This document shows, in pieces, positions 1 through 44,696 of a DNA stretch of 44,696 nt. Positions within the stretch are counted from its first letter, which is position 1. The number at the start of each line of letters is the position of its first letter. The position numbers and the translations under genes are program-made. Under the pieces are notes generated by a model that saw only the letters and a program-made list of their open reading frames with translations, was not told the DNA's origin and made no database searches. Source of the DNA: a virus; the IMG/VR virus record IMGVR_UViG_3300012000_000037, positions 1-44,696 of that record. One strand, 5' to 3'.

Positions 1-295
1 CGATCATCAATTCACTCTCGTTCAGGTCTGGTTGAATCTCAGTTTTTTGCCCTTCTAGCAGCTTGTTTAACGTAATGACCTCCATCTCCAATTTGCGAGC
101 TTGGCGATTCGCTTCCCTCTCTACTCTAGATTTGTAAATGTCGGACTGAACCAGAAGCTTGTCAAACTTGATTTCAATCTTTTCCAGTTCCGCATCCAAT
201 GCTTCTAGGCAAATCTTCAAGTTGGATACTTTCTTCTTGAGGGATCCAACAGATGTTCTCAGAGTCTCTGTTGCATATACAAGATTGTCTGTCAT
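1..295 (-). CDS. Hypothetical coiled-coil protein, C-terminus outside window
   Basis: The reading frame starts at an ATG at 295 and stays open to the left window edge, so only about 98 N-terminal residues are visible. The visible part is rich in Lys, Glu and Leu with a heptad-like pattern, as in a coiled coil. No catalytic motif is seen and I do not recognise the family. It is the last visible gene of the leftward operon, starting 8 bases after the stop of its upstream neighbour. Confidence 0.7.
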   Translation of the reverse strand, partial: MTDNLVYATETLRTSVGSLKKKVSNLKICLEALDAELEKIEIKFDKLLVQSDIYKSRVEREANRQARKLEMEVITLNKLLEGQKTEIQPDLNESELMI

Positions 296-303
296 GTTGA
301 TTG

Positions 304-846
304 TTACATTTGTTTGATCGACGCTTTCATCTCGTCGAGGTCTTGATCGATGATCTTTATGTTAAAGGAGTAAGTCTTCTCCGGGTCTGACTTGAGGTGG
401 AAAGTTCCTTCAAAAAAGTCTCCGTTGTCTGAGCTCAAAAAGTTGTTGCTTGGGGTGGGGGGAGAGCACAGGGCTATGTCACCTTCAAATTCGGGGTAGG
501 ACTCTTCTATCACAGAAACAAGCTTTCTGTAAACTGCTGAAGCAGCTGCCAACTCTCCCTCATTGTTAATCTGAGCTAGAAGTCCATTGTCTGTTGCCCG
601 AAGTTCGCAAGCAACCCCATTATCAAGATATATGACAATTAAGGCTCCTTCGTCATGGCTCTCAAATCTTGCCTCCTGGGCTTCAAACTCACAATCGTCA
701 GGCTCTGTGCCCTCGAAGTTGAATTCTATAAGGTCGTAAAAAGAAGATCTTATGGTTTCGGCGTCGGGTCCCCCCAAGTAATTGGCTATAGCATTGAACA
801 GTTTAGGTTGAGCAAGCAACCTTTCTACAGGATACGCAATAATCAT
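304..846 (-). CDS. Hypothetical protein, 180 aa
   Basis: I chose the ATG at 846 because an AGGAG Shine-Dalgarno lies 5 bases upstream; a longer upstream reading lacks one. The protein is acidic and soluble, with a central Asp/Glu-rich stretch and no membrane segment or recognisable motif. A TATACT box at 865-870 could be the -10 of its own promoter, but no good -35 is visible. Function unknown. Confidence 0.75.
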   Translation of the reverse strand: MIIAYPVERLLAQPKLFNAIANYLGGPDAETIRSSFYDLIEFNFEGTEPDDCEFEAQEARFESHDEGALIVIYLDNGVACELRATDNGLLAQINNEGELAAASAVYRKLVSVIEESYPEFEGDIALCSPPTPSNNFLSSDNGDFFEGTFHLKSDPEKTYSFNIKIIDQDLDEMKASIKQM

Positions 847-879
847 AGTTCTCTCCTTGATGACAGTATAGCCCCCCAA

Positions 880-984
880 AACAATGGTAAGCTTTGCCTT
901 ACTATGAAGGTCCTGCTTTACGTTTTACCCCCCCGGCGATTCAAAGGGGTGCTCCCACAGTTTTGTGCGAGAGCCACCTGCATC
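880..984. other. Short intergenic stretch with putative -10
   Basis: About 100 bases separate the topoisomerase stop from the next gene. A TATACT hexamer on the minus strand at 865-870 lies just downstream, within reach of the next start. I see no convincing terminator hairpin with a T-run. Confidence 0.3.
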
Positions 985-2997
985 TCACGATAGGTCCTCG
1001 ACCATGGCAACCTTGATACCTTTGCTACCTGGCCTGCCTTGCTTTGCAGTCAAGTCCAGTTTCAAAGGCTTTTTGCGTTTGGAAGCCCAATTTACAGTGT
1101 AAGAACCTTCTCCGAAGTAAACAATCTTCGAACCTTCTGGGAGAGCAAGCTTACCTTTGCTCGTTGTTTTCACAAGGTCTGACCCGCACAGTACCATGGC
1201 TCTTAGCTCTTCGTTGTTTTCAAACACAACAAGGTACTTCAGCTCTAGAATCTCAGAGTCTTTCTTTGCCAATAGAATCGGGCAGTAGTTTGTTGACACA
1301 GGACCTTTGTAATTTGGGGCCACCTTTTTCAGGAACCCTGCTTCGTTTAAGAGCACCAGTTTGTCCTTGGATTCCAGGACCAGAGCTCCCCGAGGCCCTT
1401 TGGCTTGTTCCACAAGCCCTTTCTTCACATCCACCTTCAGGAACCTAGGCTTAGGGGCCGCTGCCACCCTCCTGGTTGGGGAGCCGGGTGTATAGGTCCC
1501 TCCGTGCGAAGGGGGCTCCACGAGGGGGCTCCTACGAGCCTCTCCGTGCCTCTTTCCGAGCTCGGTCAGCTCCTGGGTCATGTACGAGCTACGGCAGGTG
1601 GTGCCTTCTGCCTCGTCGCTTGCCAATTTCTCAAGCTCTTTGATTCTCGTTTGAAGTTCATTGTCCTCCAGGATCAAATCCTTTTCGTCGAGGTTGGTCA
1701 ACTGCCGGAGTCTCATGTCAAGGATTGACTCCGCCTGGTCATCCGTGAACATGAACGGCTTTGACATAAGGGAGCTCTTAGCTTGAGCTTTATCCTTGGA
1801 CTCCCGAATTTTCCCAATCACTAAGTCCATCATTCCGATGGCCTTCAGTAAACCTTGGACGATCGAAAGACGAGCTTCCTTGGTGCTGAGTTCTTTCACA
1901 AACTTGGCTTGAAGCCGGTTCAGCCTCCAATGAACCCATTTCTGTACAATCTCTACAGGGGAAAGCTCAACTGGCTTATTGCCATCAATGACTAATGTTT
2001 TAGCTGAGAACTTGAGTTCGAGATCGGTGAAGGAGTAGAGCTGGTTTTTGAGGGTGTCAGCATTGATCCCTGCTTTCGCTACCACTTGAACACGGTCGCC
2101 AGATAGATCGGAGAGATCATTAACCTCGGCTACTCCTTCAATCCTGCCTTTTTCAAGTTCAGCCTTGATTTGCTCTCCGATTTTCTCCGGGTTTGTTCCC
2201 GGTGGCAGGTTTGTAAAAGTCAAGCACGGCCTTTCTTTTCCTTTGCCATGCCGAACCACAGAGGTTTCCAACTTTGCCATGCACCGAATGCTTCCGGAGC
2301 CTGTTTCTTTGTACTGCTTGAGTTGATCATCCTCAATGATCTGGGTGCCAGTGGGGAAGTCAGGAATGAGGATATCTCGTGCTTTGCTTAGGTTGTCTTT
2401 GTAAGCTTTCTCCGAAGCAGTGTGTTTACAAAGGAGCTTGGTAGCTTCGACGATAGACCTGAGATTGTGAGGGGCAATCTTACAGGCATAACCAACTCCA
2501 ATTCCCTCCTGGCCGTTGAGAAGAACCAAGGGGAACTTGACATTCAACTCCATAGGTTCTTGCAGGGAACCATCGTAGTTTGGAACTGTCTCCCAAGTGT
2601 CTGAATCGTCAAGCACACCCTCCCAAAGTAAGGGAGAGGACTTGACTTCCGTATACCTGGCAGCAGCACATTGAGAAGTTGAGTCTCCGAAGTTCCCGTG
2701 GCCGTTAATCAATGGGTAGTTGTTGTTCCAAGGTGCTGCCAGAGTGACAATGGCACCGTAAGCTGAACCGTGAGGGCTGTACTTACCCAGCACTTCTCCG
2801 TCAAGCCTGGCACTTTTCATGAAGCGTCCGTCAGGCTTCAAGTTCAGCATCTTAATTGCTGTGAAGATTCTCCTTGCAATTGGCTTGCATCCATCCGTGT
2901 ACCGAGGAATAGCCCTGCCAACTATGACACTCAAGGAGTAGGCTAGGTAGTCTTCCTTTACAAGGGATGTAAGGTTGGTTGGGATGTAGTTACTCAT
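985..2997 (-). CDS. Type II DNA topoisomerase, A subunit (GyrA/ParC/T4 gp52-like)
   Basis: This is the DNA breakage-reunion subunit of a type IIA topoisomerase, which relieves supercoils and decatenates phage DNA. Visible hallmarks are the N-terminal DYLAYSLSVIVGRAIP region, the winged-helix stretch with LGKYSPHGSAYGA, and the catalytic tyrosine Y115 in AAARYTEV. The GyrA-like ELGKRHGEARR stretch follows near residue 485. At 670 aa it is longer than T4 gp52 (about 440 aa) and ends in an extra C-terminal domain after a Pro/Gly/Ser-rich linker (about residues 495-525). No ATPase (GyrB-like) subunit is seen in this window. The start overlaps the preceding gene by 4 bases. Confidence 0.95.
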   Translation of the reverse strand: MSNYIPTNLTSLVKEDYLAYSLSVIVGRAIPRYTDGCKPIARRIFTAIKMLNLKPDGRFMKSARLDGEVLGKYSPHGSAYGAIVTLAAPWNNNYPLINGHGNFGDSTSQCAAARYTEVKSSPLLWEGVLDDSDTWETVPNYDGSLQEPMELNVKFPLVLLNGQEGIGVGYACKIAPHNLRSIVEATKLLCKHTASEKAYKDNLSKARDILIPDFPTGTQIIEDDQLKQYKETGSGSIRCMAKLETSVVRHGKGKERPCLTFTNLPPGTNPEKIGEQIKAELEKGRIEGVAEVNDLSDLSGDRVQVVAKAGINADTLKNQLYSFTDLELKFSAKTLVIDGNKPVELSPVEIVQKWVHWRLNRLQAKFVKELSTKEARLSIVQGLLKAIGMMDLVIGKIRESKDKAQAKSSLMSKPFMFTDDQAESILDMRLRQLTNLDEKDLILEDNELQTRIKELEKLASDEAEGTTCRSSYMTQELTELGKRHGEARRSPLVEPPSHGGTYTPGSPTRRVAAAPKPRFLKVDVKKGLVEQAKGPRGALVLESKDKLVLLNEAGFLKKVAPNYKGPVSTNYCPILLAKKDSEILELKYLVVFENNEELRAMVLCGSDLVKTTSKGKLALPEGSKIVYFGEGSYTVNWASKRKKPLKLDLTAKQGRPGSKGIKVAMVEDLS

Positions 2998-3290
2998 TTT
3001 TGGGAGTTGGCCTTGATACGGTTCAACAAAGCTTGCTTTTTGTGAGGGTAGGGTGTAAACCCTATGTTAACAATGTCTTCAGCTACTTCTCTGGTAACTT
3101 GAAGGTCAAGAGAGCCTTCTTTTTCAGTCAGATACTCTTTCTTTTGGTCCAGGTCAAGAAGGCTAAACAGGCGATCTTCATCTACCCAAAACCCGTAGTC
3201 GTAGTCTTTACAAACAAAAACTCTGACTCTGTTTCGGAAAAATCTCACAGGGTCAGAGCTTCTATTTTCGGTGATTAAAATGTTGATCAT
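2994..3290 (-). CDS. Hypothetical protein between antitoxin-like gene and topoisomerase
   Basis: A 98-aa soluble charged protein translationally coupled on both sides: its ATG overlaps the stop of the HigA-like gene and its stop overlaps the topoisomerase start. It contains a YDYGFWVDED stretch but no motif I can name. Its place next to a HigA-like gene might suggest a toxin partner, but it does not resemble HigB or RelE. Confidence 0.7.
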   Translation of the reverse strand: MINILITENRSSDPVRFFRNRVRVFVCKDYDYGFWVDEDRLFSLLDLDQKKEYLTEKEGSLDLQVTREVAEDIVNIGFTPYPHKKQALLNRIKANSQK

Positions 3291-3574
3291 TTCGATTGTT
3301 TCTGGTTAATACGAGAGCAATCCTCCTCATAGAGGCTTTGCAAGTTTAGCCACAACTGTTTGCCTGTTCCGAAGATGTCCCCAAGCCTTTCAGCAAGAAG
3401 CTCATCTATGTCGGCTTCTCCGGCTTCAATCTCGTAGAGTTCTCCCACAGTTAGACCTGTTTCTCCGGCTAAATCATGAGGGGAAATGTTCTTTTCCTGC
3501 CTCATTTCCTCAAGCACACTGCCTGGGTGCAAAGCCCAATCAGAGTCCCAGTTTGAGCTAAATCCAGTCATCAT
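3287..3574 (-). CDS. HigA/XRE-family antitoxin-like DNA-binding protein
   Basis: The protein has the compact HigA layout: HPGSVLEEM near the N-terminus, a helix-turn-helix (SPHDLAGETGLTVGELYEIEAG), then ERLGDIFGTGKQLWLNLQ. HigA proteins neutralise HigB mRNA interferases and repress transcription. No HigB is seen beside it, so it may be an orphan that neutralises a host toxin or regulates phage genes. The ATG at 3574 or 3571 follows AAAGG; a GTG at 3592 would lie at the predicted transcript start. It sits directly behind a palindrome promoter at 3598-3640. Confidence 0.8.
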   Translation of the reverse strand: MMTGFSSNWDSDWALHPGSVLEEMRQEKNISPHDLAGETGLTVGELYEIEAGEADIDELLAERLGDIFGTGKQLWLNLQSLYEEDCSRINQKQSK

Positions 3575-3597
3575 CAGTATGAAACCTTTCACACCTT

Positions 3598-3640
3598 ATT
3601 ATAGGTCGTTTGGAGGGTCCGGTAAAGTTCGGTTAACCGA
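3598..3640 (-). promoter_or_regulatory. Palindrome promoter 1 (upstream of HigA-like gene)
   Basis: On the minus strand: palindrome TCGGTTAACCGAA, then CTTTAC (-35, 3622-3627), an 18-bp spacer and TATAAT (-10, 3598-3603). The dyad overlaps the stop codon of the upstream ATPase gene. It is one of 12 copies in this window. Confidence 0.8.
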
Positions 3641-4199
3641 TCTGACAAGTCCCCAAAACGTATCCAAGTATTTCTGAAGCTCGAGATTCCGGGGGTCCGT
3701 CAATTTCGAAATTGAGCCCGTTGTCAAACTCTTTCAGATGGCTTTGAACCAGGTTATCAATCTCTTTCGCCTCTTTCTCAGATTCCCACCTTCCGCGAGT
3801 GTCGAACGGTCCTACGCGCTTCAAGAAAAAGTTCAGATGAGTGACATTCTCTTTCTCGGCCTCCCTTAGGAAAGCTTTGGCAGCCTCTCCAACATACTTG
3901 TCTTTCCCTTTCGATCTGTACTCCTGGTAGACTCCTGCGAGCAGAATGGGACTGTCTGTGACAATGTAGTCAACCTTGCCGTACAAGGTGCTTTCGTAGG
4001 AACTTTGCTTCCCAAGCAAGTACAACTGGTCGCTCTGTTTAACCTTACGATCGCTCCAAGCCCAATGTTTCACATATTCCCTAACAAGTTCAACATGAAG
4101 ACCGAGAAGCTTCATCTGACCAAAAAGTAAAGCGGCAGTAGTAGATTTACCACACCCTGGCCCGCCAAACAGATTTATAACGATCGTATTGTTTCTCAT
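3633..4199 (-). CDS. P-loop ATPase/kinase (AAA_28/NadR-like)
   Basis: A Walker A motif (GGPGCGKST) sits near residues 12-20, and VDYIVTDSPILL provides the Walker B-like strand. The Arg-rich stretch DTRGRWESEKEAKEID resembles the lid of small nucleoside-kinase-like ATPases. At 188 aa it matches the AAA_28/NadR-type phage ATPase family, whose substrates are mostly undefined. It overlaps the upstream gene by 4 bases and belongs to the operon that starts at the 5306 promoter. It could be a nucleotide or cofactor kinase; the substrate cannot be read from sequence. Confidence 0.75.
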   Translation of the reverse strand: MRNNTIVINLFGGPGCGKSTTAALLFGQMKLLGLHVELVREYVKHWAWSDRKVKQSDQLYLLGKQSSYESTLYGKVDYIVTDSPILLAGVYQEYRSKGKDKYVGEAAKAFLREAEKENVTHLNFFLKRVGPFDTRGRWESEKEAKEIDNLVQSHLKEFDNGLNFEIDGPPESRASEILGYVLGTCQIG

Positions 4200-4525
4200 A
4201 CGTACCTTTTGTAGAGAATTCGGTTGACTTTTGAGATCACCCTGTTGTTAAATCTGCCCCAAGGAGTTAGCTGTCTGTGTAGCACTCGCATAGCTGATCG
4301 AGGCGTCTCGCACTTGATACAACGTCCGTTATGTTCAGTGGGGAAGTACACTTGATACATTGAAGTGACAGCTTGCCTGTTCGGCTCCGGCTCAAACTTG
4401 TTTACTACTACAACACCTATCTGCTGTCGATTGCGAACATCGTAGCAAACAGCTCTGAAAGTGGAAAGGTCATTTCTAACCACTTTTATCAAAAGTTTCC
4501 CTTGGGGATCTTCATTGTGAATCAT
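4196..4525 (-). CDS. Hypothetical basic protein, 109 aa
   Basis: A basic soluble protein with a CIKCETP motif, so one CxxC pair, and a basic tail. It overlaps its neighbours by 4 bases on both sides, which supports translation. No family is recognised. Confidence 0.7.
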   Translation of the reverse strand: MIHNEDPQGKLLIKVVRNDLSTFRAVCYDVRNRQQIGVVVVNKFEPEPNRQAVTSMYQVYFPTEHNGRCIKCETPRSAMRVLHRQLTPWGRFNNRVISKVNRILYKRYV

Positions 4526-4644
4526 AGATGCCTGTAATGTTTGAGGGAGGAATAGACGAAATTGAAGACAATGACCATAAACACTCTCCTTAACGCTAGC
4601 AGTGCCAGTATGATTAGCAGTGTTTTCGTAGCTAGATTCTCCAT
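4522..4644 (-). CDS. Small single-pass membrane protein, 40 aa
   Basis: The ATG at 4644 gives 40 residues with a hydrophobic segment (TLLIILALLALRRVFMVIVF). Its stop overlaps the next start by 4 bases. A longer reading would run into the upstream phosphoesterase, so I take the short form. There is no clear Shine-Dalgarno. Function unknown. Confidence 0.55.
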   Translation of the reverse strand: MENLATKTLLIILALLALRRVFMVIVFNFVYSSLKHYRHL

Positions 4645-4675
4645 TTTCGGGTTTGCGTGGTATGGGAAAGGCAGG

Positions 4676-5299
4676 TTAGATGTCAAGGTCAAGGTGTGAA
4701 AGTTCACCCAACCCCATGAAGTCAACCCCTTTATGCACTATGTGGTAATCGATGTGCCAGTGGCCATGTATCCAAAGATCTGGCTTATGAATCTCCAGCA
4801 TGTTGTCGAAGCATTTGCGGGTTGCACAAGGAATGTCTAGCATTCCAGGGTACACCCTGGAAATTACTGATTCTGGGCACTCGTGACTGATTACGACTCT
4901 GGGTTTGGCCAATTCGTAAACCTCGATGATTTTGCAAAGCTGAGAGTAGCTCAGTTCCTCATCGTGCCACCAATCGTAGCCTTCAGTGCGCAGGTGTTTG
5001 TCTATGGAGAGTGCCCCGCCGACACAGAAAATGTCATCACGCCCAAGTGCCGATTCCCCGTCAGCAACATAATAAGGATGCCCCTTGCATTCTTCAAGAT
5101 TGTCATGGTTGCCCCTTATAAAAAAGTGCTCCCCTTGAGCCATGGCATCAGTGGGGGGACCTTCGAGCTTTTCTCCAGTGCGATAGTTTCGAAAACCAAC
5201 TCCGAAATCTCCAACCTGAAGGGAGCGGTCGCACTCTTTAATTAGGGCTTTGTAGCGAGACCATTTGCCATGTACATCGCCGATGAATCTGATTTCCAT
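4676..5299 (-). CDS. Calcineurin-like metallophosphoesterase
   Basis: Metal-binding motifs of the calcineurin-like fold appear in order: GDVHG (about residue 7), GDFGVG (about 30), GNHDN (about 79), a central His in SHECPE, and HGHWH near the C-terminus. These enzymes hydrolyse phosphomono- or diesters with a dinuclear metal centre. The ATG lies exactly six bases after the -10 of a palindrome promoter, so the mRNA is predicted to be leaderless. It is one of four such phosphatases in the window. Confidence 0.9.
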   Translation of the reverse strand: MEIRFIGDVHGKWSRYKALIKECDRSLQVGDFGVGFRNYRTGEKLEGPPTDAMAQGEHFFIRGNHDNLEECKGHPYYVADGESALGRDDIFCVGGALSIDKHLRTEGYDWWHDEELSYSQLCKIIEVYELAKPRVVISHECPESVISRVYPGMLDIPCATRKCFDNMLEIHKPDLWIHGHWHIDYHIVHKGVDFMGLGELSHLDLDI

Positions 5300-5305
5300 G
5301 GTTTA

Positions 5306-5349
5306 ATTATACTTCATTTCACCTTTCAAGTAAAGCTCGGATTACCGAA
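5306..5349 (-). promoter_or_regulatory. Palindrome promoter 2 (leaderless, phosphoesterase)
   Basis: On the minus strand: TTCGGTAATCCGAG, CTTTAC (-35, 5330-5335), 18-bp spacer, TATAAT (-10, 5306-5311), six bases, then ATG at 5299. The upstream gene's stop codon (5350-5352) abuts the dyad. Confidence 0.85.
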
Positions 5350-5799
5350 TCAGGAATTAAACGGCTTTGGTACATTGACTCTCCTTGAATAGTGGCTGAA
5401 TCTTTCCATCACAGGGGGACTCTCACCATTGGTAGAAGGAAGCTCCGGTGTCTCAAAACTCTGGTTTACCTCTGGTTCTTCAACAATTCTGAGTGGAGCG
5501 TCTTGCCAAAGGATGTGTTCGTACAGCTCTTCTCCCTCTGGTGACAAGGATGTTATGACACTGTTTACAAGTTCAATGAATTCTCGGTTCGAAGATCTCC
5601 TTCCCTTGTTGTACAATTGTTTGTGAAACATTGCCGTAATCTCGTTGGCAATTTCCGTGGACTTTTTGCTCAGTATCTTCTTTTCTCTCAGGAGTTTGTA
5701 CACTGAGTGCCAAAGGGAATTAGCCTTCTTCTTTTCCTCTGAGAGTTCATCCTGGAGCTTTTTGATTTGTGCTTCAAGAGCGGTTATATTGTCAATCAT
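5350..5799 (-). CDS. Hypothetical protein with N-terminal coiled coil
   Basis: 149 aa. Residues 1-40 (ALEAQIKKLQDELSEEKKKAN and on) form a clear coiled coil; the C-terminal third is Pro- and Ser-rich and probably disordered. It starts inside the last codons of the base kinase gene, so the two are co-translated. Function unknown; a structural or scaffold role is possible. Confidence 0.75.
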   Translation of the reverse strand: MIDNITALEAQIKKLQDELSEEKKKANSLWHSVYKLLREKKILSKKSTEIANEITAMFHKQLYNKGRRSSNREFIELVNSVITSLSPEGEELYEHILWQDAPLRIVEEPEVNQSFETPELPSTNGESPPVMERFSHYSRRVNVPKPFNS

Positions 5800-6280
5800 T
5801 GATTAACAAGGTGTGGTCGTACTTTTTGCAGAGGTTACTGATTCGCGTGCTCATGCCCTTCCTCCAGGATTCATTCTGTTCTTCACCCCTCTTAGCATGT
5901 CTCTTGTTCAGTTCCTCCTCCCCAACAGATACGCATACGAGCTCCATGTCCGCATTTTCAAACATGGCATCTAGATTAGGTTGATTGCTGAATCGTTCCC
6001 CCTCCCCCAGAATAGTCCAACCCTCAAGATCTTCCTTGTTGGCTGACAGCCATTCTCTAAACTTGGGGCCAACCCCTTTGGACATGCGGTCTGTACCGTC
6101 GAAAGTGCTTCCGTCATACCTTCCCAAGACAATCACCTTCTGCTGAGGGAATCTATGGTAGATAACAAGACCCTCTTTGACTTCTTCATCTTGTTCCTTC
6201 TTTCTTAGGTCCTCAATGAAACTCTTCATTAAGGTGGTTTTTCCAGTCCCCGGTTGGCCGATGTAGTAGCGTATCTTCAT
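5792..6280 (-). CDS. P-loop kinase resembling phage DNA base kinases (5-hydroxymethyluracil DNA kinase type)
   Basis: The protein starts with a Walker A motif (GQPGTGKTT, residues 8-16). It then has the signature LGRYDGSTFDGTDRMSKGV, which I associate with P-loop kinases of phage base-hypermodification loci (usually a GTDRLSM-type motif), followed by the ILGEGERFSN strand. Such enzymes phosphorylate a 5-hydroxymethylpyrimidine in DNA so that the phosphate can be displaced by another group. It lies next to a glycosyltransferase and an amino acid:DNA transferase-like gene, which supports that role. The length (162 aa) suggests the kinase domain alone. The exact base is unknown. Confidence 0.75.
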   Translation of the reverse strand: MKIRYYIGQPGTGKTTLMKSFIEDLRKKEQDEEVKEGLVIYHRFPQQKVIVLGRYDGSTFDGTDRMSKGVGPKFREWLSANKEDLEGWTILGEGERFSNQPNLDAMFENADMELVCVSVGEEELNKRHAKRGEEQNESWRKGMSTRISNLCKKYDHTLLIND

Positions 6281-6301
6281 TTTGGTTTGAGGTTTGATTG
6301 T

Positions 6302-6330
6302 ATTATAGAGTGAGAGAACTATGATGTAAA
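6302..6330 (-). promoter_or_regulatory. Sigma70-type promoter upstream of base kinase
   Basis: TTTACA (6325-6330), 17-bp spacer, TATAAT (6302-6307) on the minus strand, about 15 bases of leader before the ATG at 6280. It lacks the palindrome seen at other promoters. Confidence 0.65.
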
Positions 6331-6339
6331 CTTATCTCT

Positions 6340-7386
6340 TCAACTTCCTATGACCTCTTGGGCCAAGAGCAGTAAAGAATTACAAGAGTTCTTCCATGTC
6401 CAACTTTCACTCTTGACCAAAGCTCTTTTCACCTTGGCTTTTGTTTCTTCCTTGTTCTCCACACACTTTAGGATTTCCTTTGAAAGGTCTTTGTAAGAGC
6501 TGGAATCTGCTATGTAACCACAATCTCCAACTATCTCTGGAAGGGAAGCGCACGGAGCTACAACTACTGGAACTCCGAGAGACATGGCTTCAATAACAGG
6601 CAATCCCATGCCTTCATACTTGCTTGGGCAGACGTACATCTCAGACTGTGTGATCAATTCACACAGCTCTTGATCTGACAAAGAATCATAGAACATAACT
6701 CTCTCTTCAAGTTTCATCCCTCTGATTGCTTCCAGCTCTTTAACAGAAGGGGGTTTGAACGAAGATACCCTAAGGTCCAAGTCATGGTCTTTCAAGGTCT
6801 TCAAAAGAGCAGTGAAGTTTTTACTCTTTTCATACCGGTTACCCCAATACACCATGTAGGGCTTAGGAGGACTCTTCGTGGTAAACTTAGTAAGTTTGCC
6901 GCCGGAGAATTTGCTGCCGGAGTACAGACATTTTGTGTTCGCTCCCGGAATTATCTCCAACACTTGTTTTTGTATGAAAGGAGTTGTACAAGCAAAGGTA
7001 TTTGTTAACTTCGAGAGACCTCTTAGGGTCAGGCTGATGGAAAGGCTGTATTCTTCCCTTCCGGGGATGTCCACGTCATGTACCACAGGTAGCACTTTTT
7101 CACAGACAGGAAACATTGTAAAGTGGTTCCCGATTTGAATGTCAAACGGACCTAGATCTTCGTAAACTTTCTTAAAGTTGGAGGTTTCAATCTTACCGTT
7201 GAAACGAGTGTACCCACCCTCGGGTGGGTTCCATTTATGAAACTTTGGCCTCCTTAACAGTAGATCGTCCACAACCACGCACACTTCATGGTTTTCCCTT
7301 CTTAGGTGGGATATCATTTGTCTATCCCATTCATTGATTCCGCATCCACCAAATCCCACATTTCCGGAATCCCACAAAATTCTCAT
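6340..7386 (-). CDS. Glycosyltransferase, GT4 family
   Basis: A two-domain GT-B glycosyltransferase of 348 aa. The C-terminal half carries YWGNRYEKSKNF (nucleotide-sugar domain entry), VMFYDSLSDQELCELI, and the E-x7-E donor-binding motif in YEGMGLPVIEAMSLGVPVVV, followed by a GYIADS loop. GT4 enzymes transfer sugars from NDP-sugars. In phage hypermodification loci they glycosylate hydroxymethylated bases; a virion protein is an alternative target. It overlaps the upstream gene by 4 bases and is in the same operon as the transferase-like gene. Confidence 0.88.
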   Translation of the reverse strand: MRILWDSGNVGFGGCGINEWDRQMISHLRRENHEVCVVVDDLLLRRPKFHKWNPPEGGYTRFNGKIETSNFKKVYEDLGPFDIQIGNHFTMFPVCEKVLPVVHDVDIPGREEYSLSISLTLRGLSKLTNTFACTTPFIQKQVLEIIPGANTKCLYSGSKFSGGKLTKFTTKSPPKPYMVYWGNRYEKSKNFTALLKTLKDHDLDLRVSSFKPPSVKELEAIRGMKLEERVMFYDSLSDQELCELITQSEMYVCPSKYEGMGLPVIEAMSLGVPVVVAPCASLPEIVGDCGYIADSSSYKDLSKEILKCVENKEETKAKVKRALVKSESWTWKNSCNSLLLLAQEVIGS

Positions 7387-7676
7387 AGTACAATCTCCTC
7401 AACTTTTCTCTTGAGAATCCTCTCCCAGTACGACTTAGTCTTAGGCATAACTTCTATTGTAGGTATACTATGAACCCATTCAGAATATTTTATCAACTCT
7501 TTGGACAAATGAGTTACAATGACCACAGTGTTTAATAATAGTAAGTGTTCAGTCTCAAATGGGTAGTCCCAAATGAGTTGATATTCTGGCAATACCAAAG
7601 AAATCGTCTGTGCTTGGGCTATCTCTTTGAGGAAGATGCTATTTGTCCCCGATCTGAAGACGGTGCAGTGTTTCAT
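7383..7676 (-). CDS. Hypothetical protein in modification operon, 97 aa
   Basis: A small alpha/beta-looking protein, coupled by 4-base overlaps to the glycosyltransferase and to the amino acid:DNA transferase-like gene. The alternating hydrophobic segments (TISLVLPEYQLIW, LLLLNTVVIVTHL) suggest a Rossmann-like half domain. No family is recognised. Its position suggests an accessory role in base modification. Confidence 0.65.
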   Translation of the reverse strand: MKHCTVFRSGTNSIFLKEIAQAQTISLVLPEYQLIWDYPFETEHLLLLNTVVIVTHLSKELIKYSEWVHSIPTIEVMPKTKSYWERILKRKVEEIVL

Positions 7677-8689
7677 AATTCTTCAGAAAAGTGGTGGAAT
7701 GACCCCGTCTCAAGAAAGTGGCTCATCTTTTGATTGTCTATTTTCGCTCCTCGAGGGGCCCAGATGTCCCCCACAACCTCTTTTCTCATTTGGTGCAACA
7801 CCTCCCAGTCAATCCCATGCCACCCTGAACTCTCTGCTTTCGCAATTTGCTCTGACATTCTGTCCAAGTAAAAACCGCAGTATCTGCCCTTCTTCACTCG
7901 AAAAAGTTTTTTGTATGAGCACCCCACGGTTTCTAGAGAAAAAGCGTCAAACTGACTGGAATGTCCGGACCATCGACCTTTCGCCTCCTTGATAAGATCC
8001 TGAGAAAAACCTTCTAACCAATCGTACTCATCTGCGGTTAATCTCTGGTTAACCCAGTCATCTTTTCCGGCGGCGAAGCACAAACCGTTTCTATGAGATT
8101 TGGACCCAGAGTAGTCGCTGAGCATCAGGGTTCTGGGCTCTATGGGAACACCGCAAGTGTGCTTATAAGTCTGAAGCACAAACCAGGCCGAGTACCTTCC
8201 CATCTTCCACCAGTCATCTATAATAACACGCCACAATCGGTCAAAGTTCTCTTCGGGAGAGTCTTGGCACAAGTCCGAAAATCTCTCGTGTTGAGTCCTC
8301 TCCCCAACAAAGTCATGGTAGCTTGAGTACATAGAGGCTATGTGTCCTTTGCTCCATTTTGTGTCTGTATCGTAGTAGATACGTGAGTAGTTGTCATTAT
8401 TCCACTGCTCAAATCTCTCCACGGAAGCCAGCTCTTGGTCCGGGAATTCGTTCTTCATAATGAACGCCGTGGGCAAATTATAAGTGTGGTAGAGCCATGC
8501 AAAAAAGTAACGTTCTTCAATGTTGTATTCGTACCTTTCATTGAGATAGTTAATGCCCCAGAGAGGACAATCAACATCCCCGATCTCTGTACAGGCTGCC
8601 CACCATTGCAAGAAACCTTCTCTTCTGTTTCGCGGCAGTCTGAAATCCAGGGAGGGAGCATTCGTTTTTGCAGACAGTTTAGTCATCAT
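7673..8689 (-). CDS. Amino acid:DNA transferase-like protein (alpha-glutamyl/putrescinyl thymine pyrophosphorylase superfamily)
   Basis: A 338-aa protein with the helical features I associate with the ADDT/AADT group of phage DNA-modification enzymes: WWKMGRYSAWF (about residues 160-170) and an SGSKSHRNGL motif followed by GKDDW (about 194-212). In phages such as ViI these proteins attach an amino acid to the phosphorylated 5-hydroxymethyl group of uracil in DNA. A GAGAAG Shine-Dalgarno lies 5 bases before the ATG at 8689. Neighbouring base kinase and glycosyltransferase genes agree with the call, but it rests on motif memory. Confidence 0.62.
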   Translation of the reverse strand: MMTKLSAKTNAPSLDFRLPRNRREGFLQWWAACTEIGDVDCPLWGINYLNERYEYNIEERYFFAWLYHTYNLPTAFIMKNEFPDQELASVERFEQWNNDNYSRIYYDTDTKWSKGHIASMYSSYHDFVGERTQHERFSDLCQDSPEENFDRLWRVIIDDWWKMGRYSAWFVLQTYKHTCGVPIEPRTLMLSDYSGSKSHRNGLCFAAGKDDWVNQRLTADEYDWLEGFSQDLIKEAKGRWSGHSSQFDAFSLETVGCSYKKLFRVKKGRYCGFYLDRMSEQIAKAESSGWHGIDWEVLHQMRKEVVGDIWAPRGAKIDNQKMSHFLETGSFHHFSEEL

Positions 8690-8738
8690 GTGAACTTCTC
8701 ACAGCTTTTGAACAAGGTTACAGGATTCGGGTAAAGGT

Positions 8739-9173
8739 ATGGATACAGGTCAAGAAGAAGCTCTTGTGAAGGTACTTTTTATATGCACTGGTTGCATTAA
8801 TCGAAGCGCGACAGCCCACGTTATTCTTGCCACCCTTGGCAAAGACAAGCATGAAGTTCAAAGTTGCGGAACAGGCAAAGTTGCACCCTTAGGGTGCCGC
8901 ATACCCCGGAAGATGAGGGATGTCTTGACAGAAATGGGATACGACCCCGCTCATCACAGATCCCAGGGCATCAATTTGGAACTTTTGTCTTGGGCAGACA
9001 AAATTATCTGCATGGGGAATGTCCATGAGAAGTTCATTAAGAAACACTTTCCTGAGATGCACAATAAAGTTGAAAATTGGAGGATCAAGGATCCACACTT
9101 TGCCAAGGGAGATGCGTTGCATAGGACGGTCGCTAAAGAAATTGAGCAGTGCGTGAAGACTCAATTTCTCTGA
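8739..9173 (+). CDS. Low-molecular-weight protein tyrosine phosphatase-like protein
   Basis: It has the active-site loop C-T-G-C-I-N-R-S (C16 to R22), the CX5R signature of this fold, and a DP pair (D118-P119) in the position of the general acid. The family dephosphorylates phosphotyrosine, though bacterial relatives include arsenate reductases. It is the only convincing plus-strand gene, flanked by leftward operons. Its tail overlaps the end of the amidoligase gene by 41 bases. The first codon is uncertain: GTG a few codons downstream, preceded by AAGAAG, would also fit. Confidence 0.85.
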   Translation: MDTGQEEALVKVLFICTGCINRSATAHVILATLGKDKHEVQSCGTGKVAPLGCRIPRKMRDVLTEMGYDPAHHRSQGINLELLSWADKIICMGNVHEKFIKKHFPEMHNKVENWRIKDPHFAKGDALHRTVAKEIEQCVKTQFL

Positions 9174-10089
9174 TGGCTGCTACAGTTTCCTCTGAAGAGC
9201 AGGTATCTATGTCTACTAACTCCCTCAGTTTACAGATTCGTTCCTCCACAACTTTTCTGCTGTTTTTGTCAAAGTTGGTGTAGGAGTACCCTTTTTCCAT
9301 GGAGTCGTTGTAAGGAGCGAAGGGAGGAAAGTCACAGTCACTCGAGGACAAGAGTTCCGAAACCGGAGCATTTTCGAGTGCCATCGGGATGAAGTTTTTG
9401 ACCCAAATGAAGCAAGATAGGAGCTTCCGGGGGGATCGAGTGCAAGTGAAATGTCGAAACTCTATGGTATCAGTTTCTTTTATTTGAAGCAGGTTAATGC
9501 CGGCCCTGGTTGTTAATCCCCACGCAGGCTCACCTGATTGGGAAGTTGGAGCATGGGCTGCCAGGAATTCTTGGACTGTTTCCGCTTTGAGGGCTGCTTG
9601 AACCCTGTTCTTAGGCACTTTGTATTGATGTGAAACCTTCCTTCGATTGAACCGTTTACGAGCCCCTCTCAGCTCCTCGGGGGAAAAGTCTCCTAGGCTT
9701 GGTACGGGGATTGGTTCAATAACCTCGTAGATTTCACTCTGGTGAGTGTCAATGTATTTTAGCAACCTTTTCAAAGATGCAAGGTCTTCGCTCAACCCTG
9801 GCACTCTTACATGCAAGTGGAGGTTTGTTCTGTGATTTACAGAAGCTTCAGGATGCATAACCAGCAGCTTTTCAAACATGAGGATTTGTTCCTCAAGAGA
9901 TTCCGAGGGTCTAGAGTTTATCTCTCCTCCCCTCTTATAAATCAAACCCTTAGGATCATTGGCTATTCCGGTACTTGAGACAACAGAGTAGTCTTTTCTG
10001 TTCCAAGTCAGACCGTCTGGCAAATCTGTTAGCCACACATCTCCAAACTCGTACTCTGCTCCAAAGGTTGAGTGTTCAAAATTCAGCAA
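9133..10089 (-). CDS. Amidoligase (COOH-NH2 ligase fold)
   Basis: Motifs typical of phage amidoligases are visible: FGAEYEFGD at the N-terminus, RGGEINSRPS (about residue 55), TNLHLHVRVPG (about 88), and a C-terminal INLLQIKETDTIEFRHF. The fold is related to glutamine synthetase and gamma-glutamylcysteine synthetase, which join a carboxylate to an amine using ATP. The start is TTG at 10089, 8 bases after AAGGAG, inside the end of the glutaminase gene. With the glutaminase and ATP-grasp genes it could build an amide or peptide adduct on DNA bases or another target. Confidence 0.82.
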   Translation of the reverse strand: MLNFEHSTFGAEYEFGDVWLTDLPDGLTWNRKDYSVVSSTGIANDPKGLIYKRGGEINSRPSESLEEQILMFEKLLVMHPEASVNHRTNLHLHVRVPGLSEDLASLKRLLKYIDTHQSEIYEVIEPIPVPSLGDFSPEELRGARKRFNRRKVSHQYKVPKNRVQAALKAETVQEFLAAHAPTSQSGEPAWGLTTRAGINLLQIKETDTIEFRHFTCTRSPRKLLSCFIWVKNFIPMALENAPVSELLSSSDCDFPPFAPYNDSMEKGYSYTNFDKNSRKVVEERICKLRELVDIDTCSSEETVAAIREIESSRTAQFL

Positions 10090-10745
10090 GGTATCAGCTC
10101 CTTAATTTGGGTTAGAATTACTTCAGAGTCTTCGCTATAAATCACACCTGGTACACATCTCTCAGGGTTCCCTAAGCCTGATCGTATAGCTATGTCTTTG
10201 GTTGAGGTTAGAAAGAACCCATTCTTGACATTGACTTTCCATAGCGGCCTCTTACCGTTTCTGTAGAATCTGATTGAACCGTTCTTCCTAAGCTCCAGGA
10301 CAGCTATAGAAGAATCCTTGAATTTCATCATTGGTTCTTCCCCAGCCTCCAAAGCTCTGAGTATGAGCTCGGAATCATTCTTCCCCGTTAAAGGGTAGCC
10401 ATACTTAGACCAAGAGTCTGGCGAGTTTTGGTCAACTACACCGTTATGGACTATAGAGATCTTCTCTCCAAACAGAGGTTGGTTGTACTGCAAGTCAGAG
10501 GTTGAGTAGCGGCAATGGCCAATCAAGGATAAGGATTGCCCAGAAACACAGCTTTCAAGGTCGAAATCTGAAAGAAAAGTCTCAGCACTCTCTGGCTTTT
10601 TAATTGTTGTTATGGCATTGTCCTTGAAGAAGGAAACACCGAATGCATGTTTACCTCTTATTTGTGACTCAAGCGCAATCCTCCTAAGGATTATCAGATC
10701 TTGTTCAGAGGTTTCCTCAAGTTGACAGCCGAAGATGGCACACAT
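10083..10745 (-). CDS. Class II glutamine amidotransferase (Ntn-hydrolase)
   Basis: Starting at the ATG at 10745 puts Cys at position 2 (M-C-A-I-F-G), the catalytic nucleophile of the class II glutaminase domain. Further motifs are RGKHAFGVSFF, GHCRYST and NQPLFGEKISIVHNGVV, as in GlmS, PurF and AsnB glutaminase domains. The 220-aa protein has only the glutaminase domain, so it should hand ammonia to a separate synthetase, plausibly the adjacent amidoligase or ATP-grasp protein. Earlier in-frame starts would bury the Cys and are rejected. Confidence 0.9.
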   Translation of the reverse strand: MCAIFGCQLEETSEQDLIILRRIALESQIRGKHAFGVSFFKDNAITTIKKPESAETFLSDFDLESCVSGQSLSLIGHCRYSTSDLQYNQPLFGEKISIVHNGVVDQNSPDSWSKYGYPLTGKNDSELILRALEAGEEPMMKFKDSSIAVLELRKNGSIRFYRNGKRPLWKVNVKNGFFLTSTKDIAIRSGLGNPERCVPGVIYSEDSEVILTQIKELIPC

Positions 10746-10793
10746 ATTGTAATGAGGGTGTTGGTTGGTTCGTTCATTCAAAACTCTGGAACT

Positions 10794-10823
10794 ATTATAG
10801 CCCGGAGAGTGGGCGGGTAACCC
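10794..10823 (-). promoter_or_regulatory. Possible promoter upstream of glutaminase
   Basis: A perfect TATAAT (10794-10799) on the minus strand lies about 50 bases before the ATG at 10745. There is no clear -35, but a GGGTTACCC dyad sits in that region and resembles the core of the palindrome promoters at a different spacing. Confidence 0.4.
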
Positions 10824-10824
10824 A

Positions 10825-11103
10825 CTACCAACTGATGTCCAAGATTTGAGAGCCCATAACATTATCCAAGGTAACTACCGTGTAACCTTTCTCTTCTAAG
10901 ATGTGGGATATGCCGTTGCTGTAATGAGAGCCAAGGTTTCTTGGCATTGTAAAGATCAACCTGTTTTTGCAAGCCGAAGTGCAATTCAAAACTTCTTGGA
11001 ATATCACCTTGAGAAGTCTTCTGGCCTCGAAAGAACCTCCAAATGTGTCTCGAGCTTTGATAGTAAGTCTTCTGGCTTCCTGTACACTTATCTCGTTTTC
11101 CAT
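10825..11103 (-). CDS. Hypothetical protein, 92 aa, in ligase cluster
   Basis: A small mixed alpha/beta protein beginning MENEISVQEARR. A GTG at 11115 that overlaps the upstream stop is the alternative start. The middle has FGGSFEARRLLKVIF and the C-terminal half alternates strand and helix. Not recognised. It sits between the glutaminase and ATP-grasp genes, so it may serve the same pathway. Confidence 0.65.
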   Translation of the reverse strand: MENEISVQEARRLTIKARDTFGGSFEARRLLKVIFQEVLNCTSACKNRLIFTMPRNLGSHYSNGISHILEEKGYTVVTLDNVMGSQILDISW

Positions 11104-11111
11104 CGGCCTTG

Positions 11112-11855
11112 TCACACTAAGTTACAAAATAAAATCTGATACCATCTGCTTACAAGCATCTCTGAGTATTCCAGGCTTGTTGGCGGATTAGATTGACTGT
11201 CGGTATTGTTGTAGAACCCGAGAGACCAAGCATCGTTGAGTTCAATTAGAGAGTACTTTTGAATGTCGGGCCTCCAACCGATGTCAATCGAATAGGCATT
11301 GGGTCCCAGCTCTTGATGGAAAGCGTTGGCGATTCTTGCAATCATCTCGAAATCAGGGTCTGGATTTGTCACCTCCAGATCGTCGTACCTAGACCACCCT
11401 AAAACCTTAGGCTCCTGAATAGTGTCTTGTATGTAAAATCGAAACTCAGACTCAAACTTTGTTGGTTCCGATATCCACACTCTTGTGCTTGGGTCTATGC
11501 TCTTGACAAGGTCCTTTTTGAGCGAACCTGTGAACAGTTTAACTGTGTCTCGGGGTTTGACAAATTCCTCTTCGGAGGCTTCTGCTAAAACACCCTGCCG
11601 AATGTTTCGGCTTAGGTAAGGCTCTACAAAATCAGGAAATCCTAACGGTTCTGGAAGTTCTAGACCGAAAACTCTGCAGTATTCTCTCACAAACTCTACT
11701 GTTCCCACGGGAGTGGTAGAGCACTTGTATTTGTTCACATCGAGATTTGGCAAGCTCTCCAAAGGCAGAGACAGGGTTTGGTAAGGAGAGAGAACGCAAG
11801 CAATTTTTTCGGACCCCGAAAAGTTGCCACTTTGAAGTAGAAATTTGTCAATCAT
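11112..11855 (-). CDS. ATP-grasp ligase, R2K-clade-like
   Basis: A 247-aa ATP-grasp protein. EFVKPRDTVKLFTGSL gives the central nucleotide-binding Lys strand, VWISEPTKFESEFRFYI the following strands, and YSIDIGWR...YSLIELNDAWSLGFY the metal-binding acid/Asn triad near the C-terminus. This layout matches the R2K group found in phages, which likely forms peptide or amide bonds through acyl phosphates. It overlaps the upstream dioxygenase by 8 bases. Confidence 0.78.
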   Translation of the reverse strand: MIDKFLLQSGNFSGSEKIACVLSPYQTLSLPLESLPNLDVNKYKCSTTPVGTVEFVREYCRVFGLELPEPLGFPDFVEPYLSRNIRQGVLAEASEEEFVKPRDTVKLFTGSLKKDLVKSIDPSTRVWISEPTKFESEFRFYIQDTIQEPKVLGWSRYDDLEVTNPDPDFEMIARIANAFHQELGPNAYSIDIGWRPDIQKYSLIELNDAWSLGFYNNTDSQSNPPTSLEYSEMLVSRWYQILFCNLV

Positions 11856-13284
11856 ACAGCACCCATTCCGGCGATGGAGCGAACTTGTGAAGCTTCACTT
11901 CTCCTGTGACAGTGTTTTTGTAAGGAGAGGAAAGTTGCCAGTTCGAGTTTGAACACCGGGTCAGTCCCCTCTCAGCTTTGAAAGCCTTCCACTCATCAGA
12001 TAGCCACATCTGAGGCCAAACCCCTCTCCAATCCGAGTGCTCCTTTCCCTTTTCTCTTAGATTTTGAGAGGAGTGTCTGATGAAGTCTCGACGACAAGTT
12101 TCGCATTCCAGGTCATCGAGGTATACCATGTTTTCCCTGGAGTAGAAAACCATCGAAACCCTTTCAGCATCCTCAGAGTCTTTGACCATTGGGGTGTTCC
12201 CATGAATCAAATTCTGGGTGTCCGCAATGATGAAGTCCCCGTCTCTCACGTCAAAGGCGAGTTTCAACTCAGGAAATACTAAGTAGTGCCCTGTGTAGGA
12301 ACCTTGAGAGATGACTGTGAGAACAGCCATGGCCTCTTTGAGGTTGTTTTTGTCTACGTGGTAAGCGGTTTGAAAGTTGAAATTGAGGGTTATGCTTGTG
12401 AAAGCTGTGTCAAATAAGCTATATAAGGGTTCCTTGACTTTGCTAATTACTGATCGTACCTTGCTCCAGGTCTCAGGAAACAAGCTCTTAAACCCTTGGT
12501 CAACTGCAATGTAAACGCTCTTAAACTTTTCGAAATCTTCAAAGTTTCTTTGAGTCGTCCCGCTCAATCTCCCATAGGGAAACCTTGCTCCCCTGTCTAT
12601 AGCTCCAAGCACATTGCTGTAACAATGATTGAAGTTCAGCTGAGAGCTGATGAAATTTGAGTGAACTTTGCTGGCTTCTTCTTTTTTGCTGAGGGATTTG
12701 GACCAGACTTCTTCCAGCCAAGGTTCAAACCAACTCCACAAAACAGTTCTTTTTTCTTCCTCCCCAACAAAAGCACCACTCTTGGCTCTCTTGTCTATCT
12801 CTGCCAAAGCATTCTTGATATGGGGAAATTCTTTTTTGATGTGCTTGGACTTAAGGGTTTTCACAGTCAGCTCATCAGAGCTGGACAAAACTTGCCTTGC
12901 ACTTTCAAGGTTAGAGATTGACCCTGAGATCGCTCCTTTGAAGAAATCCACTTGACCGCGAGTGAGCCTGGCTTCTCGGCGAGTGGTGAGCTCAGTACCT
13001 GCAACGACCCCTCTCTGGGTCCCATAAACCTCACGGGAAGCCCTCCTAAAGAAGGGCCAGGCTTCCCCCGAAGAGCCCTCTGAGAGGGCTGGTATGAGGC
13101 TCCTACGGAACGATAGGACCTTGGCCTCAGCCACATAGACGTCGCAATCGTCATTGATCACTCTGTCAAAGTCCCCCTCTTGAGGGAATTTGCCGATGTA
13201 GAGGCTTCTGGGACAATCGTGGAGAGAGTCCAGTTTTACAACTTCAGGACTCTCCCTACTCATAAGGTCTTCAGAAACCGTCAT
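11848..13284 (-). CDS. TET/JBP-like Fe(II)/2-oxoglutarate dioxygenase, copy 2
   Basis: 478 aa from the ATG at 13284, which overlaps the upstream paralogue's stop. The C-terminal half has the double-stranded beta-helix signature: H309-x-D311 (AYHVDKNN), LVFPELKLAFDVRDGDF, H361 (NLIHGNT) and an Arg (R375, AERVSMVFY) for 2-oxoglutarate. The HxDxxN form and GHYLVFPEL stretch match TET/JBP-type base oxidases, which hydroxylate 5-methylcytosine or thymine in DNA. A CETC pair and a Trp-rich tail follow. Its 5' third has a GC-rich patch absent from the paralogue. Confidence 0.85.
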   Translation of the reverse strand: MTVSEDLMSRESPEVVKLDSLHDCPRSLYIGKFPQEGDFDRVINDDCDVYVAEAKVLSFRRSLIPALSEGSSGEAWPFFRRASREVYGTQRGVVAGTELTTRREARLTRGQVDFFKGAISGSISNLESARQVLSSSDELTVKTLKSKHIKKEFPHIKNALAEIDKRAKSGAFVGEEEKRTVLWSWFEPWLEEVWSKSLSKKEEASKVHSNFISSQLNFNHCYSNVLGAIDRGARFPYGRLSGTTQRNFEDFEKFKSVYIAVDQGFKSLFPETWSKVRSVISKVKEPLYSLFDTAFTSITLNFNFQTAYHVDKNNLKEAMAVLTVISQGSYTGHYLVFPELKLAFDVRDGDFIIADTQNLIHGNTPMVKDSEDAERVSMVFYSRENMVYLDDLECETCRRDFIRHSSQNLREKGKEHSDWRGVWPQMWLSDEWKAFKAERGLTRCSNSNWQLSSPYKNTVTGEVKLHKFAPSPEWVLYD

Positions 13285-14771
13285 TTGGTGCTTTCCTCCC
13301 ACACCTCCAAGTGCTCCCAGTCTTCCCCAGGTGAGTGAGTTGATAGCTTAACCTCTCCTGAGGTTTTGTTTCGGAAAGGTTTGGTACCCCAGTAGTTACC
13401 GTTGCCGCAGTGGGTCATTCCTTTTTGTTCGCGATAGTCAAGCCATTCCTGGGAGGTCCATTGGCCACTCCACACTCCGTTCCAAGTGCTATGGCCAGTG
13501 CCCTTTTCTTGCAGGTTTTTACCACAGTATTGCATAAAGTCTTTCCTGCACTCTTCGCAGTCCAAACCTTCAAGCAGAGTCATTCTCTCTCGAGAATAGA
13601 AAACCAGGGACACTCTTTCAGCATCAGGGGATTTGGGCTTCATTGCCGTATTGCCATGGATCAACCCTTGATTGTCTCCGGCCAGGAAATCCCCGTCTCG
13701 AAGATCAAAAGCGCACCTTAGCTCAGGGAACACGAGGTAATGTCCCTCATAGTCTCCTTGCGTCATTGCTGAAAGAACAGCCACGCCACCCTCGCAATTA
13801 TTAGCGTCATAGTGCATTGCGCACCGGAAGTTCCAATTAAGTGTCAGAGCTGTGAATACGGTCCCAAACAAGTTGTAGTGTGGATCTTGCACTTTTGAGA
13901 ACTTCTCATGAAGTACAGTCCACCTATCACCCAAAGTTTCCAGCAAAACATCGGAAGCAGTTTGATACACATCTCTGTGTCTCACAAACTCTTCATAGTT
14001 TTTCAAAGTTGTGCCTGTGAGCCTACCATAAGGGTTTCTAGCTCCCCTGTCAAAAGCACCGAGAACATTGCTGTAACACTTGTTGGATCGCAGTTGTTTG
14101 CTGATGTACCTGTTGTCGGCCCACTTAGCCTCCTTAACCCTGTCCTCAGCAGAGTCCCATTTCTCTTTCAGCCAAAGCTCAAACCACTCTCCAAGAATCT
14201 TTCCTTTCTCTTTCTTCAGCTCTTCTTTTCTGTCCTCAGGGGTCTTCTTCTTGCGGATTTCAGCCTCAAGGGGTGCGAGCCTTTCTGAGATGCTCGGGAA
14301 GTCTTTCTTAATTTCGGTGACACGGATGATGTATTTGCTCGGGTCAGGGGACATCCCAACGATATCCATGGCTTCTTCCACAGAGGAAACATTGTCGGCA
14401 AAAGCCTTCTTGAAGAAGTTAAGAATGCCGTTTGACACTCGGCCTTCGAGATCTGTGGTCAATTCTTTGCCCGCTACGAGACCCCTTTGGTCCGAGTAAA
14501 GGTCTCTTGATGCCCAACGCAGATACTCCCAAGTTTTGGGATCTCCTTTTGCACCTTCCTTGAGTTTAGGGAAAACGGACTTCCGGAAGGCTAGAACCTT
14601 CACCCCTGCAACATAGACGTCACAGTCTTCTTGTACAAGAGTGTCGTAATGGGTTTCATCCGCAAAGTACCCGATCAATTCCTTCGGGTCGCAGGGGTAC
14701 AGAGCGTCAAGCTCAATTCTCTTAGCTTGAGGTCTGGACCTGAGCTCTTCAATTACTTGTGTTTGTGTCAT
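13281..14771 (-). CDS. TET/JBP-like Fe(II)/2-oxoglutarate dioxygenase, copy 1
   Basis: 496 aa, a clear tandem paralogue of the next gene, with matching segments along the whole length. Iron ligands are H320-x-D322 (MHYDANN) and H372 (LIHGNT); R386 (AERVSLVFY) should bind 2-oxoglutarate. CEEC (405-408) may form part of a zinc site. The N-terminal 300 residues have no named domain but include KCYSNVLGAFDRGARNPYGRL, conserved between copies and probably contacting DNA. It is the first gene of the operon. The family oxidises 5-methylpyrimidines in DNA; the substrate here is unproven. Confidence 0.87.
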   Translation of the reverse strand: MTQTQVIEELRSRPQAKRIELDALYPCDPKELIGYFADETHYDTLVQEDCDVYVAGVKVLAFRKSVFPKLKEGAKGDPKTWEYLRWASRDLYSDQRGLVAGKELTTDLEGRVSNGILNFFKKAFADNVSSVEEAMDIVGMSPDPSKYIIRVTEIKKDFPSISERLAPLEAEIRKKKTPEDRKEELKKEKGKILGEWFELWLKEKWDSAEDRVKEAKWADNRYISKQLRSNKCYSNVLGAFDRGARNPYGRLTGTTLKNYEEFVRHRDVYQTASDVLLETLGDRWTVLHEKFSKVQDPHYNLFGTVFTALTLNWNFRCAMHYDANNCEGGVAVLSAMTQGDYEGHYLVFPELRCAFDLRDGDFLAGDNQGLIHGNTAMKPKSPDAERVSLVFYSRERMTLLEGLDCEECRKDFMQYCGKNLQEKGTGHSTWNGVWSGQWTSQEWLDYREQKGMTHCGNGNYWGTKPFRNKTSGEVKLSTHSPGEDWEHLEVWEESTK

Positions 14772-14822
14772 TGGGTGTAATTTTATTCTGGCCTTTGAGG
14801 TGCAGGGGGGGTCAGATGTATT

Positions 14823-14850
14823 ATCTTAGCCTCCGGTTTGTGGCTGTAAA
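14823..14850 (-). promoter_or_regulatory. Promoter of dioxygenase-ligase operon
   Basis: TTTACA (14845-14850), a 16-bp spacer and TAAGAT (14823-14828) on the minus strand, directly after the terminator of the previous unit and about 50 bases before the ATG at 14771. Confidence 0.55.
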
Positions 14851-14851
14851 C

Positions 14852-14882
14852 ACAAAAAAGGAGCCGGTTGACCGACTCCTTG
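14852..14882 (-). terminator. Rho-independent terminator after SprT-like gene
   Basis: On the minus strand GGAGTCGG and CCGGCTCC form an 8-bp stem (one G-U pair) with a 4-base loop, followed by six T. It lies just downstream of the SprT-like gene stop at 14908. Confidence 0.85.
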
Positions 14883-14907
14883 CGCTCCAGCGTCGTCTCT
14901 GAATCTG

Positions 14908-15519
14908 CTAGTATACCAGGGTGTTACTGTTGTAAAATACCGTTTCGGCAATTTTTTTCGCAATCAGCGCGAAGTCAAGATCCTCAAAACAATCAATGTT
15001 GCCGTTGACGGTGTCAGAGTGGATGTAGGGCTTTTGGCACTCAATCTCTTTGTCATAGAAAAGTACTCGGAAGGAATAACCTTTGTCCTTACAATGGGTG
15101 TTGATCCGAACAGATTCTCGAATGAAGGAATCTCCGTGGCCCTTCATGCCACGATCTTCACCAACTAGGTCAAGATAAGCGTGGAGCATCTCATGGAGCA
15201 GAGTGCTCTTTGTGAGAGCAAGGTCCTTTGCAATCTTACGAGAAAGGCGGATGATTCCGCACCCCGCTTTGGTGGATCGCTTGGTAGTGTAAGTGCCCAG
15301 GGTTCTCAACCCCATCCTACCATCCCACTTCACACGGTCAAATGACACGTGCTCTTCGCCACTCCGCGTCTTTTTGATAATCTTCTTGAGTTCAGGCAGT
15401 TTCCCGTAGAAAAACTCATTGTTGTAAGTGGAGTAAAGCTCCCCAAGATCATACATGACCTCAGGGTTCGGGCAGAAGGTCCGGAAGAAGCTTTCTGAGA
15501 GAGTGGTAGAGAGTTCCAT
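14908..15519 (-). CDS. SprT-like zinc metalloprotease
   Basis: 203 aa with the zinc motif H109-E-x2-H113 in STLLHEMLHAYLDLVG and a following GHGDSF, as in SprT/SPRTN proteins. Eukaryotic SPRTN degrades DNA-protein crosslinks; phage versions are uncharacterised. I take the ATG at 15519. The earlier in-frame ATG at 15537 lies inside the TATGAT -10 box and cannot be transcribed from this promoter. Exactly six bases separate the -10 from the ATG, so a leaderless transcript is predicted. A strong terminator follows. Confidence 0.85.
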   Translation of the reverse strand: MELSTTLSESFFRTFCPNPEVMYDLGELYSTYNNEFFYGKLPELKKIIKKTRSGEEHVSFDRVKWDGRMGLRTLGTYTTKRSTKAGCGIIRLSRKIAKDLALTKSTLLHEMLHAYLDLVGEDRGMKGHGDSFIRESVRINTHCKDKGYSFRVLFYDKEIECQKPYIHSDTVNGNIDCFEDLDFALIAKKIAETVFYNSNTLVY

Positions 15520-15525
15520 ACTATT

Positions 15526-15570
15526 ATCATACTCCACTTGGGCAAGGAAGTAAAGGTCGGGTAACCGAAC
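15526..15570 (-). promoter_or_regulatory. Palindrome promoter 3 (leaderless, SprT-like)
   Basis: On the minus strand: GTTCGGTTACCCGAC, CTTTAC (15550-15555), 18-bp spacer, TATGAT (15526-15531), then six bases to the ATG at 15519. Confidence 0.85.
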
Positions 15571-15571
15571 C

Positions 15572-15832
15572 TCACCTCTTTGCTTTGGAAGCCTCGTATA
15601 CGCGGATCATCTCGTAAAGACCCTTCTTGAGCTTGGGGTCGGCTGTTTTGTTGTAGGCTTCCTTCACTTTTGCGAAAGCTTCCTCTTTCGTTGGAATCAC
15701 CAAATCTTTCTTGTTTAGGGTTTGTTTGGAAATCTCAAGGTACTTGGCCTTCCCTTGGACTTTAGGTTTGCCGAAGTTGCCCGTGTGGCGACCAGTGGTC
15801 CTCAGACCATGGCCATCAGGTTGTTTACTCAT
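15572..15832 (-). CDS. Hypothetical basic protein, 86 aa
   Basis: Starts at an ATG at 15832 that overlaps the end of the previous gene. The N-terminus is Gly/Lys/Arg-rich (GHGLRTTGRHTGNFGKPK), the rest helical and strongly basic, which suggests nucleic-acid or virion binding. No family recognised. Its stop abuts palindrome promoter 3. Confidence 0.65.
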   Translation of the reverse strand: MSKQPDGHGLRTTGRHTGNFGKPKVQGKAKYLEISKQTLNKKDLVIPTKEEAFAKVKEAYNKTADPKLKKGLYEMIRVYEASKAKR

Positions 15833-16055
15833 CCCAATTAATCTCCATCGAGTGTTCTTCAATCAGGTACAACCTGAACGGGCACGAATTGCGACTTTCA
15901 TTGACAAAATTCGCATAGTATTCGATAGCTTCTTCCCTTGTGGGGAAAGACATGTAGCCCAAGACATGGTTTTCTCCGTGTTCATCCTGCGGAGTTCTCA
16001 GATGGCCTTCATCAGAGATTTCCATCCATCTGTATCTCAAAGTTAGTTGATACAT
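15825..16055 (-). CDS. Hypothetical protein, 76 aa
   Basis: The ATG at 16055 gives a protein beginning MYQLTLRYRWMEIS, with a middle TREEAIEYYANFV helix and a short acidic tail. A TTG at 16079 is an alternative start. It looks like a small beta-beta-alpha domain; function unknown. Confidence 0.65.
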   Translation of the reverse strand: MYQLTLRYRWMEISDEGHLRTPQDEHGENHVLGYMSFPTREEAIEYYANFVNESRNSCPFRLYLIEEHSMEINWDE

Positions 16056-16075
16056 GGTAATTGCAGAGCTCTGTG

Positions 16076-16516
16076 TCAATAGGGGCAGAATTCTTCAGTG
16101 GTGAAGCCCTCGCGAGTAGCCACAACTCTGTTGCTTTCACCAAACATGTTTTCCAAGAATGTGGCAGATTGGTTGGATGTCAGGAACTTTTCAATACACG
16201 CTCCGCCTACAATTTTTTCCGATCGAGAATAAAAGACTTCGCAGCCTTCGGGAAATTCCTCTTCATCAAAAGACTCCATCACTTCCATCACGTTTGAGGG
16301 GTCTTCAAAAGAGACGAAACATGGATATCCCACAGAGAAAACACACGGGTCTCCGTCATTGAATGTAGGTGTTGACTGAGTCCAGCTAACAGCCGCGATT
16401 TTCGGATTCTCCCTCCAAAATTCCTGAAAAACCTCGTTCAAAATTCTTGAAAAGTAGTTCTCCAAGACAGACATAGCTTGGTTATAAGAGGTCAAAAAAG
16501 CTTCAACTTTTTCCAT
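16076..16516 (-). CDS. Hypothetical protein, paralogue A of a phage family
   Basis: 146 aa. It shares with the gene at 16873-17346 the pattern FQEFW-x2-NP, AVSWTQSTPTFNDG, CVFSVG and a C-terminal ATREGFTTEEF. The two are old duplicates flanking a DUF6915-like gene. Function unknown. The FNDG-C-FSVG stretch is the best-conserved part and may be a binding surface. Confidence 0.78.
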   Translation of the reverse strand: MEKVEAFLTSYNQAMSVLENYFSRILNEVFQEFWRENPKIAAVSWTQSTPTFNDGDPCVFSVGYPCFVSFEDPSNVMEVMESFDEEEFPEGCEVFYSRSEKIVGGACIEKFLTSNQSATFLENMFGESNRVVATREGFTTEEFCPY

Positions 16517-16876
16517 TTAATCAGATAGGGGGATGAATTTAGATTTTTTGCCGTGCTTCAAAGTACCCGACATCCAGGGTTGGAGAGCCATGTTGTTGAG
16601 GTATCTCTCTACTGTGGGTATGAAACCAAGGTCTTGAATGATGTGGTCTTCAGCCACGTCCCTTGGGGAGTACGTTTTTCCGTCGGAGTTTGTGCGAGTT
16701 CTTCCGAAAACTTTTTCAACAAGGAAACAACCAAAGGAATTGTGAAGCAAGGCTCTGTGTCTCATGTCCGGCACAGACACCTTTGACGAATCGATGAAAT
16801 CATCTATGTCGGAGTAATCCTCGGGGACACCTCCGTACTTTCTGGCATGCTTAATTCCGTGCAAATATGGTTTCAT
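16517..16876 (-). CDS. DUF6915-like protein
   Basis: 119 aa. HARKYGGVPEDYSDIDDFIDSSK, then DMRHRALLHNSFG and NSDGKTYSPRDVAEDHIIQDLGFIPTVERYL match what I recall of the DUF6915 domain (RHRAxxH and HIxxDLGxIP signatures). The role is unknown. The ATG overlaps the stop of the upstream paralogue B. Confidence 0.7.
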   Translation of the reverse strand: MKPYLHGIKHARKYGGVPEDYSDIDDFIDSSKVSVPDMRHRALLHNSFGCFLVEKVFGRTRTNSDGKTYSPRDVAEDHIIQDLGFIPTVERYLNNMALQPWMSGTLKHGKKSKFIPLSD

Positions 16877-17346
16877 TCGTGATCATACTCCAGAGTATCA
16901 AAACCTTCTCGAGTGGCGATCACCACTACATGGTCGCCAAAAATGGTCTGCAGAGTACTCTCCATGTTAGGAGACTCAAGAATGTTAGAAAAACCTTTGG
17001 TGAATTCTATGTCAAACTTCATTCCGTACTCCCTATTGAACTCTTTATCGAGCATCATCCACGACTGGAAGCATAATACCTCTGGGTTAGACCCTTCGTA
17101 GCAAGAACCTTGTACATCAAGGATTTCCTCCATTTCGTCTGTGTTTAGAAACGTAACATCTCCCACAGAAAACTCACAAGTTTCCCCGTCGTTGAAGTAC
17201 GGAGTGTACTGAGTCCAAGTGACTGCTTTCAAGAATGGGTTGCGGTCCCAGAACTCCTGAAACAGGGACTTGAGAAGGGCCTGGGCCTGTTGGGTGTAAT
17301 CGAGAGTGAGTTTTTCAAATAACTCGTTAAATTCTGAGAGTTTCAT
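16873..17346 (-). CDS. Hypothetical protein, paralogue B of a phage family
   Basis: 157 aa, paralogous to 16076-16516: FQEFWDRNP, AVTWTQYTPYFNDG, CEFSVG and ATREGFDTLEY. It is longer in the middle, with a Met/Phe-rich stretch before the conserved tail. Function unknown. Confidence 0.78.
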   Translation of the reverse strand: MKLSEFNELFEKLTLDYTQQAQALLKSLFQEFWDRNPFLKAVTWTQYTPYFNDGETCEFSVGDVTFLNTDEMEEILDVQGSCYEGSNPEVLCFQSWMMLDKEFNREYGMKFDIEFTKGFSNILESPNMESTLQTIFGDHVVVIATREGFDTLEYDHE

Positions 17347-17367
17347 TTGTTTGCTAGGGTGTTGTAC

Positions 17368-17595
17368 TCAGTACGAGCCTTGTTGGGATTCCAAGGATTC
17401 TTGGCTGAGCAAAGGCTCTACAAGGTCTGGGCAAACTTCAAGGGCAAGCTCCCAGAGCTGAGGCCACTCGGTGCGAAGCAAGCGATTGTAACTATCAATC
17501 CACTCTTCGGTCCCACTCTCTGAGAAGTGGCTGGATATGCGAGAGGCGAATGCGACCTTGTCTTTGTCTGCCCAGTTATTCGGAATCAGTACCAT
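17368..17595 (-). CDS. Hypothetical protein, 75 aa
   Basis: I place the start at the ATG at 17595, 7 bases after AAGGA. The protein is acidic and helical (WIDSYNRLLRTEWPQLWELAL), with a Ser/Gln-rich tail. Its start lies inside the end of the preceding small gene. Not recognised. Confidence 0.65.
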   Translation of the reverse strand: MVLIPNNWADKDKVAFASRISSHFSESGTEEWIDSYNRLLRTEWPQLWELALEVCPDLVEPLLSQESLESQQGSY

Positions 17596-17755
17596 CTGGG
17601 TGTCCTTGTGAAAGAGCAATGATCATTTTGGAAGCGTGGACACAGCCTTCTTGAGTGAAAGCGGAATTGACTAGGCAGCGGCCTGCCAAATCGTAAGAAC
17701 TCCACTTGTTGTCTTCTCCCAGGACAACTGTGAAGGGTAGAGCGGGATCATTCAT
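17576..17755 (-). CDS. Hypothetical protein, 59 aa
   Basis: The frame runs from the ATG at 17755 to a TAA at 17576-17578 and overlaps the next gene by 20 bases. The sequence includes VVLGEDNKWSSYDLAG and ACKMIIAL-like hydrophobic stretches and looks protein-like. No family recognised. Confidence 0.55.
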   Translation of the reverse strand: MNDPALPFTVVLGEDNKWSSYDLAGRCLVNSAFTQEGCVHASKMIIALSQGHPDGTDSE

Positions 17756-17763
17756 GATTGTAT

Positions 17764-18165
17764 CTAGGAATGTCGGGAAATGACATGAACACAGGGAACA
17801 CCTAGCTTTCCAACTTCTTTGCAGTTATCGGGCCTGTCGTCAAATAGAATGACATTGTTCCCGAATTCTCTCATGACTCGCTTAACTTGGTCAACCCTGA
17901 CCATGAAATCAGGTCGAACATCCGTGTTATCTCGGAAGAGCAAAAGATCCGGCCCGAGATTGTGGGTATTGAGCCACTCGAGAGTTCCAGCCCTCAGGTA
18001 TTCCGGGCGGGCAGTTACGATAGCAAACCCTTGGGTTTTTGACATTGACTGAGCGATTCTCAAAATCGGCTCATTGGGCTTCAAAGTTGTGATTTCCCTC
18101 TCGTCTTCGAAAGATTGAGCAGTGAGCGTGTGATCAATGTCGAAGATATAAGTGATATGGTTCAT
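17764..18165 (-). CDS. HAD-superfamily phosphatase (polynucleotide 3'-phosphatase-like)
   Basis: HAD motifs: DIDHT at residues 9-13 (the nucleophile Asp in IFDIDHTLT), TAR in FAIVTARPEYL, and the DDRPDN acid pair near the C-terminus. This short capless form resembles the phosphatase domain of T4 polynucleotide kinase, which removes 3'-phosphates from cut tRNA. A separate 5'-kinase (20657-21109) and RNA ligase (26837-27895) in the window support that reading, but other HAD substrates are possible. Confidence 0.82.
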   Translation of the reverse strand: MNHITYIFDIDHTLTAQSFEDEREITTLKPNEPILRIAQSMSKTQGFAIVTARPEYLRAGTLEWLNTHNLGPDLLLFRDNTDVRPDFMVRVDQVKRVMREFGNNVILFDDRPDNCKEVGKLGVPCVHVISRHS

Positions 18166-18209
18166 GCAGGTTTTTTACTGGGGGTGGCTTAGTATAAAGT
18201 TGAGGAAGC

Positions 18210-18344
18210 CTAGCTCACTGCCAGGGACTGCAGGAAACGAGACCTCCTCTTTTTGGCATTTCTCACTGCCTGGGGCTTTTTCTTCCCCTTCAACTTTCTG
18301 CCCTTGTCTCTCGGGCCAAGTTTCGAGCGAACAGAGCTTTCCAT
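18210..18344 (-). CDS. Small highly basic protein, 44 aa
   Basis: From the ATG at 18344 the protein has about 17 Lys/Arg residues in 44, with clusters KGRKLKGKKK and KKRRSR. The ATG is placed exactly six bases after the -10 of a palindrome promoter, which supports it as a real leaderless gene. A nucleic-acid-binding role is plausible but unproven. Confidence 0.7.
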   Translation of the reverse strand: MESSVRSKLGPRDKGRKLKGKKKPQAVRNAKKRRSRFLQSLAVS

Positions 18345-18350
18345 AACTCT

Positions 18351-18395
18351 ATTTTAGTTCAAGCGGAGGTGGGAGTAAAGGTCGGTTTACCGAAC
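18351..18395 (-). promoter_or_regulatory. Palindrome promoter 4 (leaderless, basic protein)
   Basis: On the minus strand: GTTCGGTAAACCGAC, CTTTAC (18375-18380), 18-bp spacer, TAAAAT (18351-18356), six bases, ATG at 18344. Confidence 0.82.
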
Positions 18396-18605
18396 TCACC
18401 TTCCAATCAAACCTACTAAGTTAATCACCGAACTAATGAGGATCAGGAGAATCACATCGTAGTCTCTGTGCTTCACAAAGTAAGGAAGATTGATTATGCT
18501 GCAGAAGAGTATAACGCACAGACCAGCTTCCTTGGAGACAAACAACAACAAGTACTGTCCGAATATAACCCCAATGTTTCCGAATATTCTAAGACTTTTT
18601 AGCAT
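18396..18605 (-). CDS. Small two-pass membrane protein, 69 aa
   Basis: Two or three hydrophobic segments (IGVIFGQYLLLFVS, LCVILFCSIINL, DVILLILISSVINLVGLIG) with short polar loops indicate an inner-membrane protein. It overlaps the next membrane-protein gene. Function unknown; its stop abuts palindrome promoter 4. Confidence 0.7.
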   Translation of the reverse strand: MLKSLRIFGNIGVIFGQYLLLFVSKEAGLCVILFCSIINLPYFVKHRDYDVILLILISSVINLVGLIGR

Positions 18606-18747
18606 CTTTACCCATGAAAGTTAGCCCGAGCATGATCAATGCGAAACCCCAATCAAATCTAGGGTCATAGCTTTCGTACATTGAAACCCCTAGAATCCCT
18701 AGAGATGCGGATAGTATGGCGGAGATCAAAGCATAAGTGTTAATCAT
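18589..18747 (-). CDS. Small two-pass membrane protein, 52 aa
   Basis: The ATG at 18747 has a GAGG Shine-Dalgarno a few bases upstream. The sequence has segments ALISAILSASLGILGVSM and WGFALIMLGLTFMG joined by a short acidic loop, then a Lys-rich tail. It forms an overlapping pair with the previous entry and may function with it. Confidence 0.68.
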   Translation of the reverse strand: MINTYALISAILSASLGILGVSMYESYDPRFDWGFALIMLGLTFMGKDAKKS

Positions 18748-18925
18748 GAGTAACCTCACTGTATAGTATCTCTCCCCACTGTCTCGCCTTATCCAAGGAC
18801 TTTTTGCCCCAAGGTAAGACATGCCATCTGACCTTCTTGTCTTTGTGTAAGATCAGCAACAGAAGCTTTTTCACACGGAATTGTTCTCTGGTTGAGTTTA
18901 CCCCGTGGCCCCCAAAGTTGCACAA
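18740..18925 (-). CDS. Hypothetical basic protein, 61 aa
   Basis: The frame overlaps the nuclease gene's end by 28 bases when read from the ATG at 18925; a GTG start just before KKLLLLILHKDKK would remove the overlap. The tail (WGKKSLDKARQWGEILYSE) looks protein-like. Not recognised, and the start is uncertain. Confidence 0.55.
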   Translation of the reverse strand: MCNFGGHGVNSTREQFRVKKLLLLILHKDKKVRWHVLPWGKKSLDKARQWGEILYSEVTHD

Positions 18926-19794
18926 ATTTTCTTGAATCGGCTCTCTTTGAGGAAGGACCGAAATTCAAGTTGTGTGAAGATCGAGGAGACAGTTGAAGAC
19001 TTCGGAGGGGAGGAAGCGAACCATCGCGCATCTGGAATGTTCGTCTCAAGAGTTACCAATTTAAGATTGTTAAGGAAGACTGAGAACCTCTCTGAAGACT
19101 TTTTGAGAATCTCTGGGTGGGAAATGATCCTGTCAACTAAGCTCCATTCTGGGTTCACCGTGCTGTTTTTACTCTCGTTAATAATTTTAACAGCCGTTTT
19201 CGGGCCAATTCCTTTGATGCCTTGAACGTTATCCGACGAATCCCCGGCGAGTGCCTTGAAGAACTTGACTTCTTCAGGTCCCACACCGAAGTGATTTACC
19301 ACCTCCTCTTCACCAATGATTTCAACCTTCTTAGCTGAGTTGAAAAGGATGATCTTAACTTTGTTGTTGACAAGCTGGAAGAGATCTCGATCACAGGTGA
19401 GGATGAAAATCTCCGAGTAAGCAGGACTGTTCTGACAGATATGTCCAATTACATCATCTGCCTCATATCCCCCAATTCCGATGGGAGTGAATCCCAGCTC
19501 CGGCAAGACTTCCCGAATAAGAAGGCTCATATCCGTCGCGTGAGCAAGGTCAGGAGCACTTCGGTTCGCCTTGTAGCTCTCTGATTCCTGCTTTCTCCAG
19601 TTACCACCTTTGTCGTATACTGGGATAACACAGTCAAAGTTGTGTTTGTCCATAAGGGAAAACAGAGCGTTGAGAAACCCGTAAGTCCCCGTCACCGGCA
19701 TTCCGTAGGAAGTAGTCATCTCTCCTGCCGCCCTTAGAAGGGCAGACCTCGACCTGTGGAACAGAGCGTTGCTATCAATCAGAAGAAGCTTCAT
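18898..19794 (-). CDS. 5'-3' exonuclease / FEN-type nuclease (T4 RNase H-like)
   Basis: 298 aa. Acidic metal-binding motifs LLIDSNALFHR, YEADDVIGHI and LTCDRDLFQLV are followed by the helix-three-turn-helix GDSSDNVQGIKGIGPKTA, all characteristic of Pol I 5'-nuclease-domain proteins. In T4-type replication this enzyme removes RNA primers from Okazaki fragments. It overlaps the upstream phosphatase by 4 bases. Confidence 0.92.
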   Translation of the reverse strand: MKLLLIDSNALFHRSRSALLRAAGEMTTSYGMPVTGTYGFLNALFSLMDKHNFDCVIPVYDKGGNWRKQESESYKANRSAPDLAHATDMSLLIREVLPELGFTPIGIGGYEADDVIGHICQNSPAYSEIFILTCDRDLFQLVNNKVKIILFNSAKKVEIIGEEEVVNHFGVGPEEVKFFKALAGDSSDNVQGIKGIGPKTAVKIINESKNSTVNPEWSLVDRIISHPEILKKSSERFSVFLNNLKLVTLETNIPDARWFASSPPKSSTVSSIFTQLEFRSFLKESRFKKICATLGATG

Positions 19795-20510
19795 TTCTCA
19801 GAGAATTGGACGTAGTAGTTTTGAGTGACATTGTAAGCAGTCAGCTTTCCGCCGCGACTGAAAAAAGCTGCCGTGTCAAGGTTCACCCTATCCGGATGAA
19901 TGTCGGGTTTGAAGCTCTTTTGGGGAGTGTGACCATGAAACACCCGCTTCAGGTTTGGATTCCACTTTTGAAAGTCAGGGCCGTGTTCAAGAAAAACCCC
20001 CCTTATCCATAGAAGGTTGTTTGCCTGCCCTGCAATAACACTGTCTCTCGGGTCATGTCCGGGGTAGATGCCAGCATGGATGAACATGTTCTCTCCAATT
20101 ACCATGTATACGGGTAACTGCTTCATCCAATCAAGGAACTGGAGCATTTCCTCATAAGCCTCACCGTTGCCCCCATTTTTCCGCCAAATGTTGTAACTTT
20201 CCGACCACATGTTATTGTATTCTCTCACAGCGTCTATGAACATGGCTTCATGGTTGCCTTTGAGAGCGTAAAAACTTTGAAGTCCGAATCTCTCAGGATC
20301 CTGACACCTGAGGTAGCAGGATTCTAGAACTGGGATGTCGTCCCCCCCTCTGTCTATCATGTCGCCGAGGATCACAACTGTCGCCTCTGAACCGTCAACC
20401 CATTCCAGAAATTGCCGGAATGGGCCCCATGTAGCGTGGATGTCACCAACGGCTATAACATCGCCTTTGTTGATTGTGTTTTTCATGTGTTCTGATATGA
20501 TCTTAGTCAC
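19791..20510 (-). CDS. Serine/threonine-type metallophosphatase (lambda PP-like)
   Basis: PPP-family motifs: GDIHATW (about residue 22), GDMIDRGGDD (about 49), KGNHEAM (about 85), and VFHGHTPQ near the C-terminus. It starts with GTG at 20510, 7 bases after a strong AGGAGG, so the non-ATG start is well supported. Related phage enzymes dephosphorylate proteins; a diadenosine tetraphosphatase-like activity is also possible. Confidence 0.9.
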   Translation of the reverse strand: MTKIISEHMKNTINKGDVIAVGDIHATWGPFRQFLEWVDGSEATVVILGDMIDRGGDDIPVLESCYLRCQDPERFGLQSFYALKGNHEAMFIDAVREYNNMWSESYNIWRKNGGNGEAYEEMLQFLDWMKQLPVYMVIGENMFIHAGIYPGHDPRDSVIAGQANNLLWIRGVFLEHGPDFQKWNPNLKRVFHGHTPQKSFKPDIHPDRVNLDTAAFFSRGGKLTAYNVTQNYYVQFSEK

Positions 20511-20522
20511 CTTGTTGCCTCC

Positions 20523-20630
20523 TCATTCTTGACTGCATCCGCAATACTGCGGAGCGCAATTCCTTGTTCGTTGATTCAAGCATCTGCAGCAATTCTCTTT
20601 CTCTTGGTACGGGATTGGGTATTGAATCAC
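20523..20630 (-). CDS. Tiny cysteine-rich putative zinc-binding protein, 35 aa
   Basis: Read from a GTG at 20630, this frame has six Cys in the last 22 residues: a CCRC cluster, then C-A-P-Q-Y-C-G-C. That spacing suits a zinc knuckle. Its stop overlaps the AGGAGG of the phosphatase gene, so coupling is possible. No Shine-Dalgarno of its own is seen. A competing short frame in the same region begins MLESTNKELRS, so only one is likely real. Confidence 0.4.
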   Translation of the reverse strand: MIQYPIPYQEKENCCRCLNQRTRNCAPQYCGCSQE

Positions 20631-20656
20631 TTTGATGTCAGAGGGGCAAGTCAGTC

Positions 20657-21109
20657 TCAGGAAAAGACCAAGACTTCCGAAAAACCTTCGCTGTGTATCC
20701 CGGGGAGAGAAGCCTGGAGCTTTGTGTGCATACGCTCAATAACCTCATAGGGAACTTTACGTTCCCTTTCGGAATTCTGTTGGAGACAGACTTCCAGGGG
20801 TTGATTGATTACAACAGCTGTAACTTCCTTGTAACCGAAAGACCCGAGCATTATTCTTGCTGTCTTTCTGTATTTTGCCAGATAGTGGGTCCCATCCATG
20901 ACAATAGTCTTGCCTTTATTTTCAGATATCAACTCTTTCATCCTCTTTTCGATGTCCAAGTAGACACCCTGAATGTCTGCGTCCCCATACAGTTCCTCTC
21001 TGATGTTGTCACCAGATACCACAACAAGGTCAGGGAACTGCTCTTTCAGGTGAGACACGTAGGTGGACTTCCCAGATCCTGGAGCTCCCACCATGACAAA
21101 AGCTTTCAT
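20657..21109 (-). CDS. Polynucleotide kinase-like P-loop kinase (AAA_33)
   Basis: 150 aa. A P-loop (GAPGSGKSTYVSHL, residues 8-21), the SGDNIREELYGD loop and VMDGTHYLAKYRKTARIML give the pattern of T4 Pnk 5'-kinase domains. The protein lacks a phosphatase domain, which a separate HAD gene may supply. The ATG is exactly six bases after a -10, so a leaderless mRNA is predicted. A likely role is 5'-end repair of cut tRNA before ligation. Confidence 0.85.
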   Translation of the reverse strand: MKAFVMVGAPGSGKSTYVSHLKEQFPDLVVVSGDNIREELYGDADIQGVYLDIEKRMKELISENKGKTIVMDGTHYLAKYRKTARIMLGSFGYKEVTAVVINQPLEVCLQQNSERERKVPYEVIERMHTKLQASLPGIHSEGFSEVLVFS

Positions 21110-21115
21110 AGTTTA

Positions 21116-21158
21116 ATTATAGACCGGTTTCGTTGAAAAGGCAAGTTCGGATTACCGA
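21116..21158 (-). promoter_or_regulatory. Palindrome promoter 5 (leaderless, polynucleotide kinase)
   Basis: On the minus strand: TCGGTAATCCGAA, variant -35 CTTGCC (21140-21145), 18-bp spacer, TATAAT (21116-21121), six bases, ATG at 21109. The dyad overlaps the last codons of the upstream gene. Confidence 0.8.
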
Positions 21159-21376
21159 CTCTTGGTGGATTGAAGCCAGAAGCGGTATTCGTCAAACCAC
21201 TCCTGCAAAGGGTCCTCGTTGATTACATCTCCGTCCCGCAACAAATATAATTCCACCACCTTGGCAATTTCTTGGAACTCTAGTTCATCCCAAGGCAAAG
21301 TTGTATGAATCTTGAGGCCAGGGTGTTTCTGAAGGATCTTGTGTAGTTTCTTTTGTATGGTTACAAGTTTTGACAC
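21152..21376 (-). CDS. Hypothetical protein, 74 aa
   Basis: A helical acidic protein (LPWDELEFQEIAKVVELYLL, then DPLQEWFDEYRFWL). Its start lies about 90 bases inside the preceding gene's C-terminal coding region, an unusually long overlap, so a later start or a shorter upstream protein is possible. Not recognised. Confidence 0.55.
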   Translation of the reverse strand: MSKLVTIQKKLHKILQKHPGLKIHTTLPWDELEFQEIAKVVELYLLRDGDVINEDPLQEWFDEYRFWLQSTKSR

Positions 21377-21878
21377 CGTTGAGTTCCTCCTGGACTAATT
21401 GGGTTGCTAAACGTGCACAATAATCTCTTTTATAGTACTCGCGAAAAGAACTAAATCCCTCTTGAATGTAAGACTCCCTCAAGCTGGTACTTGAGCAGAT
21501 TCTCTCGTTCAAGTGGAAGTCTAAGCCGAAGGCTTCTGACATTTCTTCCGCAAGAAGAACCTGGTCTTCTCCCCATACCAGTAAAACCTTCTCTTCGGAG
21601 CCTTTGTTAAGGCAGTTGTGGAGAAAAGACAAAGGAGACTTGAACTTAGAAAAACATACCCTGCCCAGATCTACCCCCTCTTGCCTCAGCAGCACCCGAA
21701 ACAGCAAGACTCTCAAATCCCAACTGTTGTTCCTGTACCCACTGGATACACAGATGTTACAAGATTGAGACCTGAGAAGCATCTCTTTCACAAGGTGCAC
21801 ATGTCCGTAATGCGGTATGTTGAACCTTCCGAAGGTTAGAGATCTGTCGTACAAAACCCCATTCTCAGTGCCAGCCAT
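21285..21878 (-). CDS. Cytidylyltransferase-fold nucleotidyltransferase, copy 1 (NMNAT-like)
   Basis: 197 aa from the ATG at 21878. The fold signature is TFGRFNIPHYGHVHLV (HxGH-type ATP site) with SSTSLRES near residue 135 as the second nucleotide-binding motif. This is the NMN adenylyltransferase/cytidylyltransferase superfamily; in phages it can salvage NAD. It is related to the gene at 31619-32221. The C-terminal 25 residues are polar, overlap the next gene and look poorly conserved. Confidence 0.78.
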   Translation of the reverse strand: MAGTENGVLYDRSLTFGRFNIPHYGHVHLVKEMLLRSQSCNICVSSGYRNNSWDLRVLLFRVLLRQEGVDLGRVCFSKFKSPLSFLHNCLNKGSEEKVLLVWGEDQVLLAEEMSEAFGLDFHLNERICSSTSLRESYIQEGFSSFREYYKRDYCARLATQLVQEELNGVKTCNHTKETTQDPSETPWPQDSYNFALG

Positions 21879-22059
21879 AGCGATCAATATTTTTGAGTAC
21901 CACATCGCTTGCCATGAGACAAGTGAGAAGTTCAGATTCAGCTCGGGCTCTGTCAGTGCGGAGGTACAGAAGATGCCGCTGGAAAGAGCATACGAGGATG
22001 TTGTTGTATATCTTGATGAGGCTCAAAGCCGAAGAGTCACTCTTCTTCATAAGTGACAT
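21865..22059 (-). CDS. Hypothetical basic protein, about 64 aa
   Basis: An ATG at 22059 or 22050 inside the previous gene's tail opens a frame containing KIYNNILVCSFQRHLLYL and RARAESELLTCL. Its stop overlaps the nucleotidyltransferase start by 14 bases. The tight packing on both sides favours a real gene. Not recognised. Confidence 0.55.
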   Translation of the reverse strand: MSLMKKSDSSALSLIKIYNNILVCSFQRHLLYLRTDRARAESELLTCLMASDVVLKNIDRYGWH

Positions 22060-22243
22060 TTTGTTCAATGAGGTCGAAGAAACCGTTTTCCTCCAGGGCA
22101 TTCACAAGGTCTTCGTCTGACAGAGCTTCAACGGTCTGTTGGAGCAACTGAGAGTACACTCTGATGATTTCGCTCACAGGTACAGTGTTGATCGTTCTAG
22201 TTACAATAGCACTAACGATCTCAGGCTTGTTTTGGATTTGCAT
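22037..22243 (-). CDS. Hypothetical acidic protein, 68 aa
   Basis: A helical protein with an acidic C-terminal half (LSDEDLVNALEENGFFDLIEQN). It lies just downstream of the tRNA-Met gene, so it may be translated from the same transcript after tRNA release. Not recognised. Confidence 0.68.
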   Translation of the reverse strand: MQIQNKPEIVSAIVTRTINTVPVSEIIRVYSQLLQQTVEALSDEDLVNALEENGFFDLIEQNVTYEEE

Positions 22244-22262
22244 GTTGTGTAGGGGATAGAGT

Positions 22263-22334
22263 GCTCGTCGAGGGGATCGAACCCACCTTGGACGAATTAT
22301 GAGTTCGTTGCATTCACCAGATTGCTAGACGAGC
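22263..22334 (-). tRNA. tRNA-Met (CAT)
   Basis: 72 bases. A 7-bp acceptor stem (GCTCGTC/GACGAGC), a short D stem, an anticodon stem ACGAA/TTCGT with loop CTCATAA (anticodon CAT) and a T arm with TTCGATC are all present; the T stem has one mismatch. No CCA is encoded. It could be elongator Met or an Ile tRNA whose CAT anticodon is modified. Confidence 0.88.
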
Positions 22335-22363
22335 GTATGCACCTAGCTTCAGGTGCACAGTCA

Positions 22364-22522
22364 TCACATGGATTTATTGGCCTCAGCCAGGTCAAACTTG
22401 GAAAGAGCTGCCAATACATCCGCAGACGTTTCCGCTGCACTCAGATCAAGAAGCAACTGAGCTCCTGTGGGACTCTTCTCTGAGAGACGGGATGCTTTGG
22501 TAAGAAGGGAAATGTTCGCCAT
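22364..22522 (-). CDS. Small protein between two tRNA genes, 52 aa
   Basis: From the ATG at 22522 to a TGA at 22364-22366. The protein is helical (LLTKASRLSEKSPTGAQLLL, then TSADVLAALSKFDLAEAN) with no membrane segment. It lies between tRNA-Arg and tRNA-Met in one transcript. Function unknown. Confidence 0.6.
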   Translation of the reverse strand: MANISLLTKASRLSEKSPTGAQLLLDLSAAETSADVLAALSKFDLAEANKSM

Positions 22523-22553
22523 GTTATGTGGGGTTGAAAAGGCAATTAGCCTA

Positions 22554-22626
22554 CGACCTCTGTTGGATTCGAACCAACGACCGACTGCTTAGAAGGCAGT
22601 TGCTCTATCCTCTGAGCTAAGAGGCC
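22554..22626 (-). tRNA. tRNA-Arg (TCT)
   Basis: 73 bases. Acceptor stem GGCCTCT/AGAGGTC (one G-U), D arm TAGCTCAGAGGATAGAGC, anticodon stem ACTGC/GCAGT with loop CTTCTAA (anticodon TCT), and a perfect T arm GTTGG-TTCGAAT-CCAAC. No CCA is encoded. It reads AGA/AGG codons, consistent with many AGG codons in the phage genes. Confidence 0.93.
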
Positions 22627-22636
22627 TCTCTGTCAC

Positions 22637-22679
22637 AGTATAGGGGGCACTGCAACGAGGTAAAGTTCGGGATACCGCC
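22637..22679 (-). promoter_or_regulatory. Palindrome promoter 6 (tRNA operon)
   Basis: On the minus strand: GGCGGTATCCCGAA, CTTTAC (22660-22665), a 17-bp spacer and TATACT (22637-22642). The predicted start is a few bases before the mature 5' end of tRNA-Arg, so this copy drives a stable RNA. Confidence 0.78.
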
Positions 22680-22961
22680 TCAAGAGGACTGCATAATTCT
22701 GTAAGAGCCTTTGATCCTGCCCTTTAGGACTCGGTCAACAGCTTCCATCTCTCTCTTTTTCTTGGAAGCTCTTTCCTGATCTTCAAGGGAATTCCAGAAA
22801 ATGAGCATCTCCACAAGATCTCTGGATACTCTCGTTACCGACTTACCAATGTACCCTGGCTGTCTTTCTAACCAGGGGGTCCAAGTTTCAGCATCTTCTG
22901 TCATGAAGTCTTTAACTTCGGAAGCCGGTGAAACGTGGAATAGCAGTCTTTCAGTCTTCAT
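22680..22961 (-). CDS. TIGR03792-like protein (dimeric alpha/beta barrel)
   Basis: 93 aa. EDAETWTPWLERQPGYIGKSV, a central VEMLIFWNSLEDQERAS and a C-terminal helix match the pattern AEIWTxxLxxxPGFLGKxxW...IxWxTxEQW of the TIGR03792 family, which is known mainly from cyanobacteria and resembles antibiotic-biosynthesis monooxygenase domains. No catalytic role is established. It is a plausible host-derived gene. Its stop abuts palindrome promoter 6. Confidence 0.65.
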   Translation of the reverse strand: MKTERLLFHVSPASEVKDFMTEDAETWTPWLERQPGYIGKSVTRVSRDLVEMLIFWNSLEDQERASKKKREMEAVDRVLKGRIKGSYRIMQSS

Positions 22962-23199
22962 TGTGTTCTTCCCATTTGTCTAAGGGGCACCTAACATTTG
23001 CAAAGGAAGTTTTTATGCTCATAATGCAGAGGCAAATTTCGCATTGGTCCGTGTCTCCCAGGTAATGATCGCAAGCTTCGCACGTCGATAATCGCTCTTG
23101 CCTCACAATTCTGGGGCAAAGCTTCGGGTTGCTCAAAACTTTCTTAGCACTGTCAAGAAGAGAAGCTCCGAAACTTCTCCTACAACAATCTTTTTCCAT
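22951..23199 (-). CDS. Cysteine-rich zinc-ribbon-like protein, 82 aa
   Basis: From the ATG at 23199. Four or more Cys pairs are visible (CEACDHY, QCEICLCIM, CPLDKW), the CxxC...CxxC...CPxxKW pattern of small phage zinc proteins such as the DUF6171 type. A longer TTG start exists at 23211. Likely a structural zinc protein; role unknown. Confidence 0.72.
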   Translation of the reverse strand: MEKDCCRRSFGASLLDSAKKVLSNPKLCPRIVRQERLSTCEACDHYLGDTDQCEICLCIMSIKTSFANVRCPLDKWEEHNED

Positions 23200-23207
23200 G
23201 TTTTCTT

Positions 23208-23447
23208 TCAACCAGAAACGGACTGTATGCGTTTATTAAGGACACCCATTAACCCATCAAAGTTCCAACCGTATCCGCACCAAACACCTTCTTTTGAGAT
23301 AGTTACGCTTTCAGTTACACCTGTTCTACCGAAAACGTCGTCAAAGTAGATTATAAAATCCCCTTTGAACGAGACTACTTCGGGACTTACGCCCAGTGTT
23401 TGAAGTTTCGCTAAAAGCTCAAGGACTTGTGTTGTTGTGATAGTCAT
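23208..23447 (-). CDS. Hypothetical protein, 79 aa
   Basis: I chose the ATG at 23447; GTG at 23459 is the alternative. The chain has a helix, then strands (FIIYFDDVFG, ESVTISKEGVWCGYGWNFDG), suggesting a small alpha+beta domain. It overlaps neither neighbour heavily and is in the DUF932 operon. Not recognised. Confidence 0.65.
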   Translation of the reverse strand: MTITTTQVLELLAKLQTLGVSPEVVSFKGDFIIYFDDVFGRTGVTESVTISKEGVWCGYGWNFDGLMGVLNKRIQSVSG

Positions 23448-23455
23448 CAGGGATC

Positions 23456-24286
23456 TCACCCTGCAGAAGCAAGTTCTAGAGCAACTTTCATGGCCCTGTC
23501 ATTCACAGCTTTACCCTGACCAAAATTGGCGTAGTTGAACCGGCCCGAAACTGTTTTGCGGCTGAAGTTCGAAGAGTAGTCCGTAATCGCGTTGAAGGCG
23601 TCATACATGGTTGACCCTTGGTTGCCCTCTCCGTTACGGAACAGCTCTTCCAGCTTATTTGCGAACCGAATTTGCTCGTACCTTTTGTTATAAACGGTGC
23701 TCACAAATTCTTGGAATTTGGCCATGGAGCAACTTTCCCGGTCAAGCTTTTCTGCTTTCTCTCTATACCTGGACATGTTGGACTCAACGTATTCAATCAC
23801 GGCCTTGGTTTCGAGGATCCGGTCATTGACTCCTTGGGAGTGCCTAAAGCGTTCCGCCATGCGTGAGTAAGCCATGGAGAAGGTGTTGCCACAACACACT
23901 CGGATCACGGAAGGTCCGATTGCAACAGAAGTGTTGCCAGTGTGCCCATTGAGAAGTGTAATGTAGGAGTTGTAGTTGAATCCGTTGACCTGAAACACTT
24001 TGTTCACTTTGCCTTGGATGAACACCTTGGATCCATTATTCAGATAGCCCATGTTCTCAACTACAAGCACCTCTTCTTCAACGAGGGGTTGGATCAGAGA
24101 TTTGAGAGCTTCGTTTTGCACAGTTTCGTAGTCTTCGGAAACTGTGCCAAGGGGAAATTCATTGTCTGCCCTTACCACCGCAACTCGATTCTCGAAACGG
24201 ACCAGATTCCCCTCTTTGTCTGGGAAATAGAGGGGCCGATGTTCAACCATCCAGGAGAGGTCGTCTTGATGGGAAAAGGAGGGCAT
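23456..24286 (-). CDS. DUF932 family protein
   Basis: 276 aa from the ATG at 24286. An in-frame ATG at 24334 lies upstream of the -10 box and is rejected. Typical DUF932 features are an N-terminal RPLYFPDKEG, the central GVNDYNSYITLLNGHTGNTSV-like stretch around residue 105-125, and IRVVCGNTF-like SVIRVCCGNTF around 130. The family is common on phages and plasmids near recombination genes; its biochemical role is not settled. The transcript is expected to have a 26-base leader with no obvious Shine-Dalgarno. Confidence 0.82.
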   Translation of the reverse strand: MPSFSHQDDLSWMVEHRPLYFPDKEGNLVRFENRVAVVRADNEFPLGTVSEDYETVQNEALKSLIQPLVEEEVLVVENMGYLNNGSKVFIQGKVNKVFQVNGFNYNSYITLLNGHTGNTSVAIGPSVIRVCCGNTFSMAYSRMAERFRHSQGVNDRILETKAVIEYVESNMSRYREKAEKLDRESCSMAKFQEFVSTVYNKRYEQIRFANKLEELFRNGEGNQGSTMYDAFNAITDYSSNFSRKTVSGRFNYANFGQGKAVNDRAMKVALELASAG

Positions 24287-24318
24287 TGTTGTTTTGAAGG
24301 AGTTGTTTCTATGTAAGT

Positions 24319-24362
24319 AGTATAGCTGGGACATGGGAGGAGGTAAAGATCGGTTTACCGCC
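24319..24362 (-). promoter_or_regulatory. Palindrome promoter 7 (DUF932 gene)
   Basis: On the minus strand: GGCGGTAAACCGAT, CTTTAC (24343-24348), 18-bp spacer, TATACT (24319-24324). Confidence 0.8.
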
Positions 24363-24373
24363 CCTTAGCCGAA

Positions 24374-24688
24374 TCAGTCTCGGGTCATGTGGTCGTTTTC
24401 GTTAGGCTTCAACCATTCTGCAAGTTCGACGGGGTCTTGAGGCCCGATCAGATGTTGAGAAGGCTCAATTTCCCCTAGATCCAGTGCTTGAAGAAAGCCA
24501 TCTAGGGAGTCCTCATGGGCTTTGCCTTGCCTTTGGATGCGTTGAGCTTTGGAAATAATGGAAGAAGCACTCCTGTTGGCCTTTGCCCACTTGGAAGCCC
24601 AGATTCTCTCTTCCAGGGAAACTGCCTGGCCAGTGGTCATCTTGTTGGCAATTTCCTGAAGCCTCAGCCTTACAGAAGTGGAAAGCAT
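24374..24688 (-). CDS. Hypothetical helical protein, 104 aa
   Basis: Mostly helical and basic in the first half (LRLQEIANKM, ERIWASKWAKANRSASSIISKAQRIQRQ), acidic in the second. Its stop lies a few bases from palindrome promoter 7. No family recognised; a small DNA-binding protein is possible. Confidence 0.68.
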   Translation of the reverse strand: MLSTSVRLRLQEIANKMTTGQAVSLEERIWASKWAKANRSASSIISKAQRIQRQGKAHEDSLDGFLQALDLGEIEPSQHLIGPQDPVELAEWLKPNENDHMTRD

Positions 24689-24726
24689 CGTGTTTCTCTC
24701 AATGTTTTGGTTAACTTACCCTGTTT

Positions 24727-25440
24727 TCAAGTGAACTTCAGGAGACGGGCACTCTCCACTTCCCATAGGCAGAGGAAGTTGTCTTGGGAATTTTCCTCTT
24801 GTTCCTCGGAGCCTCCCATGTTGCCGTCTAGAACTAGATTGTTCTCAGAAATGTGAACGGTATGGTAATGCCCAGCAACCCGAACCCACTGTCGGTCAGA
24901 AGGTCGTTCCCACCAGAATATCCTGTTTTCAGCATCTCTGGGTCCGTAGAGCATGTAATCCCTGGCTCTCCTGGAAACATCCATAACCTTGTAGACGTCC
25001 GTGGAGCCAACAGAGGGCACGTGTACCCAGGAAGGGAACATGGCATGAGCACACCTGTATTCTTTGCCGCTAGAGCTCTTGAATGCAATGCCGTAAGGGA
25101 AGGTGTTTAGCCATTCGTAAACTTCATCAGTGGAAACTTTGCTCTCCTTGAAGTCTCGAAGGGTCTTTGAAAAGGATCCTTCGATTCGAACATTGTTCCC
25201 TCTGGCAAACCTTTCAAACTTGTTTTGGTGATTTGAGCGCAGTACAATGGCATTGAGGTCTTTTTGGCTCTCTTTCACCAACTTGTATACGCCCGCAGAA
25301 TCCGAAGCTTCAACTCGACTGTCGAAAAGATCTCCCAGAAACACAGGCGTGAGTTTGCGAGAGTGACAGTGGTTGATAGCTTTTTCAAGGGGAACCGACT
25401 GAGAATGGATGTCCCCGATAAAAGCATAATCGCGTGTCAT
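24727..25440 (-). CDS. Metallophosphatase (PP family)
   Basis: Starts at the ATG at 25440, six bases after a -10, so it is predicted leaderless. A longer in-frame reading to 25593 would cross the promoter and is rejected. Motifs: GDIHS (residues 8-12), FLGDLFDSR (about 37), a variant RSNHQNK in place of GNHE (about 72), and GHYHT near the C-terminus. The 237-aa enzyme is likely a protein or small-molecule phosphatase. Confidence 0.86.
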   Translation of the reverse strand: MTRDYAFIGDIHSQSVPLEKAINHCHSRKLTPVFLGDLFDSRVEASDSAGVYKLVKESQKDLNAIVLRSNHQNKFERFARGNNVRIEGSFSKTLRDFKESKVSTDEVYEWLNTFPYGIAFKSSSGKEYRCAHAMFPSWVHVPSVGSTDVYKVMDVSRRARDYMLYGPRDAENRIFWWERPSDRQWVRVAGHYHTVHISENNLVLDGNMGGSEEQEENSQDNFLCLWEVESARLLKFT

Positions 25441-25446
25441 GTATTT

Positions 25447-25490
25447 ATGATAGCGCGATTTAAGGGTCCGGTAAAGTTCGGTTAACCGAA
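25447..25490 (-). promoter_or_regulatory. Palindrome promoter 8 (leaderless, phosphatase)
   Basis: On the minus strand: the perfect 14-bp palindrome TTCGGTTAACCGAA, CTTTAC (25471-25476), 18-bp spacer, TATCAT (25447-25452), six bases, ATG at 25440. The macro-domain gene's stop abuts the dyad. Confidence 0.87.
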
Positions 25491-25991
25491 TCATAGGGTT
25501 ACGAGAGTCACCTCTGCCCAGTCTTTGCTGCGAACGGCAAAATCCTCTATCATGGGTACAATCCTTGACTCGTCGCCCTTGGCGTACCCGCACCCAATTT
25601 TTGGAAAGCCAATTCGTACTTTCCTGCCCATTTTATGTCCCATTTGCGTAGAGAAAATTTCCAACTTTCTCAGAAACTCTGAGAACTTCTCATACTCAAA
25701 GAGATCTTTTCTGCCGTCCTTGAGCAATCCACTCCACCCATACTGGGTGTATGCGTTAACAACTGTGAACCCATGTGCCCCTGATTTGACCTCCGCAAAA
25801 GAGAAAGTTCCGAGCTTTGAAAGGTCTCCGCGGGGAGTAAGATTATCCGCTGCTGCAACAGAAGGGTAACGAGAGGCTATTTCTCTCGCAATTCCGCTGC
25901 CCATTTTATGAAAGCAGTTGCAGCCGTGAACTATAATATCGAACTTTGCTTCTTCGGCGAGGTCAATGAGGTTGCCTGTGATTCTTTTCAT
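25491..25991 (-). CDS. Macro domain protein (ADP-ribose-1''-phosphate phosphatase-like)
   Basis: 166 aa. The fold is shown by TGNLIDLAEEAKFDIIVHGCNCFHKMGSGIA, then VVNAYTQYGW and GFPKIGCGYAKGD, matching Poa1p/macro-type proteins that bind ADP-ribose and hydrolyse ADP-ribose-1''-phosphate. The latter is a by-product of 2'-phosphate removal during tRNA splicing, so a link to the RNA-repair genes is possible. Removing ADP-ribose marks or defence signals is an alternative. Confidence 0.88.
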   Translation of the reverse strand: MKRITGNLIDLAEEAKFDIIVHGCNCFHKMGSGIAREIASRYPSVAAADNLTPRGDLSKLGTFSFAEVKSGAHGFTVVNAYTQYGWSGLLKDGRKDLFEYEKFSEFLRKLEIFSTQMGHKMGRKVRIGFPKIGCGYAKGDESRIVPMIEDFAVRSKDWAEVTLVTL

Positions 25992-26000
25992 ACAGATGTT

Positions 26001-26195
26001 TCAGTTGTACTCTCTACCTGTTTCGATGAGCTTGCTGCTATTTTTTATCCCGTCTCTCATTTCTATCCAGCCAATATTTATCAAGTCCCAGAAAGACTTC
26101 TTCCATCCTCCGTTCCAAGAAAGTTCATTGTAGCACTCATTGAGAAACACTCTCTTGTACCATGCCTCAAGGACACACCCAAGGTAAACAATCAT
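26001..26195 (-). CDS. Hypothetical protein, 64 aa
   Basis: An aromatic-rich small protein (EAWYKRVFLNECYNELSWNGGWKKSFWDLINIGW) whose start overlaps the lysozyme stop by 4 bases. It lies between lysozyme and the macro domain gene in the same operon. Not recognised; a role in lysis is possible only by position. Confidence 0.65.
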   Translation of the reverse strand: MIVYLGCVLEAWYKRVFLNECYNELSWNGGWKKSFWDLINIGWIEMRDGIKNSSKLIETGREYN

Positions 26196-26812
26196 CTTTG
26201 ACCTACCTCCTTCATTCCTTCATTCCATAGCTGTCCTTCAGTTTTACGTCTCCTTTTGAGACCTTCGGTTACGGATGAGCCAGGGTTCACGTACAGCATA
26301 AGGGCTTGGGGAACCTCCTCCCACTTTTTCTCTCTCAAGCACCTTGAAATGGTGTTGAAACCGTCAGACCCGTAAAAATTGGCCCCCAAGTTGTAGGCAA
26401 AGCTCAGCAAAGCCCCTTGCATTTTTGATGCCATCTCTCCCCAATAAGGGATCTTAGTGAGTGGTGGCAGATATTCGGATTTCAAGGAGGACAGCAACAA
26501 GTCATCTGCTTCCTGTTGGGTTACCCTTTGGCCAAGCTTAAAAAAGTTGCCGGAAGAGTCACGGGTGCTTCCCCAACCAATTGTGATCGGAAGGGACCCT
26601 GTCAGAGGGTCTGGATAAGCGTCTAAGCTGCAACCTTCAAACTCTTTGATGATGCTGACTCCGGATGATGGAACATTCACCCCTCTGTACATGGTGGCAA
26701 AAGTCTCCAAGATTGCCTTAGGTACCTTGGACTGCAAAAAGTCATAAGCCTCATTTTGGTGAGGCTCAGACTTGTAGTATCGGGCAGCGTCTTTCAAGTT
26801 GATGGGCGTCAT
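26192..26812 (-). CDS. Phage lysozyme (GH24 muramidase)
   Basis: 206 aa. The catalytic Glu lies in VSIIKEFEGCSLDAYPD (E57 or E59), followed by ITIGWGSTRD and QEADDLLLSSL, and a C-terminal LKRRRKTEGQLW, as in T4-type lysozymes. About 50 residues precede the domain and resemble the N-terminal extension of cyanophage lysozymes. There is no signal peptide or TM segment, so it probably needs a holin or acts in the virion. No holin is obvious beside it. Confidence 0.9.
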   Translation of the reverse strand: MTPINLKDAARYYKSEPHQNEAYDFLQSKVPKAILETFATMYRGVNVPSSGVSIIKEFEGCSLDAYPDPLTGSLPITIGWGSTRDSSGNFFKLGQRVTQQEADDLLLSSLKSEYLPPLTKIPYWGEMASKMQGALLSFAYNLGANFYGSDGFNTISRCLREKKWEEVPQALMLYVNPGSSVTEGLKRRRKTEGQLWNEGMKEVGQR

Positions 26813-26836
26813 GAGCAGAAGGGGGTTACCTTCTAT

Positions 26837-27895
26837 TCACTTACCCGTTTTACAGAGCCATACATTGCTGATGGCTTTGAAAGAAAAGTCGCTGTTCAGG
26901 GACTTGAATACCAGTCCTTCCCGCCTGGCTTGAGGGTTCATGGAAGGACCATCTGCAAAGGCTAGGAGAGCCTCGAGAGACCCGAGCTCAGAGCTGACGC
27001 ACAGGTCCCCGTTAAGTACGGGCACGTGCTCCAGGGAGGCTCCTAGAGACCTCAGAGCCCTCACCTGCTCTTGGCGCTCTTCGGGCGAGAGATACCTTTG
27101 CTCATCGATATTGAAAATATCAAAGAGGTACAGACGTTGGCCTTGAATCTTTTCTTGATTCCCCTGAATCCCTTCACCAATGAGCTCAAACTGGAGAGCC
27201 AAATTGTCTCCTGTTTCGTTGTATAGCTGGAGTAGCGCTTCAATCACCTTTTGGGAACGGGCAGTAGACCAGAAGGTGTTGTTTTCCGTTTCCTCCAGAT
27301 CCAGATTGCGACTGCACACCCCAAGGTTTCCGTCTTTGCAGTACACAGTGCAAGAGGATCCGTCAAGCTTCAAGGTGACTTCGTACCTTTCCCCGTAACG
27401 GTCGCGAAAGATCTCTTCAACAAGATTTTGGCAGCGTTCCTGGTCGGTTTTCGGTACGAAAGAAGGGAAGTTACCTTTGACCACACCTGCAAGTTGAGGC
27501 GGGATGTAAGGTTCCCACTTCTGAATCCCAAGTTGTTGGGTTAGTTCAAAACCGATAGGAGAACCAGCGAGAGGCCAGAGTCCTTTCTCATCGAGGATTG
27601 TTGTAGGCAGGAGGAGACCCTGACTCACCTGACCGCGGAACTTCATGGTCTTGAGACGTTCCCCTTTCACACCGTTGTACTCTCTTGGGTCTTGCCCTTT
27701 GCTAAGGAAAGGAGCGAGATCATGCGGAACCCAACTATCAATCTCAAGATAGATGGCAAGATCCCCAACCTGATACTCACCTTTTTTGACAACAACTGGC
27801 CATCCGCCTCCAACGATAGCGCACTCAATCGAGTCCGCATCTGGAATTGGTCGCACCTCTGTGATAGTTTTGATCGAAGCTAACTTTCTTGTCAT
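26837..27895 (-). CDS. ATP-dependent RNA ligase (DRB0094/Rnl family)
   Basis: 352 aa. The adenylation site is K176-L-D-G (TLKLDGSSCTVY), with CSRNLDLEE (motif III-like), LALQFELIGEG (motif IIIa/IV) and EGLVFKSLN (motif IV) and LCKTG (motif V-like) following. The N-terminal 130 residues form the OB-like domain typical of the DRB0094 group (PDADSIECAIVGGWPVVVKK-like start). It can reseal broken RNA, for example tRNA cut by anticodon nucleases. A GC-rich patch lies in its C-terminal third. Confidence 0.87.
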   Translation of the reverse strand: MTRKLASIKTITEVRPIPDADSIECAIVGGGWPVVVKKGEYQVGDLAIYLEIDSWVPHDLAPFLSKGQDPREYNGVKGERLKTMKFRGQVSQGLLLPTTILDEKGLWPLAGSPIGFELTQQLGIQKWEPYIPPQLAGVVKGNFPSFVPKTDQERCQNLVEEIFRDRYGERYEVTLKLDGSSCTVYCKDGNLGVCSRNLDLEETENNTFWSTARSQKVIEALLQLYNETGDNLALQFELIGEGIQGNQEKIQGQRLYLFDIFNIDEQRYLSPEERQEQVRALRSLGASLEHVPVLNGDLCVSSELGSLEALLAFADGPSMNPQARREGLVFKSLNSDFSFKAISNVWLCKTGK

Positions 27896-28212
27896 TGTTT
27901 CCTTTCCACCATCATGAGAAATTCATTTCCTTGGTTGTACAGTCGAGCGATCAAATCCTTGATATCATCGATTGCAATCTTGTTGTACTCTACGTTCATG
28001 TTTTCGCAGATGAGAGCATCAACCATGCATTCGAGTGCCATTGCCTGCATGTGCTCCGGTGTCAGGGGCGTCCCATGAGTGAGGCTGGAGCATTCGTCGT
28101 TGTAAAAGGAGTTGTAGCGTTGAAGTACCGTACTACCGCGCTCTTCGCGTTCCTCTTCATCTTTTTGAAGGAGTCTGTCCACCGCTTCGATAACGTCTGT
28201 TTCTTCGATCAT
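27892..28212 (-). CDS. Hypothetical protein, 106 aa
   Basis: An acidic helical protein with a charged KDEEEREERGS stretch and AMALECMVDALICENM. Its stop overlaps the RNA ligase start. Not recognised. Confidence 0.68.
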   Translation of the reverse strand: MIEETDVIEAVDRLLQKDEEEREERGSTVLQRYNSFYNDECSSLTHGTPLTPEHMQAMALECMVDALICENMNVEYNKIAIDDIKDLIARLYNQGNEFLMMVERKQ

Positions 28213-28236
28213 TGTGTGTGTGTGCGAAAGGCAGTG

Positions 28237-28446
28237 TTATTTAGGTCGACTCAAGATAGCCCAAAGTTCACGAGCGAACTCGATACGACCGTAATTTTCA
28301 CCGTCTTCAAATGCATCGTCAAAGTTTCCATTGTCTGCAGGACAGTAATCATCGTACCTATCGTGAGCGTGCTTGAGCTTCGCCGTCTTTTCAATTTCGC
28401 TCAGGACCAGTGCAATTTCCGGTGCAATTTGGAATTGGTTGAACAT
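28237..28446 (-). CDS. Hypothetical protein, 69 aa
   Basis: From the ATG at 28446: helical with KLKHAHDRYDDY and an acidic DDAFEDGENYG segment. A TATGTAATAC-like box lies 40 bases upstream. Not recognised. Confidence 0.62.
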   Translation of the reverse strand: MFNQFQIAPEIALVLSEIEKTAKLKHAHDRYDDYCPADNGNFDDAFEDGENYGRIEFARELWAILSRPK

Positions 28447-28541
28447 TTTCAATAGATGTTTGTTTGATTGCTTATGTATTACATAGCATCCAGGGTGATG
28501 CGGATGCCTTAAAAAGTTGGAGCTTTATGCTTAGGTAACCC
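28447..28541. other. Intergenic stretch with inverted repeat
   Basis: About 95 bases. The words GCATCC and GGATGC form a possible 6-bp stem near 28485-28510, but no T-run follows on the minus strand, so I do not call it a terminator. Confidence 0.3.
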
Positions 28542-28811
28542 TCAGTCGAAGGCAGAGGTCCAATGGCCGTCCGGCTGAGGATTTTCTTGAGCATCGATCA
28601 GAGGCAGCACGTCCTCCAGGGAGTAAACCACTCGAATGGTCACCTTGCCGACAAAGTGTTCAGATTCTCCCATGATGCGATACTCCTCACGCGAAGAAAT
28701 CTTAACCCTTTCCCCGTTTCGGATGCGATACTCCTCGAACACCTCGAGAAAGACATCGTAAACCTTGCCGGTGGCGGCTGAGGTAACACTGAACAAGAGC
28801 TTGCTTTCCAT
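28542..28811 (-). CDS. Hypothetical protein, 89 aa
   Basis: A strand-rich small domain (LLFSVTSAATGKVYDVFLEV, KVTIRVVYSLEDVLPLI). TATGAT lies exactly six bases before the ATG, as at the leaderless promoters, but without the palindrome or CTTTAC, so its promoter status is unclear. Not recognised. Confidence 0.68.
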   Translation of the reverse strand: MESKLLFSVTSAATGKVYDVFLEVFEEYRIRNGERVKISSREEYRIMGESEHFVGKVTIRVVYSLEDVLPLIDAQENPQPDGHWTSAFD

Positions 28812-28818
28812 ACTTATA

Positions 28819-29103
28819 TCATAGCTCCATTCGCTGAGCTTCGGGGGCCTTAGGGGTCGGTTTCTGAACCGGACCTGAAGGAGGTTCGGGTTCCCCCTCC
28901 GGACCCACCTTTTTCAGTGCCTCCAATTCTCCAACAAGTTCAAGAATGTTCTTTTCAGTGATGCCAATACACCTGAGTTCATTCACAGCAGCGCGGAGGG
29001 CAACAGCAATCACTCTTGCTCTGTCTCCTTGTTGTGGTCGTAGTGTAAGTTCTATCGTGGCATCTACGATTTTTTGGGCTCTCTCTTCATTCACGTTGTT
29101 CAA
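28819..29103 (-). CDS. Hypothetical protein with Pro-rich tail, 94 aa
   Basis: The first 65 residues are helical (AQKIVDATIELTL, RVIAVALRAAVNELR, NILELVGELEALKK); the last 30 are rich in Pro, Glu and Lys and likely disordered. It overlaps the upstream gene by 4 bases. Not recognised. Confidence 0.68.
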   Translation of the reverse strand: MNNVNEERAQKIVDATIELTLRPQQGDRARVIAVALRAAVNELRCIGITEKNILELVGELEALKKVGPEGEPEPPSGPVQKPTPKAPEAQRMEL

Positions 29104-29426
29104 AATTCCCCCTCAACTTCTTGTCTTGTTGCTATCTCAACAACAGGGCAACTCACATCCTCATAATCATATAAATGGAGTTTTTCAATTAGGTCCACAA
29201 CAATACTATTACACAGATAGTCAGTAAAGAGTCCTGTATCAAGTTCCCCGTCATTTGTAAGCATATCGTTCTCATGCTTTTCAGGATCAAACCTTACATA
29301 AAAAGTTACTTTATAGCCTTTCAAAGCATCAAAGACCTGTTTCTCTCTCTGTCGTTTCCTATGTTCTTGTACTTTAAGCTCAAGTTCGTTGAGTTGTTCT
29401 TCGGTCAGTTGTGAAAGGTCAATCAT
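29100..29426 (-). CDS. Hypothetical protein, 108 aa
   Basis: An N-terminal helix (LTEEQLNELELKVQEHRKRQREKQ) precedes a strand-containing domain (YKVTFYVRFDPEKHEND). Start and upstream stop overlap as TGATG. Not recognised. Confidence 0.7.
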   Translation of the reverse strand: MIDLSQLTEEQLNELELKVQEHRKRQREKQVFDALKGYKVTFYVRFDPEKHENDMLTNDGELDTGLFTDYLCNSIVVDLIEKLHLYDYEDVSCPVVEIATRQEVEGEF

Positions 29427-29512
29427 CAGCTTTCTGTGCGTACGAGGTCATTATACAAGGAAAAAGGCACCTGTGCCATTCCTTCAAGAATTTCTTTGAT
29501 AGTGTTGTCCAT
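29426..29512 (-). CDS. Very small protein, 28 aa
   Basis: MDNTIKEILEG at the N-terminus, then AQVPFSLYNDLVRTES. TAATG and TGATG junctions couple it to both neighbours, which supports translation. Its C-terminal half matches three other copies nearby (29785-29871, 30430-30500, 30930-30995). Function unknown. Confidence 0.5.
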   Translation of the reverse strand: MDNTIKEILEGMAQVPFSLYNDLVRTES

Positions 29513-29712
29513 TAGCGGGGACACTCAATCAATCCCGGTGGAGTTACATACCAGATAATGTTGTTTGCTTTGCGGATAGATGCTAGAGCATACACAAACT
29601 CATCTATGGTATTGAAGTATAACACCTTAAAGACCTGTTCTTGGTGAATAGAAATCTTTTTATTTTGAATGTCTATCACATATCTTGCCGGGGTAAGTGT
29701 GTAGTCAATCAT
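29512..29712 (-). CDS. Hypothetical protein, 66 aa
   Basis: The ATG at 29712 begins MIDYTLTPARYVIDI. The chain has strands and a helix (FNTIDEFVYALASIRKANN). A longer TTG start at 29775 exists, but the ATG overlaps the stop of a short upstream frame. Not recognised. Confidence 0.6.
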   Translation of the reverse strand: MIDYTLTPARYVIDIQNKKISIHQEQVFKVLYFNTIDEFVYALASIRKANNIIWYVTPPGLIECPR

Positions 29713-29784
29713 TTTTCGTTGTAATGAATTTCTTTTCCATATGCTACCATGTTCATATTCAACCAAGTTTCTCAAGGAGGTTCA

Positions 29785-29871
29785 TCAGTCTCTTATACGT
29801 TTTAATGCCTCTACCACATCATTATAAATTATCAAAGGGACGTGTGTAGATGCCCTATGCCAGTTCTCCAA
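29785..29871 (-). CDS. Possible 28-aa protein (WHRAS motif)
   Basis: Read from a TTG at 29871: LENWHRASTHVPLIIYNDVV, then EALKRIRD. It is the same length as the protein at 29426-29512 and shares the VP-x3-YND motif. The start codon is weak, but the upstream gene's stop is 6 bases away. May be a real micro-gene or a remnant. Confidence 0.35.
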   Translation of the reverse strand: MENWHRASTHVPLIIYNDVVEALKRIRD

Positions 29872-29877
29872 GTGGCC

Positions 29878-30108
29878 TCAAACACGAATAACCAAAACTT
29901 CTACATCAGTTGAAGGAAGTTCTTTACCATACTGAAAAAGAGGCCCCAGAGTGTAAGAATCCCACCCTGGAGTTTGCTTCACGGTTGATATAAATACATC
30001 AACTTCCCCACCAATGGTAACTCCATACTCCACATCTTCCCACTGCCCCACAACTTCCAGATCCTGCGGAAACTTATTGAGTTCTTCAATCAGGTCTTTA
30101 ACTTTCAT
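29878..30108 (-). CDS. Small phage protein of the LIEELNKFPQDLEV type, 76 aa
   Basis: Begins with a helix and the FPQDLEVV turn, then strands (EYGVTIGGEVDVFIS, TDVEVLVIRV). This pattern is common among small phage proteins of unknown function. The gene at 31238-31417 begins with the same type of N-terminus (MIEKLRQYPPNMIVEI). Coupled by a 4-base overlap to the upstream gene. Confidence 0.7.
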   Translation of the reverse strand: MKVKDLIEELNKFPQDLEVVGQWEDVEYGVTIGGEVDVFISTVKQTPGWDSYTLGPLFQYGKELPSTDVEVLVIRV

Positions 30109-30251
30109 CTCAATTCTCCACCAACAACGGAACCATAGTGAACACCAGCAGAAAATGCACCCTTAAATGCTTCATTGATTTTCCAAGATGTTTCCCATCT
30201 TTCAAGGAAGTCATCAGCAAGTTCAAGGATTTGTTTTTCAGTCGTAATCAT
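30105..30251 (-). CDS. Small hypothetical protein, 48 aa
   Basis: From the ATG at 30251: TEKQILELADDFLERWETSWK, then a Gly/Ala-rich tail. ATGA overlaps on both sides support it. Its N-terminus resembles the next upstream gene's (EDEILELVRFHFQE), suggesting distant duplication. Confidence 0.6.
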   Translation of the reverse strand: MITTEKQILELADDFLERWETSWKINEAFKGAFSAGVHYGSVVGGELR

Positions 30252-30424
30252 TGTCCTCCTGTTGCTTGAAAACATCCATCATCATAACCTTCTTCGTAAA
30301 TTGCTCGGACAAATACAATGAAATCTTTGGCAGTTCCATAATATTCGGAAGAACTACCATCGTCCCTAACTCCACCTTCTTGAAAGTGAAATCTTACAAG
30401 CTCAAGGATTTCGTCTTCAGTCAT
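30248..30424 (-). CDS. Small hypothetical protein, 58 aa
   Basis: From the ATG at 30424: TEDEILELVRFHFQEGG, then an aromatic/acidic C-terminus (YEEGYDDGCFQ). Coupled to the following gene by a 4-base overlap, with a GGAGG just before that gene's start. Not recognised. Confidence 0.6.
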   Translation of the reverse strand: MTEDEILELVRFHFQEGGVRDDGSSSEYYGTAKDFIVFVRAIYEEGYDDGCFQATGGQ

Positions 30425-30524
30425 CAATACTCATCCATAACAATAGTGCCGTTTTCTGTGTGTATGAGAGTGTTATTAGGCAAAGGGACACCTGTGGATA
30501 TGACCTATCCTAGTTCGTCAAGAG
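30425..30524. other. Remnant or promoter-like repeat (copy of WHRAS/HTE module)
   Basis: On the minus strand this gap holds TCCACAGGTGTCCC and CATACACACAGAAA, shared with the gap at 30927-30996. A frame ending IHTENGTIVMDEY with an in-frame TAG upstream suggests a decayed small gene. It may also act as a promoter; a TAATAA box is present. Confidence 0.4.
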
Positions 30525-30926
30525 TCACCAATCGATATTAATCACATACTCGCCTTCTTCAAGAAGTCCTTTAGAATACAAATCATCAACAATCATAAAA
30601 AGATCGGGATAGATGTATCTTTGCCAAATAAGTTTATTACTACACTCATTTTCAAAGTATTTAAGTGTATCTTCTGGTGAGGTGTTTAACCAAGTTTCAA
30701 AACTAACCCCCATTTCATCACCATTAACCTCAAATAGAATTGATGTGTTTTCAAAATCAAACTCATTTTTGTAAGGAGAAGGAACAGAAAATCTTTCAAC
30801 ACCCCTCTCTTTACAACCATCTTGTTGTTGAAATGAGTAAACTTTTCCGTAGACACTGGTTACAAACTTATCCCAGTCGTGATGGTCAATTAGTTTAACA
30901 GTTTCGGTTTTTAATTTTTCAACCAT
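30525..30926 (-). CDS. Hypothetical protein, 133 aa
   Basis: From the ATG at 30926: an N-terminal helix (VEKLKTETVKLIDHHDWDKFV), then an aromatic middle (FENTSILFEVNGDEM) and an acidic tail. A GTG further upstream falls inside the repeat module, so I prefer the ATG. Not recognised. Confidence 0.65.
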   Translation of the reverse strand: MVEKLKTETVKLIDHHDWDKFVTSVYGKVYSFQQQDGCKERGVERFSVPSPYKNEFDFENTSILFEVNGDEMGVSFETWLNTSPEDTLKYFENECSNKLIWQRYIYPDLFMIVDDLYSKGLLEEGEYVINIDW

Positions 30927-30996
30927 AACAAGTTTCTGTGTGTATGAAGTCATTGTATAACGGAAGGAGGGCACCTGTGGAGATGCCCTATGCTAT
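30927..30996. other. Remnant or promoter-like repeat (second copy)
   Basis: GGGCATCTCCACAGGTGCCC (imperfect dyad), a TATACA box and CATACACACAGAAA lie on the minus strand. Aligned with the 28-aa gene at 29426-29512, this copy carries two in-frame stops after EILE, so the C-terminus of the upstream coiled-coil gene seems to have been truncated here. Confidence 0.4.
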
Positions 30997-31158
30997 TCAT
31001 TCAAGAATTTCCCTGATCCTATCCTCAAGCCGTGAGCACAAGGATTCCAAGTCTTCGATCCTACGCTCTAACCTTCCCCTTTCATATTGAAGGTCATCAG
31101 TACGATCCTCAAGTGCTTGGATCCTCTCTTCAAGTTGTTGTTCTTCTTCCCAAGTCAT
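30997..31158 (-). CDS. Small coiled-coil protein, 53 aa
   Basis: Nearly all Glu, Arg, Leu and Asp in heptads (EERIQALEDRTDDLQYERG and so on to RIREILE). It is almost certainly a coiled coil. The EILE end matches the start of the AQVPFSLYND tail in the 28-aa gene, so it may be a truncated member of that family. Confidence 0.6.
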   Translation of the reverse strand: MTWEEEQQLEERIQALEDRTDDLQYERGRLERRIEDLESLCSRLEDRIREILE

Positions 31159-31238
31159 TTCTCACTACACATAATAAAAAGAGAGAGAGGAGGTTTCTCG
31201 ACTGGTTTTTCCCAGTCCCCCTTTTTAAAGTTGAGCAT
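31155..31238 (-). CDS. Possible 27-aa protein
   Basis: TAATG and ATGA junctions couple it to its neighbours, but the sequence (MLNFKKGDWEKPVEK and a short tail) is low in information and contains a 6-bp inverted repeat GACTGG/CCAGTC. It may be non-coding. Confidence 0.35.
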   Translation of the reverse strand: MLNFKKGDWEKPVEKPPLSLFIMCSEK

Positions 31239-31417
31239 TAGTTATAATTACAACCTCCAACACCAATGTCTACAAAAGTTTCCCCATCATCACCCTCAAA
31301 AAGTTGAAAAGCAAAATCTCCTTTATAGAATTGAAGGTTATATCCATCAGTGATTTCAACTATCATGTTGGGGGGATACTGGCGGAGTTTCTCAATCATT
31401 TCAGCAACAGTCATCAT
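31238..31417 (-). CDS. Small phage protein of the MIEKLRQYPPNMIVEI type, 58-59 aa
   Basis: Two adjacent ATGs (31417 and 31414) are possible. The N-terminal helix and PPNMIVEI turn match the gene at 29878-30108; strands and DDGETFVDIGVGGC follow. Overlaps the upstream stop as ATGA. Function unknown. Confidence 0.62.
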   Translation of the reverse strand: MMTVAEMIEKLRQYPPNMIVEITDGYNLQFYKGDFAFQLFEGDDGETFVDIGVGGCNYN

Positions 31418-31536
31418 CCCTCTAGAAATTCTTCGTAAGGTTGAGAGCTAATCGAAAAGAAAGTTACGAGGTACAGAAAGGCGAAAAAGGACAAGATGTC
31501 TTTCAAGTTTCTCACCCGATTTTCTTGGGCTGACAT
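31414..31536 (-). CDS. Small single-pass membrane protein, 40 aa
   Basis: From the ATG at 31536: a basic start (SAQENRVRNLKD), a hydrophobic segment (ILSFFAFLYLVTFFSI) and an acidic tail. It is the first gene after palindrome promoter 9, with a 32-base leader that has no Shine-Dalgarno. Confidence 0.6.
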   Translation of the reverse strand: MSAQENRVRNLKDILSFFAFLYLVTFFSISSQPYEEFLEG

Positions 31537-31574
31537 GGGAGAGCGGAATTGCTTCGGGAAAAGGCTACACTCTA

Positions 31575-31618
31575 ATCATAGTTGCTCAGTCTAAGGTAGT
31601 AAAGTTCGGGTTACCGAA
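31575..31618 (-). promoter_or_regulatory. Palindrome promoter 9
   Basis: On the minus strand: TTCGGTAACCCGAA, CTTTAC (31599-31604), 18-bp spacer, TATGAT (31575-31580). The stop codon of the upstream nucleotidyltransferase abuts the dyad. Confidence 0.83.
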
Positions 31619-32221
31619 TCATTCTTCCCGACGTTTTTCCTCCTGTCTGACTATCTTAGCAAGTTTCACAAGGTACTGATCGTTTCCATATATCTTGGCC
31701 AATTTGTCCATTTCCCCTCTATCTATCAACCCTCTCATCATAGTGGAACTCTCAGATCCCTCCGGCCTTGGTACAAGCTCTCCCCCGATACCGAATTTCT
31801 GAGTTATGCCCTTGAGGTAATCCTTTCTGTCTTCCCCCAACCCGAGGACAACATTCTTCGGTCCCTGCTCTTCAACGATTGATTTCAGGGTTTCATAGGT
31901 GTTTTTGGCATGCACAAACCTGATTTTGTTGGTGTCCACCCCTTGTTGTTTGAGCACTCTCCGAAACATGAGATTTCTCAGGTTCCAGTCTACGTTGTTC
32001 TTGGAACCGCTCATGATAATGTTCACCCTGTCAGACTTTTCGAGCAGCTTTTTGATAACCTTAGCATGTCCAGGAGTGGGTATGTTGAATTTGCCCCATG
32101 TTACTCCCTCCTTGTAGGGTTTTTCTCTCTCCCCAACCTCTACACCTTTGACACACTTTCCGGAGGTCCCATAGAAGGAACCATCGGCTTTCTGGCAACG
32201 AGTGAAGTCTACTGAGCTCAT
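31619..32221 (-). CDS. Cytidylyltransferase-fold nucleotidyltransferase, copy 2
   Basis: 200 aa. WGKFNIPTPGHAKVIKKLLEKS has the TPGH variant of the HxGH ATP site, and the SSTMMRGLI stretch is the second nucleotide motif. NLRNLMFRRVLKQQGVD aligns with DLRVLLFRVLLRQEGVD in the gene at 21285-21878, so they are paralogues. The N-terminal 30 residues (DFTRCQKADGSFYGTSGKCV) look like a small added segment. NMNAT-like or other nucleotidyl transfer is likely. Confidence 0.8.
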   Translation of the reverse strand: MSSVDFTRCQKADGSFYGTSGKCVKGVEVGEREKPYKEGVTWGKFNIPTPGHAKVIKKLLEKSDRVNIIMSGSKNNVDWNLRNLMFRRVLKQQGVDTNKIRFVHAKNTYETLKSIVEEQGPKNVVLGLGEDRKDYLKGITQKFGIGGELVPRPEGSESSTMMRGLIDRGEMDKLAKIYGNDQYLVKLAKIVRQEEKRREE

Positions 32222-32241
32222 GCTGTGGCTGATACTATTTC

Positions 32242-32589
32242 TTATTTACCCCCTGCCTCTTTTGCCAGTGTCTCTTCGATCAACCGTTTGATTGTGTCTC
32301 CATGGCACCTTTTAGGGCTGCAAAAACAAACCAGCTCAATGCAACCGACTGAAGGGTCTCTCGCAATGTTCACTAAGCCTTCAAAGTACTGAACCTGAGC
32401 TGTCGAACCAAAAAGCTTCCCTTGAACCCACTCTTCAAAACTATCGCAAACCCTTTGTCTTTCCAGGTCGCTTCTGTCTTTCATGACGAAAGGGTTCCCC
32501 AAAGGAGTCCCCCTGTGAATGGGCACCCTTGTTACTCCTGGCTCGGGAGTGTCCGACAGGTGGTATTTGTTGACTACTTTGATCTTCAT
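32242..32589 (-). CDS. DUF4326 protein
   Basis: 115 aa from the ATG at 32589. HRGTPLGNPFVMKDRSDLERQRV, then ELVCFCSPKRCHGDTIKRLIEE, matches DUF4326 (RGxPLGNPF and CxCxPxxCHGDxI). The Cys/His cluster suggests metal binding. The function is not established; the family is widespread in phages. Confidence 0.88.
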   Translation of the reverse strand: MKIKVVNKYHLSDTPEPGVTRVPIHRGTPLGNPFVMKDRSDLERQRVCDSFEEWVQGKLFGSTAQVQYFEGLVNIARDPSVGCIELVCFCSPKRCHGDTIKRLIEETLAKEAGGK

Positions 32590-32597
32590 GTTACCAA

Positions 32598-33119
32598 TCA
32601 AGAAAGAATCTGAAGACGATCTCTAACCACTTCCCATGGTATGGGAGTGAAATCAATTTGCTCTACGCATACACAGAAGTACAGGGGGTCTGGTTCTCCG
32701 TCCTTTGTAACTGTGTTACAGTGCAAGTGTCCATGAATGTTAGCGATGTAACTCTCAGACACAGAGTCTCTGTGACAAGGTATGTGTGTCATTAAGTACC
32801 GATCCTTAACGTGAGCTCCCCGAATATCGTAGAAATAAGGACTGTAGTCCGAGAGCTTGTAGATATCGTGATTGCCTCTGACCAACGCTTTTTTGCCATT
32901 GAGGCGAGACAGTATGGACAAAGACTTTCTAGGGATCACAACGTCTCCAAGGTGGTACACCGTATCCTTGGGGCCAACCACCTTGTTCCAGTTTTGGACC
33001 ATAGCCTCATCCATCTCTTCAACCGAGTCCCAAGGTCTGATTCTTTGGTTATTCTTGTCCAAGAATGAGCAAGCTTTGGAGTGGCCGAAGTGTGTGTCGG
33101 CTATCAAAAAGAGGGTCAT
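32598..33119 (-). CDS. Calcineurin-like phosphoesterase
   Basis: 173 aa. Motifs: ADTHFGHSK (residues 7-15), HLGDVVIP (about 56), RGNHDIY (about 80) and IHGHLH (about 128), all metal ligands of the calcineurin-like fold. TH replaces the VH of the first motif, as in many phage members. It is the fourth metallophosphatase of the window. Confidence 0.9.
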   Translation of the reverse strand: MTLFLIADTHFGHSKACSFLDKNNQRIRPWDSVEEMDEAMVQNWNKVVGPKDTVYHLGDVVIPRKSLSILSRLNGKKALVRGNHDIYKLSDYSPYFYDIRGAHVKDRYLMTHIPCHRDSVSESYIANIHGHLHCNTVTKDGEPDPLYFCVCVEQIDFTPIPWEVVRDRLQILS

Positions 33120-33136
33120 TGACCTAGGTATTTGTC

Positions 33137-33325
33137 TTAAGGAACTATTTTTGATCTATGAGGTTCTACAGCAGATGTCCTGAAACTGTCTGAGAGTTGC
33201 TCTGGGAATGACTTTGTCAAGAAAGGGCACAACCCAGGGTCTACACATTTGCCTGAGGAGGAGTTGGTTGACTCCGTGGCGGGTGCGTAACACCACCCAC
33301 AATCCCAATACTTACATCTCTTCAT
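33137..33325 (-). CDS. Cysteine-rich small protein, 62 aa
   Basis: MKRCKYWDCGWCYAP, then GKCVDPGLCPFL: six or more Cys arranged as C-x4-C-x2-C and C-x4-C. This resembles small cysteine-rich proteins of cyanophages. The C-terminal half is Ser/Glu-rich. Probably binds zinc. Function unknown. Confidence 0.7.
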   Translation of the reverse strand: MKRCKYWDCGWCYAPATESTNSSSGKCVDPGLCPFLTKSFPEQLSDSFRTSAVEPHRSKIVP

Positions 33326-33557
33326 TGATGTTCCTCAATTCTTGAATTACGCTCAGAAGATCTTCTTCGTAGACAACCCTTTCTGTGCCGTACACCCTGG
33401 CGTGCCAAGGGTCCATGTCACCAGAAATTGGAAGACTCTGAGAGAGTTCATCCGTTAGAGCTTCAAGTAGGGAGATAAACAGGGTCAGCTTGCCATTTAA
33501 AGGTTCTTCCAGATGTAAACAATTCAGAAGTTTATTGGCAGTGTTGGAAATCCGCAT
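33312..33557 (-). CDS. Hypothetical helical protein, 81 aa
   Basis: Two helices (KLLNCLHLEEPL, LFISLLEALTDELSQS) followed by DMDPWHARVYG and a helix. Overlaps the next gene by 14 bases. Not recognised. Confidence 0.65.
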   Translation of the reverse strand: MRISNTANKLLNCLHLEEPLNGKLTLFISLLEALTDELSQSLPISGDMDPWHARVYGTERVVYEEDLLSVIQELRNINEEM

Positions 33558-33558
33558 C

Positions 33559-33948
33559 TCAATCCTTGATAAGGTTTACAAGGTCAGAGAACGCATCGTA
33601 TACTTGAGAGTGGTCGTCGGTGGCACTCCAATTACGAGCGCTGGCAAGACACATACCCTTTTTAGGGTTATCGGTGACCCCAAACTCTTCAAACAAATCG
33701 TTTTCAAACTCTTTCTCAAGACAGCGTCTTTCCGTATAGTGCGTACAAACTTCGCCGTCGTATCCTTTCTTATCAAAAACTCTTTGAATAACGCAACCTG
33801 GGTACTCCTGAAGAAGGGTTGTCTCGCTCTTCTCATTGAGAGGGCCAAACCAAAGAAGCTCTCCTTTGTCATAAGCATAGAGAGTGGTGTGATCCTTTTT
33901 GAGAGGGTGTCGGGTTTCCAGTTGGCTGTAGTACTCGAAAGGCTTCAT
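33559..33948 (-). CDS. Hypothetical protein, 129 aa
   Basis: I take the ATG at 33948 (MKPFEYYSQ) because an earlier in-frame ATG at 33996 lies upstream of the -10 box. The chain is mixed alpha/beta with GVCTHYTERRCLE-like and CLASARNWSATDD stretches. Not recognised. First gene behind the degenerate palindrome promoter. Confidence 0.65.
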   Translation of the reverse strand: MKPFEYYSQLETRHPLKKDHTTLYAYDKGELLWFGPLNEKSETTLLQEYPGCVIQRVFDKKGYDGEVCTHYTERRCLEKEFENDLFEEFGVTDNPKKGMCLASARNWSATDDHSQVYDAFSDLVNLIKD

Positions 33949-33972
33949 CTTAAGGCGCTTTATTACAAGTTT

Positions 33973-34015
33973 ATTATAGCTGAATCTGTACGCCAAGGGA
34001 AGTAAGGGTAACCGA
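33973..34015 (-). promoter_or_regulatory. Palindrome promoter 10 (degenerate copy)
   Basis: TATAAT (33973-33978) on the minus strand, with GTTCGGTTACCC upstream, but about five bases of the second half-site and -35 are missing compared with the other copies. It is probably decayed or weakly active. Confidence 0.55.
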
Positions 34016-34082
34016 ACTCCGAAGGTTCGGTATCAGCATAGTTCAACTAAGACACCCAATCTCTCAGGTTTATGGTTGGCGG
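34016..34082. other. Intergenic stretch without recognised feature
   Basis: About 65 bases containing a GGTTCGGTATC sequence that resembles half a palindrome site. Nothing else is recognised. Confidence 0.25.
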
Positions 34083-34361
34083 TCAAAAAGAAATACCCGC
34101 ATAGTTGTCATCCATGTATTCTCGTGTTGTTCTTCCGGGTGGGAACTCAATCAGGTTGTCAAACTCCTCTGTGAGACGATAAGGACTCCCTTTCTGGAGG
34201 GCAAGGTAACACCTTCTCACATTGTCAGCAAGGTAGTTTTGGAGGTTTTTGGAAAAGCAGTGAAGAGCAAGAGTTCGGTAAGCAACTGCTGGTTCCTGGT
34301 TAAGGAAGTCTTCAAACCTGAGGTTGTAAAACAGTCTTTGTTCTTTATCTGAGTATTTCAT
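34083..34361 (-). CDS. Hypothetical protein, 92 aa
   Basis: Helical: QRLFYNLRFEDFLNQEPAVAYRTLALHCF, then RRCYLALQKG, and a FPPGRTTREYMDD tail. Not recognised. Confidence 0.68.
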   Translation of the reverse strand: MKYSDKEQRLFYNLRFEDFLNQEPAVAYRTLALHCFSKNLQNYLADNVRRCYLALQKGSPYRLTEEFDNLIEFPPGRTTREYMDDNYAGISF

Positions 34362-34372
34362 TTAGTTTATGT

Positions 34373-34618
34373 TTACCTTAAGGTTTTCTTCATTCTCCTG
34401 ACACACTTGTTCCATTGGATTACTTCCATTGAACCTTGTGATTCTTTTGGCAACCAACTGGCAACAACATCTGTGAGTTTGTCACTCAAAACATCACAAT
34501 CAATGCCGTACCCTACTTTCTTGCCAACTTCTTCCCAAATCAACTCGTAGAGAGTCGGAGGTTTATTTCTTTCGAAATACTCTTCTAAGATGCTCTCGAA
34601 ATTTGGAATCTCTGTCAT
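34373..34618 (-). CDS. Hypothetical protein, 81 aa
   Basis: Starts NFESILEEYFERNKPPTLYELIWEEVG, ending with a basic helix (NKCVRRMKKTLR). The ATG overlaps the upstream stop. Not recognised. Confidence 0.65.
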   Translation of the reverse strand: MTEIPNFESILEEYFERNKPPTLYELIWEEVGKKVGYGIDCDVLSDKLTDVVASWLPKESQGSMEVIQWNKCVRRMKKTLR

Positions 34619-34827
34619 TGTGTCAACAATCTGGAAATGCTATTTAGGCATTCAGGGCAAGGCACCAACCTGTCATCATCCCTTATGGCGTAGGCTGCAT
34701 GGTCTATGTCCTGGAAGAACCAATCAAAGCTGTATAGCCGGGAACCACACCAAGAGGTGTTGGTCTTATCAACATGAGTGTGTCGGATGCATTTAATGTA
34801 TTCCGGTCTTTCCTTACTCATTCTCAA
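34615..34827 (-). CDS. Hypothetical protein with C-terminal CxxC, 70 aa
   Basis: IKCIRHTHVDKTNTSWCG and VPCPECLNSISRLL give two Cys pairs that could hold zinc. Overlaps the upstream small coiled-coil gene and the downstream gene. Not recognised. Confidence 0.65.
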   Translation of the reverse strand: MRMSKERPEYIKCIRHTHVDKTNTSWCGSRLYSFDWFFQDIDHAAYAIRDDDRLVPCPECLNSISRLLTQ

Positions 34828-34966
34828 ACTCCTCCTTTAGCTTTTCGTATTGCTTACGATGAGCTTCTTTAGCTCTGGTGTCTTCTTTAAGCTTTCGCTT
34901 CCTCATTGCCTGAGTCTCTCTCAACCTTTTGTCATTCTCCTCCCAATCCTTATAAAGGTATGTCAC
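34814..34966 (-). CDS. Small charged coiled-coil protein, 50 aa
   Basis: Read from a GTG at 34966: YLYKDWEENDKRLRETQAM, then RKRKLKEDTRAKEAHRKQYEKL. Strongly charged and helical. It overlaps the next gene by 14 bases. An internal ATG would give a shorter form. Confidence 0.5.
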   Translation of the reverse strand: MTYLYKDWEENDKRLRETQAMRKRKLKEDTRAKEAHRKQYEKLKEEFENE

Positions 34967-35057
34967 CTAGCATTCACCAGAGCATTCGTAGTATCCAGTT
35001 TCGATGATGAGACCCCACCCAGATTCTTTTCATGGCCATGTGCACGCTGTCAACCGA
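34967..35057. other. Intergenic stretch with possible gene remnant
   Basis: One minus-strand frame ends SGWGLIIETGYYECSGEC followed by a TAG, but has no start codon before an upstream stop. It may be the 3' end of a decayed small gene. Confidence 0.35.
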
Positions 35058-35396
35058 TTAAGGTTGAAGGGCTTCAGTGTATATGTATGGCTTTTGCTTG
35101 GATATGGCTTCCACTTGGCAACCCCATATCCGGTCACCTTGACTGACCTGAGTGACAAATTCAGTTACCCGGATAGGAGACTCCAGTAACCATGCGCCAA
35201 ACTCATGAGAGATTGTGCGACATCTGTGTTCCCAGGCACACATGGTCATGTCTACAGGCTTCTTCCAAAATTGCCACCAAGGGAAGGATTCTCGGCGTGT
35301 AGTAGTAACTTTTTCCCACCAGCTGATTGTCCAACCCCCCTCGTAATTCCTCAGGTTTCCGATGAAGACACTCTCTCGGTCTCTGATGTCTCCCAT
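35058..35396 (-). CDS. Hypothetical Trp-rich protein, 112 aa
   Basis: ISWWEKVTTTRRESFPWWQFWKKPVDMTMCAWEHRC is unusually rich in Trp; the rest is mixed. It starts 3 bases after the Acb2-like gene in the same operon. Not recognised. Position next to two anti-defence genes makes a similar role worth considering. Confidence 0.65.
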   Translation of the reverse strand: MGDIRDRESVFIGNLRNYEGGWTISWWEKVTTTRRESFPWWQFWKKPVDMTMCAWEHRCRTISHEFGAWLLESPIRVTEFVTQVSQGDRIWGCQVEAISKQKPYIYTEALQP

Positions 35397-35399
35397 AAG

Positions 35400-35618
35400 T
35401 TAGGACCTTCGAGCAATAGCTGCGTTGGCCCACATTGAAGCTTGTTCCAGGTTGGTTAGAGCCAAGGACAATTCTCTGGAATCTGGGCAATAGCGAGCCA
35501 TCAGCTCAGCCAGGTCTTTTGCGGCGGCCCGCAAAATCTTATAGCGCTCAGCTTGATCCTCATCGGGGGAATGATAGGAGAATCTGTTATTAAATTCTTC
35601 GTGATTCATGTCAGACAA
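35400..35618 (-). CDS. acb2: Acb2-like anti-CBASS nucleotide sponge
   Basis: 72 aa. NRFSYHSPDEDQAERYKILRAAAKDLAELM, then CPDSRELSLALTNLEQASMWANAAIAR, closely follows the Acb2 family pattern (Y-H-x-P...ERY..LR..AK, CPDSREKSLALTKLEEAVMWANAxIAR). Acb2 hexamers bind cyclic di- and trinucleotides and block CBASS signalling. It starts inside the last codons of the Tad2-like gene, so both sponges are made together. This is one of the clearest family matches in the right arm. Confidence 0.88.
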   Translation of the reverse strand: MSDMNHEEFNNRFSYHSPDEDQAERYKILRAAAKDLAELMARYCPDSRELSLALTNLEQASMWANAAIARRS

Positions 35619-35844
35619 TGTACCAATCGGTGGATAGAAGGTCGGTTTGGCTTGCGAGCCAGGGAACGCGATCGCCCTGAACGGTAGTTATGTAGATGTA
35701 CGGCAGAGTCATATGGCCATCATCACCAGGGGTCTGTAGTTGGATGAACTGACCAGGGCCATTCCAACCTCGGCGTGACCAGCGGTGCGGAAAAATGGAG
35801 AGCAGGTCAGCAATGACTAGAGAGAAAGAGTCGTTCTGTTCCAT
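35611..35844 (-). CDS. tad2: Tad2-like (DUF2829) anti-Thoeris nucleotide sponge
   Basis: 77 aa. WSRRGWNGPGQFIQLQTPGD, then TLPYIYITTVQGDRVPWLASQTDLLSTDWYIV, matches DUF2829/Tad2 (RKGWNGKxQFIxL and PYIxMxTxxGxxVPWLxSQxDxLAxDWxxV). Tad2 tetramers sequester the gcADPR signal of Thoeris, and some also bind cyclic dinucleotides. It overlaps the Acb2-like gene by 8 bases. A HIP1 octamer lies inside the gene. Confidence 0.87.
   Translation of the reverse strand: MEQNDSFSLVIADLLSIFPHRWSRRGWNGPGQFIQLQTPGDDGHMTLPYIYITTVQGDRVPWLASQTDLLSTDWYIV
35668..35675. repeat. HIP1 octamer (GCGATCGC)
   Basis: The cyanobacterial highly iterated palindrome lies inside the Tad2-like gene. Only one other copy was found in this window, at 40641. 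Confidence 0.6.
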
Positions 35845-35888
35845 GGTTTAGTGTCAAAGTGCTCGTTTTTCTTGTTGTCGGGAATTGG

Positions 35889-36131
35889 TCACTCATCGTC
35901 GGAACTCCAAGGAAATGTTAAGGAGAGCTTTCCTTCTTTCCTGACTAAAGTAGCCAAAGGGATGAGGAACCAGGCAATTAAGAGAAAAGGGATAAGGGTG
36001 ACCAGGAACAGCAAAGAGCAAGCGGGCCAAACAAGAAAGAAAGACACAGCTTTGATGGCCCACGCTTGATTTCGGGGTACTACTTGTGTGTTAGATAGAT
36101 TGACATTCATTGCAGTGTGTGGTGTGGTCAT
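35889..36131 (-). CDS. Small membrane protein, 80 aa
   Basis: From the ATG at 36131, TGATG-coupled to the upstream gene. Two hydrophobic stretches (SFFLVWPACSLLFLVTLI, PFLLIAWFLIPLATLV) form a likely hairpin. Function unknown; a holin-like role cannot be excluded. Confidence 0.65.
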   Translation of the reverse strand: MTTPHTAMNVNLSNTQVVPRNQAWAIKAVSFFLVWPACSLLFLVTLIPFLLIAWFLIPLATLVRKEGKLSLTFPWSSDDE

Positions 36132-36595
36132 CAGTCCCAATACTGATCAATCGTTCGCAGGTGACGTAGTATTATACAGCTGTCCGTGCTCCTGTAAACT
36201 GTCCCCAGATGTCCGTTATTTTTGTAGAACTCCAGTTCTGCAATAGCAGCCCGAACCATGGGGCAATCGGCTACCCATTCTCGAACCCAAAATGTATCAA
36301 ACTTTTCAATGTAGCGCCATACCGGATCCTGCTGAACCCATGCATGGTAGTATCCGGGATATGACAATTGGCCGAATCCAAATTCACCCGTAATCCACTG
36401 TTCGTATTTCTTGGGGTCATCCACAGATAAGCTATTGCAATATTCTTCACTCTCTGCTTTAACGGATTCCCACAGATGCGAATTAGGGTCGACTTTGAAA
36501 GTGCAGTTGACTACTAAGTAGGGTACACCGGAGCATTCGCTAACGTAAGGGTCCCACCGAAGGGAGGTGATGGTCAGTTCGGGTGTCTCAGTCAT
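36131..36595 (-). CDS. Hypothetical protein, 154 aa
   Basis: Contains strands and aromatic residues (LRWDPYVSECSGVPYLVVNC, GEFGFGQLSYPGYYHAW, WVREWVADCPMVRAAIAELE). ATGA-coupled to the upstream AQWGA-family gene. Not recognised. Confidence 0.68.
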   Translation of the reverse strand: MTETPELTITSLRWDPYVSECSGVPYLVVNCTFKVDPNSHLWESVKAESEEYCNSLSVDDPKKYEQWITGEFGFGQLSYPGYYHAWVQQDPVWRYIEKFDTFWVREWVADCPMVRAAIAELEFYKNNGHLGTVYRSTDSCIILRHLRTIDQYWD

Positions 36596-37257
36596 TTGGG
36601 CAAAGCTTCAGATTGTCGGTGGCCGGCACGACGCCCAAGGTCGTAAATCTCCCTCAAAGGGTATATAATCTGTCCAGAGTACTTGTTCCAAATTTCTCTG
36701 AGCTCTGTATCTGAACACACTGGAATTGCATCGTCTTGACTTCTCGGGCCATGGCTCCTTCCAAAATTGTAAACATTCCTCAGCCCTTCTGAGACGAGTT
36801 CACTTCTGTGCCAAATTTCATAAAGTTGCTTGTCTGTAGCTACTTCTTTTTCATTGGTATCTTGAGAAGTCAAAGCACCTTCTAGAGCCAAAACCCTGGA
36901 CCGAAGATCCTCGATTGCCTGTTTGATGATTCCTCCCCGCTTAGAAGAAATTTCCCCTCCATTCACAGCCAAAGCAAGTTCCGACAGAGCCTTGTCACTC
37001 GAGCTCAAGGGACGACGAGCATTGAGGAGTTGGCCGATTCGGTGTGTTGGATCTGCAAACCACTCTTGGTGAGTGATTTCTTCCAGGACCGCTTCCAATT
37101 CTCGATCAGCTCCCCATTGAGCGAAGAAATTGGCAATGTGTGTGTCACGAGCTTCGTCATCTGCAACTGGGTCTTCGGTTTCAGAGAGGAAGATACCCTC
37201 TTCTGATACTCTTCTCACTAGGCTCTGAGGGGGGACTGGAGGGTGTGGGTTGTTCAT
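36592..37257 (-). CDS. AQWGA-family protein with duplicated C-terminal repeat, 221 aa
   Basis: The first 120 residues match the tandem family at 38980-40011 (AQWGADRELEAVLEEI, RRPLSSSDKALSELALAVNGGEISSKRGGII). The rest holds two similar repeats (LYEIWHRSELVSEGLRNVYNFGR and LREIWNKYSGQIIYPLREIYDLGR). The repeat is not found in the other members. Function unknown. Confidence 0.72.
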   Translation of the reverse strand: MNNPHPPVPPQSLVRRVSEEGIFLSETEDPVADDEARDTHIANFFAQWGADRELEAVLEEITHQEWFADPTHRIGQLLNARRPLSSSDKALSELALAVNGGEISSKRGGIIKQAIEDLRSRVLALEGALTSQDTNEKEVATDKQLYEIWHRSELVSEGLRNVYNFGRSHGPRSQDDAIPVCSDTELREIWNKYSGQIIYPLREIYDLGRRAGHRQSEALPK

Positions 37258-37289
37258 TGATTCTATGTTTTAGAGATTCCTTTTAACTG

Positions 37290-37373
37290 TTATGCGCTGA
37301 ATCTGTCAGAAGCGACGCATCCAATTGCAATCAGAGAAAGGGAGAGAACAAGCAGAAAAAGAATGTCTGTCAT
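37290..37373 (-). CDS. Tiny membrane or lipoprotein-like peptide, 27 aa
   Basis: MTDILFLLVLSLSLIAIGCVAS is one hydrophobic segment ending in an I-G-C lipobox-like motif, followed by DRFSA. It overlaps the upstream gene by 4 bases. Real coding status is uncertain. Confidence 0.45.
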   Translation of the reverse strand: MTDILFLLVLSLSLIAIGCVASDRFSA

Positions 37374-37477
37374 AAGTCCGGAGATTTAGGGGCAGGGTTG
37401 AGAGTGCCGCGGAGCTCGTCTCCCGAGAAGGTTCCCAGGCCCCAGGCCGCGATGGCGTGGTCGATGTGGTTGCTCAT
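37370..37477 (-). CDS. Small GC-rich protein, 35 aa
   Basis: SNHIDHAIAAWGLGTFSGDEL, then a Pro-containing tail. It is coupled by overlaps on both sides and lies in a GC-rich patch unlike the surroundings, which suggests recent transfer. Confidence 0.5.
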   Translation of the reverse strand: MSNHIDHAIAAWGLGTFSGDELRGTLNPAPKSPDL

Positions 37478-37716
37478 TGCTGGCCCTCCAGCTCGGCGGC
37501 GATGTCGAGGATTTGGCGGCGCAATGAGTGCCTGGCAACACCAGTTTCCGACGTGCGATTCCACGGCTTCTGCTCCGGAGCCACCTGATCCGCCAGAGCG
37601 CGGGTGAAGGCGGCCAGCGCATCTCCGTAATCCTCGAACACGCCGACACGTTCTGCCACGTCGTTGAACGCCTGCCAGACCGCCTGCGCGGTGATAGAGA
37701 GGGTGTGGTTAGTCAT
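37474..37716 (-). CDS. IAAELE-family protein, 80 aa
   Basis: LSITAQAVWQAFNDVAERVG, then ALAAFTRALADQVAP and a C-terminal ILDIAAELEGQQ follow the family pattern LSPAAQAVWxA...ALAAALRALADQ...IAAELE seen also at 40032-40271 and 43722-43919. GC-rich codon use resembles the previous small gene. Function unknown. Confidence 0.72.
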   Translation of the reverse strand: MTNHTLSITAQAVWQAFNDVAERVGVFEDYGDALAAFTRALADQVAPEQKPWNRTSETGVARHSLRRQILDIAAELEGQQ

Positions 37717-37945
37717 CGTCGGGGTTCTCTTTATTTGTTGGTTCAGGTGAGACATAAAAGTAGCCCATTGCCTCTAATAGCGTGTAAGCAAAGAGCTCAG
37801 CCTTGGAGAAAGTGTCAAGACCGGCACTTACCAGAAAAGCTTTCTTCTTAACCTCTTGCTCAACTTCCTGCAAGAAATGAACATAGAAATAGGTGTTATC
37901 AACTTTAATGATCTTGGGCGGTGTTTCTTTGGAAAGTTCAGTCAT
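37709..37945 (-). CDS. Hypothetical protein, 78 aa
   Basis: From the ATG at 37945: PPKIIKVDNTYFYVHFLQEVEQEVKKKAFL, then helices and an acidic tail. Not recognised. A GTG two codons earlier is possible. Confidence 0.65.
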   Translation of the reverse strand: MTELSKETPPKIIKVDNTYFYVHFLQEVEQEVKKKAFLVSAGLDTFSKAELFAYTLLEAMGYFYVSPEPTNKENPDDD

Positions 37946-37947
37946 TA

Positions 37948-38130
37948 TCACCCTACAACTCCTCGGCGATCAGGCGAATCTAGGAGGAATTCACAGCGCG
38001 GACACCAAGAAAGTCGTAACCAAGCTGATCCGTGGGGCTTTCCCGCTTCCCACTGACTGATGGTACAGCCTGTGTTGTCCAGGGCGTCTAGAATTGCCTG
38101 AGCCTGAAGGGAAAGGTTAAAGTTGCTCAT
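37948..38130 (-). pseudogene. Frame-disrupted IAAELE-family gene
   Basis: The N-terminus (SNFNLSLQAQAILDALDNTG) matches the IAAELE family, but the annotated frame ends with an unrelated CPRCEFLLDSPDRR stretch. Another frame of the same DNA reads TDQLGYDFLGVRAVNSS, a stop, then IRLIAEEL, the expected family ending. So a frameshift and a nonsense change seem to have broken the gene. It may still be translated as a shorter protein. Confidence 0.5.
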
Positions 38131-38201
38131 TTTCTTATGCAGGTGCTTTTGCTGATATCTCTGTAATCATTCTTAATCCAGAGAGCAAGGGGAGTTTTCA
38201 T
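38127..38201 (-). CDS. Possible 24-aa peptide
   Basis: KTPLALWIKNDYRDISKSTC in frame between two overlapping junctions (ATGA on both sides). Very short; coding status uncertain. Confidence 0.35.
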   Translation of the reverse strand: MKTPLALWIKNDYRDISKSTCIRK

Positions 38202-38647
38202 GAGCCTTCGGGGAGAACTTCAACGATGTCTATTACTGACGGAGAATCCCCCTTGTAATAACGGCCATTGGGGTAATAGTTTTCACCGTTGTCCAAGAAA
38301 ACGTAATCTGGGGATAAACCAAAACTGTCGATGGTTCTAATTGACCCATCCTTAAGCCTCACCTCGCGCCCAATCCATTTGGGGTCTCTCGTGAATCGAA
38401 CTTCCCCTGCTCTTTCGTCATCGCTCTCCTCCTGATTTCCACCATTGACTTCTTTTTCTTCCTCGATGGCTCGCTGATTGTCGAGAATTGCCTGCAAGGC
38501 CTGAACCAAAGCAGGAACCTCATCAAGAAAAATCTGAGGACAAAGCTCTACATATCTGCTGTCGGTATCTTGCCCCTTGACGTGGATGAGCAATGGTGCC
38601 CGTTGGTTATTGCACTTGGGCAGTTGGAGGCTAGTGATTTCGTGCAT
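38198..38647 (-). CDS. Hypothetical protein with WIGREVRLKDG domain, 149 aa
   Basis: The last 65 residues (DPKWIGREVRLKDGSIRTIDSF, then NYYPNGRYYKGD) match the C-terminal domain of the gene at 40337-40831 (NPKWIGRKVELMNGDI...DGRYYYDGGDHELDIV). The N-terminal part differs, with a coiled-coil linker (QRAIEEEKEVNGGNQEES). A small all-beta binding domain is likely; function unknown. Confidence 0.72.
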   Translation of the reverse strand: MHEITSLQLPKCNNQRAPLLIHVKGQDTDSRYVELCPQIFLDEVPALVQALQAILDNQRAIEEEKEVNGGNQEESDDERAGEVRFTRDPKWIGREVRLKDGSIRTIDSFGLSPDYVFLDNGENYYPNGRYYKGDSPSVIDIVEVLPEGS

Positions 38648-38675
38648 GATCGGTAAGTAAGGAGAAGCTCAATAA

Positions 38676-38966
38676 CTAAGCGTGTGATTTCGCTAAAATG
38701 AGCAGGACGCAAAGCCCAGTCCAAAAAAGAAAGGGATAAGCATTCTGCAGCCAGTTGGCAAGGCCATCATTTGTCCCATTAGTACGAATAAGAAGGCCAG
38801 TGAAAAAATAGTTTTGAACAACAAGTATTGTGATCATTGAAACAGAAAGATCCAAACATACAATGTCCAAATAAGCATTCAAAAACGCAAAAGGGAGCAG
38901 GCTGAGAAAGTAATAGAAGTATATCATTAGGTTATGGGAAGAAACTCGAGGGCGTAGGCCATTCAC
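38676..38966 (-). CDS. Multi-pass membrane protein, 96 aa
   Basis: Three hydrophobic segments (YFYYFLSLLPFAFLNAYL, VSMITILVVQNYFFTGLLI, YPFLFWTGLCVLLILA) with short loops. Function unknown. Confidence 0.68.
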   Translation of the reverse strand: MNGLRPRVSSHNLMIYFYYFLSLLPFAFLNAYLDIVCLDLSVSMITILVVQNYFFTGLLIRTNGTNDGLANWLQNAYPFLFWTGLCVLLILAKSHA

Positions 38967-38979
38967 CGGTTTTTGTCAA

Positions 38980-39327
38980 TTATTCTGGCAGAGAGTTTAA
39001 TGCTTCACGGATGTTTCTGCCCAGGGTAGTGAAATCTTCTATATTGAATTTGTTCGTCATCCACATCGTAAAAGCCTTGTTAAGAGATTCTATCCCTTGC
39101 TTCTTTAGGTTTGGCGGCTTGGGACGCCTGGCTGCTTGAAGGTTTTCACTTGTTACAGGGTAAGAAGTTCCACGCTGGAGATCTGAAAGTGCCTCACAGC
39201 ACGCCGCCAGCTCCTGGTCGGCTCCCCATTGGGCAGCGCGATTGCAAAGTTTTTGTGTAGACAGGCTTTCGCTGGCCCATTGCTGCACCAGATCGGGTGG
39301 TGGGGCGATTGGTTTTTGGTTAGTCAT
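38980..39327 (-). CDS. AQWGA-family protein, 115 aa
   Basis: Family pattern: PIAPPPDLVQQW, NRAAQWGADQELAACCEALSDL, then RRPKPPNLKKQGIESL and IREALNSL. First member of a tandem set of three that overlap at their junctions. I associate this pattern with Synechococcus phages. Function unknown. Confidence 0.78.
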   Translation of the reverse strand: MTNQKPIAPPPDLVQQWASESLSTQKLCNRAAQWGADQELAACCEALSDLQRGTSYPVTSENLQAARRPKPPNLKKQGIESLNKAFTMWMTNKFNIEDFTTLGRNIREALNSLPE

Positions 39328-39698
39328 TCGGGAATCTCCTCCAGTGCACGGCGGATGTTATCAACATGGGTTTGAAATACCTCGAAACCGCTGGACCCCT
39401 CAAACTCTCCAAGCGTGAAATCTCCGATTTCTTTCAACCCTCTCAATGCTTGTTCTTTTAAGCTCGGTCGGCGGTGATTACGAAGGTCTTTGTGGAAGTC
39501 TGGATCGCACAGTTCATTGTCGTCCAGAAACTCACAGCACGCTTCTAGTTCCTGGTTGGCACCCCACTGGGCGGCTTGGGTTGCAACTTCTAGTTGATCC
39601 CAAGTTACAGGCCCCTTCATCGCGCCTCCAGCCCTATCCTCTATCCACTTCCTAACCAGCTCTTCTGACGGCAGGGTAATTGGATGTTGTTCAGTCAT
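39324..39698 (-). CDS. AQWGA-family protein, 124 aa
   Basis: PITLPSEELVRKWIED, AAQWGANQELEACCEFLDDNEL, RRPSLKEQALRGL and IRRALEEIPE. Overlaps the next member by 4 bases. The paired Cys (ACCEFL) is shared with the neighbouring 38980 copy. Confidence 0.78.
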   Translation of the reverse strand: MTEQHPITLPSEELVRKWIEDRAGGAMKGPVTWDQLEVATQAAQWGANQELEACCEFLDDNELCDPDFHKDLRNHRRPSLKEQALRGLKEIGDFTLGEFEGSSGFEVFQTHVDNIRRALEEIPE

Positions 39699-40011
39699 TG
39701 ATTAGCTCCAATGCGAGTCGGATAATTGCTCCACGTTCAGGAGTAATGTCACCGCCAGCTACGGCCGCAGCAACTTCTGATAGAGCCTCCTCTTTCTGGC
39801 TCAGCTTCTTGGGGCGGCGTAATCGGAGAAGGTCCTTACGTGCTACGGGTAACCCAAGATCAAGCAGGAACTCAGCACATTCCGCCAGTTCTTGATCCGC
39901 TCCCCATTGTGCGGCTTGGGTAGCAATAGTTAAGCCTCGGTCTAGTGGTGAATTAGAATGCCACTGCTCTACCAGCTCCGGAGATGGGGTGATAGGATGT
40001 TTATCAGTCAT
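39691..40011 (-). CDS. AQWGA-family protein, 106 aa
   Basis: PITPSPELVEQWHSNS, AAQWGADQELAECAEFLLDLG, RRPKKLSQKEEALSEVAAAVAGGDITPERGAIIRLALELIND. The tail pattern GGDITPERGAIIRLAL also appears in the 36592-37257 protein. Together they mark a gene family expanded by tandem duplication. Confidence 0.78.
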   Translation of the reverse strand: MTDKHPITPSPELVEQWHSNSPLDRGLTIATQAAQWGADQELAECAEFLLDLGLPVARKDLLRLRRPKKLSQKEEALSEVAAAVAGGDITPERGAIIRLALELIND

Positions 40012-40031
40012 TGCAATTGGAACACAGACAG

Positions 40032-40271
40032 TTAAAGAATCACCCCTTCTAGTTCGGCGGCGATGGAAAGTAGTTCGGCTCGGATCATCTCAACCGTTGA
40101 CAAACAACAGTCTGGTCCCTCAGGCATGCTGGCGGGAGTTACCCGATCTGCAACAGCTCGAATCGCGGTACCGGCAAAGCCTCGTGCTACCAACCGGAAC
40201 TGAGAATCTGGGTCTCCACAACCGCAAGCTTCCAAAACAGCTTCGGAGGATGGGGAAAGAGGTTCGATCAT
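40032..40271 (-). CDS. IAAELE-family protein with MIEPLSPSSE start, 79 aa
   Basis: MIEPLSPSSEAVLEACG, then AGTAIRAVADRVTP and LLSIAAELEGVIL. The first ten residues are identical to those of the unrelated gene at 41071-41532, and the upstream promoter is duplicated too. The rest follows the IAAELE family. It begins 16 bases after the predicted transcription start. Confidence 0.72.
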   Translation of the reverse strand: MIEPLSPSSEAVLEACGCGDPDSQFRLVARGFAGTAIRAVADRVTPASMPEGPDCCLSTVEMIRAELLSIAAELEGVIL

Positions 40272-40336
40272 TGGGTTTGTTCTCTACCTTTATATCTTAG
40301 CTCTTCTGAGCTGAGGTGTAAAGTTCGGGTTACCGA
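40243..40336 (-). repeat. Duplicated promoter plus start-codon cassette, copy 1
   Basis: About 94 bases covering the palindrome promoter, leader and first ten codons are nearly identical to 41504-41597. The downstream genes are unrelated, so the cassette has been copied or kept by recombination. Confidence 0.8.
40294..40336 (-). promoter_or_regulatory. Palindrome promoter 11
   Basis: On the minus strand: TCGGTAACCCGAA, CTTTAC (40318-40323), 18-bp spacer, TAAGAT (40294-40299), about 16 bases of leader to the ATG at 40271. Confidence 0.83.
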
Positions 40337-40831
40337 TCAGGCTCCTTTGGCCAAGAGGCGCACAATGTCCAATTCGTGGTCTCCGCCATCGTAATAATAA
40401 CGACCATCTTTGTGGTACCATGTGCCATCTTCTAGGTGGATTGTCTCGTCATCAGCTTCCCCGCTCCGATTAGTGTCAACAGCGTCAATAACTAAAATAT
40501 CACCATTCATAAGCTCAACTTTCCTGCCAATCCATTTGGGATTGTTGTCAAAATGAAACGGGCCATATGATTCAGCATCATCTGGATCAGCAAGTTTCGC
40601 AGGTTCTAGAGGGGCGCTGGCTTGCCCTTGGTCTCCCAGGGCGATCGCCATTGCAAGCCTAAAGCTTAGAGGATCAATGCTAAGGCTAGACAATGCTGCA
40701 GCAAGATTATCTTCACGAATAGGCACAAGTTCATTCAGCACTTGCTCTGCAAGCTCCCTGCATTCTTCTTCGTAACTATATCGAGTCAGAACTTTGCCAA
40801 TGCGAATGAGAATTTCTCTTGAAAGGGCCAT
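40337..40831 (-). CDS. Hypothetical protein with WIGRKVELMNG domain, 164 aa
   Basis: N-terminal helical half (ALSREILIRIGKVLTRYSYEEECREL), C-terminal domain shared with 38198-38647 (PKWIGRKVELMNGDILVIDAVD, then HKDGRYYYDGGDHELDIVRLL). A HIP1 octamer lies inside it. Its stop abuts palindrome promoter 11. Function unknown. Confidence 0.72.
   Translation of the reverse strand: MALSREILIRIGKVLTRYSYEEECRELAEQVLNELVPIREDNLAAALSSLSIDPLSFRLAMAIALGDQGQASAPLEPAKLADPDDAESYGPFHFDNNPKWIGRKVELMNGDILVIDAVDTNRSGEADDETIHLEDGTWYHKDGRYYYDGGDHELDIVRLLAKGA
40641..40648. repeat. HIP1 octamer (GCGATCGC)
   Basis: Second HIP1 site in the window, in the 40337-40831 gene, within GGCGATCGCC. Confidence 0.6.
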
Positions 40832-40862
40832 TGCTAAATAAGAACAGTAGACGATAGGAGGA

Positions 40863-41084
40863 TCACTTGTCTAGGCAAGTGGTGGATCCGCACCAGGCTT
40901 GAGCAAGTACCGGCTTGATGCCATTGCTGAAATCACTTTTAGCGGCAATGCCGGCCACCTTGAGAACCAAGGAAACCTGAACAATCATCATTAGCACAAC
41001 CAAAGCGGAAGTGCCACAGAAAATGAAAGGAAAAACTTTCTTGAAAAGATCGAAAAACGAGAATTGTGTTTTAGGACGAAGCAT
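40863..41084 (-). CDS. Small membrane protein, 73 aa
   Basis: A hydrophobic stretch of about 30 residues (VFPFIFCGTSALVVLMMIVQVSLVL) followed by a soluble tail with two Cys (WCGSTTCLDK). Overlaps the next upstream gene by 14 bases. Function unknown. Confidence 0.65.
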   Translation of the reverse strand: MLRPKTQFSFFDLFKKVFPFIFCGTSALVVLMMIVQVSLVLKVAGIAAKSDFSNGIKPVLAQAWCGSTTCLDK

Positions 41085-41532
41085 TAGATTGAGAACGGGT
41101 GATTAGAGAAATTACTGGCTGTAAGTTAGCGTTGATTTCATCAAGTTTTTCAACGACTTTACTCACTTCTTGCGGAGAACACACGCCCAACAACTGATCC
41201 TTAAGCTTACACATTACTGCTAGCCCTTGCTTGTATTCGGCCAGACCCACTGAAAAATGTTTCCAAGCCTCAAAATTGGCAATGGCCTCAGGGGATGCTG
41301 GTGTTGCATACCCTGGGCTTCGCGGTTGCCAAATATCACTGGAAGTGCCATAAATCTTCCCATTCTTAAGGAATCGAACCTCGCCTTTATTGTCATAGGC
41401 AGTGAATTGCGTTTTAGTCACTTTGCTAACTGTTAGCAATCGTTGATCCCAATGGTAAGAGTTGTTCAAAATCACTTGATCGCCAACGGCAATGTCATCA
41501 AATTCAGAAGACGGGGAAAGAGGTTCTATCAT
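41071..41532 (-). CDS. Hypothetical protein with MIEPLSPSSE start, 153 aa
   Basis: Shares its first ten residues and promoter with the 40032-40271 gene, then diverges. GDQVILNNSYHWDQRLLTVSKV looks like a small beta domain, followed by a helical C-terminal half (FEAWKHFSVGLAEYKQGLAVM). Function unknown. Confidence 0.72.
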   Translation of the reverse strand: MIEPLSPSSEFDDIAVGDQVILNNSYHWDQRLLTVSKVTKTQFTAYDNKGEVRFLKNGKIYGTSSDIWQPRSPGYATPASPEAIANFEAWKHFSVGLAEYKQGLAVMCKLKDQLLGVCSPQEVSKVVEKLDEINANLQPVISLITRSQSNASS

Positions 41533-41597
41533 TAGGTCTGTTCTCTACCCTTATATCATAGCCCTTCTGAACCGAGGTGTAAAGTTCGGGTTACCGA
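41504..41597 (-). repeat. Duplicated promoter plus start-codon cassette, copy 2
   Basis: Matches 40243-40336 base for base over most of its length, with a few substitutions and no length change. Confidence 0.8.
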
Positions 41598-41598
41598 A
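41555..41598 (-). promoter_or_regulatory. Palindrome promoter 12
   Basis: On the minus strand: TTCGGTAACCCGAA, CTTTAC (41579-41584), 18-bp spacer, TATGAT (41555-41560). The dyad overlaps the stop codon of the WDGH gene. Confidence 0.85.
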
Positions 41599-42358
41599 CC
41601 AAGAGTGGGGTAAGAAGCGGCAGAGCCCAATGTGGGAGCCAAGCTTGTGCTTCCAAAGGATGGCAGAGCCCGTCTGAATCTGTAAATCCAACGTCTTCGA
41701 GACGCATGAATCTCCAGCTGCGTGGCATTCCGTATGAAGTTTTCGATCGCTCGAGACCCCAGCACCACTCTCCTGTACCTCTCCTCGGATGCGGGCAGCA
41801 ATCCTCTGCTTTCGGTAATCGCTCGGTGACGAGAATTGGGGACAATGTTACAGAGGTTGTGTGACCCGCTAAAGACATTCCGTGGTCAACCCCCAATTGG
41901 AACACAGCCTTAAGTGCAAATTCCCTGTGTAAAGCATCATTGCATCCTTTGGAATGTTGCGCTTTGCTCTGTGAAAATGCTTTCGCGTAGCAGACTCCAA
42001 TGTCCCATACACTGGGGGCCTCAGAACCAGCCCATCTTTGCAGACGCTGTGTCACATCAGTTGCAGTGTGGCCATCCCAAGGCTTACCCCGATCAAGTTC
42101 TAGGGCTCCGGTTGCTTGGGCAACAGGATAGAGGCAAATGGGCAGGTGATAAGTAACACTCTCTTCCTCTGAAAGATCGCAGCCGATAATGAACCATTCT
42201 CCACTGCCAAAGCAAAGTTCTCCGTCATTGTGCCGACGGCTGAACCAACAGCGGCCAGGAAGAGCACGCATCAGAGCCAGGCAAAGGGAATGTCGGTGTT
42301 CGTACAGCTCTGCAAAAGTGTGGTAGCCGTCGCTAATCTGAGAAGTATCTGTGGTCAT
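41591..42358 (-). CDS. WDGH domain protein with DUF551-like C-terminus, 255 aa
   Basis: Residues 10-110 match the WDGH domain (SDGYHTFAELYEHRHSL, SRRHNDGELCFG, ITYHLP-type VTYHLPICLYPVAQA, KPWDGHTATDV). After a spacer (HREFALKAVFQLG), the tail ILVTERLPKAEDCCPHPRRGTGEWCWG and QAWLPHWALPLL resembles DUF551-type phage domains. So two phage domains are fused. Function unknown. First gene of its transcription unit on this side of the gap. Confidence 0.75.
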   Translation of the reverse strand: MTTDTSQISDGYHTFAELYEHRHSLCLALMRALPGRCWFSRRHNDGELCFGSGEWFIIGCDLSEEESVTYHLPICLYPVAQATGALELDRGKPWDGHTATDVTQRLQRWAGSEAPSVWDIGVCYAKAFSQSKAQHSKGCNDALHREFALKAVFQLGVDHGMSLAGHTTSVTLSPILVTERLPKAEDCCPHPRRGTGEWCWGLERSKTSYGMPRSWRFMRLEDVGFTDSDGLCHPLEAQAWLPHWALPLLTPLLVR

Positions 42359-42708
42359 TGTTGAGTTGCTCGTACATACGAAAAGGCCAAATATACTAAA
42401 CCAACTGTGATTCTAATATGCTTATTGTCCACTGCGGAAGCCATCCAGATTGTGCTCATGACAGCAAAGTCAGCAGAGGAAAGTTCCGGTGTGATCATGG
42501 GGCAGGGCTTCTAGATATCCAACCTAATTTTATGGACAAAGGACCGAGAATAAACGAGATGGCCTTGCAAGAAGGGTCGAGCGGAGACTGAAGTCTGCGT
42601 AGTTTGAATCTCACGGGTTTGCCATTCTCAGTCCAACAGTCGGAAGACTGATCCAAAGTAGGGTTGTTTTTGTTTGGTGACTGACTAAACGAATCATGTA
42701 TTTCTATG
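42359..42708. other. 350-base gap with few features
   Basis: The region holds one possible plus-strand small gene (42418-42591). On the minus strand there is an open frame without an ATG (NPTLDQSSDCWTENGKPVRF), perhaps a decayed gene. No terminator or palindrome promoter is seen. Confidence 0.45.
42418..42591 (+). CDS. Possible plus-strand cysteine/histidine protein, 57 aa
   Basis: From the ATG at 42418: MLIVHCGSHPDCAHDSKVSR, then KFRCDHGAGLLD. The Cys/His spacing looks like a metal site, and a TATACT box lies about 20 bases upstream on the plus strand. No Shine-Dalgarno is seen. Strand and length make it doubtful. Confidence 0.35.
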   Translation: MLIVHCGSHPDCAHDSKVSRGKFRCDHGAGLLDIQPNFMDKGPRINEMALQEGSSGD

Positions 42709-42966
42709 TTACTCCTCGACCAATTGAATTACAGCAAAGTGACGTTGGGCTTCAGCAGGGAGTGAATCATATACTTTCTGCTCATTTCGTAGCGAGGAGT
42801 TCGCTGAAGCTTTTTCAATCAGGAGGTACATGCAAAGAGAGAGTTCATACGCGGTGATGTCAGATTGGGGCTTCCACAGAAACTGCCTCCCATCATCAAG
42901 AGATTCACGCAAACTCGTATCTCCCAAAAAGTCAGCGAAAAAGTCAGCAGCGGCTCGATCAAACAT
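42709..42966 (-). CDS. Hypothetical protein, 85 aa
   Basis: From the ATG at 42966, which overlaps the upstream stop. Helical: DRAAADFFADFLGD, DITAYELSLCMYLLIEKAS, and a LPAEAQRHFAVIQL tail. Not recognised. Confidence 0.65.
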   Translation of the reverse strand: MFDRAAADFFADFLGDTSLRESLDDGRQFLWKPQSDITAYELSLCMYLLIEKASANSSLRNEQKVYDSLPAEAQRHFAVIQLVEE

Positions 42967-43474
42967 TGATTTCCTCCATCTCTGTGGCGATGGCGAGGAG
43001 TTCACGGCGACTTTCTTCTCTCTGATACTTTTTCGCGTTCATGTGGTTCCAGTCTTCAATACTCCACGCTTCAGCTGGATCAAGTTCTGGTTCTTCCGGC
43101 AGCACTTGATCTACGGTAGAGCGAAGGAAAGCAGCGTTTGAAAGCTTCAGCAAAGAGCGGGCGAAGGAGAGTACGTGTTCCCTTATATCGTGATCTTCGC
43201 ACCAGAGAGAAACAACTCTTCCGTTTAGAAGTTCAGTGGCCACGCCGTGCTCTTTAGCAAGCTTCAAAATGTCTTGGTCTGTGAGAGCAAAAGTTGCAGT
43301 GGTTTGGGAGATTTCTCGGTAATGGGTGCAGTCTGTTTTGCACTGGCCCTTGGAGACCAATTCCCACGCACAGTCGCAGTTGAGGATGCAGTCTGATGGT
43401 TCATCAAACACACATGGACTGGGATGAAGATCAGACTCGATGTCAAGCCAGCAATTTCTAGGAATGTCAGTCAT
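42959..43474 (-). CDS. Hypothetical Cys-rich protein, 171 aa
   Basis: From the ATG at 43474. The N-terminal part has clustered Cys (CVFDEPSDCILNCDCAW, then CKTDCTHY). The C-terminal helix (SRRELLAIATEMEEI) resembles the tail of the IAAELE family, so it may be a divergent, longer member. Function unknown. Confidence 0.68.
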   Translation of the reverse strand: MTDIPRNCWLDIESDLHPSPCVFDEPSDCILNCDCAWELVSKGQCKTDCTHYREISQTTATFALTDQDILKLAKEHGVATELLNGRVVSLWCEDHDIREHVLSFARSLLKLSNAAFLRSTVDQVLPEEPELDPAEAWSIEDWNHMNAKKYQREESRRELLAIATEMEEINV

Positions 43475-43673
43475 TGGTGTATTTAAGATGTTCTCTGTAA
43501 GGGCAGGCCGTTCTGAAACCAAAAAACGAATGCTCGGTCATATCCCAGCGGCAGGAGTTGCCGCAGGTGATACATTCAAGCATTTCGTCATCGATGCGAC
43601 CTCGAACACGGCTGATCGTCGGGCCACCATTAGCGGCGCAGTCATCTGGAACGAATGTTATTTGGTATGCCAT
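43467..43673 (-). CDS. Cysteine-rich protein, 68 aa
   Basis: ECITCGNSCRWDMTEHSFFGF and TACPYREHL give CxxC and other Cys for zinc binding. Overlaps both neighbours. Not recognised. Confidence 0.62.
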   Translation of the reverse strand: MAYQITFVPDDCAANGGPTISRVRGRIDDEMLECITCGNSCRWDMTEHSFFGFRTACPYREHLKYTND

Positions 43674-43729
43674 GCTATGATAGCAATGAAGGTGATTGCA
43701 AAGAGCAAAGTTGCTTGAAAGTCAGTCAT
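43658..43729 (-). CDS. Tiny single-pass membrane peptide, 23 aa
   Basis: MTDFQATLLFAITFIAIIAW is one hydrophobic segment with a short polar tail. It overlaps both neighbours (8 and 16 bases). Coding status uncertain. Confidence 0.45.
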   Translation of the reverse strand: MTDFQATLLFAITFIAIIAWHTK

Positions 43730-43919
43730 TGGTTTCTAGTTCAGCAGCGATGGAGCGGATCTCATTAACGTGCCAGTGCTTCGCGGAGCCCGCTTGATCT
43801 GCTAGAGCGCGGAGGGCGGCGGCAAGAGCGGGAAGATCTGCGGGAGTTTCGTCCATTTCAGAATGATCAAGGTATGCAGCCCAAACCGCCTGCGCGGCGG
43901 GAGAGAGGGGATTGCTCAT
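43722..43919 (-). CDS. IAAELE-family protein, 65 aa
   Basis: SNPLSPAAQAVWAAYLDH, ALAAALRALADQAG and EIRSIAAELE: the clearest version of the family pattern in this window. GC-rich codon use. Function unknown; I associate it with cyanobacterial and cyanophage genomes. Confidence 0.78.
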   Translation of the reverse strand: MSNPLSPAAQAVWAAYLDHSEMDETPADLPALAAALRALADQAGSAKHWHVNEIRSIAAELETND

Positions 43920-43927
43920 CGGTGTGT

Positions 43928-44173
43928 TTAAACAGTGCAATACGTAAGTTTTGACCATCTGAAAGTCCCCCACGAATTTTCGGAGGGATCAGAGTTAGTC
44001 CAACACACAGAACCAATACACCCACAACCATCATCAATGTGCATCGATGGCCAGCGAGGTAACTGATCTGGCCTGTATGCTATAATTCTTCTTGACATGC
44101 GGGAAATAATCATTGGCCATTGGTGCGAGAAAAACAGAATCCCAATCATCGGGTGGTTGTCATTCGTTGTCAT
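43928..44173 (-). CDS. Hypothetical protein, 81 aa
   Basis: From the ATG at 44173, overlapping the next gene's end by 14 bases. MIGILFFSHQWPMIISRMSRR, then IDDGCGCIGSVCWTNS with clustered Cys. Not recognised; a frame like this could be a shadow, so confidence is moderate. Confidence 0.5.
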   Translation of the reverse strand: MTTNDNHPMIGILFFSHQWPMIISRMSRRIIAYRPDQLPRWPSMHIDDGCGCIGSVCWTNSDPSENSWGTFRWSKLTYCTV

Positions 44174-44396
44174 CTTCCTGATCCGAGGGAAACAATCTCC
44201 GTTCAATACACTTGTCGATTTCTACAGGGGTTGTTTCTGTTGATTGGTAACGTCCCCAAACAACCCAGCTAAGCCTTGATGGAGCAGAGGGAACATGGGT
44301 TACGGAGAAAACATAACAAGAGGCATCCTCCATGCCCTGTGCAGTCATTAGGGCGAAGAAGTCATCTTGTGCATGTCGGCAAATGATCTCAGGCAT
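44160..44396 (-). CDS. Hypothetical protein, 78 aa
   Basis: The ATG at 44396 overlaps the stop of the next gene upstream. Strands and a helix (YVFSVTHVPSAPSRLSWVVWGRY) end with an acidic tail. Not recognised. Confidence 0.6.
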   Translation of the reverse strand: MPEIICRHAQDDFFALMTAQGMEDASCYVFSVTHVPSAPSRLSWVVWGRYQSTETTPVEIDKCIERRLFPSDQEDDNE

Positions 44397-44696
44397 CGGT
44401 CCCCTCCTGCGGCAAGGGCAGCAAGGTGAAGTGGGTGTGATAGCCAGGCCAGTCCGTGTCAAGCGGCGAGCCCACATAGGGTGGTTCTTCGATGGGGAAG
44501 CGCCACCACAGGACGTTCCCAATATCCCCGTGCCATTCGATCACCGACACCGGCTCGACGGCAGGGTGGCCTGCGAGTTGCAGAACAGCACGAGCCTTCC
44601 GAATCTCTAGTACCCTGGAGTATTCAATGGCACTGAGATTCTGGGCTTCAGGATGAATCGGAGGAAATGAGGCCACCACCTGATCTTGAATGGCCA
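44389..44696 (-). CDS. Hypothetical phage protein, N-terminus possibly outside window
   Basis: GDIGNVLWWRFPIEEPPYVGSPLD, then WPGYHTHFTLLPLP, matches a recurring small domain of Synechococcus phages (WWxFPIxEPPYVGSPLDxDWPGYxTHxT). The frame is open to the right edge; a GTG at 44679 would give 96 residues. Function unknown. Confidence 0.65.
   Translation of the reverse strand, partial: AIQDQVVASFPPIHPEAQNLSAIEYSRVLEIRKARAVLQLAGHPAVEPVSVIEWHGDIGNVLWWRFPIEEPPYVGSPLDTDWPGYHTHFTLLPLPQEGTDA

Follow-up and report, generated by a model that had tools for sequence, protein, structure and literature searches.

A promoter and the opening ten codons of a small gene occur together, in two near-identical copies, on the minus strand of a viral DNA of 44,696 nt (IMG/VR record IMGVR_UViG_3300012000_000037, the whole of which is called the window here), whose source is a freshwater-type cyanophage. 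We consider it probable, with good confidence, that the repeated block arose by duplication of a phage promoter cassette, the first ten codons of its gene being copied with it. The duplication of promoter and start is real and well supported, and it constitutes a partly new example of phages shuffling expression starts, not a new kind of system.

The two copies, A and B (Table 1), are identical without gaps at 84 of 95 nt, and a BLAST search of the window with one of them returned the other at E = 4.9e-31 and no third copy of the whole block. The initial annotation had described this near-identical pair one base shorter; the additional base lies at the coding end, so that the end of the block coincides exactly with codon 10. 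Each copy thus extends from the first base of the palindrome TCGGTAACCCGA to the last base of codon 10, and the flanks beyond are unrelated. Between these limits the palindrome is followed by a -35-like CTTTAC, 18 nt, a -10 box (TATGAT or TAAGAT), a gap of 22 nt, the ATG and the coding sequence for MIEPLSPSSE. After codon 10 the two open reading frames, of 79 and 153 aa, diverge completely, as the annotation had also noted. Since the record is a metagenomic contig, an assembly artefact or a chance repeat had to be considered. We regard either as extremely unlikely: the copies differ at 11 positions, both genes are intact within a coherent one-strand gene order, and the E value argues against chance.

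Of these 11 differences, four fall within the 30 coding bases, all at third positions and all synonymous (P about 0.003 by simulation). This comparison of synonymous and nonsynonymous changes had been proposed in the annotation, and its outcome suggests that the MIEPLSPSSE peptide has been kept, but four is a small number of events, and selection acting on a single copy alone could be enough.

Comparison with relatives shows the ten codons to be native to the 79-aa gene, as its start, and foreign to the 153-aa gene. The former belongs to a family found across cyanophage contigs (LSP family), with the start M..LSPAAQAVLDA, the middle motif AALRAAADQ and the end IAAELEG: it carries the conserved start, an AALRAAADQ-like middle and the IAAELEG end in a protein within 60-100 aa. 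Its close relatives on three contigs (L145, L146 and L147) read MAKPLSPAAQAVLAACGCPDPDSPFR and the like, a resemblance to MIEPLSPSSE that makes the start native to this gene. The family appears to be phage-specific as far as searched; a host origin was considered and dropped, GTDB genomes having given only one MAG contig. The 153-aa body gave no match to the LSP family HMM and lacks both the middle and the end motifs. Its weak matches to PF24203 (0.012) and phrog_9662 (0.005) both run from residue 13 onward, which identifies its start as the borrowed part. The gene had only a non-significant match in phage records (E 0.4), and phrog_9662 had no match in 20 related records. Among IMG/VR viral contigs no relative of the gene was found to show its original start or which copy came first, and this we count against the preferred explanation. 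A structure model built from the single sequence (mean pLDDT 46) was set aside.

Table 1. Coordinates of the repeated block, the neighbouring genes, the family promoters of the window and the HNH fusions on other contigs (window positions unless a contig is named).
Feature	Position	Strand	Basis or remark
Copy A: promoter-start block of the 79-aa gene	40242..40336	minus	84/95 identical to copy B; native start of the gene family
Copy B: block before and fused to the 153-aa gene	41503..41597	minus	E 4.9e-31; 4 coding differences from copy A synonymous
79-aa gene P0001, LSPAAQAVLDA...IAAELEG family	40032..40271	minus	IMG/VR relatives up to about 60% identity
153-aa gene P0002: borrowed MIEPLSPSSE and unrelated body, weak phage ProQ-C-like domain	41071..41532	minus	weak domain matches
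73-aa ORF with hydrophobic stretch, between copies A and B	40863..41084	minus	translation
164-aa gene P0006, stop codon abuts copy A palindrome	40337..40831	minus	paralogue of 38198-38647
255-aa WDGH-domain gene P0007, stop codon inside copy B palindrome	41591..42358	minus	PF25311, 6.1e-25
Weaker family match, 6 mismatches, TATAAT at 17 nt	33971..34015	minus	motif scan
Family promoter	31573..31617	minus	motif scan
Family promoter, ATG 6 nt after -10 box, predicted leaderless	25445..25489	minus	motif scan
Family promoter	24317..24361	minus	motif scan
Family promoter, upstream of tRNA-Arg gene (22554-22626)	22635..22678	minus	motif scan
Family promoter, ATG 6 nt after -10 box, predicted leaderless	21114..21158	minus	motif scan
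Family promoter, ATG 6 nt after -10 box, predicted leaderless	18349..18393	minus	motif scan
Family promoter, ATG 6 nt after -10 box, predicted leaderless	15524..15568	minus	motif scan
Family promoter, ATG 6 nt after -10 box, predicted leaderless	5304..5348	minus	motif scan
Family promoter, exact palindrome TCGGTTAACCGA	3596..3640	minus	motif scan
HNH_3 ORF fused to first 9-10 codons of an LSP-family gene	L260, about 233-745	minus	
HNH_3 ORF fused to first 9-10 codons of an LSP-family gene	L293, about 4574-5083	plus	

The gene array around the block holds further small genes. More diverged LSP-family genes or fragments lie at 37474-37755 and 37948-38130 (minus), and 38980-40011 (minus) holds three small genes in tandem that belong to a PITPPPELVxxW family (phrog_32006); the latter family is also present in the Synechococcus phages S-CBS2, S-H1 and S-RIP1. 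Elsewhere in the window, a 70% identical repeat (12533-12652 and 13987-14106) is shared between adjacent genes of 484 and 496 aa. The 496-aa gene matched a Tet/JBP-type oxygenase domain (PF12851), a possible sign of DNA base modification. A phage DNA gyrase/topoisomerase subunit A, 47% identical to its counterpart in Synechococcus phage S-CBWM1, is encoded at 985-2997 (minus).

The promoter half of the block fits a pattern that we define here as CGGN4CCG-NN-CTTTAC-N18-TANNNT and whose description was not found in the literature searched. About 12 sites of this family were present in the window, all on the minus strand and none on the other, and first-order Markov resamples of the window (5 runs) contained zero sites at the quality of the better real ones. 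An RNA family scan gave two tRNAs only. The same architecture was observed at about 12 sites in S-CBWM1, as well as in the related genomes G005, G006 and G007 and in many IMG/VR contigs; the strand is almost always the same within a record. A reversed control pattern gave 0 matches in S-CBWM1, these three genomes and others. Promoter activity and transcription starts of the family are predicted.

Among 61 non-redundant promoters, 17 had an ATG exactly 6 nt after the -10 box, where 0.95 were expected (P = 5.5e-17), and a second mode was seen at 20-24 nt, to which copies A and B belong (22 nt). Promoters with the ATG at 6 nt also occur in G005, G006, G007 and other contigs; two S-CBWM1 orthologues have their start codon 22-24 nt away. 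Sigma-70 promoters usually initiate transcription 6-7 nt downstream of the -10 box, and on this ground the ATG-at-6-nt group is predicted to give leaderless mRNAs. The strong enrichment of such starts raises the question of whether the first codons were kept by selection for translation, mRNAs with short or no leaders needing a good 5′ coding start in this phage. This we find unlikely: copies A and B are not leaderless, their predicted leader measuring about 15 nt, and four synonymous changes were tolerated within the ten codons.

Duplication of this promoter as a unit was further observed in relatives. In at least four other phages a promoter block is duplicated before unrelated genes, the copies stopping in the leader: within-genome pairs were found in S-CBWM1 (32324/35650 and 38759/40200), in G005 (15716/15986) and, one each, on contigs L113 and L138. 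The shared part extends from the palindrome through the promoter into the leader, one S-CBWM1 pair beginning some 30 nt further upstream, and some of the copies have tRNA-like sequence downstream. The palindrome is the upstream edge in most of the duplicated pairs. Its recurrence there in several independent pairs agrees with recombination among promoter copies already present, a step that we infer. The extension over ten codons is a single case for this promoter, and we count this too against the preferred explanation.

According to that explanation, the phage would use about a dozen promoters of one type on one strand, made of palindrome, CTTTAC, 18 nt and -10 box, with the start codon at or near the predicted transcription start. 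The promoter and start of the 79-aa LSP-family gene would then have been copied by recombination onto the body of a second small gene, that of 153 aa, which yields the observed in-frame fusion, now provided with its own predicted promoter. The proximity of these promoters to start codons, which they overlap or adjoin, would explain why a gene start was copied with them, and one edge of the recombination would lie at the palindrome, presumably because it is common to all of the promoters. The event may have been kept because the second gene gained a working promoter and a start codon.

The block itself was absent elsewhere, both from IMG/VR (searched with a 24-base pattern across leader and start) and from phage records (megablast). 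The annotation had proposed to look for it before other genes of related phages, and the answer was divided: the promoter type is duplicated and the family start is fused elsewhere, but the exact block was found only here. A block unique to this genome whose ten codons evolve without constraint had been named as speaking against the cassette. As far as searched the block is indeed unique. Its ten codons, however, do not give the appearance of evolving freely, and the family start takes part in other fusions. Of the plug-in cassette created by recombination, we retain the placing of promoter and start on a second gene, with a promoter type duplicated as a unit in relatives, but not the decapeptide as a free-standing tag.

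Such a tag, for targeting or stability, had been suggested for the shared N-terminus. In its general form, this idea holds that selection on both proteins maintains the ten residues as a functional N-terminal tag, be it for targeting, stability or protein contact; the four synonymous coding differences agree with it, as does the presence of the family start on several unrelated bodies (HNH and the fusions of L209 and L008, below). However, the peptide is simply the ordinary N-terminus of one widespread phage family, whose members vary it (MTD, MAK or MTN before LSPAAQ); nothing in it obviously suggests a signal sequence or a transmembrane segment, and a targeting feature was not found. We also measured synonymous codon diversity relative to background at conserved residues. 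The value for the family start (0.68) was not below those for the middle (0.43) and end (0.60) motifs, and a specially constrained tag was rejected, the synonymous sites of the start being no more constrained than those of the other two motifs. The tag is therefore very unlikely in our estimate.

Other fusions of the family start, besides chance matches, came to light when 248 ORFs with LSP-type starts were surveyed; some loci were chosen by their start DNA, so the survey gives no fusion frequency. On contigs L260 and L293 an HNH_3 endonuclease (PF13392, 5.5e-8) follows in frame after MTEPLSPAAQ and MTDLSPAAQ. The junction lies directly after LSPAAQ, the same position as the window junction after LSPSSE, and the HNH stop is followed by a second start, MTSLSPQAQ, from which the remainder of a family gene continues; the two contigs carry different paralogues. 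Two more fusions join the start to other bodies: on L209, MTDLSPAAQAV is followed by PKQCKD, and on L008, MTDLSPQVQAVYDSM is followed by RAATTIV.

The window shows the same order as L260 and L293: a start, a foreign segment (the 153-aa body, the 73-aa ORF and the 164-aa gene), a start and the rest of the 79-aa gene. We therefore kept as a tentative possibility, itself rather unlikely, that the start of LSP-family genes is a hotspot of recombination or insertion, that this segment entered the 79-aa gene between its codons 10 and 11, and that the 95-base block is a duplicated end restoring the split gene, as in homing by HNH endonucleases. This reading differs from the preferred one in the order of events and leads to the same end product, and our confidences in the two overlap. 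The likeness to free-standing phage HNH homing endonucleases is in the HNH_3 domain at the same junction position of the same family, in two different paralogues, with a start re-supplied afterwards, and in the matching geometry of the window. Against it, Pfam and PHROGs scans of P0002 and P0006 revealed no endonuclease in these two genes of the insert, and the repeat extends far upstream into the promoter, unlike in the HNH cases. Nor was an empty site found: the contig of the near-identical relative G007 ends near window position 27,660, short of the locus. By our own estimate the chance of a shared junction codon alone is roughly 1 in 10 to 1 in 15.

A bolder version, which we hold to be unlikely, would have HNH endonucleases cut within the first ten codons of LSP-family genes and so open a recombination hotspot, by which unrelated genes would acquire new starts time and again and, in the case of this phage, a promoter as well. 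The putative target of the HNH protein of L260 and L293 in such a model is CCCCCGCCGCGCAG-GCGGTG. If true, this would be a system shuffling gene starts without fusion of whole domains.

Several known phage systems resemble the duplicated cassette in part. In the PeSLs of T4-type phages, mobile regulatory cassettes that the present unit resembles in function, a promoter is reportedly paired with a stem-loop terminator. These early-promoter units are repeated through the genome and, according to the mention of them in PMC4503421, were reported to mediate gene shuffling between related phages (Arbiol et al. 2010; Comeau et al. 2014). A repeated promoter cassette before unrelated genes likewise occurs in these cyanophages, but here the unit consists of an upstream palindrome and the promoter and, in the window, also ten codons. 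In the freshwater cyanophage Mic1, motifs that contain a promoter and measure about 55-60 nt are repeated 8-10 times (PMC7156551). They are similarly repeated promoter motifs in a cyanophage, but differ in sequence, are clustered in one region and are reported to be non-coding. Finally, the SAS/ESAS elements of cluster K mycobacteriophages are repeats with inverted-repeat elements just before start codons, mostly in one orientation (PMC3203893). Repeats and inverted repeats are thus placed by gene starts in both, although SAS is a 13-bp ribosome-binding-site-like repeat in phages of another host group and has no shared coding part.

The locus gives a base-pair view of how phage genes of unassigned function gain expression, a promoter and start being copied as one unit onto another body. 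The promoter family defined here is common to S-CBWM1 and many uncultured cyanophages and comprises a predicted leaderless class, and the LSP gene start is repeatedly reused in fusions, an HNH endonuclease among them. Both the promoter family and the reused start provide concrete predictions for 5′-end mapping in S-CBWM1-infected Synechococcus.
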